A stretch of DNA of 64,000 nucleotides from the NCBI RefSeq assembly GCF_015670745.1, contig NZ_JADPCH010000012.1, forward strand, positions 1-64,000, written 5' to 3'. The notes under the pieces were generated by a model, which saw only the letters and a program-made list of their open reading frames with translations, did no database searches and had not been told where the DNA came from. The translations under genes were made by a program, and so were the position numbers. The stretch is from Collinsella aerofaciens. Lineage in GTDB: Bacteria > Actinomycetota > Coriobacteriia > Coriobacteriales > Coriobacteriaceae. Below, piece by piece: positions 1-64,000 of the stretch. Position 1 is the stretch's first letter. Each line of letters begins with the position of its first letter.

Positions 1-287
1 CATATCGTTGGGGCCAGGCCCGATTTTGCCTCTTGACAATGTCCTGCTCATATTAAAAGGAACGTCCCCAAGTGCCGCCTTCGGCAGCGATGGCAACGCC
101 ACAGGTACAAGCGCCACTTTAAGCCAGCCAAGGGAACACCGTTGTTTTGGCAACGACAGACACTATGACCCAATCCGAGGGCGCTAAAAAGACAGGAGCC
201 CCCGCTCGTGACCGCGGGTCGGGGCTGCGACAATGATGTTGAAGTGCCATAGGCGCAGCCGCGCCGCAACGAGGTTGGGAGGCTCCC
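1..287. other. Non-coding left flank with half of a split repeat element
   Basis: I see no gene here. Positions 149-159 (GGCAACGACAG) match 5073-5083 exactly, and nearby hairpin-forming sequence aligns with the 5' part of the structured element at 5054-5273. The 14 bases TATGACCCAATCCG at 164-177 are the exact reverse complement of 1672-1685, on the far side of the IS110 element. The simplest reading is that the region up to about 177 is the left half of a structured repeat that the insertion has split. A short GAACGTCCCC word at 52-64 also recurs in other intergenic repeats of the window. Confidence 0.45.
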
Positions 288-1409
288 ATGCCAAAGTATT
301 CTACCGCGTTCGGGATGGACGTCCACCTGAGGTCGACCACCGTCTGCGCCCTCGACGCGGACACCGGCGAGGCCGTGACGAGGAGGTTCCCCGGCAACCC
401 CTGGGGCGAGATCGCCGGGTGGATGGATGGGTTCCCCGGGCCGTCGCTCGCGGCCTACGAGAGCGGCTACCTCGGCTTCGCCCCGCAAAGGGAGCTCGCC
501 GGGCTCGGCGTCGAGTGCGTCGTCGCCGCGGTCTCGAAGATCCCCAGGTCGGCCGCCGACTCGGCCTCCAAGAACGACAGGAACGACGCCGCCAGGATGG
601 CCAAGGCGATACTCGCCCACGACATCTCCCCCGTATGGGTCCCCTCCCCCGAGGTCGAAGGCATCAGGGACCTCGCCGGCGCCTACGACGGGGCGACCGC
701 GCGCCTGGCGACCGCCAAGCAGCGGCTGCTCGCCTTCCTCGCAAGGCGGGGGTTCGTCTACGGCGGCACCACGCCCGCCGGCAACCCGAGGAAGTACTGG
801 ACCTACGACTTCCTGAGGTGGCTCGACAAGGTCAGGCCTGAGGACGATGGCGGGGTTCGGGCGCTCGCCGCCCTGAGGAACGAGGTCGAGGCCGCGGCGG
901 AGGCCCGGGCGGACCTGCTCTCCGAGTACAGGGCGGCCGTGGATGCCAGCCCGATCGCCGCGGAGGTGGCCGCCCTCCAGTCGATCAAGGGCTGCGCCTT
1001 CGCGCTGGCCGCAGCCTTCTCGGCCGAGGTCGGCGACTTCACGAGGTTCCGTTCCGGAAGGCAGGTCACGGCCTATTTCGGCCTCGCGCCGAGTCAGAGG
1101 TCGAGTGGCGACTCCGTGCGGCTCGGAGGCATCAGCGGTGCGGGCAACGCGCTCGTGAGGAAGCTGGCCGTTGAGGGCTCATGGTGCTACGCCGCGGCAC
1201 GGCACCAGCCGAAGCTCATGCCAAGGGACACGGGCGTGCCCCTCGAGATAAGGATGCACGGGAGGAAGGGGTCCGAGCGGCTCCTGCGGCGGCGCGAGGA
1301 GATGCTCGCCCGCGGCATGCCCGCGGCGAAGGCCAACGCGGCCACCGCGGCCGAGCTCGTGAGGTGGCTTTGGGCCCTCGGCACGATGTGCCGGGAGGGC
1401 GCGGAATAG
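288..1409 (+). CDS. IS110-family DEDD transposase
   Basis: A 373-residue recombinase of the IS110 family. The N-terminal RuvC-like DEDD domain shows D11 (GMDVH), E58 (AYESG), and D97 and D100 (KNDRNDA). A coiled middle section follows. The C-terminal Transposase_20 domain (about 230-310) carries an IKG motif and GLAPSQRSSG with the candidate nucleophile at S272/S273. ATG 288 has a GGGAGG ribosome site six bases upstream. The length fits intact family members (about 330-420 residues) and no frameshift is seen, so the gene may still be active. Known IS110 enzymes cut and join DNA with a structured bridge RNA. Confidence 0.93.
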   Translation: MPKYSTAFGMDVHLRSTTVCALDADTGEAVTRRFPGNPWGEIAGWMDGFPGPSLAAYESGYLGFAPQRELAGLGVECVVAAVSKIPRSAADSASKNDRNDAARMAKAILAHDISPVWVPSPEVEGIRDLAGAYDGATARLATAKQRLLAFLARRGFVYGGTTPAGNPRKYWTYDFLRWLDKVRPEDDGGVRALAALRNEVEAAAEARADLLSEYRAAVDASPIAAEVAALQSIKGCAFALAAAFSAEVGDFTRFRSGRQVTAYFGLAPSQRSSGDSVRLGGISGAGNALVRKLAVEGSWCYAAARHQPKLMPRDTGVPLEIRMHGRKGSERLLRRREEMLARGMPAAKANAATAAELVRWLWALGTMCREGAE

Positions 1410-1671
1410 ACATAGCCCCCGTCCCGGCGAGCCGGGCGGCCTTCGGGGATACCCCCTATTTCGCTGTGCGCGCGGAGCCCTCCGCATGCGCCTCGACAGA
1501 CTTGGGGAACCCCGCCGAAGGAATGGAGTGCGGGCCGACAGAACGGTATCCGCGGATATGAGACTGAGCCGAAGGCGTCGACGACATGCCGGGGCGGACC
1601 GGGACGGGTTCAACGGCAGGCCCCGCCGACCGATTGCAAGCGGTCGGCGGGGCCATTGTGGCTCTTGACAG
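1410..1671 (+). other. IS110 3' non-coding region, possible bridge RNA with strong hairpin
   Basis: About 260 bp without a convincing gene, GC-rich and full of self-complementary stretches. The clearest is a perfect 14-bp inverted repeat with an 8-nt loop at 1619-1632 / 1641-1654. No U-run follows it, so it is not a typical intrinsic terminator. The position, between stop codon and right end, is where IS1111-type members of the IS110 family carry their guide RNA. That function is inferred from family knowledge; I could not identify the target- and donor-binding loops. Confidence 0.35.
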
Positions 1672-1694
1672 CGGATTGGGTCATATGAGCGAAA

Positions 1695-1831
1695 GCCCGC
1701 CAGAGCGAGCAAGGTGCCTTGAAACGAGGCGGCATTGACCTTCTGGTCATGCCGCCGAAGTTGAAAGGCAGATTGCCGCTCTGGCGGGCTTGCAGCGTCG
1801 AGCAGTTGCGGCGTTTGGTAAAACGCCGCAA
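1695..1831. ncRNA. Covarying structured element, copy 1
   Basis: An outer 13-bp perfect stem pairs 1695-1707 with 1777-1789. Inside are CAAGGTG (1710-1716), TGAAACG (1720-1726), a hairpin 1728-1756 capped by TGACCTTCTGGTC, then GAAGTTGAA (1757-1765) and CAGATTG (1769-1775). TGCCT/AGGCA form a further short helix. A final hairpin 1806-1816 / 1821-1831 has the loop GGTA. Copy 2 near pyrE keeps all single-stranded words, but every stem has a different sequence that still pairs. This argues for a selected RNA (or single-stranded DNA) fold. The transcribed strand is not certain. A motif named Collinsella-1 exists in the RNA literature, but I cannot confirm identity. The element sits just past the 3' end of the lipoprotein gene. 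Confidence 0.6.
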
Positions 1832-1835
1832 CGAA

Positions 1836-2393
1836 CTAGCTCAGCATTGCATCCATCATCTCGGAGTTGACGGAGTCGTCGGCAGACCACTCGCCGTCGT
1901 CGTTGCAGGTGTACTTGAAGATAACCGTGGTCTTCCTGGGCTCGGTGGCCTTGGTCACATCGACCATAACCTGACCGGCCATCTTGTACAGCTCGTCATC
2001 GGAAGGAACCGTATCAAGCGCGGCGACCTTCTCCTGATACTGGGTGGAGAAGTCCTCGACGATCTTGTTCATAGACTTGCAGGTGATAGAGACCTCGGCG
2101 GTCGCGACACCCTTGTCCTCGTCGACCGTCACGTCGCCGATCTTGTAGTCAAAGCCCTCGAGATAGGTCTTGGCATACTCCTTGGGATCGATACCCAGCT
2201 GCTCGAACTCGTCGCCCGAAGCCTCCTCCAGACCAGAAAGGAAGTCGTCGCCACCGTTCTTGACCTCGTCAAACTGCGTCGTAAGATCCTCGGTGATGAG
2301 CTCCTCAACCGAAGGACCTCCACAGCCGGAAAGCACGACCACACATGCAACCAAGACGGCCATGAGGGGCGCAAGCAGCAGCTTCTTTTTCAT
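1836..2393 (-). CDS. Small secreted lipoprotein of unknown function
   Basis: A 185-residue protein whose first residues MKKKLLLAPLMAVLVACVVV form a signal peptide, followed by a lipobox ending LSGC at about residue 24. It should be lipid-anchored outside the membrane. The rest is acidic and Ala/Glu/Asp-rich, with alternating strand-like segments and no catalytic motif I recognise. It resembles DUF4878/DUF5105-type lipoproteins in size and layout only. The start chosen has GGGAGG eight bases upstream; an upstream extension of the frame has no such signal and would bury the signal peptide. No operon partner is evident. The gene ends directly at the structured element 1695-1831. Confidence 0.75.
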   Translation of the reverse strand: MKKKLLLAPLMAVLVACVVVLSGCGGPSVEELITEDLTTQFDEVKNGGDDFLSGLEEASGDEFEQLGIDPKEYAKTYLEGFDYKIGDVTVDEDKGVATAEVSITCKSMNKIVEDFSTQYQEKVAALDTVPSDDELYKMAGQVMVDVTKATEPRKTTVIFKYTCNDDGEWSADDSVNSEMMDAMLS

Positions 2394-2574
2394 GTTGTTC
2401 CTCCCAATGAGCGGCACTGCGCTTCCCAGACGCGGCGCACGTTGTAATAAGTAAGCCCATACTATCCACTTATGAACACCCTCGGCAACGCGAAGGCGCG
2501 GTCGGTTCGTTTTAGCGTCCGAACGGTTTGCAAGCCCACCCAACGTGCAATAAAACGCTTTCCCGCGGTGCAAT

Positions 2575-2603
2575 AAAAAAGGTGGCCGGAAAACCCGACC
2601 ACC
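2575..2603 (-). terminator. Intrinsic terminator of crr
   Basis: On the minus strand a 9-bp GC-rich stem (2595-2603 with 2581-2589) and a short loop are followed by a run of six U. It lies 26 bp past the crr stop codon. Confidence 0.9.
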
Positions 2604-2629
2604 CTCGCACAGCCTTTGGATGCCGCAGT

Positions 2630-3166
2630 TTACTTGCGGACGACCTTGACGATGGCGTCACCGGCGGCGACGGCGGACTCTGCCTCAACGGTGAGCTCGA
2701 CATCGGCAAACTCGGCGGTGTTGGACACGGCCACGACGACGCAGTCCTTGTAACCGGCAGCGGCGATCTTGGCGCGGTCGATCTTGAGTATGGGCTGGCC
2801 AGCCTTCACAACGTCGTCGGCCTTGACGAAGCCCTCGAAGCCATCGCCGTTCATGTTGACGGTATCGACGCCAACGTGCACCAGAACCTCGATGCCGCTA
2901 TCGGACTGCAGGCCCACGGCGTGACCCATGGTGACGGTCACCTTACCGTCGCAGGGAGCGTAGACCAGATCGTCCTCGGGCCACACGGCACAGCCCTTGC
3001 CCAGAACCTCGCCACCAAAGACGGGATCGGGCACGTCGGCCATCTTGATGACCTTGCCCTTGACGGGCGAGCACAGCACGTCGGCGCCGGCAGAAGCAGA
3101 GATGGAGGCCGGAGCAGCGGCAGCCGCGGGCTCAGCCTTCTTCTTGAACATATCAAACAGACCCAT
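2630..3166 (-). CDS. crr: PTS glucose-type EIIA component
   Basis: A 178-residue EIIA-Glc-type phosphocarrier. It takes phosphate from HPr and passes it to an EIIB domain during sugar uptake; in other bacteria it also serves as a carbon-status signal. H82 and H97 (in GIEVLVHVGVDTV) are 15 residues apart, exactly as H75 and H90 of the E. coli protein, and H97 is the phosphorylation site. The MGLFDMFKKK start is typical, followed by an Ala-rich linker and then SPVKGKVI. An AGGAG ribosome site precedes ATG 3166; an in-frame upstream extension is rejected. It stands alone, with its own promoter and terminator, so it probably serves several permeases encoded elsewhere. Confidence 0.93.
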   Translation of the reverse strand: MGLFDMFKKKAEPAAAAAPASISASAGADVLCSPVKGKVIKMADVPDPVFGGEVLGKGCAVWPEDDLVYAPCDGKVTVTMGHAVGLQSDSGIEVLVHVGVDTVNMNGDGFEGFVKADDVVKAGQPILKIDRAKIAAAGYKDCVVVAVSNTAEFADVELTVEAESAVAAGDAIVKVVRK

Positions 3167-3215
3167 ACGTTTTCTCCTCTTGATTAAGCGCAACGTTGTG
3201 CGCATGCCTACGGTA

Positions 3216-3244
3216 ATTATAGTGCCAAATGGTTCAAATGCTAA
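3216..3244 (-). promoter_or_regulatory. Promoter of crr
   Basis: On the minus strand a perfect -10 TATAAT (3216-3221) lies 17 bp downstream of a weak -35 TTAGCA (3239-3244), about 50 bp ahead of the crr start codon. The weak -35 suggests activator help or modest strength. Confidence 0.6.
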
Positions 3245-3653
3245 GGTGGGGACTCGAATCGCAAGCCCTTCCCGGTAGTGCTCGTGGGATGAGCATCTCC
3301 TTTGCATCGCGGTTCGATAAGCCGAGTATCGCCCACGCGCGGGACGGGCAGAAGCGGGCACGCCAAACCCGATACTTCTTTTCGCAGCGGCACCCCGCCG
3401 CCACCCCGCTCCTGGCACCTCCTGATACCTACCGAAACGTGCCAAAATAAACCCGTCCCTTTTTGGTAGGTTTGGCGAGTGTGGATTTTCGGACGCTTAA
3501 CTAACGAGCGTGGATAATCTCCCACTTTGACTTTGAGGCCGTCACCGAGCCAAAAACGGGAGATTATCCACGTTCATTTTGGATGACCCCCCCCCGTACC
3601 AAGCCGAGCTCCATGGTCAAGTAATAACGACTTCTCATCATTAGATTGTTTAC
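3245..3653. repeat. Gene-free stretch with two palindromes
   Basis: No gene seen. Two inverted repeats are present. One pairs 3427-3437 with 3460-3471 (ACCTACCGAAA against TTTTTGGTAGGT). The other pairs 3506-3523 with 3558-3575 as an 18-bp stem, GAGCGTGGATAATCTCCC. The second has a twin at 4950-5013 on the other side of the Fic gene; the two loops share CTTTGA and GCCAAAAAC. The stretch turns AT-rich towards 3653. A run of nine C at about 3589-3597 is a possible slippage site. Confidence 0.7.
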
Positions 3654-3723
3654 ATCAATTCTAATAACTATTTAATCCTTAAACTCGTTATTAGAATTGA
3701 TATGATTGGCCTAATAACGAGTT
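3654..3723 (+). promoter_or_regulatory. Promoter with overlapping palindromic operators for the Fic gene
   Basis: Two interlocked perfect inverted repeats share a central arm. ATCAATTCTAATAAC (3654-3668) pairs with 3687-3701, and AACTCGTTATTAG (3682-3694) pairs with CTAATAACGAGTT (3711-3723). The repeated half-site is CTAATAAC. A -10 TATGAT at 3701-3706, with a weak -35 near 3679-3684, lies inside the repeats, so a bound repressor would block RNA polymerase. The Fic protein carries a C-terminal winged helix and is a good candidate for its own repressor (inference). Confidence 0.7.
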
Positions 3724-3750
3724 TCCGGCACTAAAGATATGGAGGGCGCG

Positions 3751-4923
3751 ATGCAAATCGAGGAGAACGGCCAGGGAACGCTCCGCAATAATCTATCGGG
3801 GAAATTGGCTTACTATTCGTTTTTTCCAACGCCCTTGCAATCATTGAGGCAGCTAAACCTCACCGAGGAAACCTATCGCACGCTTTCCGCATGCTCACGA
3901 AAGCTTGGAGAGCTTGAAGGCATGCTCTACTTTGTTCCCAACGCCGATATGTATCTGACAATGTACGTGCGCAAAGAAGCACTCCTTTCTTCGCAAATTG
4001 AGGGAACCCAGTGCACGTTTGACGACCTACTTAGTCCATCGCAAACACAACTCCATCATAAAGATGTCGCAGACGTCGTGAATTACGTCCGTGCTGTCGA
4101 CCGCGGCGTAGAACTGCTCAAAAAGATGCCCTTGTGCACGAGACTTCTTAGGCAAGTACATGCGGTCCTGCTGGACGGAGTGCGCGGAACGGAGAAGAAT
4201 CCAGGCGAGCTGCGCTCCTCACAAAACTGGATTGGCCCCTCAGGCTGCACCATTGCAACCGCATCGTTTGTCCCTCCAAACATTGAAGATTTGAGTAACA
4301 CGCTCCAGGACCTCGAACGCTTTATCAATGAGCCTCAAGTCGAAATGGATCCGATTGTGCGGGCGGCGCTCGTCCATTACCAATTTGAAACTGCCCATCC
4401 ATTCCTAGACGGAAACGGTCGCCTGGGCAGGCTTCTCATTACACTTATGCTCATCAATGATGGCGTTCTTCATTCTTGCTTGTTCTATCCATCGTTCCAG
4501 TTCAAGAAAAATCGAAGCGAGTACTACCGGCAACTCACATCCGTAAGGGAGAGAGGCACTTACGAGGAATGGATAGAGTTTTTCTGCAACAGTCTTCTCG
4601 AAAGTGCGAAGGACTCGGTAGGGTCTTTAAAAAACCTTGTTGACCTCCATAACCGTTCCACAGCAACCATTACCGAAAATCTCGGAAGGACTGCTGCAAA
4701 CGGGCAAAGGCTGTTGGGCATTCTTGAAGAGCACCCCATCGTCGACACCGCATTCATCGCTGCCCAACTCGATATCGGCAGGAGTACCGCGAGCGCGCTC
4801 GTCAAATCATTTGAAGAATTGGGTATCCTCCGTCCGCTCGACGAGTCAAGACAGAGATACCGGCAGTACGGGTATGAAGAGTATCTTTCGATTCTCAGGG
4901 AAGACGCCGAGCCGATTAGATAG
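3751..4923 (+). CDS. Fic-domain protein, self-inhibited type, with C-terminal winged helix
   Basis: A 390-residue Fic protein, a family that usually transfers AMP from ATP to hydroxyl side chains of target proteins. The catalytic loop HPFLDGNGRLGR starts at H216. The N-terminal motif SSQIEG (S80, E84, G85) matches the inhibitory helix of class II Fic proteins, so activity should be self-restrained. Residues 310-375 form a winged helix that may bind DNA. ATG 3751 is preferred because GGAGG (3740-3744) sits correctly before it; ATG 3739 overlaps that site. The gene is AT-richer than its neighbours and flanked by two copies of one palindrome, suggesting a transferred cassette. The target protein is unknown and no antitoxin gene is adjacent. 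Confidence 0.9.
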   Translation: MQIEENGQGTLRNNLSGKLAYYSFFPTPLQSLRQLNLTEETYRTLSACSRKLGELEGMLYFVPNADMYLTMYVRKEALLSSQIEGTQCTFDDLLSPSQTQLHHKDVADVVNYVRAVDRGVELLKKMPLCTRLLRQVHAVLLDGVRGTEKNPGELRSSQNWIGPSGCTIATASFVPPNIEDLSNTLQDLERFINEPQVEMDPIVRAALVHYQFETAHPFLDGNGRLGRLLITLMLINDGVLHSCLFYPSFQFKKNRSEYYRQLTSVRERGTYEEWIEFFCNSLLESAKDSVGSLKNLVDLHNRSTATITENLGRTAANGQRLLGILEEHPIVDTAFIAAQLDIGRSTASALVKSFEELGILRPLDESRQRYRQYGYEEYLSILREDAEPIR

Positions 4924-4949
4924 GCATCGCAACCCAGGCAAATTAAAGC

Positions 4950-5013
4950 GAGCGTGGATAATCTCCCACTTTGAGCCTGCACACAGGCCAAAAACGGGAG
5001 ATTATCCACGCTC
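4950..5013. repeat. Palindrome, twin of the one at 3506-3575
   Basis: A perfect 18-bp inverted repeat pairs 4950-4967 with 4996-5013. The arms match the left twin almost base for base, while the loop is shorter (28 against 34 nt) and only partly alike. It begins 27 bp after the Fic stop codon, so it may also end transcription, though no U-run follows. Confidence 0.85.
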
Positions 5014-5023
5014 ATTCCTGAGT

Positions 5024-5050
5024 AGTCATTTATGAACGTCCCCAATGACT
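5024..5050. repeat. AGTCATT hairpin repeat with ACGTCCCC loop
   Basis: A 7-bp stem AGTCATT/AATGACT encloses the 13-nt loop TATGAACGTCCCC. Relatives lie at 11076-11104, 29542-29568 and 38054-38090; the loop word (or its complement GGGGACGTTC) is kept while the stem changes. Here it forms the outer end of a composite with the structured element that follows. Confidence 0.75.
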
Positions 5051-5137
5051 AGTCCGGCAACGCCGATGTTTCGGCAACGACAGCGAGCGAGCCGCATTCG
5101 GAGCAAGACGACGCCGCAGGTAGAGAACGGACAGCGA

Positions 5138-5273
5138 GCGGGTCGCATTTGAGACAAGGTGACGTGAAACGAAAGGGCGCTGACCTTCTGGTCGCGCCCT
5201 TGAAGTTGAACGTCAGATTGTCCAAATGCGGCCCGCACAGCGTCGACCGGTCCGCCGTTCGGCAGAACGGCGG
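5138..5273. ncRNA. Covarying structured element, copy 2
   Basis: Same plan as 1695-1831. The outer 14-bp stem pairs 5138-5151 with 5223-5236 (one G-U). Inside are CAAGGTG, TGAAACG, a hairpin capped by TGACCTTCTGGTC (5181-5193), GTTGAA and CAGATTG. TGACG/CGTCA replaces TGCCT/AGGCA of copy 1 as a compensated helix. The last hairpin 5252-5260 / 5265-5273 has a GGCA loop where copy 1 has GGTA. Positions 5054-5137 hold a further hairpin and a partial duplication of the stem-proximal segment (GCGAGCCGCATTCG against GCGGGTCGCATTTG). The element ends 3 bp from the pyrE stop codon, so it would be transcribed in the pyrE 3' UTR if made from the minus strand. Confidence 0.6.
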
Positions 5274-5276
5274 AAC

Positions 5277-5957
5277 CTACTTGACTCCGTACTGCTCGTA
5301 GTAGGCGTCGATGGCGGTCTTGAGCTCGTCGTCGATGACAACCTTGCCGTCGATCTCGTGGTTGTAGAGGGTCTCGACGACCTCAGCCATGGAGACGATG
5401 CTCGCGACGGGGAAACCGTACTTGGCCTCGATCTCCTTCTGCGCGGTGGTCACACCGCCCTTGCCGACCTCCATGCGGTTGAGGGACACGATCAGGCCCT
5501 TGATCTCGACATCGGCAGCAGCCTTGACCTTGGGATAGGTCTCGTCGATGGACTTGCCGCTGGTGGTAACGTCCTCGACCATGACCACACGGTCGCCGTC
5601 CTTGGGCTCATAACCCAGCAGGTTGCCCTTATCGGCACCGTGGTCCTTGGCCTCCTTGCGGTCGCAGCAGTACTTGACCTCCTTGCCGTACAGCTCGTGG
5701 TAGGCAATTGCGGTCACGACGGCCAGCGGAATACCCTTGTAGGCCGGTCCAAACAGCACATCAAAGTCGTCGCCAAAGTTATCGTGGATGGCCTGGGCGT
5801 AATACTCGCCCAGCTTCTTGAGCTGATAGCCCGTCACGTAAGCGCCGGCGTTCATAAAGAACGGGGACTGACGGCCGCTCTTGAGCGTAAAGCTGCCGAA
5901 CTTAAGGACGTCGGACTCGACCATAAACTTGATGAACTCTTGCTTGTAAGCCTCCAT
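5277..5957 (-). CDS. pyrE: Orotate phosphoribosyltransferase
   Basis: A 226-residue cytosolic enzyme that joins orotate to PRPP to give OMP, the fifth step of pyrimidine synthesis. The PRPP-binding signature VVMVEDVTTSGKS is clear near residues 120-132, and the N-terminal part has the family's FGSFTLKSGRQSPFF motif. The length is normal. ATG 5957 has an AGGAG site (cgagaggagcccgc). It appears monocistronic: no other pyr gene is adjacent, and a structured element sits directly after the stop codon. Confidence 0.95.
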   Translation of the reverse strand: MEAYKQEFIKFMVESDVLKFGSFTLKSGRQSPFFMNAGAYVTGYQLKKLGEYYAQAIHDNFGDDFDVLFGPAYKGIPLAVVTAIAYHELYGKEVKYCCDRKEAKDHGADKGNLLGYEPKDGDRVVMVEDVTTSGKSIDETYPKVKAAADVEIKGLIVSLNRMEVGKGGVTTAQKEIEAKYGFPVASIVSMAEVVETLYNHEIDGKVVIDDELKTAIDAYYEQYGVK

Positions 5958-6083
5958 GCGGGCTCCTCTCGTAATCGCGTACGTGCCTTCCAGTTTAGCG
6001 CAGGCGAAGCGTCGATGCGGGCGCGCTTTGGGGCCACGGCATTCTGTAAAGGCTTTGTCAGGGGGAATGGTTTTCCGAACAAT

Positions 6084-6116
6084 GGGGTTGACATGTCAAA
6101 CCCCCTCATCAAGAAT
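6084..6116 (+). promoter_or_regulatory. Promoter and palindromic operator ahead of the mgtA leader
   Basis: A consensus -35 TTGACA (6088-6093) lies 17 bp before a weak -10 AAGAAT (6111-6116). The -35 is embedded in a perfect 12-bp palindrome TTGACATGTCAA flanked by GGGG and ACCCC (6084-6104), which looks like a repressor site. Transcription from here would give a leader of about 270 nt before mgtA. Confidence 0.55.
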
Positions 6117-6183
6117 ACGGGCGGATTAAAAAGGGGTACGAGATACCCAAAGCGCGCTGCGCTCAGCCTTTAGGAGGTGTGCC

Positions 6184-6255
6184 ATGGAAGGCAGTCCTAG
6201 TCGAAAAACCTGCATGTCGCCCTCGGCACGCCGCGAGGACTCCGCACACGCATAA
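6184..6255 (+). CDS. Possible 23-residue leader peptide before mgtA
   Basis: A short frame MEGSPSRKTCMSPSARREDS plus three residues, preceded by a good ribosome site (AGGAGG seven bases before ATG). It lies inside the mgtA leader, and its middle overlaps the 5' arm of a long-range stem. Proline-containing leader peptides control mgtA leaders in enterobacteria (mgtL). The present frame has two prolines and an Arg-rich end but no detectable similarity, so a role as attenuator peptide is only a suggestion. Confidence 0.35.
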   Translation: MEGSPSRKTCMSPSARREDSAHA

Positions 6256-6346
6256 ACGCCACCGGCAGATCGCCAAAACCACCGCAAAGGCGCGCTGCAC
6301 CCTTTGTGGGCTCAAGAGCTTGACGTGAGCGACATCTAGGTTTTTT
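6204..6346 (+). promoter_or_regulatory. Structured mgtA leader with terminator-like long-range stem
   Basis: AAAAACCT-gc-ATGTCGC (6204-6220) pairs with GCGACAT-ct-AGGTTTTT (6329-6345): 15 pairs around a 2x2 internal loop, with the 3' arm running into six U. It closes over about 108 nt containing a small hairpin at 6221-6238 and a CCACCGCAAAGG/CCTTTGTGG hairpin (6279-6310). This shape can act as an attenuator. I do not see the conserved words of the M-box Mg2+ riboswitch, so the ligand, if any, is unknown. Confidence 0.4.
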
Positions 6347-6394
6347 GAAGCAAATACGACACGTACGCTAACTCCCCTCAACAAGGAGGACCCT

Positions 6395-9163
6395 ATGCTG
6401 ATGCTCAAAACCGTCACGGTACTCGAAGCCATCTCCAAGCGCCGCCGCACGGCGCGCCCTGCCGCTCATACCGGCCTGTCCAAGAACACCATATTCGCCG
6501 CCACCCATAGTGCCGAGGACGCCCTCGTACTGCTTGACGCCACGGCAAACGGCCTCACCGTCGAGCAGGCAACTGAGCGCCTGAACGCCGTCGGCCCCAA
6601 CACCATCGAGGCAACGACCAAAACGCTCGCCCGCCGCATCGCCGACGCGTTCATCGATCCCTTCGCCGGCATCCTCGCCGCGCTCGCACTGGTCTCGCTC
6701 TACATCGACGTGCTCGCCGTGCCCGAACCGCAGCGCGACCCCTCCACGGTCATCGTCATCGGCACCATGCTGCTGGTATCGGGCGGCATGAAGTTTATCC
6801 AGGAAGCCCGCAGCGGCAATGCGGCCGAGGCCCTCAAGGACCTGGTCTCCAACACTTGCACCGCCCTGCGCGACGGCGAGCGCATCGAGATCCCCTTCGA
6901 CGAGCTCGTCCCCGGTGATGTGATCCGTCTCTCTGCCGGCGATATGGTGCCGGCAGATGCCCGCATCATCACCGCGCGCGACCTGTTTGTGATCGAGTCC
7001 GCACTCACCGGCGAGAGCGAGGCCGTCGAGAAGACCACCGCCGTCACCGTCGTCGAGGGCGCCGACGGCTCCGCACTGCCACTCTCTGCCTGCAAGAACA
7101 TCGTCTTTACCGGCACCTCCGTGCAAAACGGCGCCGCCATGGCGCTTGTCGTTGCCACCGGCTCGGACACCTACCTGGGCGGCATCGCCAAGATGCTCAA
7201 CGGGCGCGGCGAAAAGAGCGCGTTTGACCGCGGCGTCTCGAGCGTCTCCATGCTGCTGGTGCGCCTGATGCTCGTTATGGCGCCGGCCGTCTTTGCCATC
7301 AACGCCGCCACCAAGGGCAACGTCATCGACGCGCTGCTGTTCGCCACGAGCGTGGCCGTGGGCATCACGCCGCAGATGCTTCCCGTCATCGTGACCACGA
7401 GCCTGTCGCAGGGCGCCAAGGACCTCGCCCGTCGCCAGGTTATCGTCAAGGAGCTGCCGGCGATTCAAAACCTCGGAGCGATGGACGTCCTGTGCTGCGA
7501 CAAGACCGGCACCCTCACCGAAGACCGCATCGTGCTCGAGCGCTACCTCAACACCGATGGCAACGAGGACGCGCGCGTGCTGCGCCATGCGTTTTTGAAC
7601 AGCTTCTTCCAGACCGGCCTCAAAAATCTTATCGACCTGGCCGTAATCGACCGTGCCGATGTGACGCCCTCGACCGTCGCACCCGATTCCATGCTGGGCC
7701 AGAGCCTGCGCGACCGCTACACCAAGGTCGACGAGGTTCCCTTCGATTTCTCGCGCCGTCGCCTGAGCGTAGTTGTCGCCGACGCCCAAGGCAAAACCCA
7801 GATGGTTACCAAGGGCGCTGCCGAGGAAATGCTCGAGATCTGCTCCTTTGTCGAGATCGATGGCATCGCTCAGCCGCTCACCGACGAGAAGCTCGCCCAG
7901 ATTCGCAAGCAGATCGCCGGACTTAACGCCGAGGGCCTACGCGTAATTGCCGTGGCGCAGAAGACCAATCCGCGCTGCGTGGGCGAGTTTGGCATCGCCG
8001 ACGAGTGCGACATGGTGCTGATGGGCTTTTTGGCCTTCCTCGATCCGCCCAAAGCAAGTGCCGCGGGCGCCGTCGCCACCCTCGAGGCCAAGGGCGTGGC
8101 GGTCAAGGTCCTAACCGGCGACAACGACCGCGTCGCCGCCACCGTCTGCGAGCAGATTGGTATCGATGCGAGCAACGTCTTGCTCGGCTCCGAGATCGAT
8201 GCGCTCGATGACGCCGAACTTGCCAAGCGCGCCGAGAAAACCCACCTCTTCGCCAAGCTCTCGCCGCTGCAGAAGGCGCGCCTGGTACGTGTCATGCGCG
8301 AGATGCTCGGCCACACCGTGGGCTTTATGGGCGACGGCATCAACGACGCCGCCGCCATGCGTGCGAGCGATTGCGGCATCTCGGTCGATTCGGCCGTCGA
8401 TATTGCCAAGGAATCCGCCGATATCATCTTGCTTCAGAAGGACCTGGGCGTGCTCGAGCGCGGCATCATCGAAGGCCGCCGCACTTACGGCAACCTGTTC
8501 AAGTACCTCAAGACCACGGTGAGCTCCAACTTTGGCAATGTGCTGTCCGTGACCGTCGCGAGCCTGTTCTTGCCGTTTTTGCCCATGAGCGCCCTGCAGC
8601 TGGTACTGCTGTCGCTGGTCTACGAGATCGTGTGCATCGCACTGCCGTGGGACACCGTCGATGACGCCTGGACTGCCCGCCCGCGTGCCTGGGACGCCGC
8701 ATCCATCAAGGGCTTTATGCTCGAGCTGGGCCCCGTGAGCTCGCTGTTTGACATCGTGACCTTCGCCGCGCTCTTCTTTGTCGTGTGCCCCGCCGCCGTG
8801 GACGCAAGCTGGTCCGAGCTTGCCGCCGCGGGCGACGTCGCGGGTATGGCGACCTTTGCTGCGCTCTTCCAGAGCGGCTGGTTTGTCGAGTCCATGTGGT
8901 CGCAGACACTCGTGGTCCACATGTTGCGCTCCCCGCATCTGCCGAGCCCGCGCGACCACGCCGCGCCCGCATTGTGCGTTCTTACCGTGCTGGGCCTGGC
9001 GCTCGTCACCTGGCTGCCGGCAAGCCCCATCGCCGATGTGCTCGGCCTCATGCCGCTGCCCACGAGCTTTTTTGGGCTGCTCATTGGCATCGTTATCGCC
9101 TATATCGCGCTCACCCAGCTGGCAAAGTGCCGCTACATTGCCCGCCACGGCGAGCTGCTGTAG
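6395..9163 (+). CDS. mgtA: Mg2+-importing P-type ATPase (MgtA/MgtB type)
   Basis: A 922-residue type III P-ATPase that uses ATP to bring Mg2+ into the cell when it is scarce. Visible motifs are LTGES (about 204), the phosphorylated Asp in DKTGTLT (D369) and GDGIND (about 646). Hydrophobic segments before LTGES, around residues 285-335, and several after 700 match the ten-helix plan. The length is close to the 890-910 of enterobacterial MgtA. ATG 6395 has AAGGAGG seven bases upstream. The long leader with a candidate attenuator suggests control by Mg2+ or translation. Three other proteins likely to handle Mg2+ lie at 26-35 kb. Confidence 0.93.
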   Translation: MLMLKTVTVLEAISKRRRTARPAAHTGLSKNTIFAATHSAEDALVLLDATANGLTVEQATERLNAVGPNTIEATTKTLARRIADAFIDPFAGILAALALVSLYIDVLAVPEPQRDPSTVIVIGTMLLVSGGMKFIQEARSGNAAEALKDLVSNTCTALRDGERIEIPFDELVPGDVIRLSAGDMVPADARIITARDLFVIESALTGESEAVEKTTAVTVVEGADGSALPLSACKNIVFTGTSVQNGAAMALVVATGSDTYLGGIAKMLNGRGEKSAFDRGVSSVSMLLVRLMLVMAPAVFAINAATKGNVIDALLFATSVAVGITPQMLPVIVTTSLSQGAKDLARRQVIVKELPAIQNLGAMDVLCCDKTGTLTEDRIVLERYLNTDGNEDARVLRHAFLNSFFQTGLKNLIDLAVIDRADVTPSTVAPDSMLGQSLRDRYTKVDEVPFDFSRRRLSVVVADAQGKTQMVTKGAAEEMLEICSFVEIDGIAQPLTDEKLAQIRKQIAGLNAEGLRVIAVAQKTNPRCVGEFGIADECDMVLMGFLAFLDPPKASAAGAVATLEAKGVAVKVLTGDNDRVAATVCEQIGIDASNVLLGSEIDALDDAELAKRAEKTHLFAKLSPLQKARLVRVMREMLGHTVGFMGDGINDAAAMRASDCGISVDSAVDIAKESADIILLQKDLGVLERGIIEGRRTYGNLFKYLKTTVSSNFGNVLSVTVASLFLPFLPMSALQLVLLSLVYEIVCIALPWDTVDDAWTARPRAWDAASIKGFMLELGPVSSLFDIVTFAALFFVVCPAAVDASWSELAAAGDVAGMATFAALFQSGWFVESMWSQTLVVHMLRSPHLPSPRDHAAPALCVLTVLGLALVTWLPASPIADVLGLMPLPTSFFGLLIGIVIAYIALTQLAKCRYIARHGELL

Positions 9164-9263
9164 CAAGTAGACGGAAAACACCCTGCCAGCTGCCGTTGCC
9201 ACTACCACAGCTGCCAACGCCGCTGCCGCTGCCTCTGCCGCCGCCGCAGTCTATCCCCCCAGC

Positions 9264-9330
9264 AGTTGCGGTGAAATAGTTCCTGTTTAAAGCCCCGTGA
9301 CTTTAATTTAGGGACTATTCCACCGCAACT
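9264..9330. repeat. Long inverted repeat between mgtA and the LuxR gene
   Basis: AGTTGCGGTGAAATAGTTCC (9264-9283) pairs with GGGACTATTCCACCGCAACT (9311-9330) with few mismatches around a 27-nt loop. It sits between two convergent genes and may be a bidirectional terminator, but no U-run is present on either side. Confidence 0.7.
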
Positions 9331-9344
9331 TATTGGGAGGTTAG

Positions 9345-10889
9345 CTAGTCCTTGGGTGTCCAGGACCAGAAGAAGTTGATAAGGGCCACACGCGAGGCGG
9401 TACCGGCCTTTTTGTTGATCGAGGAAATGTGGCGATAGAGCGTGGAGCGCGAAAGAAAGAGCGTTGTGGCGATGTCCTGAACGCTCTGGTCCGAAACGCC
9501 CAAGACCTCAAGAATATCGCGCTCGCGCTCTGTAAGCCCAAAGGTGGCGACGAAGGCATCAAGGCGTTCATCGGACGTGAGCTCCGCTGCCTCCACGGGC
9601 TCGGGGTCGGAGCATGTGGGCGCAAGATCCCCACCAAGATCGTCGGTGGCAAGCGGCAGTCCGTCCCGCATCGCGGCATCATCGGCCCGTTGCCCCAACT
9701 GCCCCAGCAGCGTAATCGCAATGCCCACAAACATCACGAGCGCCGCACCGACCGCAGCCAGCACATTTTGACTCGAGATAATCGCCACTGCCGGCGCCGT
9801 CACGAACATCGAGCACACGTTGTTGACGACGCGACCCATGCACGGCCAAAAATATGACCAGCGCGCATAGAGCGAGACGGCGGCATATTTTGTGGTAAAG
9901 AACACCACGAAAAAGCCCAAGCCCAGATAAAAGATGATCGTGGCAGCAAGCTCGTTGCCGCCATTGCCATCGACGATGAGCACAAAGAACGAAAGCGTGG
10001 ACAGTATGGCGGCACATGTCATGCCGATATTCATATACGAGCGGCCGTGCAGGTCAAATAGTGCGCCAGCGACCAACGAGCTCACGACAAGCAGCAGGCG
10101 CGGCCAATCGCCCAAATCGACGGCTCCGACAGCATGCAGGGTCGTGAAGCCCGCGTTGAGAGCGGCGAATACGCTGGAAAGATACGCCGTCGCCACGGTC
10201 AGGCGAACTACGGCGCGACGGAATGCCGCCTTTGCCTCGGGATCGTCATGCCACTTGGCGCCATATTCCAGAGCATCTACCGAAAGCCCGGCAGCACTGG
10301 GTTCAAAGTTGGGATCGGACTCGTCGCGCAGCTTGGCGCGTCGGGCACCGTGGAGCAACGCCACCTGCGCGATCGCACAGACGACCAGAACAGCCTGCTG
10401 AGGAATGCCGACAGGCACCACCATGTGGTTGAGAACCTGCACCAGAACGCCCATGGCGTAAGAAAGTGCGGCGGCGCGCGCCAAGCAGGGCGTTCGCGCA
10501 AAGCGCCTCGCAAAATTTGCATGAGCAGTCGATCCGCAGTAGCCCAGCGCGCAGCACGCCACCAAACCGCCGGTAATTACCACCTCAACCTGAACCGCCA
10601 TAATCAACAGCAGCAATGCCGCCACCAGCAAAACGCCCGTGACGTCACTCGTCGCGTCAATGGCATGGGGACGGCGATAGTACAGAATGGGACGCACAAA
10701 AAAGCCAATCACGCTCGCGCCGATGACAAGGCTCTCATAAATAACGACCTCGTTCGGAGACACGAACTCGGCCATGCGCACATCAAAAAGATACTCGCAC
10801 GCCAAAAACGTGAAGAAGAACAGCACCAGGCATATAATCTCCCGAATGCCCCGACGCAAATATGCGATTGTGTCTCCCATGCCCCTCAT
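9345..10889 (-). CDS. Membrane-anchored LuxR-family regulator
   Basis: A 514-residue protein with about 12 hydrophobic helices (residues 15-420) followed by a C-terminal LuxR/GerE DNA-binding domain (TERERDILEVL, then LFLSRSTLYRHISSI). This architecture, a transporter-like membrane module joined directly to a helix-turn-helix, is characteristic of Coriobacteriia such as Eggerthella and Slackia. The proteins are thought to sense a ligand in the membrane and regulate nearby genes. ATG 10889 is chosen for a GGGGGT six bases upstream; a TTG at 10910 would add seven residues. The target is not evident: the divergent SPFH operon at 11265 is the nearest candidate. Confidence 0.85.
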   Translation of the reverse strand: MRGMGDTIAYLRRGIREIICLVLFFFTFLACEYLFDVRMAEFVSPNEVVIYESLVIGASVIGFFVRPILYYRRPHAIDATSDVTGVLLVAALLLLIMAVQVEVVITGGLVACCALGYCGSTAHANFARRFARTPCLARAAALSYAMGVLVQVLNHMVVPVGIPQQAVLVVCAIAQVALLHGARRAKLRDESDPNFEPSAAGLSVDALEYGAKWHDDPEAKAAFRRAVVRLTVATAYLSSVFAALNAGFTTLHAVGAVDLGDWPRLLLVVSSLVAGALFDLHGRSYMNIGMTCAAILSTLSFFVLIVDGNGGNELAATIIFYLGLGFFVVFFTTKYAAVSLYARWSYFWPCMGRVVNNVCSMFVTAPAVAIISSQNVLAAVGAALVMFVGIAITLLGQLGQRADDAAMRDGLPLATDDLGGDLAPTCSDPEPVEAAELTSDERLDAFVATFGLTERERDILEVLGVSDQSVQDIATTLFLSRSTLYRHISSINKKAGTASRVALINFFWSWTPKD

Positions 10890-11264
10890 GGTTAACCCCC
10901 AGCCGCTCAATTGTCTGGAAATCTATTTTAATAAAGAACCAGTCTCAATATCGAAGCCAGGCTTGAAATGCTGCAAATTTGACCCCAGCCGTTCACGTCA
11001 CACCGCGGTTTTGAGCCTCATGGACCAGAAGGGGCACGCGCGGCCTCTAGCTCGGCCAGGAGTGTCCCCAACTACCACTCATTTAAGTACGTCCCCAATG
11101 AGTGCAATGACTACCCGCAGCAAGGAGTGTCCCTATGTGTCGGATGAAAAATGGGCCATGTGTCCCAGTTGTGGAGACTCCTTGAGCCGTCTGGGTATCG
11201 CGAAGGATCGCGCACTCCCCCATCATCAAAAGTGACACACGCTACCAGTTGATGGGAGGCAGCC
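10890..11264. repeat. Divergent intergenic region with AGTCATT-type hairpin
   Basis: No gene is seen in 375 bp. The hairpin CACTCATT (11076-11083) / AATGAGTG (11097-11104) encloses a loop with the family word ACGTCCCC. GGAGTGTCCC occurs on both sides of it (about 11058 and 11125). The region must hold the promoters for the LuxR gene (minus) and the three-gene operon (plus); I see no clear -10/-35 pair. Confidence 0.55.
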
Positions 11265-12002
11265 ATGGGCTTCTTTGACAAGATGTTCGAGAAGAAAGAG
11301 TGCGCGATTTGCGGTACCGAGCTGGGACTTCTAGGTAAGACAAAAATCAATGAAGGCTACCTGTGCAAAGAGTGCGCCGGCAAGCTCTCCCCCTACTTTC
11401 ACGGCTATCGCTCCAGCACCGCGGACGATATCCGTGAGCAACTCGCCTACCGCGAGGCCAACGCCGAGCGCCTGTCTTCGTTCAACCCCACGCGCACGCT
11501 TTCTGCCGGGCGCACCAATATTATGCTCGATGAGGACGCGGGCCTGCTGATCATCACTTCGCAGAGCCGCTGGCGCGACGCCAATCCCGACATCATCGAG
11601 TTCTCGCAGGTACTCGGCTGCGATATGGATATCGACGAGCAGCGCACCGAGATCTATCGCGAGACCAAGGACGGCGAGCGCGAGAGCTACAACCCGCCGC
11701 GCTACGACCTGGATTACGACTTTAATCTGACCATCCACGTCAACACGCCGTACTTTACCGAGATCAACCTGCGCGTGAACGACTCCACCATCGATCAGCG
11801 CGGCTCCATCGAATATCGCGAGGCCAAGCGCCAGGCAACCGAAGTCCGCGATGCGCTGGTGCAGCTGCGCCAGGAGACGCGGGACAGCGTCGTGGCCGCC
11901 AAGGCCCCCAAGACCGCGGTGACCTGCCCCTTCTGCGGAGCCACCACCATTCCCGATGCCAGCGGGCGCTGCGAATACTGCGGCGGCGCCATCGGCGCAT
12001 AG
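11265..12002 (+). CDS. DUF4428 zinc-ribbon protein
   Basis: A 245-residue soluble protein. A CxxC pair (CAICG at 13-17) and a second (CKEC) form an N-terminal zinc ribbon typical of DUF4428. A beta-rich middle follows (to about residue 190), resembling a PH-like or SHOCT-associated fold. The C-terminal ribbon is CPFCG...CEYCG. Function is unknown. ATG 11265 has GGGAGG upstream. It is first in a tight operon with a membrane zinc-ribbon protein (24 bp later) and an SPFH protein (48 bp later), all three zinc-ribbon bearing, which suggests one membrane-associated complex. Confidence 0.75.
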   Translation: MGFFDKMFEKKECAICGTELGLLGKTKINEGYLCKECAGKLSPYFHGYRSSTADDIREQLAYREANAERLSSFNPTRTLSAGRTNIMLDEDAGLLIITSQSRWRDANPDIIEFSQVLGCDMDIDEQRTEIYRETKDGERESYNPPRYDLDYDFNLTIHVNTPYFTEINLRVNDSTIDQRGSIEYREAKRQATEVRDALVQLRQETRDSVVAAKAPKTAVTCPFCGATTIPDASGRCEYCGGAIGA

Positions 12003-12026
12003 CCCCCGGCACGGAAAGGACCGATC

Positions 12027-13349
12027 ATGGCCTTCGAGAGCGTTAACTATCAGTGCCCTGCCTGCGGTGGCCCCTTGCATTTTGCAAGCGCCGAGCAAAA
12101 GCTCGTCTGCGACTACTGTGACTCGCGCTTTGAAGTCGAAGAAGTCGAGGCCCTCTATCGCGAGCGCCAGGACAAGGCAGACGCCAAAGCCGATGCCGCA
12201 GCCGCAACGCCAAAGCCCGTCGCCGACGACGCGGTGCAGGAGCTCGCCCAAAACGCCGGCTACATCTGCTCGTCGTGCGGCGCCGAGCTCGTGTCCGACG
12301 GCACCGTCGCTGTCACCACCTGCCCGTACTGCGGCAACTCCGCCGTAGCGCCCGGTCAGCTTTCGGGCGACTTCTCGCCCGACCTGGTGATTCCATTTAA
12401 GCTCGGCCGCGACGACGTTATGGCCGCGCTCAAAGAGCACTACAAGGGCAAGATCCTGCTGCCCAAGAGCTTTGTCACCGGCAACCACATCGACGAAGTC
12501 CAAGGCGTCTACGTGCCGTTTTGGCTTTACGGCGCCCGCGTGGACGGCGAAGTGTACTTTGATGCGACCAACGAGACCGTGACCGAGGAATCCGACCGCA
12601 CCGTCACGACCACCGACCACTACGACGCCTACCGCAAGGGAAACATCTCGTTTAAGCGCGTGCCCGTCGACGGATCGTCCAAGATGCCCGACGGCCACAT
12701 GGACGCCATCAGGCCGTTTGACTACGATGCCCTGCGCCCGTTTTCGGTCGCGTATATGCCCGGCTACATCGCCAACCGCTACGACGAGGACTGCGAAACC
12801 TGCAAGGCGCGCGCCGAACGCCACATGGAGGAAAGCACGATCTCGGCCCTGCGCGAAACCGTCGTCGACGAATATGACGATGCCACGGTCGAAAGCAAGC
12901 AGCTCGACTACACCTGGGAAGACAGCGACTATGCCCTGTTCCCCGTGTGGATGCTTTCCACCTCGTGGAACGGCAAGAGCTACCTGTTTGCCATGAACGG
13001 CCAAACCGGCCGTATGGTCGGCGAGCTTCCTTGCTCCAAGCCCAAGCTCGCTATCGCCTCGGTGCTGTTCTTTGTGATCGGATTTGTCCTCTCCCAGATC
13101 CTCTTCATGGGTGAGAACGCCTTCGATCCGGATTACCTCACCTTTGATATCGAGGGCATCCTCATCAACATCGTCGCGCCGCTGATCATCGTGGTCATCG
13201 CAGACGTGCTGCTGGTGGGCCAGCTCAAGACGGCCAACGAGGCCACCCACGCCGATTGCTACTGTGGCGAGCTCGACCTGACCGAGAAGCACGACACCTT
13301 CAGCCACACCGAGACCACCGTTGTCATGAAGGACGACAAGGACGATTAA
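12027..13349 (+). CDS. TFIIB-type zinc-ribbon membrane protein (YdjG-like)
   Basis: A 440-residue protein with two zinc ribbons (CPACGG...CDYC at 10-34 and CSSCG...CPYCG at about 84-106). A large beta-rich domain follows, then two membrane helices near 343-365 and 378-400, and a short hydrophilic tail with CYCGEL. This plan matches B. subtilis YdjG, a membrane partner in the pspA-ydjGHI envelope-stress operon; that assignment is from architecture, not alignment. The position between DUF4428 and SPFH genes supports it. It probably places the complex at the cytoplasmic membrane. Confidence 0.7.
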   Translation: MAFESVNYQCPACGGPLHFASAEQKLVCDYCDSRFEVEEVEALYRERQDKADAKADAAAATPKPVADDAVQELAQNAGYICSSCGAELVSDGTVAVTTCPYCGNSAVAPGQLSGDFSPDLVIPFKLGRDDVMAALKEHYKGKILLPKSFVTGNHIDEVQGVYVPFWLYGARVDGEVYFDATNETVTEESDRTVTTTDHYDAYRKGNISFKRVPVDGSSKMPDGHMDAIRPFDYDALRPFSVAYMPGYIANRYDEDCETCKARAERHMEESTISALRETVVDEYDDATVESKQLDYTWEDSDYALFPVWMLSTSWNGKSYLFAMNGQTGRMVGELPCSKPKLAIASVLFFVIGFVLSQILFMGENAFDPDYLTFDIEGILINIVAPLIIVVIADVLLVGQLKTANEATHADCYCGELDLTEKHDTFSHTETTVVMKDDKDD

Positions 13350-13397
13350 CCATCCTGACCAATACCACCCGGCCTTTGACGAGAAAGGAAGATCACC

Positions 13398-14636
13398 ATG
13401 GGACTCTTGAAAGCTGGATTGGGTGCTGCCGGCGGCGTCATGGCCGACCAGTGGAAGGAATTTATCTACTGCGAATCGATGCCCGCTGACGTCTTGGCCT
13501 GCAAGGGCAGCAAGCGCACCGGCGGCCGCAGCTCCAACACGCGCGGCGAGGACAACGTCATCTCCAACGGCTCGGTCATCGCCGTCAACGACGGCCAGGG
13601 CATGCTCGTGGTGCAAAACGGCAAGATCATCGAAGTCGCGCTGGAGCCCGGTGAGTTCGTCTTTGACACCGGCAGCGAGCCGAGCGTCTTTAGCGGCAAC
13701 CTGGGCGACTCCATCAAGGAAACCTTTGCCAATATCGGCAGCCGCTTTACCTTTGGCGGCGACGCGGGCAAAGACCAGCGCGTCTACTTCATCAACACCA
13801 AGGAGATCATCGGCAACAAGTACGGCACCGCCTCGCCCGTGCCCTTCCGCGTGGTCGACAACAACATCGGTCTGGACGTCGACATCTCCGTGCGCTGCAA
13901 CGGCGAGTATTCGTACCGCATCACCAACCCGCTGCTGTTCTACACCAACGTGTGCGGCAACGTGACCGATAGCTACACGCGCGACAAGATCGACAGCCAG
14001 CTTAAGTCCGAGCTGCTCACCGCCCTGCAGCCCGCCTTTGCCAAGATCTCGGAGATGGGCATCCGCTACAGCGCCATCCCCGGCCACACCACCGAGCTCG
14101 CCCGCGCGCTCAACGAGGTCCTCTCTGCCGACTGGCGTGACCTGCGCGGCGTTGAGATCGTAAGCTTTGGCGTCAACTCCATCGCCGTCTCGCAAGAAGA
14201 CGAGCAGATGATCAAGGACCTGCAGAAAGCCGCGGTCATGCGCGATCCCACTATGGCGGCAGCCAACATTGCCAGCGCCCAGAGCGACGCAATGCGCGCG
14301 GCAGCCGCCAACCCCAACGGCGCGATGGCGGGCTTTATGGGCATGGGCATGGCAGGCGGCATGGGCGGTATGAACGCCAGCCAGCTGTTCGCCGCCGGCC
14401 AGGCGCAGCAGCAGGCCGCCCCGCAGCCGGCTCCGGCACCCGCTCCCGCACCGGCTCCCGCCGCACCTGCGGCCGGCACATGGACCTGCAGCTGCGGCGC
14501 CACCAACACCGGCAAGTTCTGCTCCGAGTGCGGCAGCCCCGCGCCCGCGCCCGCACCGGCCAAGTGGTTCTGCCCCAACTGCGGCAGCGAAAACGGCGGC
14601 AAGTTCTGCAGCAACTGCGGAACGCCCAGGCCCTAG
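13398..14636 (+). CDS. SPFH-domain protein with C-terminal double zinc ribbon (YdjI-like)
   Basis: A 412-residue protein. Residues 1-290 form an SPFH/band-7-like domain (virion-core-protein subgroup, as B. subtilis YdjI) without an obvious membrane helix. A Met/Gly-rich stretch and an Ala-Pro linker (PAPAPAPAPAP) follow. The end has two zinc ribbons, CSCGATNTGKFCSECG and CPNCGSENGGKFCSNCG. SPFH proteins assemble into large membrane-organising rings. With the two preceding genes this makes a probable stress-response or membrane-repair module. PspA itself is absent here. The Ala-Pro linker is encoded by repetitive DNA prone to length change. Confidence 0.8.
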   Translation: MGLLKAGLGAAGGVMADQWKEFIYCESMPADVLACKGSKRTGGRSSNTRGEDNVISNGSVIAVNDGQGMLVVQNGKIIEVALEPGEFVFDTGSEPSVFSGNLGDSIKETFANIGSRFTFGGDAGKDQRVYFINTKEIIGNKYGTASPVPFRVVDNNIGLDVDISVRCNGEYSYRITNPLLFYTNVCGNVTDSYTRDKIDSQLKSELLTALQPAFAKISEMGIRYSAIPGHTTELARALNEVLSADWRDLRGVEIVSFGVNSIAVSQEDEQMIKDLQKAAVMRDPTMAAANIASAQSDAMRAAAANPNGAMAGFMGMGMAGGMGGMNASQLFAAGQAQQQAAPQPAPAPAPAPAPAAPAAGTWTCSCGATNTGKFCSECGSPAPAPAPAKWFCPNCGSENGGKFCSNCGTPRP

Positions 14637-14716
14637 CGCCCCTAACTGGTAATGAGCGGGGGATCCGCCACCCCCGCATTTGCTTCTATGGGTTTCGTTC
14701 GATGAAGGAGGACACC

Positions 14717-15559
14717 ATGAAGACAACGTTCAAAAAGTCCGTACTCGCATTTCTGACATGCGTCCTGGCGCTCGCCTTTGCCCTGACGGGCTGCAGCGGC
14801 GGCGGCAAAGACCCCAAGGCCAACTTCGTCGGCAGCTGGGAACTCTCGGGTGGAACCTTGGACGGCGAAGAGCTCACCGATGAGTACATGAAGATGCTCG
14901 AGGATTGGGGTGTCCACTGCGTCTTGATTCTCGATGAGGACGGTACAGGCGCCCTCGACCTGTTCCTTGAAGTCGTCGACCTTAAATGGGAGGCAAAGGA
15001 CGGCACCACCGTAACCATCACCGCCGAAGACGAGTCGCATGACATGAAGCTCAAGGACGGCAAACTCATCCTCGAAGAAGATGACGGCAATCTTGTCTTT
15101 ACCAAGTCCGACAAGGATCTGTCCGGTACGGTAAAGAAGGATCGCGAGAACGCCGAGAAGGAAGAGGAGATCGATGAGGCCGTCGAAGACGACGACGTCC
15201 AGAGCATCGAAATCTCCCCCGCCGTCACCGTCGCCGATGACGACCTGTGCACCATCACCATCACCGAGAAGTTCAAGGACGACTGGGGCGACATCGGCTT
15301 TGTCGTTAACATCACCAACAAGAGCGACAAGGACCTGACCTTCTACGCTCCCTCCGGCAAGACCAATGTCAACGGCACTATGAAGGACCCCTGGTTCTCG
15401 GCTCACCTGATGCCCGGTACCAACGCCACCGAGGAATTCACGTTCTCGAACGGCGAGCTTGACAGCCTTGACGACCTGGTCAACACGACCATCGGCATCG
15501 ACGCCTATCTGACCGATTCCTACGAGGACGTCGCCTCTTACACCGCAACCATCGCGTAA
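14717..15559 (+). CDS. Lipoprotein with DUF5067-like C-terminal domain
   Basis: A 280-residue protein with a signal peptide (MKTTFKKSVLAFLTCVLALA) and the lipobox LTGC at about residue 28. The middle is a strand-rich lipocalin-like stretch (FVGSWELSGG...), then a highly charged Lys/Glu/Asp segment near 135-160. The C-terminal Ig-like domain (ITITEKFKDDWGDIGFVVNI) recalls DUF5067/DUF4352 surface lipoproteins. It is probably an extracellular, membrane-anchored binding protein with unknown ligand. ATG 14717 has AAGGAGG at ideal distance. It follows the SPFH gene by 80 bp and may or may not be co-transcribed. A strong bidirectional hairpin lies after it. Confidence 0.75.
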   Translation: MKTTFKKSVLAFLTCVLALAFALTGCSGGGKDPKANFVGSWELSGGTLDGEELTDEYMKMLEDWGVHCVLILDEDGTGALDLFLEVVDLKWEAKDGTTVTITAEDESHDMKLKDGKLILEEDDGNLVFTKSDKDLSGTVKKDRENAEKEEEIDEAVEDDDVQSIEISPAVTVADDDLCTITITEKFKDDWGDIGFVVNITNKSDKDLTFYAPSGKTNVNGTMKDPWFSAHLMPGTNATEEFTFSNGELDSLDDLVNTTIGIDAYLTDSYEDVASYTATIA

Positions 15560-15609
15560 CGGCACGTAACATCAGCCGCGGATTGGCGGACACATCCGCG
15601 CACTTGCCA

Positions 15610-15644
15610 GGCGGGGCCGCAGGAGATAATCCTGCGGCCCCGCC
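15610..15644. terminator. Bidirectional hairpin between convergent genes
   Basis: A perfect 15-bp GC-rich stem pairs 15610-15624 with 15630-15644 around a five-base loop. It lies between the lipoprotein gene (plus) and the response regulator (minus). There is no long U-run, but position and strength fit a shared terminator. Confidence 0.7.
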
Positions 15645-15669
15645 GCTTTATGCCGATGCGTAACGAGCG

Positions 15670-16290
15670 CTAGCGCTCCATGTTGGGAACGATGCTGCCC
15701 TCGGTCACCGCATGCACGGCCAGGCGCATGATGTTGTCGTAGCCGGTCTTGCTTAGGATCTCCGAGATGCGGCGCTTGATGGTGCCCTCGCTCATAAACA
15801 GCTCGGCCGCGATCTCGCGGCGGCTCTTGCCCTCGCAGGCAAGGCGCAAAATCGACAGCTCGACATCGTCGAGCGCCGCCGTACCCGAAAAAATGCTCTC
15901 AGGCGGCTTGGGAAACGTGCAATAGCCCGCCAGCGTGGAGCGCATCACGGCGAACAGCTCGTCGATACCGACGTTCTTGTACACAAAGCTATCGACGCCC
16001 GCCTCGCGGGCCTGATCGACAAAGGTGATCTCGGGCATGCCGGTCATGATAATGATGCGGCACTCGGGCAGCTGCTCCTTGATGCGCGCCGCCGCCACGA
16101 TGCCGTTGGAATCATGCTCGGTGCACACGTCCATCAGTATCATGTCCGGGCGCTCCCTGAGCGCGACACCCAAGGCCTCGGAGGCATCGGCGATGGCGGA
16201 AACAACGGTCATATCGGGCTGGTCGCCAACGGAGCGCGCCAGGCTCTCGCGCAGGATGGCCTGGTCTTCGACTATAAGGACGCGAATCAT
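15670..16290 (-). CDS. NarL/LuxR-type response regulator
   Basis: A 206-residue cytosolic regulator. The receiver domain shows the acidic pocket (VEDQ) and phospho-acceptor D54 (ILMDV); the C-terminal LuxR helix-turn-helix covers about 140-206 (SRREIAAELFMSEGTIKRRIS). Its start overlaps the end of the kinase gene by 4 bp, so it is surely the partner of that kinase. The linker is unusually short on prolines but otherwise the length is typical. Targets are unknown; autoregulation of the three-gene operon is likely but not visible. Confidence 0.9.
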   Translation of the reverse strand: MIRVLIVEDQAILRESLARSVGDQPDMTVVSAIADASEALGVALRERPDMILMDVCTEHDSNGIVAAARIKEQLPECRIIIMTGMPEITFVDQAREAGVDSFVYKNVGIDELFAVMRSTLAGYCTFPKPPESIFSGTAALDDVELSILRLACEGKSRREIAAELFMSEGTIKRRISEILSKTGYDNIMRLAVHAVTEGSIVPNMER

Positions 16291-17780
16291 GAACTTCTCC
16301 TTTGGACCGTGGCGTTGGAGGCGAGCGGGATGGACACCGTAAGCGTGAAGGGCGGGGCGGTGTGGACTTCCAGGCTGCCGCCCAGATTCTGTGCGACATG
16401 CCTCATACCTGGGATACCCGTTCCCTCACGATACGATACGGGTGCAGGCGCGCCGTCGTTAGAAACGGTCATCCGCGCAACAGCACCGTCTTCCGACGTC
16501 TCCTGCCACAGACGCACGTGGACCCGATGCGCCTGTGCATGCTTGGTGGCATTGGTCGAGGCCTCGCGGATAATCTGCAAAAATGCGGCGGCGACACGCG
16601 CGTCCTCAGGCAGCGCACCCTCAACATCGATCTGCACACTCACCAGGCCAAAGGCATGGACGATATATCCCAGTTGCTCTGCCGGTTCGGTGTCGCCCCC
16701 GCTGCGCAGATCGGCAGCGATTGAGCGCAGCAGCGGGTCGATCTGCTCGAGTGACTCGTCATCCAGGCGCCCCTCCTCCAGATAACGATGGAGGATGGAC
16801 AGGCGCTGCCCGATCACGTCGTGCACGCGAGCGCGCATACGCAGATAGGCCGCATTGTCAGCAACTTTTTTGACTTCTTCGATCTGGGCTTGGAGCTCTT
16901 GGCCCGCAAGCTCAAGCAGGTGGTTGGCTTGCGCCAGGCGATCATGAGCATGCGCATACTCTGTTACATCCAGGCCGATAATGCGCTCGAAGAGGCGGCC
17001 CGAAACCATAACGTCATCGTGCACAAACAAGCGAATCTCGGCGGGAGAAACCTCGACCACCGCCCGCGCCTCACCAAAGCGGTCCAGATTAATCCGCACG
17101 CGGTTCTGGCTGCTTTCGGGCATTTGCATGCTGAGTTTGCGCAGGTCGTTCCATGTACCGCTCATATCGCCTAGGTCGGTGGGCATATGAAGCTCCACCA
17201 GGTTTTTTCGCATGCAGCGGTTCATGAGCAGCGGGCGGCCCCTCGGGTCCAGATACAGGATGCCCACGGGAATCACGTTGATGGTTTCGATCGTCGAGAA
17301 CGCGGTGATATCCTCCTGGCGGTTGCGGACATCCATCAAGAGCGCCGCAATGGAGCGGAACAGGAAAAACGCTCCCTCTGCGATAAGGACCGTGGTCCAC
17401 GCCGAGCCCATGGCAAGCACCACCGGCGGTGTCACGGCGGCAACGAGCAACAGTTCGGCCAGCATGACGGGGCGACGATAGTGCACCATAAGCACCATGC
17501 CGTAGGCAAAGATCACGGCATTGAGCCACAACGCTCCGCCCATTGCCCTGGCGCAAACGTCAAGCGGCGCCACCAGATATGAGCCAGACGACGCGAACAA
17601 GATGAGCGCCGAAATAATTAGGTGAAGCACAAGGCTCGCCTCGTAGGCACAAATCACCTTACGGTTATAGGACGAGCGGCGCGATGCGATGAGCGGGACG
17701 TGGATCGTCTGCAGACACGCAGCCAGGGCAAAGACAACATCGAGCGCAACGATTTGGGGAAGAATGAGCGAAATCTGCAT
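16287..17780 (-). CDS. Membrane sensor histidine kinase (NarL-system type)
   Basis: A 497-residue kinase. Six to seven membrane helices fill residues 1-165. A PAS-like section follows (about 175-275, NVIPVGILYLDPRGRPLL), then a coiled coil, the dimerisation/phospho-acceptor motif HDVIGQRLS (about H320), and an HATPase_c domain whose N box reads REASTNATKHA and G boxes GTGIPGM. ATG 17780 starts just after the stop of the upstream gene (TGACGATG); a GTG at 17786 is an alternative. The ligand is unknown. Overlaps on both sides mark a three-gene operon. Confidence 0.88.
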   Translation of the reverse strand: MQISLILPQIVALDVVFALAACLQTIHVPLIASRRSSYNRKVICAYEASLVLHLIISALILFASSGSYLVAPLDVCARAMGGALWLNAVIFAYGMVLMVHYRRPVMLAELLLVAAVTPPVVLAMGSAWTTVLIAEGAFFLFRSIAALLMDVRNRQEDITAFSTIETINVIPVGILYLDPRGRPLLMNRCMRKNLVELHMPTDLGDMSGTWNDLRKLSMQMPESSQNRVRINLDRFGEARAVVEVSPAEIRLFVHDDVMVSGRLFERIIGLDVTEYAHAHDRLAQANHLLELAGQELQAQIEEVKKVADNAAYLRMRARVHDVIGQRLSILHRYLEEGRLDDESLEQIDPLLRSIAADLRSGGDTEPAEQLGYIVHAFGLVSVQIDVEGALPEDARVAAAFLQIIREASTNATKHAQAHRVHVRLWQETSEDGAVARMTVSNDGAPAPVSYREGTGIPGMRHVAQNLGGSLEVHTAPPFTLTVSIPLASNATVQRRSS

Positions 17781-17782
17781 CG

Positions 17783-19666
17783 TCACTCACCCGCCCTCGG
17801 CATCAAGACGATCATGCGCAGCTGGCCGGGCTCGCCCTCAAGGCGGTATGCCACGTTGCGCCCTTGCAGAGCGCTTTCGAGCTCTTGCGCAGCGGGCGTC
17901 TGCGAAAGATCTGCATCATCGTTGGAAAAAAGCGCGGCACGCAGCTCGACACTGCATCGGTCATGATCGCCCAAGTGATACATAAGCGCCGGATGGTCGG
18001 TGGTGTAGGCAAAAAACGCAAAGTCATACACGCAGTCGTACAGGGCGCTTACCGTACTGGCGTGCATCGGGCGCCGTATGGCGATAATCGAGGCGCAATC
18101 GATATCGATGGTGCGCAGGTCGCTTGCGAGCTCGTTGGCAATGAGCTGAATGCGGTCGCGATCAAAACCGCTCTCCCCGTGCTGTGCCAACGTGAGCGAC
18201 CCCTTGCGCTTGCAATAGGCGACGAGCATCTTGGCGCGCTGCAGCATGCGGTAACGCTCGTGCGAAGACGATTCATCGGTCAACGGCGGTAGCGAGCTCA
18301 GCAGGTCGTACATCCCTTCGAGCGCGCGGGCAAGCGCCTGGTCCACGTCTTGGACCAGCAAGGTCTCGGCCTCTTGGTCTGCCAGGTGCGTCTTAAGGTC
18401 GTAGTCGGCGGCGAGCAGCTCGTTTTGACGCTGCAGCTCCATGCGACGATGTGCCAGTTCACGGTTAAGCTCGTTGAGATCCGACACGTCTTGGGCAAGC
18501 AGGGCCGATCCGCCCAGCAGTGGAAAGGCACGGTACATCACATCGGGATCGGACGCCACGGCAAAGGCATGGGCGCGGCCGTGCGCCTGGGTCCGCAACT
18601 CCTCGCGCACGCCTACCGGCATTGGCTTTGACACTGGCGTGGCATAGACTTCCTGCAGGTCGCGCGTTAGAACTTTGAGGTCAAGCGGCAAGGTGTCGAA
18701 AATGCCGGCGATGTCGTGATATGACGGAATGACACCGCAATCGAGACAGATTTCCATCGCCGCCACGCACAAGACGCAATAGATGAGCGAGAAGTTGAGC
18801 CTCCATGCCCAGGGCACGCGCAACGCATATGAGATGGCAAAGAACGCGCCGCCCAGCAGCACGAGCGCCGCCGTGCCCGAGAAACGTTGGATGCGAAAGG
18901 ACGAGGACCGGCCCACCAGGATAAAAAAGGCCACAAAGTTAAAGGCCGTCCACACGAGGACGGCGAAATAACCCCAGCCGTACGTGTAATCGTTGCTCCA
19001 GGTGTCGCTTGTACGGTCAAAGTGGAAGACCTGCTGGTGAAAATCGTTGGTGAGCACAAATCCGATAAGCAGGATAGCCACAATCCACAGCGCAGCGCAG
19101 TAGCGGCGACCCAGGCGGTGTTGCTCCAGGCCCGCAAGGCGCAGACCACACAACTGGTAGAGCAGCGGAATGAGTGTCATGGGCACGTAGTACAGGTACC
19201 ACAGCACGGTGGCATAGAACGGCGTGAACGACTTGTACTTGAGAATGACTTCGATCATCCACAGGGCGCAGATGGTGGCGACGGCAACAAGGCGGCGGCG
19301 CAGCACATAGTCCAAACAGCGCAGATAGACCGATACGCCCCAGATCGAAAATATAATTGCGGCGACAAGCAGCGGGAGAGAGCTCGAGTGGGCGAGCGCA
19401 TCCACGACCTCTTCGGACACCTCGCTATAGGCGGGCACGGCGTTAGAAAGTTTGGGGTCGAAGGCGAACAGCGCCGGCAAGACTGCCAAAAGCATGAGGA
19501 ACAGCGCGGTGATGGCGCCGGCGATAGCAAAGACGCGGTGGCGGTACACCTGATGTGTTATGCCAACAAGGAATCTCGGCATGGCGAAGAGCCTGCCGCC
19601 CCTGGGATCCGCAGCCGGTGCGGTCCGGGCGGCCGCGTGGCCGATATGTCGCTCGCGGGTACCCAT
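17783..19666 (-). CDS. 7TM sensor protein, kinase-like but without a kinase core
   Basis: A 627-residue protein with about eight membrane helices (residues 40-320), in the style of the histidine-kinase N-terminal 7TM domain. A PAS-like segment and a coiled coil follow (ELNRELAHRRMELQRQNEL). The C-terminal region (about 480-627) keeps only faint traces of an ATPase fold: no H-box and no clear N or G box. It may be a regulatory partner of the next-encoded kinase. The ATG at 19666 has no ribosome site but lies nine bases after TACACT, as expected for a leaderless mRNA; ATG 19582 (after a GGCAGG) is an alternative. Function is not established. Confidence 0.65.
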   Translation of the reverse strand: MGTRERHIGHAAARTAPAADPRGGRLFAMPRFLVGITHQVYRHRVFAIAGAITALFLMLLAVLPALFAFDPKLSNAVPAYSEVSEEVVDALAHSSSLPLLVAAIIFSIWGVSVYLRCLDYVLRRRLVAVATICALWMIEVILKYKSFTPFYATVLWYLYYVPMTLIPLLYQLCGLRLAGLEQHRLGRRYCAALWIVAILLIGFVLTNDFHQQVFHFDRTSDTWSNDYTYGWGYFAVLVWTAFNFVAFFILVGRSSSFRIQRFSGTAALVLLGGAFFAISYALRVPWAWRLNFSLIYCVLCVAAMEICLDCGVIPSYHDIAGIFDTLPLDLKVLTRDLQEVYATPVSKPMPVGVREELRTQAHGRAHAFAVASDPDVMYRAFPLLGGSALLAQDVSDLNELNRELAHRRMELQRQNELLAADYDLKTHLADQEAETLLVQDVDQALARALEGMYDLLSSLPPLTDESSSHERYRMLQRAKMLVAYCKRKGSLTLAQHGESGFDRDRIQLIANELASDLRTIDIDCASIIAIRRPMHASTVSALYDCVYDFAFFAYTTDHPALMYHLGDHDRCSVELRAALFSNDDADLSQTPAAQELESALQGRNVAYRLEGEPGQLRMIVLMPRAGE

Positions 19667-19779
19667 AGTGCTTTTAGTGTACCGACAGATGGGTCGAAAA
19701 AGCGGGCCGCATGTCCCAAAATCCGCAGACGGCAAGGCGCCCGGCAGCCTCCCCCGTCTGGCACTCCCCGATATCCGCC

Positions 19780-19830
19780 CGCCCCAAACCACCGCAAAGG
19801 AGACAGGCACCTTTGTGGTGGTTTGGGGCG
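19780..19830. repeat. Palindrome of the CCACCGCAAAGG family
   Basis: A 21-bp arm (19780-19800) and its partner (19810-19830) pair with one mismatch around the loop AGACAGGCA. The inner arm ACCACCGCAAAGG / CCTTTGTGG also occurs at 6279-6310 inside the mgtA leader. It lies five bases from the stop codon of the DUF4867 gene. Confidence 0.8.
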
Positions 19831-19835
19831 ATGCG

Positions 19836-20480
19836 CTAGTCCACGGTGATGTCGAGATTTTTGCCGATGAGGCCTACGTAGCCGCCTTCGGCTGCCTTGG
19901 GGCTGTCAGCATGGCAGAGGACCCACTTGTCGGCCTTCCAGTAGCAGTAGCTGTCGCCGGCCGCAGGCATGTCGGCCGCGACCTCGGGGCGCGGGCCGTT
20001 GGTGCCGGCGGGCAGCGCCACCATCACCTGGAAGCCACCGTCGTCGACCATGCACGGCGTGTAGTGGAGCGTGGTGTTGAAGACTTCGACGACCGTACCC
20101 GCCGGCACGCGAAACGCCTTGACGCACGCGGTGTCGAGCTTGCCGTCCTCGATCTCCCAGCGATGCGCCACGAGCAGGATAAAGTCGCGAGCGCCCAGGT
20201 TGAATTCGCTCGCGCGGTGATACTCCAGGCAGTTGAGACGCGTATTGTGGCCGTTGCACCAGCCGAGCTGGAAGGGACGGCCACCAAACATGAGAAAGCC
20301 AAGCTTGTCGGCATCCTTGACGTCCTCGAGCTCCGGCGCACTTGCAACGTACTTGCTGCCCTCGGGAATGGGCGTGGCAGAGAGCGCCTCGAGCACGGGC
20401 GACGTGAGCTCGGACGGAACGTTATCCCAAACGTTGCCATAGGACTTGAACTCGGGATCGTTGACAGAGTAGATATGCAT
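19836..20480 (-). CDS. DUF4867 family protein (cupin-like)
   Basis: A 214-residue soluble protein whose sequence resembles the DUF4867 family: N-terminal MHIYSVNDPEFKSYG, a central FGGRPFQLGWCNGHNTRLNCLEYH, and a C-terminal GLIGKNLDITVD. The alternating strands and His-containing motif suggest a cupin fold, perhaps acting on a small carbohydrate. The biochemical role is not known. ATG 20480 has AGGAG nine bases upstream; the longer upstream frame has none. It is downstream of luxS on the same strand, separated by about 145 bp, so co-transcription is possible. Confidence 0.7.
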   Translation of the reverse strand: MHIYSVNDPEFKSYGNVWDNVPSELTSPVLEALSATPIPEGSKYVASAPELEDVKDADKLGFLMFGGRPFQLGWCNGHNTRLNCLEYHRASEFNLGARDFILLVAHRWEIEDGKLDTACVKAFRVPAGTVVEVFNTTLHYTPCMVDDGGFQVMVALPAGTNGPRPEVAADMPAAGDSYCYWKADKWVLCHADSPKAAEGGYVGLIGKNLDITVD

Positions 20481-20624
20481 GTTCGCTCCTGTTCGTTTAT
20501 GTGACAGTATGAACATTCTAGAACAAACATAAGCGATTTTAAACACTCGTCCCGACCACTCAGCAAAAAGGCACCCCCGCATAAGCGAAGACGCCCAATG
20601 CGCGCGTTTTGGGCGATAAAGCTC

Positions 20625-21113
20625 TTACGCCTGCTGATAGTGCAGATGCTTCTCGTCGATATCGGCCAGGTCGCGGTCGAGGTAGCGGCGCGCAAGCCAG
20701 TTGGCCATGGGGAGATTCTGGTCCAGGTAGTTACCGCATTCCCCGGGAGCGGCACCGGGGACATCGCCCTCGAAGCCGGCGACAAACTCAAACAGCTCGC
20801 GGACGAGCGGCAAGACCTTCTCGCTCGTCAGCTCGCCAAAGACAACCAGGTAAAAGCCCGTGCGGCAGCCCATGGGGCCAAAGTAGACAATGCGGCTCGA
20901 CCACTCGGCATGATTGCGAAGGAACGTCGCGCCCAGGTGCTCGATGGTGTGGCACTCGGCCGTGTTCATGACCGGCTCCTTGTTGGGCGTGGTCAGGCGC
21001 AGGTCAAACGTGGTGACGGCGGCACCGGTCGCCGGATCGCGGTCGATGCGGCTCACATACACGCCGGGCTCAAGCAGCAGATGATCAACGGAAAAGCTGG
21101 CGATGCGCTCCAT
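20625..21113 (-). CDS. luxS: S-ribosylhomocysteine lyase
   Basis: A 162-residue metalloenzyme that splits S-ribosylhomocysteine to homocysteine and DPD, the precursor of autoinducer-2, in the activated methyl cycle. The metal-binding HTIEH motif is at H55-H59, the catalytic Cys in GPMGCRTGFY, and a later Cys in PGECGNYLDQNL supplies the third metal ligand. The length is normal for LuxS (about 150-170). ATG 21113 has GAGAGGAT upstream. No methylthioadenosine nucleosidase gene is adjacent. AI-2 export or sensing genes are not in the window. Confidence 0.95.
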   Translation of the reverse strand: MERIASFSVDHLLLEPGVYVSRIDRDPATGAAVTTFDLRLTTPNKEPVMNTAECHTIEHLGATFLRNHAEWSSRIVYFGPMGCRTGFYLVVFGELTSEKVLPLVRELFEFVAGFEGDVPGAAPGECGNYLDQNLPMANWLARRYLDRDLADIDEKHLHYQQA

Positions 21114-21136
21114 GGCAGATCCTCTCGATAGTCAAA

Positions 21137-21206
21137 TTGGGACGGGGCTCTTTTAGCTGGTTCGATTGGTCGCACCAATCATACCAGTCAAAAAGCCCCG
21201 TCCCAA
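21137..21206. repeat. Near-perfect 70-bp palindrome
   Basis: TTGGGACGGGGCTCTTTT (from 21137) pairs with AAAAAGCCCCGTCCCAA (ending 21206). The inner arms GCTGGT/ACCAG and GATTGGT/ACCAATC leave a three-base loop. Arm and inner-loop mismatches are few. It lies between the nucleoside hydrolase stop and the luxS start and could terminate the upstream operon. Confidence 0.85.
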
Positions 21207-21215
21207 AAAGACAAC

Positions 21216-22190
21216 TTAGCCAAGGACACGGGCCATACGCGTCTTGAACTCGGACAGGAAGCGCGGAGCATCCACGGTCAGTGCCACAAGCGCGCTCTTG
21301 TCCGGATCGGACAGGCGACGCTCATCGCAGATGGTGCGACCGCGGTACTCGCCCAGCAGATCAACACGCAGGTTGCAGCCGAGCGCACCTACGAGCGTGG
21401 GGTCGATCGCCACGGCAACGGCCAGCGGATCGTGCAGCGCGCAACCACCCAGGTAGGGTGCGTTCATCTCGTACGAGCCAATGTAGTGCTCGACCATGCT
21501 CGCAAATGCGCAGCCCGCCATGGTGCCCGAGCCCGTCCAGCCGGCAATGTCGCGGCGTGTGAGCACCACGCGATGCGTCACGTCCAGACCCACCATGGTG
21601 AGCTTACGGCCCGAGCGCAGCACCGCGTCGGCTGCCTCGGGGTCGCTCGCCATATTGGCCTCGGCGCCCGCGCTCACGTTGCCGGGCACGGTAAGGGCGC
21701 CGCCCATCACGACCACGCGGCCGATGGACATCATCGCCGCCGCATCGCGCTCCAGGGCGAGCGCCAGGTTGGAGAGCGGGCCAGTCGCTACGTAGACCAG
21801 ATCGGGACCATAGGTGCGCGCGGCATCGATCAGATAATCGACCGCAGCGTTGCCGTCGGCCGAGGTCGCCCCCACCGGCTCGTAGGGCGACGCGGGCACG
21901 CTCGCGCCGCCGATGCCGTTCTTGCCGTGAATGAGCGCGGTGGACGCCGGCGGCGTATAGGGCTCAGTCGCTTGCAGAGGACGGTCGGCACCCAGGTACA
22001 CCGGAACCTCGGGGCGACCCAGCAGATCGAGCACCGCCAGGCAATTGTGCGCCGATTGCTCGACGCGCACGTTACCAAAGCACGTGGTGATGCCCACGAG
22101 CTCCACCTCGGGGCTCGCGATGGCATAGGCCAGCGCCATCGCATCGTCAACACCCATATCCAGATCAAGGATCAGCTTCTTGATTGCCAT
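21216..22190 (-). CDS. Inosine/uridine-preferring nucleoside hydrolase
   Basis: A 324-residue hydrolase that cleaves the N-glycosidic bond of nucleosides to base plus ribose. The Ca2+-binding N-terminal signature reads DLDMGVDDAMAL (family DxDxGxDDAxA, with Met for Thr/Pro variants). The central VMGGALTVPGN and the acidic LHDPLAVAVAI near residue 240 complete the site. Its start is 30 bp after the ribokinase stop, so one operon would release ribose and phosphorylate it. Substrate preference cannot be read from sequence. Confidence 0.9.
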   Translation of the reverse strand: MAIKKLILDLDMGVDDAMALAYAIASPEVELVGITTCFGNVRVEQSAHNCLAVLDLLGRPEVPVYLGADRPLQATEPYTPPASTALIHGKNGIGGASVPASPYEPVGATSADGNAAVDYLIDAARTYGPDLVYVATGPLSNLALALERDAAAMMSIGRVVVMGGALTVPGNVSAGAEANMASDPEAADAVLRSGRKLTMVGLDVTHRVVLTRRDIAGWTGSGTMAGCAFASMVEHYIGSYEMNAPYLGGCALHDPLAVAVAIDPTLVGALGCNLRVDLLGEYRGRTICDERRLSDPDKSALVALTVDAPRFLSEFKTRMARVLG

Positions 22191-22220
22191 TGTTCTACTC
22201 CGCTTCTCCGTCTTTATCGT

Positions 22221-23183
22221 TTAACCAAACCAATGTTCAACTTCGGCGCGCGTGGGAATCGATTGCTGAGCGCCCAGGCGCGACACCGTCACTGCCGAGG
22301 CGCGAGCACCCGCGGCCATGCACTCAAAGAGCGGCAAGCCCTCTAGGCGAGCCGCCGCCAACGCGCCGATAAACGTATCGCCGGCGGCCGTGGTATCGAC
22401 TACCGTACTCGAAAGTGCCGGCATGCGCAGCAGCTCACCGCCATCGCCGAGCGTAACCGAGCCGGCACCGCCCAACGTGATGACCGCAGCTCCGGCACCC
22501 TTGTCGAGCAGCGCATTGAGCGCGGTGACGCAACTCGCGTCATCCGTGGGCAGAATGCCCGTCAGCACCTGGCACTCGGTCTCGTTGGGGCAGACCAAGT
22601 CGACCGCAGGCCAGACCTCCGCAGGCAGCTCGCAGGCGGGCGCTGGATTAAAGACCGTATAGAACCCCAGCTCGTGAGCGCAAACAAGCGCCTCGGCCGT
22701 CGCTGCAAGGTCACATTCGCCCTGGGCGATAAAGACGCTTCCGGCAGCCGGGGCAATCTCGCTGGCGTCGCCGTCGAGCTCATGAGCCACCAGACGCCTC
22801 AGCGCGCAGGCAACGTCCGCGCCCGCAAGCGCATGGTTGGCGCCCGGTGACAGTACGATGCGGTTGTCGCCCTCGCAGCGAATGATGGTCGCCGTTCCCG
22901 TCTCCACGTCATCGCGATGCATTACAAAGTCACAGTCCACGCCGGCGTCTTGGAGCCCCACCACGAGCGACGCGCCGAACGCGTCGCGACCGACCGCGCC
23001 GATCATGTGCGTGCACGCGCCCATACGCGCGGCAGCTACGGCCTGATTGGCGCCCTTGCCGCCGGCGTTGGTGATAAACCCGCTGCCGCCGACGGTCTCG
23101 CCCGCGCGCGGTATGCGCTCGCACGCCACCGAAAGGTCCATGTTCATGCTGCCGAACACCGCAACGATGCCGCGATCTGCCAT
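22221..23183 (-). CDS. rbsK: Ribokinase
   Basis: A 320-residue PfkB-family sugar kinase making ribose 5-phosphate from ribose and ATP. The substrate motif [15 protein letters not shown] is close to residues 40-55, and the catalytic/anion-hole motif [13 protein letters not shown] near 250-262 supplies the base Asp. ATG 23183 is preceded by AGGAGG at good distance; an upstream in-frame extension is rejected. It is first gene of an operon with the nucleoside hydrolase, under the promoter/operator at 23247-23276. Confidence 0.92.
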
Positions 23184-23246
23184 GGAAACCTCCTCATCTG
23201 CGGGCTTTGCACCCACCGTCGACCGTCGATTGCGCGCCTTCGCACC

Positions 23247-23276
23247 TCTATAACTTTAGTTCACTTTGATGTGAAC
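23247..23276 (-). promoter_or_regulatory. Promoter and operator of the rbsK operon
   Basis: Minus strand -35 TTCACA (23270-23275) and -10 TATAGA (23247-23252) are 17 bp apart. The -35 is one end of a perfect palindrome GTTCAC-N6-GTGAAC (23259-23276), the classic form of a repressor site. A ribose- or nucleoside-responsive repressor encoded elsewhere is likely. Confidence 0.65.
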
Positions 23277-23369
23277 GCACCCTTGAGGTTGCGCCAGCAG
23301 CAAGCATTCACAGGAGCAGGCAGCTACAATGAATACGTGCTGATTATTCTCGTCATTGGATGATGTTTT

Positions 23370-25586
23370 ATGGAACAATTCTCGCAATCGGGCTCGCGCG
23401 GTCGACGCCGCACGGGCAACGAGCCGGCGCCGCACGAACGCGTGAAGAGCGAACGCCGTGCCAACGAGCCGCGACGCACCACGAGCCCCCATCGCGCTTC
23501 TGCCAACAACGCGGGCCGCGCCAACACTCCCGCCGCGGAGCAGACGCCTGCTCGCCCCAAGTCCCGCTACATCCCTGCCCTTGACGGCCTGCGCACGCTT
23601 GCCGTCGTCGCGGTGGTGCTCTATCACCTCAACCTCACGTGGGCGCAGGGCGGTCTGCTCGGCGTCACGATCTTCTTTGTGCTTTCGGGCTATCTGATCA
23701 CACGCCTGCTACTCAACGAAGTCGCTAAGACCGGCCGTATCGACCTCAAGAGCTTCTGGATCCGCCGCATCCGTCGCCTGGTCCCCGCCGTGGTGACCGT
23801 CGTGGTGGTGACCTGTGCGCTGTGCACCGTCTTCAACCACGTGATGCTCACCAAGATGCGCCCCGATATCCTGCCGTCGCTGCTGTTCTTCAACAACTGG
23901 TGGCAGATTGCCCAAAACGTCTCGTACTTCAATGCTCTGGGCGACCCCTCGCCGCTCACGCACTTTTGGTCGCTTGCCATCGAGGAACAGTTCTACCTGA
24001 TTTGGCCGCCACTGCTGTTTGCCATGGTATCCATGCATGTGAGCAAACCCAACACGCGCCGCGTGGTTCTGGGCCTTGCCGTGGTATCTGCCCTAGCCAT
24101 GATGGTGCTTTACAACCCTGTCGCCGACCCCAGCCGCGTGTACTACGGCACCGACACCCGCGTGTTCTCGCTGCTGCTGGGTGCCTGGATGGCCTTTATC
24201 CCCGATCGCGACCTGGCGCCGGTGCGTCTCGCTCATCGTTTGGGGCTCAATCGCCTGGCTGGCGCCGCCAAGCACGGCAAGAACGCCGAGGGCAAACCTG
24301 GCGAGAAGGCCGACGAAGCAGCCGAGACCGGCCCGGCACAGCCGAGCGCCCTCGTGCGCTTTTGGTCCTCGCCCGCATCCATCGATGTGTTGGGCCTCGT
24401 GGGTCTGGTTGGCCTTGCCGCCATGGTCGCGCTCACCAACGGCTACACCGCGTTCCAGTATCGCGGAGGCACGCTGCTGTGCTCGATCCTCACACTCATG
24501 GTCATCGCGGCCTGCGTGCAGCCCCAGGGAATGGTTGCCCGCGCGCTGTCCGCCGAGCCGCTCGTATGGGTTGGCAAGCGCTCGTACAGCATCTACCTGT
24601 GGCACTATCCCCTGCTGTTGCTCATGAACCCGGTCGCCAACATCAACGATACACCGTGGTGGCAGTACATTTTGCAGGTGCTGTTGGTGGTCGCCGTGGC
24701 CGAATGCTCATATCGCTTTATCGAGACGCCGTTTAGGAAGGGCGCCTTTGGGCGCACCGTTGCCGAATTCCGCGATGGCACCACCACGCCCGCCAACTGG
24801 GCACGCACGCACGTCCCCGTCTGCGCAGCCTGCGCTGTCGTATTGGTCGTTGCACTGGGCGGCCTGATCTTTGTGCCCGAGACGTCTGCGCTGAGCGGCG
24901 AGGGCGCCGAAGTCCTCAACAAGGAAGCCAAGAACACCGCGCCCACCGACCAGCAGGCGGCCGACGACACCGACAAGGACAACGACGGCTTCCCCGATGG
25001 CTCCTACGATCTGCTTATGATCGGCGACTCCGTGTCGCTGCGTGCCGTAGACACCTTTGACGGTGTGTTCCCGCACAGCCATATCGATGCCGAAAAGGGC
25101 CGCCAGTTTGATGCGGGCCGCGCGACATTTGAGGGCTATATCCAGCAGAACCTTGCCGGCAAGATCGTGGTCTTTGCACTGGGCACCAACGGCTTGGTAA
25201 CCGACGACCAGATCGACGCCATCATGGACGATGCAGGAGATAAGCGTATTGTGGTGTTTGTGAACACGCGCAGCCCGCAGCCGTGGGTTGGCTCTACCAA
25301 CCAGGCCATCGCTAACGCCGCTACGCGCTACAAGAACGTGCGCGTTATCGACTGGTACGGATACAGCGCCAACCGCAACGACCTGTTCGATGGCGATGGC
25401 ACGCACCTATCGACCACTGGCGTGACTGAGTACCTCAACTTGATCCACGATGCCGTCAAGAAGGACCTGCCCGTGCATCCCGAGGATCACGTCAACGATC
25501 CGCAGCCGGCAGCCGTCAAGTCTGCCACCGACGCACTCGTCAATGCGCTTGCCTTCAAGCCGCACAAGCTGGGCACCGACAAGTAA
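23370..25586 (+). CDS. OatA-type acyltransferase with SGNH domain
   Basis: A 738-residue membrane protein. A basic, disordered N-terminal 65 residues precede an acyltransferase-3 domain (PALDGLRTLAVVAVVLYH at about 69, FFVLSGYLITRLLL) with about ten helices to residue 490. An extracellular SGNH esterase/transferase domain covers about 540-720, with Ser in GDSVS and Asp/His in DGTHLS. The plan is that of peptidoglycan or wall-polymer O-acetyltransferases, which confer lysozyme resistance. A charged insert (residues 280-320) interrupts the membrane domain. ATG 23370 has no strong ribosome site. Confidence 0.87.
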   Translation: MEQFSQSGSRGRRRTGNEPAPHERVKSERRANEPRRTTSPHRASANNAGRANTPAAEQTPARPKSRYIPALDGLRTLAVVAVVLYHLNLTWAQGGLLGVTIFFVLSGYLITRLLLNEVAKTGRIDLKSFWIRRIRRLVPAVVTVVVVTCALCTVFNHVMLTKMRPDILPSLLFFNNWWQIAQNVSYFNALGDPSPLTHFWSLAIEEQFYLIWPPLLFAMVSMHVSKPNTRRVVLGLAVVSALAMMVLYNPVADPSRVYYGTDTRVFSLLLGAWMAFIPDRDLAPVRLAHRLGLNRLAGAAKHGKNAEGKPGEKADEAAETGPAQPSALVRFWSSPASIDVLGLVGLVGLAAMVALTNGYTAFQYRGGTLLCSILTLMVIAACVQPQGMVARALSAEPLVWVGKRSYSIYLWHYPLLLLMNPVANINDTPWWQYILQVLLVVAVAECSYRFIETPFRKGAFGRTVAEFRDGTTTPANWARTHVPVCAACAVVLVVALGGLIFVPETSALSGEGAEVLNKEAKNTAPTDQQAADDTDKDNDGFPDGSYDLLMIGDSVSLRAVDTFDGVFPHSHIDAEKGRQFDAGRATFEGYIQQNLAGKIVVFALGTNGLVTDDQIDAIMDDAGDKRIVVFVNTRSPQPWVGSTNQAIANAATRYKNVRVIDWYGYSANRNDLFDGDGTHLSTTGVTEYLNLIHDAVKKDLPVHPEDHVNDPQPAAVKSATDALVNALAFKPHKLGTDK

Positions 25587-25610
25587 CCTGCAGCGCAAAC
25601 TTCCCACATC

Positions 25611-25648
25611 CGGAGGGGGCGTCTGCCGTGGCAGACGCCCCCTCCGGC
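25611..25648 (+). terminator. Strong hairpin after the acyltransferase gene
   Basis: A perfect 18-bp stem, 25611-25628 with 25631-25648, and a two-base loop, 25 bp after the stop. No U-run follows directly, so termination strength is uncertain. A TTAGGGACGTTCC word after it belongs to the ACGTCCC repeat family. Confidence 0.7.
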
Positions 25649-25820
25649 AGTTAGGGACGTTCCTTATGTGCCGGTACCTAGGGACACTCCTGGCGCAGCC
25701 AATGAAGACCTCTACGGATGAATTCCAGGCCGCTCCGTCGCTCCAGACATCGTTTCCGCGCCTCGTGCCTGCCCCAAACAATCAAAACAAGCCCTTTTCG
25801 CCGCACCCTCAAAGGTCTGT

Positions 25821-26046
25821 GGGCAAAAAAGGGCAAATATGAGTACTGTTACCATTTTAGTAGCAGGCAAAACCACCCAAAATGACGTCCGAGCGACCCC
25901 TACAACCCCCTAAAGCAGCCAACCTGACTGGTTTAAGGCGTATTGGAGCCAATTTTAATGAACATACTAAAGGCTATGTTCATTATCTTTTAGGATGTAA
26001 ATGCTATTCACTTAGCAACAGTACTCATATTTGGCATTTTTTGTCC
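25821..26046. repeat. AT-rich element with 44-bp terminal inverted repeats, possible MITE
   Basis: The ends 25821-25864 and 26003-26046 are inverted copies with an identical core CAAATATGAGTACTGTT and about three-quarters identity over the rest. The interior (about 140 bp) is AT-rich, with a second palindrome ATGAACAT/ATGTTCAT near 25958-25983 and no gene. It lies between convergent genes. I see no clear target duplication at the edges. It could be a miniature transposable element or one giant hairpin; related copies elsewhere would decide. Confidence 0.6.
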
Positions 26047-26077
26047 ATTGCTATATAACTAACACCCTATAGCAGAC

Positions 26078-26112
26078 AAAAAACAGGCCGCAGCCCATCG
26101 CTGCGGCCTGTT
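26078..26112 (-). terminator. Intrinsic terminator of the mgtE/NRMT operon
   Basis: On the minus strand a 12-bp GC stem (ACAGGCCGCAGC and its partner) with a six-base loop is followed by six U, 18 bp after the stop codon. Confidence 0.9.
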
Positions 26113-26130
26113 CGGAAGCAAAAGTGGGCG

Positions 26131-27393
26131 TTAAGCGCTGTAGCCCATCGCCTGCAGAACAAACATGACGACCGTGAGCACCGTAATCACACCGATAGTC
26201 GCCCAAGTGAGCACATTCCACACGCGGCCGTTGCGGTTGGCACCCATAATGTGACGGTCGGCTGCGATAACCACCTGGAACACCAGAACCACGGGCAACA
26301 GCACACCATTGATGACCTGTGAGGTCATCATAATCTGGAACAGATCGACGCCGGGCATAAGCACCAGCACGGCAGAGATACCGATGATGGCCGTAATGAT
26401 GCCGCGATAGACCGGGGCCTCGTCCCAGCTGCGGTCGGCACCGCGCTCCCAGCCAAATGCCTCGCAGATAGCGCTCGACGTAACGCCCGGCAGCACGCAG
26501 GCAGCCAAGAAGCTCGCCGCGACCAGGCCCGAGGCAAACAGTACCGTGGACCACTGACCCGCAATAGGCTCCAACGCGCGGGCGGCATCGGCAGCATCGC
26601 TAATCTGAATACCCGCCGGGAACAACACCGTACCGGTCGTGATGATAATAAAGCCGGCAATGACATCGGCGGCAAGCGAGCCGCTCACGGTATCGATGCG
26701 CTGCAGCACGATATCGTCCTCGCCCGCGTTCTTGTCGACCACGTTGTTCTGCGCCAAGAAAATCATCCACGGCGCGATGGTGGTACCGATCGTTGCGACC
26801 ACGAGCGACACGTAGCTGGGGTCATTTTGAATGTTAGGCACGACCAGGTCGACCGCGACCTCACCCCAGTTGGGGCCAGCCATAAACGCGGCGACAATAT
26901 AGGTCACGAACACGCAGCTCACCAGCAGCAGAATCTTCTCGATGCGCTGGAAACTACCCGACATGGTAAGCATCCACACCAGCAGCGCTACCAACGGCAC
27001 CGAGATGCTCGCCGGCACGCCAAAGAGAGCAAGGCCGCTGGCGATGCCCGCGAACTCCGAAATGGTCACAGCCGTGTTGGCGATCAACAGCGCCGCCATA
27101 GCAAGTACACTCTTGCGCACGCCAAAGCGCTCGCGAATGAGCGATGCCAGGCCCTTGCCCGTGACGCAGCCGCAGCGCGCCGCGGTCTCCTGCGTCACGA
27201 TGAGCAGCACAGTCATGACGGGAAGCATCCAGAGCATCTTGTAGCCATAGCTGGCGCCCGCGCTGGAATACGTTGCAATGCCGCCGGCGTCATTGCCCGA
27301 AAGCGCCGCCAGCAGACCGGGACCCATAGCGCCAAAGATGGCCGCGATTGTCAACTTTTGCTTGGTGCCCGACTTTTGCTTGGTATTTTGCAC
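26131..27393 (-). CDS. NRAMP-family transporter of the Mg2+ (NRMT) type
   Basis: A 420-residue protein with 11 predicted helices. In classical NRAMP/MntH proteins TM1 carries DPGN and TM6 carries MPH, which bind Mn2+ or Fe2+. Here TM1 reads NDAGG (D35-G38), keeping the Asp but replacing Asn by Gly, and TM6 reads APWM, replacing the soft Met ligand by Ala. These are the changes reported for NRAMP-related Mg2+ transporters, described from Eggerthella lenta. The start is GTG 27393, with AGGTGG upstream that lies in the end of mgtE, 8 bp away, so translation is coupled. Cargo is inferred. Confidence 0.85.
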   Translation of the reverse strand: MQNTKQKSGTKQKLTIAAIFGAMGPGLLAALSGNDAGGIATYSSAGASYGYKMLWMLPVMTVLLIVTQETAARCGCVTGKGLASLIRERFGVRKSVLAMAALLIANTAVTISEFAGIASGLALFGVPASISVPLVALLVWMLTMSGSFQRIEKILLLVSCVFVTYIVAAFMAGPNWGEVAVDLVVPNIQNDPSYVSLVVATIGTTIAPWMIFLAQNNVVDKNAGEDDIVLQRIDTVSGSLAADVIAGFIIITTGTVLFPAGIQISDAADAARALEPIAGQWSTVLFASGLVAASFLAACVLPGVTSSAICEAFGWERGADRSWDEAPVYRGIITAIIGISAVLVLMPGVDLFQIMMTSQVINGVLLPVVLVFQVVIAADRHIMGANRNGRVWNVLTWATIGVITVLTVVMFVLQAMGYSA

Positions 27394-27401
27394 GCGACCA
27401 C

Positions 27402-29246
27402 CTAACCCATGACTGACATGGTGAGCAGCACCGCGGCGATGCAGTACGCCACACACGAGATCATGACGGCAATGACGTTCATGGCGGTGCCCGACGTATT
27501 GAGGTCGTGCTCGTCACGCCAGAACAGCACCATCAGGTAAATCACGGCACTCATGTTGCCAATCAGGCAGACGATGGCCGCGATGTTAAAGCAGCCGGTA
27601 AAGAGTTGCTCCTCAAACATAGGCGCGTCGAGGAACGCGGCGGTGCGCACCAGCTGGGCACACAGGTAGGTCACGAGCGACAGAATCAAGCCCATGCCCG
27701 TACTCTGGAAGAAAAATCCCAGATACGGCTTGGGCTCATCGTCATGGCCGTCGTATTCCAAGAAGTAGTTCTTGACGAACGACACCATACGCGAGGCAGC
27801 CAGCAGCACGAGCGGCATGGCGCACATGGGGAACACCACCAGATGCGCAGAGCCAAGCGCCGTCCCCAGCACTGTTGCCATGATGCACGAGGCAATGCCC
27901 CATACGACAACCCAGTACTGGCGATGCACAAACCAGCTGAGCACATTCGTCGAATCGTCAGACGCGCTATCGCCCGAGCCGACGCCTGCGATCTGCAGGT
28001 CCTCCTGGTGCTCCTCGGCGATAACGTCCATGGCGTCGTCAAAGGTCACGATACCCAAGATGTGACGATTCTCGTCGCAAACGGGGATGGCGACCAAGTC
28101 GTACTTGGTCATCTCGTCCGTTACGTCTTCCTGGTCATCGTCGGGCGATACATAAACCAGGTCGCGATAGGCCAGCTGGCCCAGCGTGGCGTCGCGGTCG
28201 GCCACGATGAGCGTGCGCAGCGAAAGCACGCCGGTGAGCATGCCGCTCGGGTCCTCGGTATAGACGTAGTAGACGCTCTCGAAGTCCTCGTCGAGCTTGC
28301 GAATCGCCTCGATGGCGTCACCGACCGTCGCCGTAGCGGGCAGGGAGACAAACTCCGAGGTCATGATACGGCCGGCGGTGTTGTCCTCATAGCCCAGCAG
28401 GTTACGAATCGCCTTCTCCTCCTGAACGCCCATCAGGCGCAAAAGCTTCTCGGCCTTCTCGTAATCGAGCTCGTCGATCAGGTCGGCGGCGTCGTCCGGG
28501 TCCATCATGGCCAGCATCGACGATGCGTCCGTGTCGGACAGGCCCTCGAGCATCTCGGTCATAAGCTCGTCGTCATCGAACTCCGAGATGGCCTCGGCGG
28601 CCTGGGCGGTATCGAGTTGCGCGAACACCTGCGCACGCAGGCGCGGGTCGAGCTGTTCGATAATGTCGGCAATGTCGGCAGGGTGCAGCTCTCCAAGCGT
28701 CTTGTGCGACACCGAAAGCTGGATGTTTTTAGTCGAACGATCGAGCAGGTCCATGTAGGACCAGGCGATGATATCCTCGCCGAGCGGTTTGCCCAGGTGC
28801 TTCATAAAGCCCTCGACGACATGCTCGAGTGTGGGGCTGATCGCGCGCAGCAGACCGCGGGCGCCAACTTCGGCACCCAGCAGGCGCAGCTGATTTTCGC
28901 CCGACATGGAAAACTTGATGTCGTTTACGCGCACGACCTTCATGCCCTGCGTGTCGACAATCTGTTTGTTGAGCACGTCGCGCGCGAGCAAGAGTTCGGT
29001 CGGCTGCAGGTACGAAAAACGGATTTCGGTGGCCGGCGACTTAAGGTGCACACCAGTCTCGTCGATACGGTCGACCCATTTGCGCCAGCTGATCATAAAT
29101 GGCGTCTTGCCGGGTCCGCGGAACGCGAGCGACGTCACGTGCGGAAAAACTTCGCCGGTAGCAATGCCAAAATCGTTCACAACGCCGAGCTTTTCGCCAT
29201 CGACGTCCAAGACCGGCAGTTTGAGCATCTCACTCAGATAATTCAC
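27402..29246 (-). CDS. mgtE: MgtE-family Mg2+ channel with N-terminal PRC-barrel domains
   Basis: A 614-residue protein. Residues 1-170 look like two PRC-barrel-type beta domains (PVLDVDGEKLGVVNDFGIA). The acidic MgtE N domain follows at about 180-290 (HPADIADIIEQLD...DPDDAADLIDEL), then two CBS domains (about 295-420), a linker, and five membrane helices. In MgtE the N and CBS domains bind Mg2+ and shut the channel when cytosolic Mg2+ is sufficient. The PRC addition makes it longer than the 450 residues of T. thermophilus MgtE. It is first gene of an operon with the NRMT-like transporter. Confidence 0.88.
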   Translation of the reverse strand: MNYLSEMLKLPVLDVDGEKLGVVNDFGIATGEVFPHVTSLAFRGPGKTPFMISWRKWVDRIDETGVHLKSPATEIRFSYLQPTELLLARDVLNKQIVDTQGMKVVRVNDIKFSMSGENQLRLLGAEVGARGLLRAISPTLEHVVEGFMKHLGKPLGEDIIAWSYMDLLDRSTKNIQLSVSHKTLGELHPADIADIIEQLDPRLRAQVFAQLDTAQAAEAISEFDDDELMTEMLEGLSDTDASSMLAMMDPDDAADLIDELDYEKAEKLLRLMGVQEEKAIRNLLGYEDNTAGRIMTSEFVSLPATATVGDAIEAIRKLDEDFESVYYVYTEDPSGMLTGVLSLRTLIVADRDATLGQLAYRDLVYVSPDDDQEDVTDEMTKYDLVAIPVCDENRHILGIVTFDDAMDVIAEEHQEDLQIAGVGSGDSASDDSTNVLSWFVHRQYWVVVWGIASCIMATVLGTALGSAHLVVFPMCAMPLVLLAASRMVSFVKNYFLEYDGHDDEPKPYLGFFFQSTGMGLILSLVTYLCAQLVRTAAFLDAPMFEEQLFTGCFNIAAIVCLIGNMSAVIYLMVLFWRDEHDLNTSGTAMNVIAVMISCVAYCIAAVLLTMSVMG

Positions 29247-29541
29247 TGGTGCTCCCCATCATTATTCCTTCGGACTGCGGCCATACCGGCACGCCATCCG
29301 TGGACTTTTAGATATGTATACGCATGCGCGGGCGGCACGCCGCTCGGCGCTCACACCCCGTGCATGCGCAAGAAGCACCTGCAAGGGGTCATCGACTGTA
29401 TGGTCGAGGTTTGGATTTCACCTGTAACCTTTCTCTTGACCCTTGTTATCCGCAGTAACTATAGCATCAGCATCGCGCTGTGGCGCCAAATTTATGCTCC
29501 AAACATCACGGGCATACCAAACGCCGACGCATCCGTGACAT
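29247..29541 (-). promoter_or_regulatory. Promoter and structured 5' leader of the mgtE operon
   Basis: A minus-strand -10 TATAGT (29458-29463) would start an mRNA about 200 nt ahead of mgtE. Just inside, CAAGGGTCA (29437-29445) pairs with TGACCCCTTG (29382-29391). This closes a three-way junction with AGGTT/AACCT (29407-29430) and CGAC/GTCG (29393-29406). A further self-complementary GCATGC pair (about 29328-29367) lies closer to the gene. The shape suggests a cis-acting RNA sensor, plausibly for Mg2+, but it lacks M-box words. No gene is present in this stretch. Confidence 0.4.
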
Positions 29542-29568
29542 AGTCATTGGGGACGTTCTTAAATAACT
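29542..29568. repeat. AGTCATT hairpin repeat at a stop codon
   Basis: AGTCATT (29542-29548) and AATAACT (29562-29568) enclose a loop with GGGGACGTTC. It overlaps the stop codon of the deacetylase-like gene. Confidence 0.7.
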
Positions 29569-30973
29569 AGTCTGTGGTGTCGTCATCTTCGGCGAGCTGG
29601 GGGAACACGGCGTTTTTGGGCATGGTGACCTTCGCCAGCGAGTTGAGCTTTTTGCTCAGCGATGCGTCCGTCTTGACCAGATCGCTCAACGTCACGATTT
29701 TGTAACCGTCGGCAATAAGCCCGTCGATAATCTGCGGCAGCGCCACGAGCGTCTGCTCGGCACATTCATCACTGTCGGTCAGCAGCACAATGTTGCCCGG
29801 CGTCACCGAATCGAGCACCGTCGAGACCTGCTCGTCGGCACCGTTGAGCAGCCAGTCGCCCGAATCGATATTCCACGAGACCACGGCAGACGCCAGGTCC
29901 ATCGCATCAATCCAGTTTTGCTCGTCAAAGGCTGCGTAGGGAGCGCGCAAAAGCATCGTCTTCACGCCGGTCGCGGACTTGATCGCCTCGGTGCCCTTCG
30001 AAATCTGCTCGCGCACCGCGTCGCGGTCCTGACCCTTGAGCGACTCGTCGCGGTAGCTGTTGGAGCCGACTTCGCACCCGGCATCGACAATCGCCTTGGC
30101 CGTGGCAGGCGAGGCCTCGGCCGCATCGCCCGACAGGAAGAACGTCGCAGTGACGCCCTTTTCCTTGAGCACCTGCAAGATCTGCTTGGTCGCGCCGCTC
30201 GGGCCCTCATCAAACGTCAGCGCCACGTACTTTTCGTTGCCCTTGGGCGCCACGCTCGCGCACTCGACCACGCAATCGGTGGCGGGCACGACCTCGCCAC
30301 GGTCCTGCGTCTTGCCCGACTGCTCGCCGACCCACACCTCGGAGCGGCCCTGGATGCCCCACGTCTTGACGTACTCGATGGCACCCGTGCCCTCGACCTT
30401 GAGCTTGGGCTCGATAACCGTCGCCTGGACCTCGTGCTTCTCATACGTGTCGCGGCCGTCCTTGACCGTCACCTTCTCGCCGCCCGTAAGCTCGCGGCTT
30501 TTCCACTTGCCCTGTTTTATGCGCTTGCCGTCCACCTTTACCGACAGCTTTTCGCCGCCATGACGGGTCAGCACGCTGTCGTCAACAGCCAGCAGGTCCC
30601 CGGCATCGTAGGTATCGTCCAGCTCCTGGTCGTCGATGAGATTTTGCAGCGTAGAGCCGACGCGCACCGCAGTCTCCTGGCCATTGAGGACGACATCCAC
30701 GCTGCGGTTGACGTAGCCCACGACGGCAGTGATAAACAACACGAGCGCACAACCCACGGCAATAAGCGCATAGGGCAGGCGAGACGAACGACGGGGCGTG
30801 CGGCTGTTGCCGATGCGAGCGCTGCGGTCGCTAAAGCCGCGGCTATGGTTGAGATACATCGCGCCGGGCTTACGGTGACGCTTGCGCTGACCGCTGGGCA
30901 GCTGCCCCAGGTCGCGGCGCGCCGTCGGACGCGCACCCGAGCGCCTGTTTAAGTTAGATCCGTTTTGACGCAT
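29567..30973 (-). CDS. Polysaccharide-deacetylase-like membrane protein with eroded active site
   Basis: A 468-residue protein. The basic N-terminus (1-65) precedes one membrane helix (about 68-88). A DUF348-like ubiquitin-type domain (VDVVLNGQETAVRVGSTLQN) and a G5-like section follow, then a NodB fold (about 245-440). The NodB motifs are degraded: TFDEGP replaces TFDDGP; SNSYRDE stands where the metal-binding HxxxH should be; RAPYAAF replaces RPPYG; LLTDSDE replaces the catalytic LHD. It is likely anchored outside the cell as a wall-binding rather than deacetylating protein. ATG 30973 has GGGGGAGG upstream. Confidence 0.8.
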   Translation of the reverse strand: MRQNGSNLNRRSGARPTARRDLGQLPSGQRKRHRKPGAMYLNHSRGFSDRSARIGNSRTPRRSSRLPYALIAVGCALVLFITAVVGYVNRSVDVVLNGQETAVRVGSTLQNLIDDQELDDTYDAGDLLAVDDSVLTRHGGEKLSVKVDGKRIKQGKWKSRELTGGEKVTVKDGRDTYEKHEVQATVIEPKLKVEGTGAIEYVKTWGIQGRSEVWVGEQSGKTQDRGEVVPATDCVVECASVAPKGNEKYVALTFDEGPSGATKQILQVLKEKGVTATFFLSGDAAEASPATAKAIVDAGCEVGSNSYRDESLKGQDRDAVREQISKGTEAIKSATGVKTMLLRAPYAAFDEQNWIDAMDLASAVVSWNIDSGDWLLNGADEQVSTVLDSVTPGNIVLLTDSDECAEQTLVALPQIIDGLIADGYKIVTLSDLVKTDASLSKKLNSLAKVTMPKNAVFPQLAEDDDTTD

Positions 30974-30995
30974 GTGCCCTCCCCCATAAACGCAG

Positions 30996-31023
30996 CAAGC
31001 CGGAGCAACAGGTCTCCGGCTTG
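30996..31023 (-). terminator. Hairpin terminator of the PRC/YtxH operon
   Basis: A 10-bp stem, CAAGCCGGAG (30996-31005) with CTCCGGCTTG (31014-31023), lies 22 bp after the stop of the PRC-barrel gene on the minus strand. The following bases are not U-rich. Confidence 0.6.
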
Positions 31024-31045
31024 TCTCCCGTCATTTGGTACGTCG

Positions 31046-31801
31046 CTATTTGCTAGCTTTCGACGAGCCCCCGCTCGCCTTTTGATATTCGTCCTTAAAG
31101 GCCTTGAACATACCGCGCGTCTTGCCGAGCTGCTTGCCCAGCGCGCGGCTGCCCTTGTCCACGGCGACCGAACCCTTGTCATCGAGCACCTTGGCGCCCT
31201 TCTTGACCTTATCGCCCACCGCGACGCTTGCCTCGGCAGCCTTTGCAGCGGCACCGCCCGAATACCCGAGCGACTTGACCTCGTCCGAAACGATCATCGC
31301 GCCGTCCGCATAGCCGCGCAGCATCGTCGGCGGCATCTGCGTGTCGCCCACCAGCACACTCGAAGCAGCACCAGCGGTCACGTAGAACGTCTGCACGACA
31401 CCCGAACGCGGCTTGAACTCCACATCCGAGCAATAGCCCACGACATCGCCCGACTCCGTGCGCACGTCCATGCCAACCCAGATAATGCAATCGTCCAGGT
31501 TGATGTCGAGGCGCTTGGCCGCAGCGGCATCGTAGGTGCCCTTGACGTCGTCAACCGCGATGGCGCCCTCGTAGACGCCAATGGCATCGAGCGCCACAAA
31601 TCGGTCAGGGCGCTCGATCATGCCCGCGATATCGGACTGGCGAACCATAAAGCCCACCACGCGCGTACCGCCCGGGGTAAAAACCGGAAAGTGAATCTTG
31701 CCGAGCTTTTTAGGGCTGCGCGGCGTGCCATCTTTTTTGGTGCGCTTATCCTCGGTAGGCTTGCGATAGATCTTGGCGCCGACAAAATCCCCGGCGCGCA
31801 T
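31046..31801 (-). CDS. PRC-barrel domain protein
   Basis: A 251-residue soluble protein. Residues 1-165 resemble two PRC-barrel repeats (FVGAKIYRK..., WVGMDVRTESGDVVGYCSDVEF). A Lys/Ala-rich amphipathic tail follows. PRC barrels occur in RimM and photosynthetic reaction-centre H subunits and bind partners rather than catalyse. Its ATG overlaps the YtxH stop codon by one base (TAATG), so the two are translationally coupled. The mgtE protein in this window also carries PRC-like domains. Function is unknown; an envelope- or ribosome-related binding role is possible. Confidence 0.65.
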   Translation of the reverse strand: MRAGDFVGAKIYRKPTEDKRTKKDGTPRSPKKLGKIHFPVFTPGGTRVVGFMVRQSDIAGMIERPDRFVALDAIGVYEGAIAVDDVKGTYDAAAAKRLDINLDDCIIWVGMDVRTESGDVVGYCSDVEFKPRSGVVQTFYVTAGAASSVLVGDTQMPPTMLRGYADGAMIVSDEVKSLGYSGGAAAKAAEASVAVGDKVKKGAKVLDDKGSVAVDKGSRALGKQLGKTRGMFKAFKDEYQKASGGSSKASK

Positions 31802-32196
31802 TATGCCTCGGTCGAAGGCTCCGCGGCCTCGGTGTCGGCCTCAACGGCGTTTTCGACCACGACATCGGCGGCGGGCGTCACGTTGCCGCCCGAGATGGCG
31901 TCGTTGAGCTGCTCCCGCAGCTGGTCCATGCGCTCGCGGGCAAGGTCAACCTTGGCACGCAGGTCATCGGTCTTGGCGTCAACCATCGGGCCAAAATCGT
32001 TGACCGCGGCACGGGCCCCCTCGGCACCGTGCTCGTAGGTGTCGCGCATGTTATCCCAGGCGTCGTTGGCGATATCGGCAGCCATGGCGCGGGTCTCGGC
32101 GCCCGAGCGCGGAGCCAGGGCGACGCCGATGATGGCGCCGGCGGCAGCACCGAAGAGCGCACCCGAGATAAAGTTGAAAGTCTTACCCATGTTCAT
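31801..32196 (-). CDS. YtxH-like membrane-anchored protein
   Basis: A 131-residue protein with one N-terminal glycine-rich membrane helix (GALFGAAAGAIIGVALAPRSG), the signature of YtxH. A long charged amphipathic helix follows (residues 35-105), with an acidic Ala/Glu tail. YtxH proteins in Bacillus are general-stress proteins of unknown mechanism. AGGAGAGG precedes two possible starts (ATG 32196 or 32190). It is first in the two-gene unit with the PRC-barrel protein. Confidence 0.75.
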   Translation of the reverse strand: MNMGKTFNFISGALFGAAAGAIIGVALAPRSGAETRAMAADIANDAWDNMRDTYEHGAEGARAAVNDFGPMVDAKTDDLRAKVDLARERMDQLREQLNDAISGGNVTPAADVVVENAVEADTEAAEPSTEA

Positions 32197-32326
32197 TCCT
32201 CTCCTGCGGGCACCTCGGCGCCCACCGTTTGAATGCTGTCCATTATACCCGCAGCACTGCGCTTGCCGTCTTGCTCATCTGCGTACGGTAAAGGCGCAGG
32301 TACATGATGGTGATAAGCGAGTGAGC

Positions 32327-33172
32327 CTACTCCTGCGGCACGGCCGGCATGGCCACCGTGGCGGCCGGGTCTTCGCCGGCGCCGTCAACGAGCGGCAGCG
32401 TTCCCTCGTGCGCGGGGGCAACCAGAGCCGTCGCCGCGCCACCGTAGACGGCAGCGGGGGCCTCGTGGCTCTCAGCGGTCGCGCCCTCGGTATCGATTGC
32501 CTCCTGCGGCACGTCGTCAAAGTTCGGGACGCCCTGGGGCTCCGCGGACTCGGGCTCGGAAGCCGCCTCGGCAGGCGCCTCGTCGACAGGATCGACGGCA
32601 GCCACGGCAGGCGCCTCGCCCTCGGTCGCGTCCCCGGCCTCGTCCTCGGCGTTCGCGGCGGCGACGGCCTCGTGCGGATCCTTGCCCTCGGCCTCGGCAC
32701 GCATGCCCAGCACCAGGTTGCGCAGGCCCGCGACCGTACCGTCCACATCGGGAGCGGGCTGGTCGGCATGCAGATAGGCCCAATCCATCATAAAGGTCGC
32801 CGAAGACAGCGCGCCGATGGCCAGCGCGTCGTCGGGACACGAAAGCTCGACCTCAAAGACACGCTCATCGTGCTCGCTCACACGAGTGCGGCCGCACGAA
32901 ATGCTGCCGGCAAGCCCGGTCTCGTTCATGAGCTCGACCGTCACGTGCTCCAGCAGATGGCAAAGCTCGGTCTGGCCCATGCAGTCCTGGAACTCGCGAC
33001 CGGAATCGCCCAGGCACAGATGCTTGGCAATCGCGGGCACCAGGTAGTACACGCGCGCCGTGGCTTCGATGTCCTCCGAGGTCATGAGCGGCATGCCGGG
33101 GTTCACCAGCACATGCGCGCAGATCTTGTCCTCGCTGACGGTGACCTTAAGGATGTTGAACAGGCCTGCCAT
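32327..33172 (-). CDS. Unknown protein with cyanophycin-synthetase-N-like domain and acidic tail
   Basis: A 281-residue protein. The first 150 residues are folded, with a motif TELCHLLEHVTVELMNETGL followed by CGRTRV and FEVELSCPDDALAIGAL. This recalls the HVIEHVALELQ...AG stretch in the N-terminal domain of cyanophycin synthetases, but no ATP-grasp or Mur-ligase part is present. Residues 160-281 are low-complexity, rich in Ala, Glu and Pro. No enzyme function can be assigned. The gene lies 24 bp after the CNNM/CorC gene on the same strand and is probably co-transcribed. Confidence 0.55.
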   Translation of the reverse strand: MAGLFNILKVTVSEDKICAHVLVNPGMPLMTSEDIEATARVYYLVPAIAKHLCLGDSGREFQDCMGQTELCHLLEHVTVELMNETGLAGSISCGRTRVSEHDERVFEVELSCPDDALAIGALSSATFMMDWAYLHADQPAPDVDGTVAGLRNLVLGMRAEAEGKDPHEAVAAANAEDEAGDATEGEAPAVAAVDPVDEAPAEAASEPESAEPQGVPNFDDVPQEAIDTEGATAESHEAPAAVYGGAATALVAPAHEGTLPLVDGAGEDPAATVAMPAVPQE

Positions 33173-33196
33173 AACTCTCCCCTACTCTTCCTTGCC

Positions 33197-34570
33197 CTAC
33201 TCGTCGCCGTCGTGCGGGTCCGCAGAGCCCGCACCCGACACCGTCGGCTTATCTGCCGAGGGCTCGGAATCCTTCTTATCGGTTTCGGCCGGAGCGATCA
33301 CGCGAATGAGCGAGATGCGCTGGCCACGCATCGACTGCACCTTAAACTTGTACCCCGCGACCTCAAACACCTCTCCGATGTCGGGTACCGAGTCGCAAAG
33401 CTCCAAAATCCAGCCGGCGATGGTCTCATAATCATCGCTTTCCTCGAGCGGCCAACCAAGCTCAATCGCGTCATCGCACGAAAAACGCCCATCGACGAGC
33501 CACTCGCGGCGCGAAAGGCGCGTGAGGTACTTGTTGTCGGGGTCGAACTCGTCCTCGATCTCGCCCACGATCTCCTCGACGATGTCCTCGATGGTGATGA
33601 TGCCGGCCGTGCCACCGTACTCGTCCACGACCACTACGATCTGGTCGTGCGAGGTCTGCATCTCGGACAGCAACGGCAGGATGTCCTTGGTGTCGGGCAC
33701 AAAGGCGGCGTCGCGCAAAAAGTCGGCGATGGGCTGGTCGCCCTTGCCGTCGAGCGAAGGCTGGATCAGGTCCTTGATGTGCGCGATGCCGGCGACGTTG
33801 TCGGGATCCTCGTGATAGACGGGGATGCGGCTAAAGCCGGTCTGGCGCATGGTGGACAACACGTCGGCGACCGTCTCGTCGTCCTCGCACATGGTAGTGT
33901 CCACGCGCGGCACCATGACCTCGCGGGCAACGGTGTCGCCCAGGTCGAAGATCTCGTGGATCATGCGCTTTTCCTCGTCGAGCAGGTCGTCCTGCTCCGA
34001 GACCATGTACTTAATCTCTTCCTCCGAGACGTTTTGGCGGTCGTCGGCGCTTTTAATGCGCAGGATGCGGGCCAGGCCATCGGAGCAAGCGCCGGTCAGC
34101 CACACGAGCGGACGGGCGATCTTTTGGAACACGGAGAGCGGTCCCACGACCTGCTTGGACACGCCCTCGGCGTTGGCCAGACCGATGCGCTTGGGCACAA
34201 GCTCGCCAATCACGATGGACACGAAGGCGACCGCAACGGTGATGATGACCGGCGCCAGGCCGCGCGCGATGGCAGAGAGCGGCGCGATGCCAAAGCTCGT
34301 GAGCCACGTGGCAAGCGGGTCGGACAGGCTCGTCGAGGCGACGGCAGACGAGGCAAAGCCCACGAGCGTGATGGCGACCTGGATGGTGGCGAGCAGCTGG
34401 TCGGAATCGGCGGCCAGCTTAATGGCGCGCTCGGCGCGCTTGTCGCCCTCCTCGGCCTCGTGCTCCAGCACGGCGCGCTTAGCCGTGGTGAGCGCCATCT
34501 CGGACATGGAGAAGTAGCCGTTGATGAGGGTCAAAACGAGGGTGGTGATAAGGGAGATGGTTATGTCCAT
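33197..34570 (-). CDS. CNNM/CorC-family (hemolysin-like) transport protein
   Basis: A 457-residue protein. A DUF21 membrane domain of four helices covers residues 1-170. A CBS pair follows (about 200-325, VPRVDTTMCEDDETV...), then a CorC_HlyC domain (about 340-430, ending near VQSMRGQRISLIRVI). CNNM proteins move or sense Mg2+ (or Na+), and their CBS pair binds Mg-ATP. Length and order match MpfA/YhdP-type members. No toxin activity is implied by the old hemolysin name. It is in a likely operon with the preceding acidic-tail protein. Confidence 0.88.
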   Translation of the reverse strand: MDITISLITTLVLTLINGYFSMSEMALTTAKRAVLEHEAEEGDKRAERAIKLAADSDQLLATIQVAITLVGFASSAVASTSLSDPLATWLTSFGIAPLSAIARGLAPVIITVAVAFVSIVIGELVPKRIGLANAEGVSKQVVGPLSVFQKIARPLVWLTGACSDGLARILRIKSADDRQNVSEEEIKYMVSEQDDLLDEEKRMIHEIFDLGDTVAREVMVPRVDTTMCEDDETVADVLSTMRQTGFSRIPVYHEDPDNVAGIAHIKDLIQPSLDGKGDQPIADFLRDAAFVPDTKDILPLLSEMQTSHDQIVVVVDEYGGTAGIITIEDIVEEIVGEIEDEFDPDNKYLTRLSRREWLVDGRFSCDDAIELGWPLEESDDYETIAGWILELCDSVPDIGEVFEVAGYKFKVQSMRGQRISLIRVIAPAETDKKDSEPSADKPTVSGAGSADPHDGDE

Positions 34571-34680
34571 CGGGAGTTTCTCGAACCTCCAAGATTCGGG
34601 ACGTTAGGGTAAAACGTTGATGACAGATACGGCAATTGCACCGGCGCCCAAACGAGGACGCGGGCGCGCGGACATGGTCG

Positions 34681-35364
34681 CTAGATTACGAAGAGGATCA
34701 CCGCCATGAACTGGAAGATGCTGCCGGCGAGCACCCACAGGTGAAACACGCTGTGCAGATAGCGCACGTTTTTGGCGATATAGAACGGCACGCCCGCGGT
34801 GTAGCACACGCCGCCGACGGCGAGCAGGGCAAGTGCCACGGGGTTGAGCAGCGCCACGAGCTCGGGCAGCTTAAAAACGACGAGCCAGCCCATCAGCAGG
34901 TAGACCAGGCCGCTTACCCAGTGCGGTTGACGCTCACGCATAAAACACTCGAGGGCGATGCCGACAATGGCAATAGCCCACACGGCAAAGAACAGCACAG
35001 CGCCGCCGTCGTTTGCGAGCGTGATGAGGCAAAACGGCGTATAGCTGCCGGCTATGAGCAGGTAGATGCAGCTGTGGTCGATAATGCGGAACACGCGTTT
35101 AGCGCCCGCGGGCTGAATCGCATGGTAGAGCGTAGAGGCTAGGTATTCGAGGATAATGCTGACGCCATAGACAATTGCCGCGGCCATGTGGGCCGGGCCC
35201 CCGCCGCGCAGGGCGGCGAATACGATCAGGAGCACCAGGCCCGCGATACCCAGCAGGCAGCCGACACCATGGGTGACGGAGTTCATGATCTCCTCGCCCA
35301 CCGTGTAGTGTGGAACGGCCGCGGTCTTGGGTCGCGGCTTAGAACTGTCGCTCGAATCGGACAT
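34681..35364 (-). CDS. Hemolysin-III / PAQR family membrane protein
   Basis: A 227-residue protein with seven helices. Family motifs are HGVGCLLGIAG (near 35), STLYHA (about 80), the metal-site RIIDHSCIYLLIAGSYTP, and the C-terminal YLHSVFHLWVLAGS supplying the later His pair. Bacterial members are probable zinc-dependent membrane hydrolases related to adiponectin receptors. ATG 35364 has GGAGG upstream at a slightly long distance; a TTG at 35382 is an alternative. It stands alone. Confidence 0.88.
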   Translation of the reverse strand: MSDSSDSSKPRPKTAAVPHYTVGEEIMNSVTHGVGCLLGIAGLVLLIVFAALRGGGPAHMAAAIVYGVSIILEYLASTLYHAIQPAGAKRVFRIIDHSCIYLLIAGSYTPFCLITLANDGGAVLFFAVWAIAIVGIALECFMRERQPHWVSGLVYLLMGWLVVFKLPELVALLNPVALALLAVGGVCYTAGVPFYIAKNVRYLHSVFHLWVLAGSIFQFMAVILFVI

Positions 35365-35550
35365 GCCGGTTACATCCTCCAACGTAAAGAGTTCTCAACA
35401 CTATATCAAAGCGTCTAGGTACGTGCGAAATTTGCACCATACGTGACCCTTTGTTTACCCATTCTTTGCCTGTTGACGCATCAACGGCGAACGTCCATAA
35501 TGCGCTTGCATTAAATGTTGATGTATTAACATCTTATAGGAAAGCTTCTT

Positions 35551-36516
35551 ATGTCTCAAAACGCACGTTCCCATCGAAAGCTCAAGATAGCCGGCGTCGT
35601 TGCGCTGGTGCTCGTTGTCGCGCTGCTGGGGTTTGCCGGCAACTTTTTGTTTGACTTTGCCCTGAATCCCCAAGCGCCCTACACCATGAAGATGATGCAG
35701 GATAGCAAGAACGACAAAGAAGGCGAGCAGCCGGATGCCGAGGAAACCGAGGCGCGGGCGTGGTTTAAAGAGAATCGCGAGAGCAGCAGCCTCACCGCAG
35801 ATGACGGAACCGAACTTGCCGCTTGGTATTTTGCCGCCTCGGAGAACACCCACGATTACGCCGTCTGCCTGCATGGATATACCAACGAGCCCATCGGCAT
35901 GGCCCGATACGCCAAGCGCTTCCACGACCGCGGCATGAACGTGCTTGCGCCTGCCGCCCGCGCCCACGAGCGCTCCGGCGGCGACTATATCGGCATGGGC
36001 TGGCCCGAGCGCCTCGATATCGTCGCATGGATCGAGCAAATCGTTCAGGCTGACCCCGAGGCGCGCATCCTGGTCTTTGGCGAGTCGATGGGTGCAGCAA
36101 CCGCTATGAACGTGGCGGGAGAATCTCTGCCCGCAAACGTGAAATGTATTATCGAGGACTGTGGTTATACGAGTGTTTGGGACGAGTTTTCTCTGCAGCT
36201 CAAGGACGTGTTCGGCCTGCCCAGCTTTCCCTTGCTCGATGTAGCAAACTTGGTGTGCAACGTGCGCGCGGGCTACGACTTTCATAAGGCGAGCAGTGTG
36301 GAGCAACTCAAACACGCGACGGTTCCCATGCTGTTTATCCACGGCGACCAGGACACCTTTGTGCCGTACGACATGCTCGACCAAAACTACGACGCGTGCG
36401 CCAGCAAAGTCAAGCAAAAGCTCACCATCCATGGCGCCACCCACGCCAAGAGCGCGCAAGTTGACCCCGAGCTCTACTGGAACACAGTCAACAACTTCCT
36501 CGACGAGTATTTTTAG
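35551..36516 (+). CDS. Membrane-anchored alpha/beta hydrolase
   Basis: A 321-residue protein. One N-terminal helix (residues 12-33) anchors an extracellular alpha/beta-hydrolase domain. The triad is visible: Ser in GESMG (about 178), Asp in HGDQD (about 268), and His in GATHAKS (about 300). The HGYTNEP segment provides the oxyanion region. Homologs are annotated as serine aminopeptidase-like or BAAT-like esterases; the substrate is unknown. Upstream a palindromic ATGTTGAT/ATTAACAT lies at 35515-35532, just ahead of the gene. Confidence 0.85.
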   Translation: MSQNARSHRKLKIAGVVALVLVVALLGFAGNFLFDFALNPQAPYTMKMMQDSKNDKEGEQPDAEETEARAWFKENRESSSLTADDGTELAAWYFAASENTHDYAVCLHGYTNEPIGMARYAKRFHDRGMNVLAPAARAHERSGGDYIGMGWPERLDIVAWIEQIVQADPEARILVFGESMGAATAMNVAGESLPANVKCIIEDCGYTSVWDEFSLQLKDVFGLPSFPLLDVANLVCNVRAGYDFHKASSVEQLKHATVPMLFIHGDQDTFVPYDMLDQNYDACASKVKQKLTIHGATHAKSAQVDPELYWNTVNNFLDEYF

Positions 36517-36557
36517 GCAAAAAGCAACGTCTGGGGCTTTATCTGACCCCCTATTTT

Positions 36558-36681
36558 CGAAAGTATGCGGTAAAATCTGGAACTGCCGACCAGACCGCAG
36601 TTTTACCAACAATTTATCAGGGGTTTTGTTGCCAAAAAACGTCGTGTGCTCGGCGGTCTCGAAATTTGCCGCATACTTCCG
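36558..36681. repeat. Large hairpin with TATGCGG arms (family member D)
   Basis: CGAAAGTATGCGGTAAAAT (36558-36576) pairs with the 36664-36681 segment, and ACTGCCGA pairs with TCGGCGGT further in. The interior GACCAGACCGCAGTTT resembles the core GACCATAACCGCGTTT of the copy at 43684-43853, and GGTTTTGTT is shared. It is the most diverged of four members. Confidence 0.55.
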
Positions 36682-36722
36682 AAAAGCCGCCCGTGAGCGC
36701 TGTGCCCACGGGCGGCTTTTGC
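36681..36722. terminator. Bidirectional terminator between convergent genes
   Basis: A 10-bp stem GCCGCCCGTG / CACGGGCGGC (36686-36718) has AAAA on the left and UUUU on the right, so it can end both the hydrolase mRNA (plus) and the DUF362 mRNA (minus). Confidence 0.8.
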
Positions 36723-36767
36723 TCTACTTGCGCCAGAAAAGCGCTTCATTTGTCCAATAACTAGGCG

Positions 36768-37973
36768 CTACTTGACCTCGATGAGCTCGTACTTGCTCGT
36801 GCCCAGGCCGATCTTCTCGGCGTGTGCGATACAGGCGCGCCAGTCGGTGTCGGGATGCGTGATGCAGAAGGGGTCCTTGGCCTGCTCGCCCTCCAGATGC
36901 TCGTGGTTGTGCTCCATCTTAGCCGCGCTATCGGTGAGCTCGGTGTTGGGCAGCGGCTCGGACGCCATGACGGCATCGGCACAGGCCTGGTCGATGGCGA
37001 CCGGGTCGAAGCTCGCGAACATGCCGATATCGTTGACGATAGGCGTGTCGTTTTCGGGATGGCAATCGCAGTTGGGGCTGATATCCATGGCAAGCGAGAT
37101 GTGGAAGCTCGGGCGGCCGTCGACGACGGCCTTGGTGTACTCGGCGATCTTGCAGTTGAGCACGTCGGCCGCAGCGTCATAGCCGGGCTTGATGCAGTCC
37201 TGGTTGCATGCCGCAATGCAGCGTCCGCAACCCACGCAGCGATCGTGGTCGATGGCGGCCACGTGCACCGTGCGGGTGTTGCCGTTGGCAAGCTCGCGCT
37301 CGCGGGTATCGTCAAACGAGATGGCGTTGTGCGCACAGATCTTTTCGCAGGCACGGCAGCCAACGCAGTGCTCGGTCGCGACGTTCGGCTTGCCGGCGGC
37401 ATGCTGCTCCATCTTGCCGGCACGGCTGCCGCCACCCATGCCCAGATTCTTCATGGCGCCGCCAAAGCCTGCCTGCTCATGGCCCTTAAAGTGGGTGAGG
37501 CTAATCACGATATCGGCATCCATGAGTGCCTGACCGATCTTGGCCTCGCGCACGTACTCGCCGCCCTCGACCGGGACGAGCGCCTCGTCGGTGCCCTTGA
37601 GACCGTCGGCGATGATGATCTGGCAACCCGTGGCATACGGGGTAAAACCGTTCTGGTAGGCGGTGTCGATGTGCTCGAGCGCGTTTTTGCGGCTACCCAC
37701 ATAGAGCGTGTTGCAGTCGGTGAGGAAGGGCTTGCCGCCCAGCTCCTTCACGACATCCGCGACGGCGCGAGCGTAGTTGGGGCGCAAAAAGCTCAGGTTG
37801 CCCAACTCGCCAAAGTGAATCTTGATGGCGACGAACTTGTTCTCAAAGTCGATCTGCTCAATTCCGGCGTGACGGATGAGGCGCTTGAGCTTGTCGAGCT
37901 GGCTCTCGCGAGCATGCGTGCGCAGGTTGGTGAAGTACACCTTAGCGGGTGCTGCGGGTGCAGTTGCGGTCAT
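36768..37973 (-). CDS. DUF362 iron-sulfur protein
   Basis: A 401-residue soluble protein. The DUF362 domain (about 15-190 and 255-400; KIHFGELGNLSFLRPNYAR, THFKGHEQAGFGGAMKNLGMG) is interrupted by a two-cluster ferredoxin segment with CVGCRACEKIC and CVGCGRCIAAC, so two [4Fe-4S] clusters are expected. Such proteins are common in gut anaerobes; their reaction is unsettled. The length and motif order are normal for the family. Monocistronic. Confidence 0.85.
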   Translation of the reverse strand: MTATAPAAPAKVYFTNLRTHARESQLDKLKRLIRHAGIEQIDFENKFVAIKIHFGELGNLSFLRPNYARAVADVVKELGGKPFLTDCNTLYVGSRKNALEHIDTAYQNGFTPYATGCQIIIADGLKGTDEALVPVEGGEYVREAKIGQALMDADIVISLTHFKGHEQAGFGGAMKNLGMGGGSRAGKMEQHAAGKPNVATEHCVGCRACEKICAHNAISFDDTRERELANGNTRTVHVAAIDHDRCVGCGRCIAACNQDCIKPGYDAAADVLNCKIAEYTKAVVDGRPSFHISLAMDISPNCDCHPENDTPIVNDIGMFASFDPVAIDQACADAVMASEPLPNTELTDSAAKMEHNHEHLEGEQAKDPFCITHPDTDWRACIAHAEKIGLGTSKYELIEVK

Positions 37974-38053
37974 AGATCTATCCCCTCGGTCTATATGGCG
38001 TTACAGACATAAGAGGATGGTACCCGTTAAAGTAGGGTCAAAGTCAAGCGCGA

Positions 38054-38090
38054 CACCTAGTCATTGGGGACGCTCTTAAATGACTAGGTG
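38054..38090. repeat. AGTCATT hairpin repeat, best-formed copy
   Basis: A perfect 12-bp stem, CACCTAGTCATT (38054-38065) with AATGACTAGGTG (38079-38090), surrounds a 13-nt loop beginning GGGGACGCTC. It ends two bases from the stop codon of the ABC permease gene. Confidence 0.8.
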
Positions 38091-38091
38091 G

Positions 38092-39297
38092 CTAGACGCG
38101 GAATTTGGTGCGTGCGAGGGCGAGGCCTGCGGCGGCGATGGCCACGGCGAAGAGTGCCGTGACGCCCAGGTCGCAGGCGATGTCGCCCAGCACGGTGGAC
38201 GTTAAATCCGAGGCGAGCGCCTTGCTGATCGCGTCGTTCACCCAAAACGTCGGCACAAAGTGCGCCACCGTCTGCACGGCCGATCCCATGAGCGACAGCG
38301 GCATCCAGGCGCCGCCCAAAAACGTCATGAGCATGCCAAGCAGGTTGCCCACGCCGTTGAGCAGCTCCTCGCGCGCGCCCAGGCTCGACAGCGCAAAGCC
38401 AACGGCAAGCGGCGTGCACGCCAGGGCAAACGTTGCTGCCAGCGCCAGGCACACGCGCCCCACGCCGACCTCGGCGACCGCGACGGCAAAGCCCACGACG
38501 CCCATCATGCTCGACACAAACCAGATGCAGACGGTAAGCACGGCGGCAGCCGCGAACACGGCGAGCGAACGCCGGCGCTCGGAGATTGGGCCGGCCTCCA
38601 TGCGGCGCACGCGCTCGGGCTCGTTCATGCCCGAGAACACCAGTCCCACCGACACGATGACCGACGAGATAATCGCGTACGCACCAAAGTTGAAGTACGA
38701 CTCGAGCGTGGCGGCGGCAGTCGAGTCAACCTTGACCTGCTCGACCTCGACCTTGGCGCGCTTCGCGGCGGCATGCTCGGCCGCCTTGGCAACATCGCCG
38801 TTGGGGGCAGCGGGCTCAAGCGCGGCCGCAGCGCCCGCGAGCGAGATCCAGCGCGAGGCCTCGGCAGACGAAAGCGCCGCTGCCATGGTGCCGGCGCCGT
38901 AGGTCACATCGAGCTTGGGCAGAGACTCCCCCGCGCGGGCGGCTGTAACAAGGTCGCCCTCAAACCCCTCCGGAATAAAGAACACGCAGTCGGCGCTACC
39001 CTTGGCGCTGTTGCTCTTGGAGAGCGCGTCCGCAAGGTCATAGGTGTCGTCGCCGACGCCCGTGACCAGCTCAAAACGCGAACCCAGATGCTTGGCAAGC
39101 GCACGCGAAAGGTCGCTATTGTCGCGGTCGACCACGATCACGTTGGTGTCGTAGGGCTTGTACTCGGTGAGCTGCGACGAGTTCCAGCTCACCGATGCCG
39201 CGATGAATACGCCCATGAGCGAGATGAACACCGTATAGATGAGCAGGTAGAACGGGTGCGCCAGCGCCATGCGAAGCGCGGTCTTAAAGGTGCTCAT
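38092..39297 (-). CDS. ABC-2 type exporter permease (distal)
   Basis: A 401-residue membrane protein of the ABC2_membrane_3 type: one N-terminal helix (about 15-38), a large extracellular loop (to about 190), then five to six helices. It pairs with the permease encoded just upstream; the two genes overlap by 14 bp. ATG 39297 has GGAGCC before it; an upstream start is less likely. With two permeases and one ATPase, the set matches LnrLMN (YfiLMN) of B. subtilis, which exports the polyene linearmycin. The actual cargo here is unknown. Confidence 0.82.
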   Translation of the reverse strand: MSTFKTALRMALAHPFYLLIYTVFISLMGVFIAASVSWNSSQLTEYKPYDTNVIVVDRDNSDLSRALAKHLGSRFELVTGVGDDTYDLADALSKSNSAKGSADCVFFIPEGFEGDLVTAARAGESLPKLDVTYGAGTMAAALSSAEASRWISLAGAAAALEPAAPNGDVAKAAEHAAAKRAKVEVEQVKVDSTAAATLESYFNFGAYAIISSVIVSVGLVFSGMNEPERVRRMEAGPISERRRSLAVFAAAAVLTVCIWFVSSMMGVVGFAVAVAEVGVGRVCLALAATFALACTPLAVGFALSSLGAREELLNGVGNLLGMLMTFLGGAWMPLSLMGSAVQTVAHFVPTFWVNDAISKALASDLTSTVLGDIACDLGVTALFAVAIAAAGLALARTKFRV

Positions 39298-40471
39298 AGC
39301 GGCTCCTTCCAAAGATCAGCGTGGCGGCGGCAACGAACAGCAGCGCCATCAGGACGAGCGCGCCGGCGCGAACGGCAAAGGGGCTCAGGTCCTCAAAGAA
39401 ATACAGGCGGTTGAACATGTCGCAGATGAGCTTGACGGGGTTGAGCCAGCACTCGGCCGGGCAGGCGCGGGCGACGTCGTCGGCAAGTGCCATCGCCGGC
39501 TCGCCGTAGAGGCCGGCGAACAAGGCGCACGTGGTGGCAAAGCCCGTGAGGATGCCCGACTTGGGCGCCTTGCCGCCCTTAACGGGAAGCGTGCCCACAA
39601 AGAGCCCCAAGCCCGTGGCGGCAAGCGCGGAAGCGGCACCGCCCACCAGACACAGCCCATCGCGCCCGCCAAAGTCGACGCCAACGACTAGACGCACGTA
39701 GCCAATCGCAATCGCCATCGAGGCAAAGGAGACCAGCCACGAGCCCACAAAGATACCGGCTAGCGACGCCGTCTTGGAAAGACCGCCCACGCAGCGGCGC
39801 GCGCCAAGGCCCGACAGATTGGGCTGCAGGTCAACGACGCTCAAGGCGGCAAACTCGGCAGACATCATCGCGACCAGGCCAAAGAGCGCGTAATAGTAGA
39901 TGACCGTGCCGTCGGGCGTGGTGCGTGTCAGGCTCACGCGGCGGGTTCCACCCTTGAGCGACAGGGCGCGCGCAACCGCCTCCGGGTCGGCGAGCGCCGC
40001 CGGGTTGTCTTGGGCAATCTGGGACATGAGCTCGGCATTTTGTGTATACGAGCTTGCCACCGTCTCCAGAATGCTGCGGTCGGTGAGCACCGTCGACGCA
40101 CGCGAGCTGTCATAGCTCGAAAGCAACGTGAGTTTGGGCGCGCCCGCATCGTCGACCGCATAGATGCCCGTGACCTCGCCGGCCTTGAGCGCACGGTTCG
40201 CATCGGCTGCGTCGTCGTACTCGTGGATCTCGAGCAGTTGATCGTCGCCCTCCTTGGCAAGCGACGTCGCCACGTCCTTAAAGGTCGAGGCGTCCCAGGC
40301 TTCGTCCGCCACGACGGCAACCGGCACCGGGTCGACCGTGCCGTCGGAGCTCAGATTCGCAAACATAAACATGAACATCGTGGAAAGCGCGACGGGAAAG
40401 ACCGCGCCCCAAACCCACGTGCTCGGCCGACGCAGCAGCGTCTTAACCGTGGTGATGATGGTGTTGAACAT
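39284..40471 (-). CDS. ABC-2 type exporter permease (proximal)
   Basis: A 395-residue membrane protein similar in plan to the next permease: helix near residues 18-40, a long extracellular domain (DPVPVAVVADEAW...), and five to six helices in the second half. It starts 9 bp after the ATPase stop codon and overlaps the following gene, so the three are co-translated. It probably forms a heterodimeric exporter. Confidence 0.82.
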   Translation of the reverse strand: MFNTIITTVKTLLRRPSTWVWGAVFPVALSTMFMFMFANLSSDGTVDPVPVAVVADEAWDASTFKDVATSLAKEGDDQLLEIHEYDDAADANRALKAGEVTGIYAVDDAGAPKLTLLSSYDSSRASTVLTDRSILETVASSYTQNAELMSQIAQDNPAALADPEAVARALSLKGGTRRVSLTRTTPDGTVIYYYALFGLVAMMSAEFAALSVVDLQPNLSGLGARRCVGGLSKTASLAGIFVGSWLVSFASMAIAIGYVRLVVGVDFGGRDGLCLVGGAASALAATGLGLFVGTLPVKGGKAPKSGILTGFATTCALFAGLYGEPAMALADDVARACPAECWLNPVKLICDMFNRLYFFEDLSPFAVRAGALVLMALLFVAAATLIFGRSRYEHL

Positions 40472-40480
40472 GGCTGCCCC

Positions 40481-41419
40481 CTAGTCGCGCAGCTCGCGGC
40501 CGGTGATCTCGAGGAACACGTCGTTGAGGGTCGGCGGCTCGCTCCACACGCGGCCGAGCGCCACGTCGGCGGCACGCAGCGTGTCGAGGATGTCCACCAA
40601 GTTGTGCGGGCTCGCCTCGCAGGTGCAGACGAGTTCGCCGCCGGACAGCTCGACGCTGAGCACGTGCTCGAGGGCGCGCAGGCGCTCGACTGTGGCGGCC
40701 TCGACGGCGCCGACCTCGACAGTCACGCGCTCGCCCATCTGAATCATGCGCTTGAGCTCGTCGTTGGTGCCCTGCGCCAGCACGCGCCCGCCGTCCATGA
40801 TCATGATGCGGCTGCAGATTTGCTCGACTTCCTCCATGTAATGGCTGGTATACACCACCGTGGCGCCCTCGTCGCGCAGGCGGCAGATGCCCTCCAGGAT
40901 GGCGTTGCGGCTCTGCGGGTCGACCGCCACCGTGGGCTCGTCAAAAAAGATGAGCTCGGGCTTGTGCGCGATGCCGCAGGCAATGTTGAGGCGACGCGCC
41001 AGGCCGCCCGAGAGCTTGCCGGGGCGAAACTTGGTAAAGTCGCCCAGCCCGACAAAGTCGATGGCCTCTTCGACCAGCGCGCGACGGCGCTTGCGGTCGT
41101 TAACGTAGAGGCTGCAGAAATAGTCGATGTTCTCGCGCACGGTGAGTTCGTCGAACACCGCCACCTGCTGCGGCACCACGCCGATGCGGCGCTTGAGATC
41201 ATAACGGGCGGGCGTCATGGGCTCGCCGAACAGCTCGATGGTGCCTTTGTCGTAGGCGAGCAGCTGCAGAATACAGTTGATGGACGTGGTCTTGCCCGAG
41301 CCGTTGGGGCCCAGCAGGCCAAAGATCTCGCCGGGGGCGATGCTCAGGTTAAAGTGGTCGAGCGCAATAAGGTCGTCATAGCGCTTGACGAGGTTTTCGA
41401 CGTGGACGATATCTGTCAT
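40481..41419 (-). CDS. ABC exporter ATPase
   Basis: A 312-residue ATP-binding subunit. Walker A GPNGSGKTT, Q-loop VPQQ, signature LSGGLARRL, Walker B LIFFDEPTVAVDP, and H-loop TSHYMEEVEQ are all present. A C-terminal extension (about 225-312) is typical of drug and antibiotic exporters of the DrrA/LnrL type. ATG 41419 is used, as GGAAGGG precedes it. It is first in the operon, divergent from the two-component genes with a 199-bp gap. Confidence 0.92.
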   Translation of the reverse strand: MTDIVHVENLVKRYDDLIALDHFNLSIAPGEIFGLLGPNGSGKTTSINCILQLLAYDKGTIELFGEPMTPARYDLKRRIGVVPQQVAVFDELTVRENIDYFCSLYVNDRKRRRALVEEAIDFVGLGDFTKFRPGKLSGGLARRLNIACGIAHKPELIFFDEPTVAVDPQSRNAILEGICRLRDEGATVVYTSHYMEEVEQICSRIMIMDGGRVLAQGTNDELKRMIQMGERVTVEVGAVEAATVERLRALEHVLSVELSGGELVCTCEASPHNLVDILDTLRAADVALGRVWSEPPTLNDVFLEITGRELRD

Positions 41420-41618
41420 GAGGCGGCCCTTCCGTTGATTGCGGCCCGGTACGATTGCATCATCGCAGGAGCGGGCGGCGCGCACCAGTGAGCTTTGTCA
41501 CGAGTGCGGAGGTCTTAGTCGTGCGGCCTGCCGACGCCCCCGCTTTGCCGCGCGGGAGGAATGTCACGGTTGCGCAGGCGGCCCCTCCACCACGCGCAGC
41601 TTCGCGTACAATACCCGT
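41420..41618. promoter_or_regulatory. Divergent control region, leaderless kinase promoter
   Basis: TACAAT (41607-41612) lies six bases before the kinase ATG, leaving no room for a ribosome site, so transcription should begin at or next to the start codon. No clear minus-strand promoter is seen for the ABC operon. The response regulator presumably binds here. Confidence 0.5.
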
Positions 41619-42764
41619 ATGAACAGGCTTTTCGACAAATCGATCGTGCTAGTGTGCTGCATCGCAGCCGCCGTGGGCCTTGCTGTGGACGCTCGCCTGG
41701 TCGCGGCGTTTTGCCTTGGCGTTATTGCCACTTCGCTGGCCGAGGTCGCACAGGAAGAACGCATGCGCCGCACAAGCGAGGCCGCGAGCTTCGTCTACAT
41801 CATCGCGGCTGTCTTCGTGCCGCCGTTTGTGCCGTTTGCGCCTCTCGCCCTCTATGACATCGCGCGGCGCGTGCGCCGCGAGCACGCCTGGGTCGCGCTG
41901 GGCATTGGCGTCGCCTTTGTCTTTGCGCTCGTCGCGGGCCTTCGCACCGACGCGCTTACTGCCCGAACGCTCCTGCTGACCGCCATCCTTTCGGTTGCCG
42001 CCACCTTGTTATCGCTACGTACCGCCCAGTTAGAGCGCGAGCAGCAGCGCATGCGCCGTATCCGCGACGAGTTGCAGGAACGTGCTCTGGCGCTCGAAGC
42101 GCGCAACCGCGATCTTGCCGACCGCCAGGACTACGAAGTCGAGCTCGCGACGCTCGCCGAACGCGCCCGCATCGCGCGCGAGATCCACGACAATGTGGGC
42201 CACCAGCTCACGCGCGCCTCGCTGCAGGCCGAAGCCCTGCGCGTAGTCCATGCCGACGAGCCCAGGGTTGCCGCCGATTTTGCCGACGTCAAACGCACGG
42301 TTGACGAGGCGCTCCAGCTTGTGCGTGCCAGCGTCCACGCGCTCAACGATAACGCCGTCGACCTTTCCGTGCAGCTCGAACGCATTGTCGAAGGCGCGCG
42401 CTCGGACGGCGGCCCGCAGATTGAGCTTGATGTTATGACCGAACATGCGCCCGCAAACGTCGCGAACTGCTTTGCGGCGGTCCTGCGCGAGGCGCTCTCC
42501 AACACCATGCGCCATGCTTGCGCCCAGACCGTCACTGTACGATGCATGGAGCATCCGTCGTTTTACCAGCTCATCGTTACCGACGATGGCGTGGTCGGAG
42601 TCCAAGCAAGCGGCCGCGGCGCCGCGGAGGGCATGGGGCTCGCCTCCATGCGCGAGCGCATCGAGGCGCTTGGCGGCACCTTCACCGCCGGCCCGCGTGC
42701 CGGCGCCGGCGGCTGGCGCGTGTTTGCCACCGTTCCCAAACAGCAAGGAGATGAGGATCGATGA
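41619..42764 (+). CDS. Sensor histidine kinase (LnrJ/DesK type)
   Basis: A 381-residue kinase. Four short membrane helices (about 8-125) have almost no extracellular loops, as in intramembrane-sensing kinases of antibiotic-defence systems. A coiled coil follows, then H190 in REIHDNVGHQLT and an HATPase_c domain (REALSNTMRHA, GMGLASMRERI). ATG 41619 is preferred over longer upstream readings because the membrane segment begins immediately and a promoter -10 is adjacent. It overlaps the regulator gene by 4 bp (ATGA). Confidence 0.88.
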   Translation: MNRLFDKSIVLVCCIAAAVGLAVDARLVAAFCLGVIATSLAEVAQEERMRRTSEAASFVYIIAAVFVPPFVPFAPLALYDIARRVRREHAWVALGIGVAFVFALVAGLRTDALTARTLLLTAILSVAATLLSLRTAQLEREQQRMRRIRDELQERALALEARNRDLADRQDYEVELATLAERARIAREIHDNVGHQLTRASLQAEALRVVHADEPRVAADFADVKRTVDEALQLVRASVHALNDNAVDLSVQLERIVEGARSDGGPQIELDVMTEHAPANVANCFAAVLREALSNTMRHACAQTVTVRCMEHPSFYQLIVTDDGVVGVQASGRGAAEGMGLASMRERIEALGGTFTAGPRAGAGGWRVFATVPKQQGDEDR

Positions 42765-43390
42765 GGCTCATCGTTGTCGACGACGACCGCTTGGTGGTCG
42801 ATTCGCTCAAGATTATCCTGGGCGCCCAGCCGCAGATCGAGGTAGTGGGCACCGGCGCCAACGGCGGCGACGCGGTCGCGCTCTACGCCGAGCACGCACC
42901 CGACATCGCGCTGCTCGACATTCAGATGCCGGGGCGCGACGGACTTTCGGCGACGCACGAGATCCTTGAGCGCGACCCTGCGGCACGCGTGGTGTTTCTG
43001 ACGACATTCTCGGATGACGAGTACATTGTGTCGGCGCTCAAGCTGGGCGCCCGCGGCTATCTGATTAAAACCGATGTCGCCGCCATTCCACCGGCGTTGG
43101 CGCAGGTTATGGACGGTAAACGCGTGCTCGAAGGCAGGGCGATCGAGGACATCGACTTTGACGGAACGGACGTCGAGGCGGGCACGCCTCGCCGGCCCGC
43201 GGCCTTTGCCAGCCTGACCGACCGCGAGTTCGAAGTCGCCGAGCTCATCGCCCGAGGCCTCGACAACAAGGAGATCGCCGCCACGGCATACATGGGCGAA
43301 GGCACCGTGCGCAACCACATCAGCTCGATCCTTGCCAAAATGGGCCTACGCAACCGCACGCAGATCGCCATCGCCTACCTTCGAGGGTAG
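42761..43390 (+). CDS. NarL/LuxR-type response regulator
   Basis: A 209-residue regulator. The receiver domain has VVDDD and phospho-acceptor D53 (LLDIQMPG); the C-terminal LuxR domain has LTDREFEVAELIARGLDNKEI and YMGEGTVRNHISSIL. It is encoded with its kinase and divergent from a three-gene ABC exporter, the arrangement of lnrJK-lnrLMN in B. subtilis, where the pair turns on the exporter when a membrane-active lipid or polyene is sensed. Confidence 0.92.
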   Translation: MRLIVVDDDRLVVDSLKIILGAQPQIEVVGTGANGGDAVALYAEHAPDIALLDIQMPGRDGLSATHEILERDPAARVVFLTTFSDDEYIVSALKLGARGYLIKTDVAAIPPALAQVMDGKRVLEGRAIEDIDFDGTDVEAGTPRRPAAFASLTDREFEVAELIARGLDNKEIAATAYMGEGTVRNHISSILAKMGLRNRTQIAIAYLRG

Positions 43391-43450
43391 TTGCCCAAAG
43401 ACCGAGCCCCCCGGCATAGCAAAATGGCTGCTACCGATTTAACGCCATTT

Positions 43451-43604
43451 CAAAACTATGCCGGTTTACTACGATGAATCGCCCACCTTCGACCACGGTA
43501 AATTGCGCGCTTGCAATACCGCAGGTAGAACGCTTGCAATATTTAGAAAAATGCAGTCATGGTCGGGAATGTCGAATTCATCGTAGTAAACCGACATAGT
43601 TTTG
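43451..43604. repeat. Large hairpin element A (inverted orientation)
   Basis: The 31-bp arm at 43451-43481 pairs with 43573-43604, with two differences and one extra base. The interior, read on the minus strand, contains CCCGACCATGAC, GCGTTCTACCTGCG and GTGGTCGAAGGTGGG. These align with the cores of the copies at 43684-43853 and 50470-50620, although the outer arms have quite different sequence. Confidence 0.75.
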
Positions 43605-43650
43605 TTCGGGCGCCCCTGCACGAGTGCCTCCGCAAGCCTTGCGGGACCAA

Positions 43651-43683
43651 AATGATCTGTTTTCTTCCGTCCCCAAGGGATCA
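43651..43683. repeat. TGATC...GATCA element, left copy
   Basis: AATGATCTGTTTTCTTCCGT followed by CC...GGGATCA. A direct copy lies at 50409-50441, at about 80% identity. Both stand just before a large hairpin element. Confidence 0.7.
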
Positions 43684-43853
43684 GCGGAACCGCTCGCCAC
43701 GAAATGGGGCCCATCCACTACGCTTGACTCGATACCCCCGACCATAACCGCGTTTCATGGAAAATCGCAGGCGTTCTACCTGCGATTTTGTTTTCGCGCT
43801 TTTTGGCATGGTTGGGGGTAAGGGGCTAAACGTAGTAGATGGGCCGGTTCCGC
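43684..43853. repeat. Large hairpin element B, left of the adhesin gene
   Basis: GCGGAACC (43684-43691) and GGCCCATCCACTACG (43708-43722) pair with 43831-43845 and GGTTCCGC (43846-43853). The interior has ACCCCCGACCAT, GCGTTCTACCTGCGATTTTG and CATGGTTGGGGGT. The region 43391-43995 holds no gene: it contains elements A and B and the terminator of the adhesin gene. Confidence 0.75.
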
Positions 43854-43883
43854 GGCAAGCCCTTCTCGCCTACGCACAAAAGC

Positions 43884-43918
43884 GCCGCCACGGAGAAGGG
43901 AGATGTCTCCGTGGCGGC
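43884..43918 (-). terminator. Terminator of the giant surface-protein gene
   Basis: On the minus strand a 12-bp stem GCCGCCACGGAG / CTCCGTGGCGGC is followed by gcTTTTGTG. A second GC hairpin (CCCGGGGCC-tttt-GGCCCCGGG, 43960-43981) lies between it and the stop codon. Confidence 0.75.
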
Positions 43919-43995
43919 TGGGGGTGGGGCGGGGCTATGTTTTGGCTCCCCGCCAGCGGCCCGGGGCCTTTTGGCCCCGGGCGCTGTCAGCGCGC

Positions 43996-46900
43996 CTAGC
44001 GCTTACGGATACCCCAGACTAGGGCTCCGACGCCGGCCATGGCTATGACGAATGCCATGAGCAGTGCGGCGGCCTGCTGGTCACCCGTGGTGGGCAGGAA
44101 GCCCTTAACCGTCTTGACGATATTCGTCACGGTCTTGGACGGACCGGGATCGGGCGCCGGCACGGGCGTCTCGGGCTTCTTGTACGTGTTGTTGAACACG
44201 ATACCCTCGACGCTCTTGTCGCCCTTGGTAAAGGCGACGTTCGCCTTGAGGTTGCCCTCGCCGTCATCGACCACGTTAACGGTCACGGTAAAAACGGACT
44301 TGTCGTAGGTCATACCGGCCTCGTCGCCCTTGACCTCGCTGATGGTGTAGACGTACGAACCGGGCTCGTCGTACTCGAACTTGTCGAAGTTGATCTTGCC
44401 GTCGGCATCGTTGGTGACGGTGGACTCGGCGTCCTCGCCAACGAGCTTAAAGCTAAACTCGTCCTTCTTGAGTTCGCGCCCCTCGAGCACCTTGATGGCG
44501 CCGATGGAAACCTGCGTGGACATGGCGTGATACTTGTTGGTAAAGCCAGCCGACTCGGTGGTTCCCTCGAGCTTGTGCGTCGCGGCCAGCGTGCCATCGC
44601 CGTTGTCGGAGACGGTGGTCACGACGGTGTAGGTCGTGCCGTCATAGGTGACGCCCTTGTACAGGCCGAGCGCGTTGGGGCAAGCCTCGCGCAGCGTGTA
44701 CGTGTGCGTGCCTGGTGCCTCGTAGCGGATCGGGCTCAGCGTAACGTTGCCGTTGGCGTCGTTGGTGCCACTAGCGACAGTCACGCCGTCCTCGAGCAGC
44801 TCAAACGTGAACTCGCCAGCTGCAAGGTCGCGGCCGATCAGACGCTTAACCGTCTTGACCTGATCGGTCACGACAGAATTGGTGGGCGTCACGCTGTAGG
44901 TGTTGGTGAACGTGAAAGCCGCACCGTCGTCGCCGTTGCGCACGACACTCAGGTGTCCGGCACCGTCGTCAGTCACGGTGTAGGAAACCTTGCGCGCGGT
45001 GTTGGCGTCGTTAGTCACGCCGGGGGCGGTACCGGACTCGGCCACCGTGTAGGTAAAGGTGTGCGAGCGCGGAGCGGTGGGGGCCGCGGGCTCGGACTCG
45101 TCGTTGGACCCATCGGTCTCGGCAGCGTCGGCGTCAACCTCGGCCTCGTCGGCGTTGGCCTCGGCGTCGCTCGATGCGTCGTCAGAAGCATCGGTCGTCA
45201 CGCCCAGGGCGCGGTTGAGGTCCTCGAGCGTAAAGTGGATCTTGCCAAAGTCCACGTTGCCGGCCGCGTCATTGGTTGCGGTCGCGCGCTCGGGCATCGG
45301 GGCGCCCGCCTCGTCGGCGGTCACGGTAAAGGTGAACTTGCCCGCGATGTCTGCCGGGGTCAGGCCCTCGGCAGCCTGGAGCTTCTTGGTACCAGCGAGC
45401 GCGGCGTCAACGGCATCGGCGCCGTAGACGTTCTCGAACACGGGCTCGACGCCACCGTAGTCAGGCTTTGCCGTCAGGGTACCGTCGCCGTTGTCGACGA
45501 CGATGACCTTAAAGCTAAAGCTCGACTTCGCGGCGGTAATGCCCTGGTCGGCCAGCAAGTTCGTGTACTCAAAGGCCGTGTAGTTGATAGTCCACGCAAG
45601 CTTGCCGTCCGTGTCGGTGCGGATGGCGCGCCCGGTGCTTACCAGGTCAGCGAGCATCTTGGTGTCGTAATGCAGCGTGCCAAAGCTCACCTGGCCGTTA
45701 TAGTTGAACGCCGGCGTGCCACTGATGGCTTCCGTCTCGCCCGCATAGGCGATGCCAAAGTAGAACTCGCCGTCGGCCAGCGGACGGCCGGTCAGGGTCT
45801 TGGTGGCGACAATCTGTGCAGAAACGCCCGGGTTATCGGTCGATGCGCTATAGCTGTTTTCGAACGGGACCAGAGCGCTCTCAACCTTGTTCTCGCCGCT
45901 CTTGTGGATTGTCTCGTGCGTGCCCTCGGGACCGCCGGAGACGGTCGTCGTAGCGGTAAGCGTGCCGGCACCATCGTCGGCGATAGCAATCTTCACCGTG
46001 CGCTCGGCGTTGTCGTAGGTGTAACCGGGCTTGCCGTCGTTCTTCTCGGCCACGGTGTATTTGAAGGTCTTGCCGGCGTCAGCCTGCGTAAACTTGACCT
46101 CATGGCCCGCCAGAATGCCAATCAGACCGACCGTTGCCTCTGCCGTTGCAGGGGATTTGAAAGTGTTGGCCCCGGGCAGCAGACCAAGTGCGTTGGCCGA
46201 AGCCTCGTCGGCGGGCGTCACGGTAAAGCTAAACTGGCCCTCAGTCATGGGACGTCCGGAGAGGGTCTTGCTGAGCTTAAGGCCGCCGGCCGCGGCGTAA
46301 TCGAGCTCAGTGCGGTACGTGTTGGTGAAGTGGCCGTTTTCCTTCTTGGTGACGTTGGCGGTCAGGACGCCCTCGCCGTTCTCGGTCACGGTCACTTCGG
46401 CGGTCGCGACATGCCCGTCATACGTCATGCCGGCCGCGTTGCCCGCGTTCTCGCGGATCTCGTACTTGTAGGTTCCGGCGGCAGCGTAGTGGATCTTGCC
46501 GAACTTGATGGCGGCGATGCCATCCTTCGCGTCCTTCTTGTTCACGGTTACGGTTGCGGGATCGGGCAGCGGGGCGCCCTCGGGAGCGGTGATGGTAAAG
46601 CTGAACTCGTCTGCATCCGTCCAGTCGCGGCCGTCGACAGCCTTGCTCAGGCCAAAGTCGAGCTCTGCATCGAGCGGGGTCACGCTATAGGCGTTCTTGA
46701 AGGTCGCAGACGTGGCGTCCTTCAGGACATGCTCGGCCTTGAGTGCGCCGTCGCCGTTGTCGGTGATGGTCGTCTCGACGGTATAGGTCGTGCCGTCGTA
46801 GGTGATGCCCTTGCCGATGGTTCCGCCGTTGGCCTCGCGCAGCGTATAGGTGTGCTTGCCGGGTTTGTCGTACTTGACGGCGCCCATCGTGATCGTGCCG

Positions 46901-49900
46901 TCGGCACCGTTGGTGCCGGTGGCGACGACCTCGTCGCCCTCGACGAGCTCGAAGGAGAACTCGCCTTCCTTGAGGTCGCGCCCGGTCAGGACCTTGTTCG
47001 CCTTGATCTCGTCGGTGACGCTGGAGTCCGTAGGCGTCAGGTTGTAGGCGTTCTTGAACTCGGCAACCTTGGCGTCCTTCAGGACATGCTCGGCCTTGAG
47101 GGTGCCGTCGCCGTTATCGGTGATGGTGGTCACGATGGTATAGGTCTTGCCGTCGTAAGATATACCGTTGCTGGCGGTTCCGCCGTTGACCTCGCGCAAC
47201 GTGTAGGTGTGCTCGCCGGCCTCGGTGTACTCGATGGCAGTCATCGCGATCTTGCCGTCGGCGGCGTTAGTGCCGGTGGCGACGACATCGTTACCCTCGA
47301 CGAGCTCGAAGGAAAACTCGCCGGCCTTGAGGTCGCGCCCAGTCAGGAACTTGGTCGCGGCGATCTTATCGGTGACGCTGAAGCTCTTGGGGGTCAGATT
47401 GTAAGCGTTCTCGAACTTAATGTTCTTGACGCCCTCGGCACTCTTCAGCTCGTGCGTAGCCACCAGCTGGCCCTTGTCGTTGTCGGCAATGGTCGTCACG
47501 ATGGTGTAAACCGTGTTGTCATAGGCAATACCACCGGCGTTGCCCTTAACCTCGTGCAGCGTATAGGTGTGCTGACCTATCTCGGTGTACTTGATGGGGC
47601 TGAACGTAACGTTGCCATCGGCGGCGTTCTTGACGGTCTCGATAAGCTCAGAGTCCTCGCCCTTAACCTCGCGCAGCTCAAAGCTGAACTCGCCGGCCGC
47701 AAGGTCGCGCCCGGTCAGGGACTTGGTCACGTCAATCTTGTCGGTAACGCTGGACTCAGCAGGATTCGCAGTGTAGGTGTTCTCGAACTTGGCCTTGCCC
47801 GAGGTCACCTCCACATCAGCGCTCAGCTCGCCCTTCTTGTTGGGAATCACCGTCACGGTAATCTCCGCGACGTTCTTGCTGTAGGCGATGCCATCGATAG
47901 TTTGACCAGCGTTCTTCTCGCGGACCTCATAGGTGTACTTGCCCGGCTCGGCATAAGTAATCTTGTCAAAGTTAATGGCTGCCTTGTCCTTGTCGAGATC
48001 GGCATTGGTCACAGTTACGGTCGCGGGGTCGGGCATCGGGGCATTGTTGTCGGACGTCGCGGAGAGCTCAAACTCAAACGCATCCGTACCCGTCCACTCG
48101 CGGCCCTCGAGCACCTTGGTCAGACCAAACTCCGCCTTGGTATCCACCGTTGCCGGCGTCATGTTGTACGCAAAGCTAATCTTGCCGTTATTGCCCAGGT
48201 GAGAATCAATGTGCGTTGCGCTCGCCTTGGACGACGTGTCATTCCACCTGGGATTGAGCACGTCGGACGCGGTGCCGGTCGCGTTGGGGTTCTTGTCGGT
48301 ATGAAGCTCGTCAATAAATGCCAGGCGCGCGGTTCCCGCACTAAACGACAGGTTACCGTCCTTATCGCGAACTATGGCGCCGTCAAGCTTCGCAGCGTCG
48401 CGGCCGATAAACTCGATGACGGCGGTGGCGGGCTTGGCCACGCCGTTTTCGCCCTGCTCCTCAAACTCATCCTTGTAGTAATAGGTGCCGGTATCTGCCA
48501 GCGGATTCTTTGCAGGCTGCGTGCAGTCCTTGTCCGTGTAAATAGGGGTCTGCTTCTGGAAGTAGTAGTAGCGGTTGGTGTCGGCAGGCTCAAAGTTCGC
48601 GATCGTATCGCCCAGCGCGCCAGCGTTCCACTTGTTCGCGTAGAAGTTAACGGTCTTGGAACCGTTCTCCCCGGTGGTCGTATTGCTCTTGATGTAGTCC
48701 TCGAGCCCCTTTACGTTCTTGGGCGTAAACAGGTTATCGAGCGCTTCTTTCTTAACGCTCGAGGTGTAGTTCACCTGAATGGGCTCAGTATTGTCGACCG
48801 TAAGCACGCCGTCGGTGATCTTAAAGTGGCGCAGCGGAATCAGCGACGCAGGAATCTTAACCGTTACGATATCGCCGGTCTGAGGCTTGCCCTCTTCGGC
48901 ATGCTGAACGGTGATGACCAGGTTCGCAGCGGCACCAGAAAATGTGTAGGTGTCGACGTTACCCTCGGGCTTCTTTGACGGTTTTTCAAACGTCTCGCCA
49001 CCATACACGACGGACGTAAAGTTGTCGACCTGCATAAAGTCGCCCAGCTCATCGGTAAACGTGATGTAGCCGGACTTATGCTCGCCATAACCGCTGTGAA
49101 CTTCTGTCGGGTAACCAGTTTGGATAATGCTTCCCGAGATCTCTTCGAAGATTTTCTCGAGCTCAGAGGCGCTGGTTGCCGACTTGTAGTAGTCGGAGTT
49201 TTCCGCACGCGTGCCATAGTCGATGACCCACTCGCCCCAGAAAGAGATGCTTGACGTGGCACCAGGATAGTTGCTCGACACAGCATGCATGAACTTGTTC
49301 ACTTTGCTCGTGCCTTCAGCTGTGGGGTCGGCGCTGGGATTTGCTCCGTTAAAGATGCCAATAGTATAAATGTCGGCACCATTAGCTTTGAGGCTCTTGG
49401 CGCTAGCGATGGCGCTATCGGCAACACTTGCCTGGAATCCACTTGAACTCGTAGGTGAGCCATCGGTAAAGAACACAACAATCTTCTTGGCATCTGCACG
49501 ACCAGAATTAATAGTAATGTTCTCGGCCAGCTCCAGACCATAGTCGGCTTGCGTGGAACCGGCAGGTTTGATGTTGCCAACCGTGTCCTTGAGGCTATCC
49601 GCATCCTTGCCCTTGCAGGACGTCAGGTTCTTCATGGTCTGCGAGTAGTTGTAGGTGTACCGTCCATCACGATAAGTGTCGTTGCCGACCTTATCAGTCT
49701 TCTTCTTGCCCGCAAACTTTACGATGGTAACCCGATGCTGCTTGGACGCATCTGTAATGCTTTGGTTTTGCGCGGCGATGGCGTCAATAAAGGTATTGGC
49801 GGCCGTCTTTAGCGCATCGATGCGCTTTGTGTTGTCGCCCGTGCCCATAGGGTCGTCCATCGAGCCAGAAGCATCCAGCACCATCACGATGTCGAGCGGC

Positions 49901-50229
49901 TTGCCGGAAATCGTCGTATCGGATGTCGAAGAGATGGCAGACAGCGTGGTCAGGAAATCCGAATCCCCGCTCTCGACTGCCTTGACCGTCTTGTCGGTCC
50001 AGATTCGGCCGACGTTTTGAGTTGTTACTTCCTTTCCGTTATAGCCGCCGGCCCAGAACTTCCAGTAGTTGCTGGTGTCGGGGTCGACGACCTTTCCGGT
50101 CATTGTCGGTCCGTCCATTCCGGTGCTGGACCTGGCGTTGGCCTCGGGCAGCATGGCAAATGCTGCAGCCGGCAACACAAGCACTACGGCAAGTATCACC
50201 GCCAAGAGACCCCTCGTGTACTTACTCAT
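43996..50229 (-). CDS. Giant LPxTG surface protein: vWA domain plus about ten pilin isopeptide domains
   Basis: A 2,077-residue wall-anchored adhesin. The signal peptide covers residues 1-32. A vWA domain with the metal site DASGSM (near 120) runs to about 380, followed by a mixed beta region to about 710. Ten FctA/Spy0128-like domains follow (about 715-2030), each starting near TK.L.GR and ending in (N/E)N.Y, with a conserved Glu in Y.(V/L)(R/H/S)E, the trio that forms Lys-Asn isopeptide bonds. Domain eight carries a 45-residue acidic Ala/Asp/Glu insert. The end has LPTTG, a helix and GIRKR. GGGAG precedes ATG 50229. No sortase or second pilin gene is adjacent, so it probably acts as a single-chain fibre. 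Confidence 0.92.
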   Translation of the reverse strand: MSKYTRGLLAVILAVVLVLPAAAFAMLPEANARSSTGMDGPTMTGKVVDPDTSNYWKFWAGGYNGKEVTTQNVGRIWTDKTVKAVESGDSDFLTTLSAISSTSDTTISGKPLDIVMVLDASGSMDDPMGTGDNTKRIDALKTAANTFIDAIAAQNQSITDASKQHRVTIVKFAGKKKTDKVGNDTYRDGRYTYNYSQTMKNLTSCKGKDADSLKDTVGNIKPAGSTQADYGLELAENITINSGRADAKKIVVFFTDGSPTSSSGFQASVADSAIASAKSLKANGADIYTIGIFNGANPSADPTAEGTSKVNKFMHAVSSNYPGATSSISFWGEWVIDYGTRAENSDYYKSATSASELEKIFEEISGSIIQTGYPTEVHSGYGEHKSGYITFTDELGDFMQVDNFTSVVYGGETFEKPSKKPEGNVDTYTFSGAAANLVITVQHAEEGKPQTGDIVTVKIPASLIPLRHFKITDGVLTVDNTEPIQVNYTSSVKKEALDNLFTPKNVKGLEDYIKSNTTTGENGSKTVNFYANKWNAGALGDTIANFEPADTNRYYYFQKQTPIYTDKDCTQPAKNPLADTGTYYYKDEFEEQGENGVAKPATAVIEFIGRDAAKLDGAIVRDKDGNLSFSAGTARLAFIDELHTDKNPNATGTASDVLNPRWNDTSSKASATHIDSHLGNNGKISFAYNMTPATVDTKAEFGLTKVLEGREWTGTDAFEFELSATSDNNAPMPDPATVTVTNADLDKDKAAINFDKITYAEPGKYTYEVREKNAGQTIDGIAYSKNVAEITVTVIPNKKGELSADVEVTSGKAKFENTYTANPAESSVTDKIDVTKSLTGRDLAAGEFSFELREVKGEDSELIETVKNAADGNVTFSPIKYTEIGQHTYTLHEVKGNAGGIAYDNTVYTIVTTIADNDKGQLVATHELKSAEGVKNIKFENAYNLTPKSFSVTDKIAATKFLTGRDLKAGEFSFELVEGNDVVATGTNAADGKIAMTAIEYTEAGEHTYTLREVNGGTASNGISYDGKTYTIVTTITDNGDGTLKAEHVLKDAKVAEFKNAYNLTPTDSSVTDEIKANKVLTGRDLKEGEFSFELVEGDEVVATGTNGADGTITMGAVKYDKPGKHTYTLREANGGTIGKGITYDGTTYTVETTITDNGDGALKAEHVLKDATSATFKNAYSVTPLDAELDFGLSKAVDGRDWTDADEFSFTITAPEGAPLPDPATVTVNKKDAKDGIAAIKFGKIHYAAAGTYKYEIRENAGNAAGMTYDGHVATAEVTVTENGEGVLTANVTKKENGHFTNTYRTELDYAAAGGLKLSKTLSGRPMTEGQFSFTVTPADEASANALGLLPGANTFKSPATAEATVGLIGILAGHEVKFTQADAGKTFKYTVAEKNDGKPGYTYDNAERTVKIAIADDGAGTLTATTTVSGGPEGTHETIHKSGENKVESALVPFENSYSASTDNPGVSAQIVATKTLTGRPLADGEFYFGIAYAGETEAISGTPAFNYNGQVSFGTLHYDTKMLADLVSTGRAIRTDTDGKLAWTINYTAFEYTNLLADQGITAAKSSFSFKVIVVDNGDGTLTAKPDYGGVEPVFENVYGADAVDAALAGTKKLQAAEGLTPADIAGKFTFTVTADEAGAPMPERATATNDAAGNVDFGKIHFTLEDLNRALGVTTDASDDASSDAEANADEAEVDADAAETDGSNDESEPAAPTAPRSHTFTYTVAESGTAPGVTNDANTARKVSYTVTDDGAGHLSVVRNGDDGAAFTFTNTYSVTPTNSVVTDQVKTVKRLIGRDLAAGEFTFELLEDGVTVASGTNDANGNVTLSPIRYEAPGTHTYTLREACPNALGLYKGVTYDGTTYTVVTTVSDNGDGTLAATHKLEGTTESAGFTNKYHAMSTQVSIGAIKVLEGRELKKDEFSFKLVGEDAESTVTNDADGKINFDKFEYDEPGSYVYTISEVKGDEAGMTYDKSVFTVTVNVVDDGEGNLKANVAFTKGDKSVEGIVFNNTYKKPETPVPAPDPGPSKTVTNIVKTVKGFLPTTGDQQAAALLMAFVIAMAGVGALVWGIRKR

Positions 50230-50280
50230 CGCGTCTCCCTTCTCGCGGTCTCAGACCTTGCAACAGCCTAAAGTTACGAA

Positions 50281-50362
50281 ATGAGACACAATTTGGGCAG
50301 GTGACACATGTTCCAGATTCCGTTTTGGGCGTGAGACAAATGTCTCACCAAAGTTGAGACAC
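50281..50362 (-). promoter_or_regulatory. Cluster of GAGACA operator motifs upstream of the adhesin gene
   Basis: The motif (A/G/T)TGAGACA occurs at 50281, 50331 and 50354, a variant GTGACACA at 50301, and an inverted copy TGTCTCAC at 50341-50348. Together with 50331-50338 this makes a perfect 8-bp inverted repeat with an AA centre. Five sites in 82 bp directly upstream of the gene suggest cooperative binding by a regulator. Confidence 0.6.
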
Positions 50363-50408
50363 GGCATTTTCGCAGGAAAACGGGTGCGACTCGGAGCCAT
50401 CAGGCAAA

Positions 50409-50441
50409 AATGATCCGTTTTCCTCCGTCCATGGGAGATCA
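50409..50441. repeat. TGATC...GATCA element, right copy
   Basis: TGATCCGTTTTCCTCCGTCC followed by GGGAGATCA; a direct repeat of 43651-43683, so the two copies bracket the adhesin gene. Confidence 0.7.
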
Positions 50442-50469
50442 AGGGCTGTCACCGGTATGGTGGCATTTC

Positions 50470-50620
50470 AAAAGTATGCCGGATTACGGGGCAAATGTCG
50501 GGACCCTCATCCATACCCTCATTTTTTGAAAACGGCAGACTATCTACCTGCGGGTTTGTTTTTGCGATTTTCTGTATGGTCGGAGGTTCGCTATCCAGCC
50601 CCGTAATCCGGCATAGTTTT
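50470..50620. repeat. Large hairpin element C, right of the adhesin gene
   Basis: A perfect arm of 22-23 bp (50470-50492 against 50598-50620, AAAAGTATGCCGGATTACGG on the left, one difference). The interior has TATCTACCTGCGGGTTTG and GTATGGTCGGAGG, aligned with the core of elements A and B. The region 50230-50695 has no gene. Confidence 0.8.
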
Positions 50621-50652
50621 GTTCGCGACGGCACAGCCGCGCGTTTAAACGC

Positions 50653-50686
50653 GGGGCCGGTGGGGCATTTTTGCCCCACCGGCCCC
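50653..50686. terminator. GC-rich hairpin after the hydrogenase operon
   Basis: A 15-bp perfect stem (50653-50667 with 50672-50686) around four T, ten bases after the stop codon of the last hydrogenase gene. No U-run on the minus strand follows. Confidence 0.7.
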
Positions 50687-50695
50687 ATTCCAGAG

Positions 50696-51037
50696 CTACT
50701 CCGGTTTGGTTTCTACCGTGGGAGTCTTGTCCGCTGCGACTGGAGTACGGGCGGTGTCCATAGTCAGGCAGTGCTTGGGGCAGCTTTCGATGCACTCACC
50801 GCATACCACGCAAGCGTACGGATCAATCGACCAGGTACCGCCCTTGCGATTGACCGCAAGCGCGCCCGCCGGGCAGCGACGCGCACACATGCCGCAGCAG
50901 ACACACACGTCCATGTCGTTGACGATATGCCCGCGCAGGCGCTCGGGTGCCGCGAGCTTCTCCTGCGGATAGCACACCGTTACCGGCTGCTTAACCATAG
51001 AGCCCAAGGCCGTCTTGGCAAATGTCAGCAAACTCAT
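50696..51037 (-). CDS. echF: Ech-type hydrogenase ferredoxin subunit (EchF/NuoI-like)
   Basis: A 113-residue protein with two [4Fe-4S] motifs, CVCCGMCARRCP and CVVCGECIESCP, on the NuoI/EchF scaffold. It passes electrons between ferredoxin and the small subunit. The C-terminal 20 residues are Pro/Thr-rich and unstructured. It is last in the operon, 7 bp after the large-subunit gene. Confidence 0.88.
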   Translation of the reverse strand: MSLLTFAKTALGSMVKQPVTVCYPQEKLAAPERLRGHIVNDMDVCVCCGMCARRCPAGALAVNRKGGTWSIDPYACVVCGECIESCPKHCLTMDTARTPVAADKTPTVETKPE

Positions 51038-51044
51038 GCCGCGC

Positions 51045-52133
51045 CTACCTTTCCGTGCAGCTAATGCAGGGGTCGATGGTCAGGATAATCATGGGCACGT
51101 TGGCAAGGAGCACGCCCTGCAGTGCATGCGTCAGACCCGCCAGGTTCTGCGACGTCGGCGTGCGCACGCGAAAACGGTCCAGGTTCTTGGTGCCGTTGCC
51201 GCGCACATAGTAATACGCCTCGCCGCGCGGCTGCTCAATCACAACCTCGCCGCGCGCGCCGTCGGCCGGCGTGAGCTTGGTGCGCCCGCCGATTCCGTCG
51301 TGCGGTATCTTGCCCACAAGCTCCTTAATGATGTCCATGGCCTGCGTGACCTCGGCGCAACGCACCCGGCAGCGGGCATAGCAGTCGCCATCGCTAGCAA
51401 CGATAGGCTCAAACGCGGCCAGGTCCGCATAGGCGCCGTCGCCAAACATGCGCACGTCGTAATCCACGCCCGAGGCGCGCCCGAACGGACCGACCATCGA
51501 AAGCTCCAGCGCGTCTTTCTTGCTGATCACGCCCACGCCATGCAGGCGCTCGCCGCAGCTGTTGTCGTCCAAAAACGTATGCACCAGGGCCTCGTAGTCG
51601 GGACGCATGGCATCGAGCGTCTGGACAATGCCCGCCAGCTCGGAGTCCTCGATATCGTGCTTAAGGCCGCCGATCTCGTTAATCGACAGAATCACGCGCC
51701 CGCCGCAAGTGCTCTCAAAAATCTTGAGTATCTGCTCGCGCAGGGTCCACGACCGATAGAACAACGCCTCAAAACCAAAGGCATCGGCGAGCAGGCCCAG
51801 CCACAGCAGATGCGAGTGGATGCGCGAAAGCTCGTGCAAAATGGTGCGGATATACTGCACGCGGCCGGGTACCTCGATGTCGAGCATGCGCTCGCAGGCG
51901 CTGGCATAGCCGCAGCTGTGGCCCACGGCGCAGATGCCGCAGATGCGCTCGGCGATGTAGCCAAACTGGTGCATGTCGCGCTTTTCGGTGAGCTTCTCGA
52001 GTCCGCGGTGCACAAAGCCGATCTGCGGAATTGCCTCGAGAACGCGGTCGTCCTCGATCACCAGGTCCAGATGAAGCGGCTCGGGCAGCACCGGGTGCTG
52101 CGGGCCAAACGGAATGACGGAGCGATGTGCCAT
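51045..52133 (-). CDS. echE: [NiFe]-hydrogenase large subunit, group 4 (EchE-like)
   Basis: A 362-residue catalytic subunit. The four Ni-binding cysteines are present: C65 and C68 in RICGICAVGH, and C356 and C359 in DPCISCTER. It is therefore a hydrogenase, not complex I NuoD. The protein ends with this last motif, so there is no C-terminal peptide for a maturation endopeptidase to remove. It reduces protons with electrons from ferredoxin (or the reverse), coupled to ion pumping. It starts 5 bp after the preceding gene. Confidence 0.93.
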   Translation of the reverse strand: MAHRSVIPFGPQHPVLPEPLHLDLVIEDDRVLEAIPQIGFVHRGLEKLTEKRDMHQFGYIAERICGICAVGHSCGYASACERMLDIEVPGRVQYIRTILHELSRIHSHLLWLGLLADAFGFEALFYRSWTLREQILKIFESTCGGRVILSINEIGGLKHDIEDSELAGIVQTLDAMRPDYEALVHTFLDDNSCGERLHGVGVISKKDALELSMVGPFGRASGVDYDVRMFGDGAYADLAAFEPIVASDGDCYARCRVRCAEVTQAMDIIKELVGKIPHDGIGGRTKLTPADGARGEVVIEQPRGEAYYYVRGNGTKNLDRFRVRTPTSQNLAGLTHALQGVLLANVPMIILTIDPCISCTER

Positions 52134-52138
52134 GGGCC

Positions 52139-52852
52139 TTACGCCTCCTTTTTCTGCTTGTCGCGGGCGGCCTTGGCGGCAAGCGCCGCGCGGACCTTGG
52201 CTGCTTTCTCGGGATCCATGGCAGCGAGCCTTGCCTCCATCTCGGCAGCCTTGAGCGCGGCCTTCGCAGCAGCCTCATCGTGCTGAGCATCGGAGCCGGC
52301 AGCCGCAGCGGGCTGAGCAGCGGCGCCCGCGGCATCGCCGGCGCCCGCAGCGCCCTCCCCTGCAGCAGCCGCAGCGGCGGCCTTTTCGGCCGCGGCCTTG
52401 CGCGCCTTGGCCTCGGCAGCGGCACGGACCTTCATGGCTTTCTCGCGCGCGGCCTTCACCTCGGGCGTGATAGCGCTCATGGGCTCGGCAGTCGAAACCT
52501 GGTAGAAAAAGCCCTTAAAGTCGACCTGCATGTCGGTGATGGCAAGGCCAAACAGGTCGTGGGCCTCATTTTCAAACGGGAACACCGCGGGGTAATACGA
52601 GCTGATGGACGGAACCTCCTGGTACTGGTCGATGCCCTCAACCACCAGGTTCTCGATCGCATAGCTGCCGTCCTGCGCAATCTGCTCCTGAGCAACACGA
52701 ACGTTGATAAACGTATAGACCAGGCGATACGTGCCGTCGTCGACGTTGCGCTCGGCGTGCATTTGCACAAAGCGCGCGCCGACGCCCTTGAGCGCCTGGA
52801 CATGCGACAGGAGCTCGTCGATCCCGACGGTGGTATAGATAGCCTTTTGCAT
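52139..52852 (-). CDS. echD: Ech-type hydrogenase 30-kDa-like subunit (EchD) with Ala-rich tail
   Basis: A 237-residue protein. The first 125 residues match the complex-I 30-kDa (NuoC/EchD) fold, with the signature YYPAVFPFENEAHDLFGL. The remaining 110 residues are a Lys/Glu/Ala helix-rich extension (KARKAAAEKAAAAAAAGEGA) not present in ordinary EchD. Its ATG overlaps the stop of the preceding gene by one base (TAATG). Confidence 0.85.
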   Translation of the reverse strand: MQKAIYTTVGIDELLSHVQALKGVGARFVQMHAERNVDDGTYRLVYTFINVRVAQEQIAQDGSYAIENLVVEGIDQYQEVPSISSYYPAVFPFENEAHDLFGLAITDMQVDFKGFFYQVSTAEPMSAITPEVKAAREKAMKVRAAAEAKARKAAAEKAAAAAAAGEGAAGAGDAAGAAAQPAAAAGSDAQHDEAAAKAALKAAEMEARLAAMDPEKAAKVRAALAAKAARDKQKKEA

Positions 52853-53451
52853 TACTCGGCCTCCTTTGCAGCGGCGGGCGCGGCGGACCTGGTGGACACG
52901 TTGGCCTCGACACCGTCACCGGCACCATCAGCCCCGGCCCCCGCAGCCACAAACCCGTCCTCGCCCAACTCAACGCCACCGTCCCAAGTAGCGGCACCGC
53001 CCACGGTAAGTGGATCGCCGCCAGCGCGCATCACGGCCTCCTTCTGGTCCAGGATGCCGCACGCCTCCACGATGGCATCGATCACGGTCTCGGGGCGAAT
53101 GGCGCACCCGGGCGCGTACACATCCACGGGAATCGCGCGGTCCACGCCGCCGATCACGTTATAGGCATCGCGGAACACGCCGCCCGAACACGCGCAGATA
53201 CCGCAGGCCACCACGCACTTGGGCTCGAGCATCTGGTTGTAGATCTGGCGCACGACGGGCAGGTTCTGGGCATTGACCGACCCCGTCACCAAAAAGATAT
53301 CCGCATGCTTGGGGTTGCCGGTGTTGACCACGCCAAACCGCTCCGCATCGAACTGCGGGGTAAGTGAGGCCAACACCTCGATATCGCATCCGTTGCAGCT
53401 CGAACCGTCGTAATGAATAACCCACGGCGAGCGCGACATTTTATGATCCAT
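52852..53451 (-). CDS. echC: Ech-type hydrogenase small subunit (EchC/NuoB-like)
   Basis: A 199-residue subunit carrying the proximal [4Fe-4S] cluster. Ligands are seen in SSCNGCD, GICACSGG and PGCAIRPE. A 45-residue Gly/Ala-rich tail after residue 150 is unusual. It lies 12 bp after the membrane-subunit gene and starts with MDHKMSRSPW; the internal Met is an alternative start. Confidence 0.9.
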   Translation of the reverse strand: MDHKMSRSPWVIHYDGSSCNGCDIEVLASLTPQFDAERFGVVNTGNPKHADIFLVTGSVNAQNLPVVRQIYNQMLEPKCVVACGICACSGGVFRDAYNVIGGVDRAIPVDVYAPGCAIRPETVIDAIVEACGILDQKEAVMRAGGDPLTVGGAATWDGGVELGEDGFVAAGAGADGAGDGVEANVSTRSAAPAAAKEAE

Positions 53452-53463
53452 GGATGCCGCCTC

Positions 53464-56346
53464 CTAAATAAACACATCGACGAGGATGGGCATAAGGTTG
53501 AGCAGGCCAAACACTAGCGCCACGCCCCATCCGAGCCTAAAGCAGCTGCGCCAGGTGCTGCGTGCGAAGGTGTTGTCGATCAGCACCTCGACAAAATACG
53601 TCGCAGCCATCACGACCAGGGCGACCACCCAGCTCACCGGGTTGTCCCAAACAAAGAACATGCCCACCCACATCAAAAACAGCACGGTCTCGCACCAGTG
53701 CATAAGGGTCATCTTGGCCAGCGTGCCGCCGCTCATCTCGGTGGCGACGCCCTGGACGATCTCCTGATGCGCGTGATGCGAGTACGAAAGGTCAAACGGC
53801 GACTTGCGCAGCTTGATGGTGAGCACCGCGAGCAGCGCGAGGAAAATGGGCGCGCTGTACACGATGATGGGGGCCGACTGCCCCGTCACGGCGATGGAAT
53901 CGAAGCTGTCGGTGGCAAGGTACAGGCCCACGCTCATCAGCAAAACGGCGGGCTCGTAACTCATGACCTGCAGCAGCTCACGGTCGGCGCCGACCTGGGC
54001 AAACGGGCTTTGCGTCGAGGCGGACGCCAACACCACAAAGATCGCAGCGAGGGTCACCATAAAAGCGCACAACAGCGTGTTGGAACCCGACACAAAGATG
54101 CCGCCGCCCACCACGGTAAAGATGAGCGCGCACGCCATGTAGGTATCGTCCATGGTGTTTACGCTGGCGGGGGCCTTGCGCAGCAGCTTGGCCACATCGT
54201 AGAAAGGCTGGAGCAGGCGCGGGCCCACGCGGCCCTGCATGCGGGCCGAAAGTTTGCGGTCAACGCCGTCGATCAGGCCGCCCACAAGCGGCGCCAGTAA
54301 GGCAAATGCCACGGTGCCAATAAAAATGCCCACGACGCCCGAACCTTCAAAATACTTGCCGCGCAGCACCGAGGGCGCACTCATGGCAAGTCGCTCGGGC
54401 CCAATCCACGCGCAACACAGCAGCGCAAACAAGATAATGCTGCAGCACACGACGCTACCCGCGGGGCCAATACGCTTCTCGCCAAGGGCGTCCTCCGAGT
54501 ACCAATTGCGCTTTTCGGCCTTCACCTCGTGTCCCATCGAGCCGCGGAAATGGCGATATTTGTCGGTTCCCACGCCCGAAAGATATACGTTTACATGCGG
54601 TTTGTTGCTCACTCGGAATGAAGTCAGCAGCACCACGGCGATAAACGCCACGATAACCACCATCAGGTACATGGCGTCCTTGCCAATAACGTACGGCACG
54701 CGGCCAAACACCATGGCCAAGTAAGGCGACACCAGACCGCTCGAGATAACCGGGAACGCCACGCAGCACAGAATCAGCAGCGCGGCGATGGTGTTGAGGG
54801 CCATCCATTCGGTCTTATGGACATTGACCTCAACGTTTTGAGCCGTGGGGTCGACGCCCGAAAGCTTGGCAAGCCACTTGCCCCAGAAGAAAAACGTCGC
54901 GGCCGAGCCAAAGGCCAGCACCATAATCATGAGCACGTTGCCGGTCTGCGCGAACGCCACCAGGGCGCCCCACTTGGACACGAGCATGCCAAACGGCGCC
55001 ACAAACATGCCCATGATGCCCAGCATCATCAGGCGCGTCAGGTGCGGCATGCGGCTGAACATACCGTCCATGTCCTCGATATTGCGGCTGCCGATATGAT
55101 GCTCGGCCGTGCCCACGCACAGGAACAGCAGCGACTTTGCCACCGTGTGGAACAGGATCAGGAAGATGGCCGCCCATACGGCCTCGGGCGCGCCGACACC
55201 CAAGCAAGCACTGATGAGGCCCAAGTTGGAAATGGTGGAGTACGCGAGCACGCGCTTGGCATTGCTCTGCGAGATGGCCATAAGGGCAGCGAGCAAAAAC
55301 GTGATGGCGCCCACGCTCGTGACCATAAAGCCGGTCACGGGATAGATGGCATAGAGCGGGCTCAGCTTGACCATCAGGAACACGCCGGCTTTGACCATGG
55401 TTGACGAGTGCAGCAGGGCGCTCGTGGGCGTGGGGGCAACCATGGCACCCAACAGCCAAGTGTGGAACGGCATCTGTGCGGCCTTGGTGAGCGCGGCGAG
55501 CGACAACAGGATGACCGGCATCACCAGCAGCGCTGATTGCGCGGTACCGGCGCCGGAAAGCTCGATCATGCCCGAGATGGTCAGCGGCATGCCGTTAACG
55601 TGCAAGAACATAAGGCCCGCCAAAAACGCGATACCGCCCAGCATGTTAAGGATGATCTGGGTGAAAGCGTTCTTGATGGCCTCGGGCGTGCGCGTGTAGC
55701 CAATCATAAGGAACGAGCACACGGTGGTGATTTCCCAGCCGCAGAACAGCCACTCAAGGTTGTCGCTCGTCACGATGACGAACATGGCTGAGAGGAACAG
55801 GAACATAAGCGCCAGGAACTGCGGGCGACGGTCGGGCGCGGTCTGCCCGCGCAGTGCGGCCTCGTGCTCGTCGTGGGCCTGGAAGTCCTTCATATAACCC
55901 AAGGCATACACGCAGATGAGGCTGCCAACAATGCCGACGGCGAGGACCATGATCACGCTCATGTAGTCCAGGTAGAGCGGCGTCGCCGTGACGGCTTCGG
56001 CCGCGGGCAGCGTCATGGCTGCAAAGGCGAGCGAGCCCACCAGCTGGACTATGCCGAGCACCATGGTGAGCGCGTTCCTATATTTGTACGCGTTGTACAG
56101 GATGACGGCGCACAGAATTACGTCGATGACGGAGCTGATGATCGAGAGCACATGCGAGGTGCCGGGGGCAACCTCAAAGCTCTGCGGACCCGTGCCAAAA
56201 AACATGACGGCGACTACAACTGTCACCGCCATAATAATGCCGGAGCCTATGAGCCCCACCGCATCGCGGGCGCGGTCACCGCGCGCGAGCAGCATGCCCA
56301 GCGCCGGTACCAGCGGAAACAGGGTAAGGAAATACAGTAGCGTCAT
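53464..56346 (-). CDS. Fused membrane subunit of Ech-type hydrogenase (EchA + EchB)
   Basis: A 960-residue protein. Residues 1-620 are a NuoL/MrpA-type antiporter-like subunit (about 14 helices, with the conserved TKAAQMPFHTWL and SALLHSSTMVKAG). Residues 640-960 are a NuoH/EchB-type subunit, recognisable by RMQGRVGPRLLQPFYDVAKL, FAQVGADRELLQVMSYE and the acidic loop RKSPFDLSYSHHAHQEIVQG. These are two separate genes in known Ech and Hyc operons. No stop or frameshift lies between them. It is first in the operon. The fused protein would give a fixed 1:1 ratio of pump and anchor. ATG 56346 has GGGGGAG upstream. Confidence 0.9.
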   Translation of the reverse strand: MTLLYFLTLFPLVPALGMLLARGDRARDAVGLIGSGIIMAVTVVVAVMFFGTGPQSFEVAPGTSHVLSIISSVIDVILCAVILYNAYKYRNALTMVLGIVQLVGSLAFAAMTLPAAEAVTATPLYLDYMSVIMVLAVGIVGSLICVYALGYMKDFQAHDEHEAALRGQTAPDRRPQFLALMFLFLSAMFVIVTSDNLEWLFCGWEITTVCSFLMIGYTRTPEAIKNAFTQIILNMLGGIAFLAGLMFLHVNGMPLTISGMIELSGAGTAQSALLVMPVILLSLAALTKAAQMPFHTWLLGAMVAPTPTSALLHSSTMVKAGVFLMVKLSPLYAIYPVTGFMVTSVGAITFLLAALMAISQSNAKRVLAYSTISNLGLISACLGVGAPEAVWAAIFLILFHTVAKSLLFLCVGTAEHHIGSRNIEDMDGMFSRMPHLTRLMMLGIMGMFVAPFGMLVSKWGALVAFAQTGNVLMIMVLAFGSAATFFFWGKWLAKLSGVDPTAQNVEVNVHKTEWMALNTIAALLILCCVAFPVISSGLVSPYLAMVFGRVPYVIGKDAMYLMVVIVAFIAVVLLTSFRVSNKPHVNVYLSGVGTDKYRHFRGSMGHEVKAEKRNWYSEDALGEKRIGPAGSVVCCSIILFALLCCAWIGPERLAMSAPSVLRGKYFEGSGVVGIFIGTVAFALLAPLVGGLIDGVDRKLSARMQGRVGPRLLQPFYDVAKLLRKAPASVNTMDDTYMACALIFTVVGGGIFVSGSNTLLCAFMVTLAAIFVVLASASTQSPFAQVGADRELLQVMSYEPAVLLMSVGLYLATDSFDSIAVTGQSAPIIVYSAPIFLALLAVLTIKLRKSPFDLSYSHHAHQEIVQGVATEMSGGTLAKMTLMHWCETVLFLMWVGMFFVWDNPVSWVVALVVMAATYFVEVLIDNTFARSTWRSCFRLGWGVALVFGLLNLMPILVDVFI

Positions 56347-56525
56347 ACCATCACTCCCCCATGCAAAAACGCTGCAATTGTTTAACGTTATAGCTCAATT
56401 GAGGAATAGCGGCGGCAGGTTTTCGGTCAACTGGGGAGTTTTAGGCGTACGGGGTAAGGGCACGTCCGCTTTGGAGCAGAGAGGCGGCAAGAAAAATGCG
56501 CCCCGTGGGCGCACCATCCCGTTTG

Positions 56526-56921
56526 CTATTCCGCCTTTTTAACGCGCGGCTTGCGACCGCGCGGCTTATCGACCAGTGCGGACTCACCGCTCTCACGGTA
56601 CTGACGGCACCAAGCCTTGACCGAAGACTCGCTGGGAATCTTGTGCTTGATCATGGCCTCGCGAACCGTCAAGCCGTTTTCCAGACGGTCCTTAACCACA
56701 GCGAGCTTTACGTTGTACGAATAGGTGTGATGATGCGAACCGGCATTGAGAACGGCGTCGGCACCGCCCACGGCATACGCGCGGGCCCACTGACGAGCCG
56801 TGGCCTGGGGAATGCCAAGCTCCGCAGCGAGGGCGCGATGACCGACCCCCTCTTGGAGGATCTCGACGGCGCGCTGCCTAACCTCGGGCGCATGCGTGCG
56901 AGTCCTAGTTGCTTCCGACAT
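56526..56921 (-). CDS. Orphan double-HTH protein, transposase OrfA-like
   Basis: A 131-residue basic protein with two helix-turn-helix units (about 20-55, RALAAELGIPQATARQWARA; about 75-115, SVKAWCRQYRESG) and an AT-hook-like end RGRKPRVKK. This is the DNA-binding OrfA plan of IS3/IS150 elements, but no OrfB catalytic gene follows, nor do inverted repeats appear. It is probably a domesticated or orphan regulator. Starts: ATG 56921 (weak ribosome site) or GTG 56930. The upstream 250 bp is AT-rich. Confidence 0.7.
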   Translation of the reverse strand: MSEATRTRTHAPEVRQRAVEILQEGVGHRALAAELGIPQATARQWARAYAVGGADAVLNAGSHHHTYSYNVKLAVVKDRLENGLTVREAMIKHKIPSESSVKAWCRQYRESGESALVDKPRGRKPRVKKAE

Positions 56922-56930
56922 ACCTGCCAC

Positions 56931-57370
56931 TTCTTAGCCTTAACCGTTAATCTGCCTTCTTACGTGCAAGTTAGATAGTAGCATTTTACTGTTTGCTCAA
57001 AGCAGTTAATTAAAATAGACGCGGCGTTATCTGGGCATTTGGCACCAAATTACGACATTTCTTTATCGATTATTTACGCTGGTAGCTGACTCGCAGCTAA
57101 TCGTCATTCGCTTGTCAACAAAATTGGCGTCTCTTTATGTCCTTTGGTATAGAGGATATAGTTATTAACCCCTCCCCCAATAATTTTGAGTGATCTGCAA
57201 GGCAGTAGACGTCCTCACTCCTCATGATTACCGCGCATTACCATCCACAGGAGCAAAACAAAAAGGGCGGGACCTGCTGCGTTTGCAGGCCCCGCACCGG
57301 TTGACACCCGACGGGACACAGCCGGGCGAGACGGATCCGTGCTACCGCCCCGCCTGGCCGCGATGTTCAA
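56931..57370. other. AT-rich gene-free region
   Basis: No gene. The first 250 bp are much more AT-rich than the neighbourhood, with runs such as TTAATTAAAATAGA and GGATATAGTTATTAACC that could serve as promoters for the HTH gene. The last 120 bp are GC-rich and contain the terminator 57256-57295. Confidence 0.6.
57256..57295 (-). terminator. Intrinsic terminator of the flavin reductase gene
   Basis: On the minus strand GGGGCCTGC pairs with GCAGGTCCC around a small loop; GCCC and then TTTTTGTTTTG follow. Confidence 0.8.
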
Positions 57371-59401
57371 CTACAGCTCGTTGGCCGCGTGATACGCCGT
57401 GCGAATGGCGCTCGCGATGTCGGCGGTGCGCTCGCCCGAGCAGTCGCCCACGCAGGTCACGGGCACCGTCACGCCGTCCAGGTCAAACGCGTTGGCCTTG
57501 GAGCCCACGGCCATCACCACGTAATCGCAGGCGATCTTCACCGGCTCCTCGGCGCCGTCCTCGGCGGTGCGAACGGCCTCCACGCCCTCGTCAGTAATGG
57601 CGGTCAGGCGGGTCTTCACGTGCTGCTCCACGTTGTGCTCGGCAAAGTCGCTCATAATCAGCGGCAGGATGGTCTCGGACTCGCCCGCGGCAATCTTGTC
57701 GAGCATCTCCACGATCGCCACCTCGCAGCCGTGCTGCAGCAGATACTCGGCAGTCTCGGTGCCCACCAGGCCACCGCCAATGACGGCGACGCGGCCGCTG
57801 AGCTCCACCTTGCCGGCCAGCACGTCCCAGCTCGAGACGACCTTGTCCGAGTCGGCGCCCGGAACGGGGATGACCACGTCGTGCGCGCCCACGGCCACAA
57901 TCGCGGCGTCGGCGGCGTTGAGGTCCTCAGCGGTAGCGGCATGGCTGAGCTCAACCTTCACGCCCAGGCCAGGCAGAATCTTCTCGTAGTACTCGACCGA
58001 GCGCATGATCTCGTCCTTGCGCGGAGGCGCAGCCGCCAGCACAATCTGGCCGCCCAAGTGATCGCTCGCCTCGTAGATGGTCACGTCGTAGCCGCGCTTG
58101 GCCGCCACGCGTGCGGCCTCCAGGCCGGCAATACCGCCGCCCACCACGGCGATCTTCTTGTCGCCCTCGCCCGGCTTGATGGCGATGGTCGCCTCGTCGC
58201 CGTTCTCGGCATTGAGCACGCACGAGATGTACTTGCGGTTTTGAATCGCGTCGACGCAGCCCTTGTTGCAGTTGAGGCACTCGCGGATGGGCTCGCCCGT
58301 AGCGGCCTTCAGCGCAATGTCGGGGTCGCACATGAGCGAGCGGCCATAGGCGATGATGTCGGCGGCGCCGTCTTCCAGAATCTTCTCGCCGGCCTCGACC
58401 GAGACAACGCGGCCGACGGTTGCCACCGGCACGGAGACCAGGGCCTTGACGCGCTCGGCCACGGGCAGCGTCCAGTTGTAGGGCATGGCGCCCATGGGCG
58501 GAATGGTGTCGCCCATGTTGCCGGTGTGGTTGGCCTGTGCGACCTGGATCATATCGATGCCCGCGCCCTCGAGCAGCTTGGCAAACTCGCAGGCCTCGTC
58601 GGGCTGCAGGCCGCCCTTGCCGCGCGGCGTGCCGTCGGGGTTCTCCATGATCACGGGGAGCTTGTACTCCACCATCAGCTGCGGCGCGGCCTCCTTAATG
58701 GCAGCGACGACCTCCAGCGCGTAGCGAACGCGGTTCTCGAACGAACCACCGTACTCGTCGGTGCGTTGGTTGAGGATGGCCGAGCACAGCGAACCCACCA
58801 AGCGGTCGCCGTGGACCTCGATGGCATCGATCCCGGCCTGCTGTGCGCGAGCGGCCGAGGCAGCGATGGCCTCCTTGATCTGGGTGAGTTGCTCCACACT
58901 CGCCTCGTTCACAAAGTGCTGCATGTCGTGGTGCAGCTTGGCGTAGGCCTGGTTGCGGATCTCGTTGGACTCGGCCATCTTGGCGGCAAAGGTCTCCTCG
59001 TCGCCGGCGGCCTTGGCCTCCTGCGCGGCCTTGGCGGCGGCCATGGATCCCATGACCATGCGGCCGACACCGGGCACATCGTACTCGGGGTGGAACAGCT
59101 GCAGCGCGACCTTGGCGCCGTGCTTGTGGACGACGTCGGCCAGGGCCTTAAACGTGGGGATCTGGGCGTCGGTTGCCAGCTTGGGCGTGGGGCTCGCGGT
59201 CATGACGGGAGCGACGTCGCCGATGACGATGTAGCTCACGCCGCCACGGGCCAGGCGCTCGTAAAAAGCCAGGCTGCGCTCGCCGATGGAACCGTCACGC
59301 TCCTCGTAGCCGGTGGTCAGCGGCGGAAACATAATGCGGTTCTTGAGCTCAAGGGGGCCAACCGTAATGGGCTGGAGCAGCTTGGATGCAGGTGTGGTCA
59401 T
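57371..59401 (-). CDS. Old-Yellow-Enzyme-family FMN/FAD/Fe-S reductase (dienoyl-CoA reductase type)
   Basis: A 676-residue soluble enzyme. The N-terminal FMN-binding TIM barrel (about 1-365) has PPLTTGYEERDG, EVHGDRLVG and GRSLMCDPD. A [4Fe-4S] motif CLNCNKGC...C follows. A C-terminal FAD/NAD(P) domain pair (about 400-676) has VVGGGIAGLEAA and IGGGLVGTETAEYL. This is the plan of 2,4-dienoyl-CoA reductase, trimethylamine dehydrogenase and gut bile-acid or steroid enone reductases. EVHGDRLVG has Asp where many members have HGAHGYL, so substrate cannot be assigned. ATG 59401 has AGAGAGG at good distance; ATG 59407 is six bases upstream. Confidence 0.88.
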   Translation of the reverse strand: MTTPASKLLQPITVGPLELKNRIMFPPLTTGYEERDGSIGERSLAFYERLARGGVSYIVIGDVAPVMTASPTPKLATDAQIPTFKALADVVHKHGAKVALQLFHPEYDVPGVGRMVMGSMAAAKAAQEAKAAGDEETFAAKMAESNEIRNQAYAKLHHDMQHFVNEASVEQLTQIKEAIAASAARAQQAGIDAIEVHGDRLVGSLCSAILNQRTDEYGGSFENRVRYALEVVAAIKEAAPQLMVEYKLPVIMENPDGTPRGKGGLQPDEACEFAKLLEGAGIDMIQVAQANHTGNMGDTIPPMGAMPYNWTLPVAERVKALVSVPVATVGRVVSVEAGEKILEDGAADIIAYGRSLMCDPDIALKAATGEPIRECLNCNKGCVDAIQNRKYISCVLNAENGDEATIAIKPGEGDKKIAVVGGGIAGLEAARVAAKRGYDVTIYEASDHLGGQIVLAAAPPRKDEIMRSVEYYEKILPGLGVKVELSHAATAEDLNAADAAIVAVGAHDVVIPVPGADSDKVVSSWDVLAGKVELSGRVAVIGGGLVGTETAEYLLQHGCEVAIVEMLDKIAAGESETILPLIMSDFAEHNVEQHVKTRLTAITDEGVEAVRTAEDGAEEPVKIACDYVVMAVGSKANAFDLDGVTVPVTCVGDCSGERTADIASAIRTAYHAANEL

Positions 59402-59548
59402 GGACATTCCTCTCTTGTAGGCGCGGCGGCGATGTTGCCGCGTAGTTGTCTAGAGGATATGGCATGGGGGCACAGCGGCACAACGGAAATCGGCGAATAT
59501 CAGGTGGCGGCAGGTGGATGGGGGTGGGCGGGGCGGCCCGTCGGTTTG

Positions 59549-59845
59549 TCTCAATCTGTAACAGTTACGCGGCAAAACTGGGTCTTACTGTTACAGATCA
59601 AGATATTCCTCTCGACCCATCCTCAACAATCTCGATCTGTAACAGCTAGGCCCACTTTTGACCCCTACCTGTTACAGATCGAGACAAACCAAACCCGCCT
59701 GCTAGAAAATCTCAATCTATAACAACAACTCGGCAAAATCCGTCCCTCGTGTTACAGATTTAGACAAACACGACCCAACCCACCGGTATATCTCGATCTG
59801 TAACACCCAGCCGCCTAAATCGGGTCTAGATGTTACAGATCGAGA
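59549..59845. repeat. Array of eight alternating 15-bp repeats (four tandem hairpins)
   Basis: The repeat TCTCGATCTGTAACA and its reverse complement alternate at 59549(+), 59589(-), 59630(+), 59670(-), 59710(+), 59750(-), 59791(+) and 59831(-): spacing 40, 41, 40, 40, 40, 41, 40 bp. Each plus/minus pair encloses exactly 25 nt, and pairs are separated by 25-26 nt. Enclosed segments are related but diverged (CGGCAAAA and GGGTC recur). Arms are far better kept than loops. No gene lies in 59402-59934. Confidence 0.9.
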
Positions 59846-59895
59846 TTTTGTTTGAGAGGCCGAGAATTGGACCGAAAACACGGTCCCGGAATAAC

Positions 59896-59925
59896 AAAAA
59901 AGCTCGCCGGCTAGGCCGACGAGCT
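59896..59925 (-). terminator. Terminator of the initiator tRNA gene
   Basis: On the minus strand an 11-bp stem AGCTCGTCGGC / GCCGGCGAGCT with a three-base loop is followed by UUUUU, ten bases after the tRNA CCA end. Confidence 0.85.
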
Positions 59926-59934
59926 GCAAGTTCT

Positions 59935-60011
59935 TGGTCGCGGGGGTAGGATTTGAACCTACGACCTCCGGGTTATGAGCCCGGCGAGCTACCAGACTGC
60001 TCCACCCCGCA
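59935..60011 (-). tRNA. Initiator tRNA-fMet (anticodon CAT)
   Basis: A 77-nt tRNA with encoded CCA. The anticodon loop CTCATAA is flanked by a stem with three consecutive G-C pairs (GGG:CCC), the hallmark of initiator tRNA. The acceptor end starts with U opposite G72, a weak first pair as expected for initiators. TTCAAATCC forms the T loop. A -10-like TATTAT lies at 60043-60048 upstream. Confidence 0.95.
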
Positions 60012-60207
60012 ATGTCTGGGCGCCTCATGTGCGCAAGAAAGAATAATACGCGGGAGTTCGGTAAACGGCAAGGAAAATCTCGTAGAGCATAATTCCTTCA
60101 TATTTAAACCCCTCAGCCCCTATCACCGTAAACGAATCGCAGCCGAGCGCCGTCGACGGCACGTATACAATGGTGCGCGTCCTTTTATGCCAACACCGGG
60201 AGTAGAC

Positions 60208-60981
60208 ATGCTGCTCGCTATCGATATGGGAAACACGCAGACGGCCATGGGGCTGTTTGACGGAGACGAGCTGGTGCAGTCGTGGCGTATGCCCACCGAC
60301 CGCTCCTATACCGCCGACGAGATCCACGTGCGCCTGATGGGCTTCTTTAAGATGTACGACCTCTCGCTCGGCGCGGTCGACGCGATCGCCTTTGCCGGCG
60401 TGGTGCCGCAGCTCTCGCGCGAGTGGCACGCCGTGGCCGACCGCATTGCCGCGGACGCCATCGTCATCGGGCCGCAGACGGCCGCCGTGACCAAGCTGCG
60501 GGCGGCGCGCCCCCAGGCCGTTGGTGCCGACCGCATCGCCAACGCCGTCGCTGCCGAGACCTTCTACGACGCGCCGGCGATCGTGGTGGACTTTGGCACC
60601 GCAACCAATATCGACGTCATTGATGAGGACGGCTATTACATTGGCGGAGCGATTGCGCCGGGCATCCGTATCTCCATGGACGCGCTTGCTGCCCGTGCCG
60701 CCAAGCTCGCCAGCGTGCCGCTCGAGGCGCCCGAGCACGCCATCGGCCGCGATACCGAGGAGTGCATCAAGGTCGGCGCCGTAACGGGCGCCGCCGCCAT
60801 GGCTGAGGGCCTGGTCGCGCGCATGAAGCGCGAGCTGGGCCGCGAGGATGCCACCGTTATCGCCACGGGCGGTCTCGCCAGCATCGTCGCCGATTCGACC
60901 GATGCCTTCGACGTGGTCGACGGACAGCTCACCATCAAGGGTATCTGCGAAATCTACCGCCGCATGCAGGAGCTGGGATAG
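60208..60981 (+). CDS. coaX: Type III pantothenate kinase
   Basis: A 257-residue ASKHA-fold enzyme that phosphorylates pantothenate, the first step of CoA synthesis. Motifs: DMGNTQTAMGLF (phosphate 1, residues 5-16), GADRIANAVAA (substrate), VVDFGTATNIDVID (phosphate 2) and GGAIAPGI. ATG 60208 has GGGAG five bases upstream and begins at the usual MLLAIDMGNT. CoaX is insensitive to CoA feedback and needs a monovalent cation. Monocistronic. Confidence 0.95.
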   Translation: MLLAIDMGNTQTAMGLFDGDELVQSWRMPTDRSYTADEIHVRLMGFFKMYDLSLGAVDAIAFAGVVPQLSREWHAVADRIAADAIVIGPQTAAVTKLRAARPQAVGADRIANAVAAETFYDAPAIVVDFGTATNIDVIDEDGYYIGGAIAPGIRISMDALAARAAKLASVPLEAPEHAIGRDTEECIKVGAVTGAAAMAEGLVARMKRELGREDATVIATGGLASIVADSTDAFDVVDGQLTIKGICEIYRRMQELG

Positions 60982-61126
60982 AGCAGGAGCTTAAGTCAAG
61001 CACGCCCGATGCCACAGTCCCCGCAAACGTTCGCCAAGCCCATTCCCCAGACAGGCGAAACCCTCCCCGGCACAGGCCGAAGAGGGCTTCGTTGTCATCG
61101 TTATCTTTGAGCGCGAGCGCCCCGCG

Positions 61127-61828
61127 CTACAGCCCGCGAATTCGTACAGCCTCGGGCGGAAACTCCTGCTCGCCGGCATCGGTCTTGATGGTCGCGCGAC
61201 CCCAGATGTCCAGGCCCGCAAACACACCGACCGCAAGCGGCAAACCGTTGGGCGACACCGCCGCGACCTGACGACCCAGCAGTGGCACCATGTCAAAGTA
61301 CTCGCCCAGCACCGGAGCCAGCGGGCCGGCGGCGCCCTGCGGGGTGTTCGCGACGGCAGCCCAGGTATCCACGCGGACCAGCACGGCGGCGGCCAATGCC
61401 TCGATCAGCGCCTCATCTGCCATATCCACGCCAAGCTCACCCAGCGCCGCACGCTCAATATCAACCGTCACCGCGGCAAACATGCCCGCAGCACCGGCAC
61501 CGCCGTTCACGGCAACACGCGCGAGCGACGCCTCAAACGCAGGCGCACCGCACACGATATCGCTCGGCCACTGGATACCCACTTTACCGGCAAGGCCCAA
61601 CCCCGGCGTCGAAGCCGTGCCCACGAGCGCGTCCATCATGCCCATCGCGGCCACAAACGGCAGGCCGTGGAAGGCGTGCATGTTCACATCGGGGCGCACA
61701 ACCAGCGAAAACGTCAGCGAAGCATCGCCCACGCTCCACGCGCACCAGCCCGCGGACACGCCCTCGCGACCCGCGTCACGCGCCGCGTCGAGCTCGGTGC
61801 CAGCGGCAACAGCATTCATCTCGATCAT
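61127..61828 (-). CDS. Biotin/lipoate-ligase-fold protein with eroded active site
   Basis: A 233-residue protein resembling the catalytic and C-terminal parts of biotin-protein ligase: FSLVVRPDV, VGIQWPSDIVC (family KWPNDI), and a C-terminal barrel ending FPPEAVRIRGL. The normal biotin-binding GRGRxGR loop reads GREGVSAGW and the KWPND Lys is Gln, so catalysis is doubtful. No N-terminal DNA-binding domain. Its ATG directly abuts the stop of the FolP-FolK gene (TAGATG), so translation is coupled. It may be a pseudoenzyme or have another substrate. Confidence 0.65.
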   Translation of the reverse strand: MIEMNAVAAGTELDAARDAGREGVSAGWCAWSVGDASLTFSLVVRPDVNMHAFHGLPFVAAMGMMDALVGTASTPGLGLAGKVGIQWPSDIVCGAPAFEASLARVAVNGGAGAAGMFAAVTVDIERAALGELGVDMADEALIEALAAAVLVRVDTWAAVANTPQGAAGPLAPVLGEYFDMVPLLGRQVAAVSPNGLPLAVGVFAGLDIWGRATIKTDAGEQEFPPEAVRIRGL

Positions 61829-63571
61829 CTACATACGCCCCAATTCGCCCACGATATGGCCCACGCGATCCTCGGGCTCCTTGACCTCGACGCCGTTGTA
61901 GCGGAAGAACCGCGCCGGGTCGTGCATCAGATCCTCGAGCGGCACCAGCACAAAGTCACGCTCGCCGATCAGCGGATGCGGCAGGCGCAGCTTTTTGCCG
62001 CCGTGGGTCTCGCCGTCCATCCACAGCAGGTCCAAGTCGATGGTGCGCGGGCCGTTGGCCTTGGCCTTTTTGGAACGGTCGCGGCCCAGCTCGGCCTCGA
62101 TCTTCATGAGCTCGTCGAGCAGCACCAACGGCGCCAGCTCGGTCTTAATCTCGATGACGGCGTTGGCAAACGCGTCCTGGCGCATCTCGTAGGCCGGCTC
62201 GCTCTCGTAGATCTTGGAGGAGTTGGACACGCAGGTGAGCGGAATTTCGGCGATCATGTCGCGCGCGGCGCGGATGTTGTCGCAACGATGCCCCAGGTTG
62301 GAGCCCACGGCCACAAACGCGCGACGCGGCTGCGGCTTGGCGACAGCCCAGTAGCCGTTCAGGAACTGCGCAAAACCCGCGGCGTCGTGCACGCGCACGA
62401 TGTTGGCACCGGCCTGGATGGCGCCCAGGCACACGCCAAACGTAGCGGCATCGCGCTCGGCGGCCTCGGTCACGCCCGAGACGGCGCCCACAAAGCGCTT
62501 GCGCGATACGGCGCACATGAGCGGATAGCCCAGTGACGCCATCTTGGCAGTCTCGCGCTGGATGACGATGTCCTCGTTAGCCGACTTACCAAAGCCCGGG
62601 CCAGGATCGATGCAGATGCGGTCGCGCGACACGCCGGCATGGATGAGCGTGCGGGCCTGGTCGGACAGAAAGCCCATGACGCGGCGCATGATGGGCGCCG
62701 AATCGGGCAGGGTAAAGCGGCGGAGCTGCGAGGTGGGCACATAGGCCTCCTCACGGCGGGCACTGCGGCGCATCATGGCGGCCAGGCGGTCATTGGACTC
62801 CGATGCGGCCTCGGTGGCTGCGGGCGCGGCCTCGGGCGCGGGCGCGACGGTCTCGGCGGCAGCAGCCTGCTCGGCGGCCGGCGTCTCCTGCTCGCTTGCA
62901 GGCTCGGACGTGGGCTCCGGTTCGCCAAACGGCAACGAGGGCTGCACCACGCCGCCCGGAAGCTTGGCCTCCGGCTTAAGCTCGCCCAGCAACTTGCCGC
63001 GACGGCGGCGAGCCGGCTTCTCGGCCTCACGCGCGGCCTCGGCAGCCGCCTCGCGCGCCTTCTCGGCAACAAACGCCGCTGCCGAGGTATCGAGCTGCAC
63101 CGTTGCGTGCGTGCGAGCGGGCGCGGCGACCTCGCCGGCATGCATCACGACGACGCCGCAGGTACTCGTCTTAACAAACTCGACCATCTTGGGATCGGTG
63201 AAGCCCGTCACGTCGTTGACGATCGAGGCGCCGCAGCGCACGGCCGCCTTGGCAACCGCCACATGACGCGTGTCGATCGAGACGATGGCGCCCTCCTTGG
63301 CCAGCGCGCGCACCACGGGCAGCACGCGGCGAGCCTCCTCGTCGGGGTTGACCGGGGTAAAACCAGGGCGTGTGGACTCGCCGCCCACGTCGATGATGTC
63401 GGCGCCGGCGTCGAGCATCGCCAGGCCGTACTCGATGGCGGCATCGGGGTCGAAGTGCTCCCCGCCGTCGCTAAACGAATCGGGCGTCACGTTGAGGACG
63501 CCCATGATGCGCGGACGGTCAAAGCTGAGCTCGTACTTTCCGCACCGCCATGTCTTGCTGTCGTTCGCCAT
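61829..63571 (-). CDS. folP: Dihydropteroate synthase - HPPK fusion (FolP-FolK) with a large insert
   Basis: A 580-residue bifunctional folate enzyme. DHPS begins at IMGVLNVTPDSFSDGG (22-37) with DVGGESTRPG, SIDTRH and IVNDVTGF. It resumes after a 150-residue insert (about 150-300, rich in Ala, Glu, Pro, Arg) with DPGPGFGKS (322-330), SRKRF and RVHD. HPPK covers about 417-580 (FVAVGSNLGHR, GPRTIDLDLLW). DHPS joins DHPPP to p-aminobenzoate; HPPK makes DHPPP. In most bacteria the two are separate or in the opposite order. AGGAGG precedes ATG 63571. Confidence 0.88.
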   Translation of the reverse strand: MANDSKTWRCGKYELSFDRPRIMGVLNVTPDSFSDGGEHFDPDAAIEYGLAMLDAGADIIDVGGESTRPGFTPVNPDEEARRVLPVVRALAKEGAIVSIDTRHVAVAKAAVRCGASIVNDVTGFTDPKMVEFVKTSTCGVVVMHAGEVAAPARTHATVQLDTSAAAFVAEKAREAAAEAAREAEKPARRRRGKLLGELKPEAKLPGGVVQPSLPFGEPEPTSEPASEQETPAAEQAAAAETVAPAPEAAPAATEAASESNDRLAAMMRRSARREEAYVPTSQLRRFTLPDSAPIMRRVMGFLSDQARTLIHAGVSRDRICIDPGPGFGKSANEDIVIQRETAKMASLGYPLMCAVSRKRFVGAVSGVTEAAERDAATFGVCLGAIQAGANIVRVHDAAGFAQFLNGYWAVAKPQPRRAFVAVGSNLGHRCDNIRAARDMIAEIPLTCVSNSSKIYESEPAYEMRQDAFANAVIEIKTELAPLVLLDELMKIEAELGRDRSKKAKANGPRTIDLDLLWMDGETHGGKKLRLPHPLIGERDFVLVPLEDLMHDPARFFRYNGVEVKEPEDRVGHIVGELGRM

Positions 63572-63666
63572 GAACATCCTCCTAAAATGCCCACGCCGCC
63601 GAGCTTGGGGAGCTGGCGGCGGGGTCGCTTTGCACTCAGTCTTTCTATTGTATCCGCGCGCGCGGG

Positions 63667-64000
63667 CTAGAACGCAAACGCGGCCGCGATGTCGCAAGAA
63701 ATCAGCAGGTCGGCATTTGCATCCTGATCGGTGGGAGCAAGGTTGCATATGGCCAGCGTATCGCCGGTAAAGTATCGCGTAAGGCCTGCCGCCGGATACA
63801 CCACGAGCGAGGTCCCGCCCACAATGAGGGCATCGGCCGCGGCGATGGCGGCAACGGCACCGGTCAACACATGCTCGTCGAGTGGCTCTTCGTAGAGCAC
63901 CACATCGGGCTTGATGCGGCCGCCGCACGCGGGGCACGCGGGCACGCCCGCGGCATCCTCGTGCTCGCGCGAGCAAATCCACTCGGCGCTATAGACCGCG
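63667..64000 (-). CDS. Sir2-family NAD-dependent deacylase (3' part only)
   Basis: The C-terminal 110 residues of a sirtuin; the 5' end lies beyond the window. Reading continues without stop to position 64000. Seen are the zinc ligands (CSREHE... and CPACGG), the loop KPDVVLYEEPLDEHV, the NAD-site VGGTSLVVYPAAGL and CNLAPTDQD. Sirtuins remove acyl groups from lysine, using NAD. It lies 95 bp upstream of the folate gene and may be in the same transcript. Confidence 0.85.
   Translation of the reverse strand, partial: AVYSAEWICSREHEDAAGVPACPACGGRIKPDVVLYEEPLDEHVLTGAVAAIAAADALIVGGTSLVVYPAAGLTRYFTGDTLAICNLAPTDQDANADLLISCDIAAAFAF

Follow-up and report, generated by a model that had tools for sequence, protein, structure and literature searches.

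The array lies between two protein-coding genes

The window analysed here, a 64,000-nucleotide stretch of Collinsella aerofaciens DNA (NZ_JADPCH010000012.1), holds an array of eight 15-bp arms between two protein-coding genes (Table 1). From their sequences we take the left neighbour to encode an NADH:flavin oxidoreductase-like protein and the right one a type III pantothenate kinase-like protein (coaX). A tRNA-Met (CAT) gene, presumably of the initiator type given the GGG/CCC of its anticodon stem, lies on the right side of the array together with its own terminator-like hairpin. The arms alternate strictly in strand at intervals of 40, 41, 40, 40, 40, 41 and 40 bp; four match the arm consensus exactly, two with one mismatch and two with two mismatches. 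The enclosed segments are 25 nt long in all four units, and the links between units measure 26, 25 and 26 nt. For comparison, chance would give 0.78 matches with up to three mismatches over all 64 kb, and the highest count among 100 shuffles was 4. The pattern described in the initial annotation, eight alternating repeats of 15 bp with a 40-41 bp period and 25-nt loops, was thus borne out, the arms standing far above shuffle expectation.

Table 1. Positions of the array, its parts and its neighbours in the window
Feature	Position	Strand	Details
Array of eight arms	59549-59845		C. aerofaciens NZ_JADPCH010000012.1; arm starts 59549, 59589, 59630, 59670, 59710, 59750, 59791, 59831
Unit 1	59549..59603		arm 59549-59563 (+), loop 59564-59588 (25 nt), arm 59589-59603 (-)
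Inter-unit spacer 1-2	59604..59629		26 bp
Unit 2	59630..59684		arms 59630-59644 (+) and 59670-59684 (-), both exact; loop 59645-59669
Inter-unit spacer 2-3	59685..59709		25 bp
Unit 3	59710..59764		two mismatches in each arm; loop 59725-59749
Inter-unit spacer 3-4	59765..59790		26 bp
Unit 4	59791..59845		arms 59791-59805 (+) and 59831-59845 (-), both exact; loop 59806-59830
Terminator-like hairpin of the tRNA gene	59901..59925	-	distinct from the array
tRNA-Met (CAT)	59935..60011	-	neighbour, outside the array
Left neighbour gene	57371..59407	-	start ~140 bp from the array
Right neighbour gene	60208..60981	+	beside the array

The palindromic unit has a fixed geometry

The palindromic unit can be written as TCTCRATCTGTAACA-N25-TGTTACAGATYGAGA, that is, 15 + 25 + 15 = 55 bp. 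Among 162 distinct arrays of the C. aerofaciens complex the distance between the two arms of a unit is exactly 40 bp in 404 of 408 pairs, and the step from one unit to the next is 40 or 41 bp in 246 of 255 cases (148 of 40, 98 of 41, 8 of 39 and 1 of 38 bp). All but three of the first 113 arrays consist of whole units only, and those three are probably cut or degraded. On its outer side the arm is followed, reading outward, by Y and then by an A/T triplet. Within the arm, a purine is kept at position 5 while A and G swap freely, as expected for a protein contact.

The enclosed segments diverge at constant length, as the initial annotation had noted, but they are not free, since a degenerate consensus is common to the loops: NCTAG, a G/C-rich stretch, an A/T core, in most cases AAAA in one orientation, a second G/C-rich stretch and CTAGN. 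The orientation of the loop differs from unit to unit. The further claim that all arms face the same side of the DNA holds only approximately: at 10.5 bp per turn, 40-41 bp correspond to 3.8-3.9 turns, a drift of ~55-69 degrees per arm, whereas they make 4.0 turns at 10.0-10.1 bp per turn, so that the arms would share one face only with a local twist of ~10.0-10.1 bp per turn.

Dense arrays are confined to the C. aerofaciens complex

The genome from which the window comes carries ~19 arrays with ~100 arms and ~50 units; arm matches with up to two mismatches number 51 on the forward and 49 on the reverse strand, and a reversed control pattern gave 0 and 0. A search for perfect units in 45 Collinsella genomes gave matches in 25, with 10-28 units in 24 of them and a single one in G038. 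Many units are present in each of the 25 genomes examined from the C. aerofaciens complex; by a threshold of at least 10 perfect units the complex has 24 or 25 carriers, depending on the treatment of G034 (72% complete, 10 units) and G038, and the strict count is without effect on the conclusion. A sequence model, with matches tallied on both strands, raised the number to ~40-60 units in most carriers. The remaining 20 Collinsella genomes hold none, or one or two units, and a search of the whole genus with the model found units outside the complex only as singletons or a pair, in G017, G030, G038 and G039. Across the order (299 genomes, 107 genera) units occur in Collinsella alone. Inspection of two non-carrier species, over 280 kb of G014 and 120 kb of G039, gave no variant arms.

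The unit of G038 (L237) closely matches unit 4 of the window and lies beside a tRNA-fMet gene, the DNA there being almost identical to the window's, while the unit or units of G030 (L251) stand beside a closely matching GntR gene. This suggests that both moved between species with neighbouring C. aerofaciens DNA, contamination of the assemblies being the alternative. G017 and G039 each have a single unit upstream of clpB, where an array is present in the complex too. The distance between carriers and non-carriers is large (coaX is 97-98% identical among carriers and at most 75% identical to non-carriers), and a presence/absence search for the binding protein therefore has little power.

Orthologous loci keep arms, lengths and phase

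Within the complex the arrays occupy ~24 conserved intergenic loci with 1-8 units per locus and diverged loops. Grouping by flanks placed 114 arrays in 24 groups, the two largest of which fuse neighbouring arrays. Rather than the random spacing or single repeats that the initial annotation associated with chance expansion, homologous loci show a phase that is kept and a unit number that varies, and they provide a natural set of ~24 loci with 0 to 8 units each. Between matched orthologous units the arms differ by 2.2% (tolerant CR positions excluded) and the loops by 14%; the slow-changing parts of the loops are the A/T core and the T of CTAG. Tandem duplication as a recent source of units was rejected because two units of one array resemble each other scarcely more than units from different arrays do (loop identity 12.9/25 within and 12.5/25 between arrays).

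The RluA/DeoR locus illustrates this constancy. Among ten aligned alleles there is no true indel in the array over ~690 pairwise substitutions, the 9 indels tallied in its columns being one repeat just outside the array in L286, as opposed to 67 indels per 628 substitutions in the left flank of the same alleles. Several species have no array at this locus, and arrays are thus dispensable at any single locus. The array-free allele of G033 (L301) has one copy of a hairpin that array-bearing alleles have on both sides, which fits loss of the array by deletion between direct repeats. In G005 one unit of this locus was lost by the joining of two arms. Recombination between arms during unit loss means that phase can be kept, and it leaves the constant loop length unexplained.

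The arrays do not look like a current mobile element

These losses bear on the possibility that the units descend from an old non-autonomous dispersed repeat (BIME-, REPIN- or MITE-like) that spread under an active transposase and is now passive, its spacing being an ancestral fossil. We regard this as unlikely, though it accounts for a good deal: the arrays are intergenic, dispersed, restricted to one clade and set apart from the starts of genes, orthologous loci differ in copy number, half-loops such as ACTCGGCAAAA turn up at different loci, and whole-unit loss by arm recombination would keep the phase for free (L300). Decay of a passive repeat, however, should give indels and arm mutations, yet arms and lengths are kept while the loops diverge, and the ~24 loci are common across the complex, unlike those of an active mobile family. 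Nor was an autonomous element with these arms found in G000, where arms that are exact or have one mismatch all lie in phased arrays and none as transposon ends, so that a MITE of an autonomous transposon was rejected; at the RluA/DeoR locus the array-free alleles fit deletion between flanking repeats. Phage carriage was rejected as well: viral contigs contained no full unit, and a lone partnerless arm in L222 was taken as a chance match.

The only match in a plasmid record also counts for little in favour of mobility, since it is probably a mislabelled piece of chromosome. The record in question, NZ_OY725717.1 (L223; 899,693 bp), is entered as C. aerofaciens plasmid 6; among its genes are gltB and smpB, and it has 27 array matches. 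An IS200/IS605 element adjoins a half-unit at the mntH locus of strain TSDC17.2-1.1 (L223, ~9979-10881); the mntH locus of G002 has the same half-unit without the IS. A similar IS insertion lies beside another array in L297.

RAYT-type genes are present whether or not a genome has arrays, and no arms adjoin them. Matches to Y1_Tnp/RAYT, which include IS200-type transposases, were found in 39 of the 45 genomes irrespective of arrays, namely in all carriers and in 14 of the 20 genomes without dense arrays, and at five RAYT-type loci (G000, G002) the best arm-like match had 3-5 mismatches; mobilisation by RAYT was accordingly rejected. Two further candidates were set aside. An invertible element disagrees with 1058 matched loops in the same orientation versus 17 inverted, and ten inverted-loop examples inspected all belong to one group that merges adjacent arrays. 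A CRISPR-like array with guides, judged by repeats and loops, disagrees with the alternating orientation of the repeats and with loops that have a consensus and are conserved at orthologous loci.

BIMEs are described as dispersed intergenic repeats with regular spacing and alternating orientation (PMC2817692), and the tags of REPs are given as GTAG or CGTC (PMC3733652). The Collinsella arrays resemble the BIME/REP elements of enterobacteria and Pseudomonas in being alternating, regularly spaced and intergenic, with a copy number that varies per array, but the arm TCTCRATCTGTAACA is not itself a palindrome or a hairpin and bears neither of these tags, the palindrome being the 55-bp arm pair; moreover, the spacing is fixed (40 within and 40-41 bp between units), no RAYT gene lies beside the arms and the loci are common across the complex. 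With REPINs they share two inverted short copies around a spacer, tens of copies per genome and vertical inheritance, whereas the Collinsella arms do not flank the RAYT genes tested and the units stand together in phased arrays. BOX elements of Streptococcus pneumoniae are modular intergenic repeats with distinct A, B and C modules and a variable number of inner modules. Both families are modular and intergenic, and by description the Collinsella arrays are set apart by a single unit type, diverged loops and a fixed phase. In open-access text on Collinsella, Coriobacteria or repeats of this kind we found no description of the repeat.

The arms are probably read as double-stranded DNA

The initial annotation had offered two readings, an assembly site for a repeat-binding protein or a set of four RNA hairpins. 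Folding is much stronger for the units than for shuffled sequences (z −2.5 to −9.8; in the window, unit 2 reaches −17.1 kcal/mol as a single strand and unit 3, the weakest, −5 kcal/mol), which would suit RNA hairpins acting in transcripts as terminators, 3′-end stabilisers or small RNAs. No compensatory changes were found across the loop, however, and pairing there is below composition expectation (0.16 against 0.37 at positions 23-33, z −4.5), although this low pairing stems partly from the directional loop consensus and is by itself no proof of selection against hairpins. The deficit is strongest at positions 23-33, 24-32 and 25-31, and 500 of 500 shuffles paired at least as well as the real loops. 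At arm position 5, read along transcription, G-U was not preferred over A-C (17 and 14 cases). RNA-type covariation is thus absent. With fewer pairs across the loop than chance would give and no excess of G-U over A-C, we favour recognition of the arms as double-stranded DNA, presumably by a protein, over hairpins formed in RNA.

The genes around the arrays give a mixed picture for an RNA role. Among 104 arrays surveyed, none overlaps a predicted gene, and 40 lie between convergent, 21 between divergent and 34 between tandem genes, with 9 at contig ends, the gene calls coming from a simple codon-usage caller and one locus being counted in several genomes. The frequency of convergent contexts (40/95) and the position of the tandem arrays in the window's own genome, nearer to the preceding stop codon than to the start of the following gene, would be in keeping with hairpins at transcript ends. 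Against this, 21 arrays lie between divergent genes, T-rich DNA follows only 57 of 324 array ends, and a terminator-like hairpin already stands between gene end and array at 48 of 169 facing gene ends as compared with 5 in shuffles, which places part of the arrays beyond a terminator. A search of the array region of the window against Rfam returned only the tRNA above the gathering score and no family at the array. On balance we consider the RNA-hairpin reading improbable; some arrays lie 9-50 bp past a stop codon with no terminator detected in between, and at arrays closely behind stop codons a role in transcription is conceivable. An intrinsic terminator, as a GC-rich hairpin with a short loop and a T run, was rejected given the 25-nt loop, the few T-rich outward ends (57/324) and a terminator scan of the window that called none of the array's units.

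A second dispersed hairpin, ACCACCACAAAGGGGACAGGCACCTTTGTGGTGGTTTT, resembles an intrinsic terminator and occurs in L131 (~2980-3000 and 3350-3400), in L277, L278 and L019, and at 19800-19818 of the window. Of 162 arrays, 41 have the core of this hairpin no more than 100 bp away, 8 of them on both sides and mostly pointing at the array; 400 kb of G002 contain 6 copies of the core. Several Collinsella genomes share a palindrome like TATTCCTCAAAATTGAAAATTTTTCAGTTTTGAGGAATA on the upstream side of the coaX locus (L151, L152, L153), and TATTCCTCAAA is a frequent 11-mer in G014.

Position on the chromosome and neighbouring genes

The initial annotation had tied the array to the initiator tRNA gene, a link that proved incidental: it is a feature of this locus, and the other arrays of this genome stand beside diverse genes with no common function. 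The idea of a regulon was rejected likewise, the genes that flank arrays being unrelated in function.

In two genomes assembled into one main contig the arrays lean weakly to the dnaA half (Rayleigh p ~0.02); the values became 0.16 and 0.38 after arrays within 50 kb were merged. Strong clustering at the origin was rejected, as it is not significant once clusters are merged. The sopC centromere of the F plasmid consists of tandem 43-bp repeats with inverted sites for a binding protein. The Collinsella arrays are similar in having tandem units of ~40 bp with inverted sites and differ in occupying ~20 chromosomal sites rather than one, with no partition genes recognised beside them. A partition or origin-region site array, that is, a dispersed centromere loaded by a ParB-like protein, would explain multiple inverted sites at a fixed period, the layout of plasmid centromeres, as well as the lean to the dnaA half; since that lean disappears as a significant result on merging and arrays reach ~1 Mb from dnaA, we judge this explanation very improbable. 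To our knowledge, the arm does not match the usual chromosomal parS.

A proposed model of phased protein-binding sites

Taken as a whole, the interpretation given in the initial annotation is partly supported, and its proposal of an assembly site for a repeat-binding protein is the one that we favour, in view of arms and spacing kept across the clade at ~24 loci. With slightly better than even confidence, and from comparative sequence data, we propose that each array serves as a group of binding sites, in double-stranded DNA, for a putative protein of the C. aerofaciens complex. That the loops have diverged so much and yet almost none has changed length supports such a binding array. The putative protein would read the 15-bp arm, extended outward by the A/T triplet and inward by NCTAG. 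The elementary palindromic site would be a pair of facing arms, spaced by exactly 40 bp and enclosing a short A/T tract, and adjacent units at 40-41 bp would allow cooperative assembly into an ordered, probably wrapped nucleoprotein patch. We infer that the sites could align only if the DNA were overtwisted or wrapped.

With ~20 such patches in intergenic DNA around the chromosome, the protein might serve chromosome architecture or act as an insulator, roles that we prefer to a regulon because the genes differ and every orientation occurs. More tentatively, and at less than even confidence, the arrays may belong to a chromosome-organising system in which a putative protein specific to the complex occupies ~20 phased arrays, with ~50 units and ~100 arms in all, and holds the surrounding DNA in a set geometry. 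If so, it would be the spacing that is selected, with the intervening sequence almost free.

Dispersed palindromic repeats are common in bacteria, and a selfish remnant is usually hard to tell from a functional site. Here, the conservation of arms and geometry as against the divergence of the loops offers a comparative sign of function, in an abundant bacterium of the human gut.
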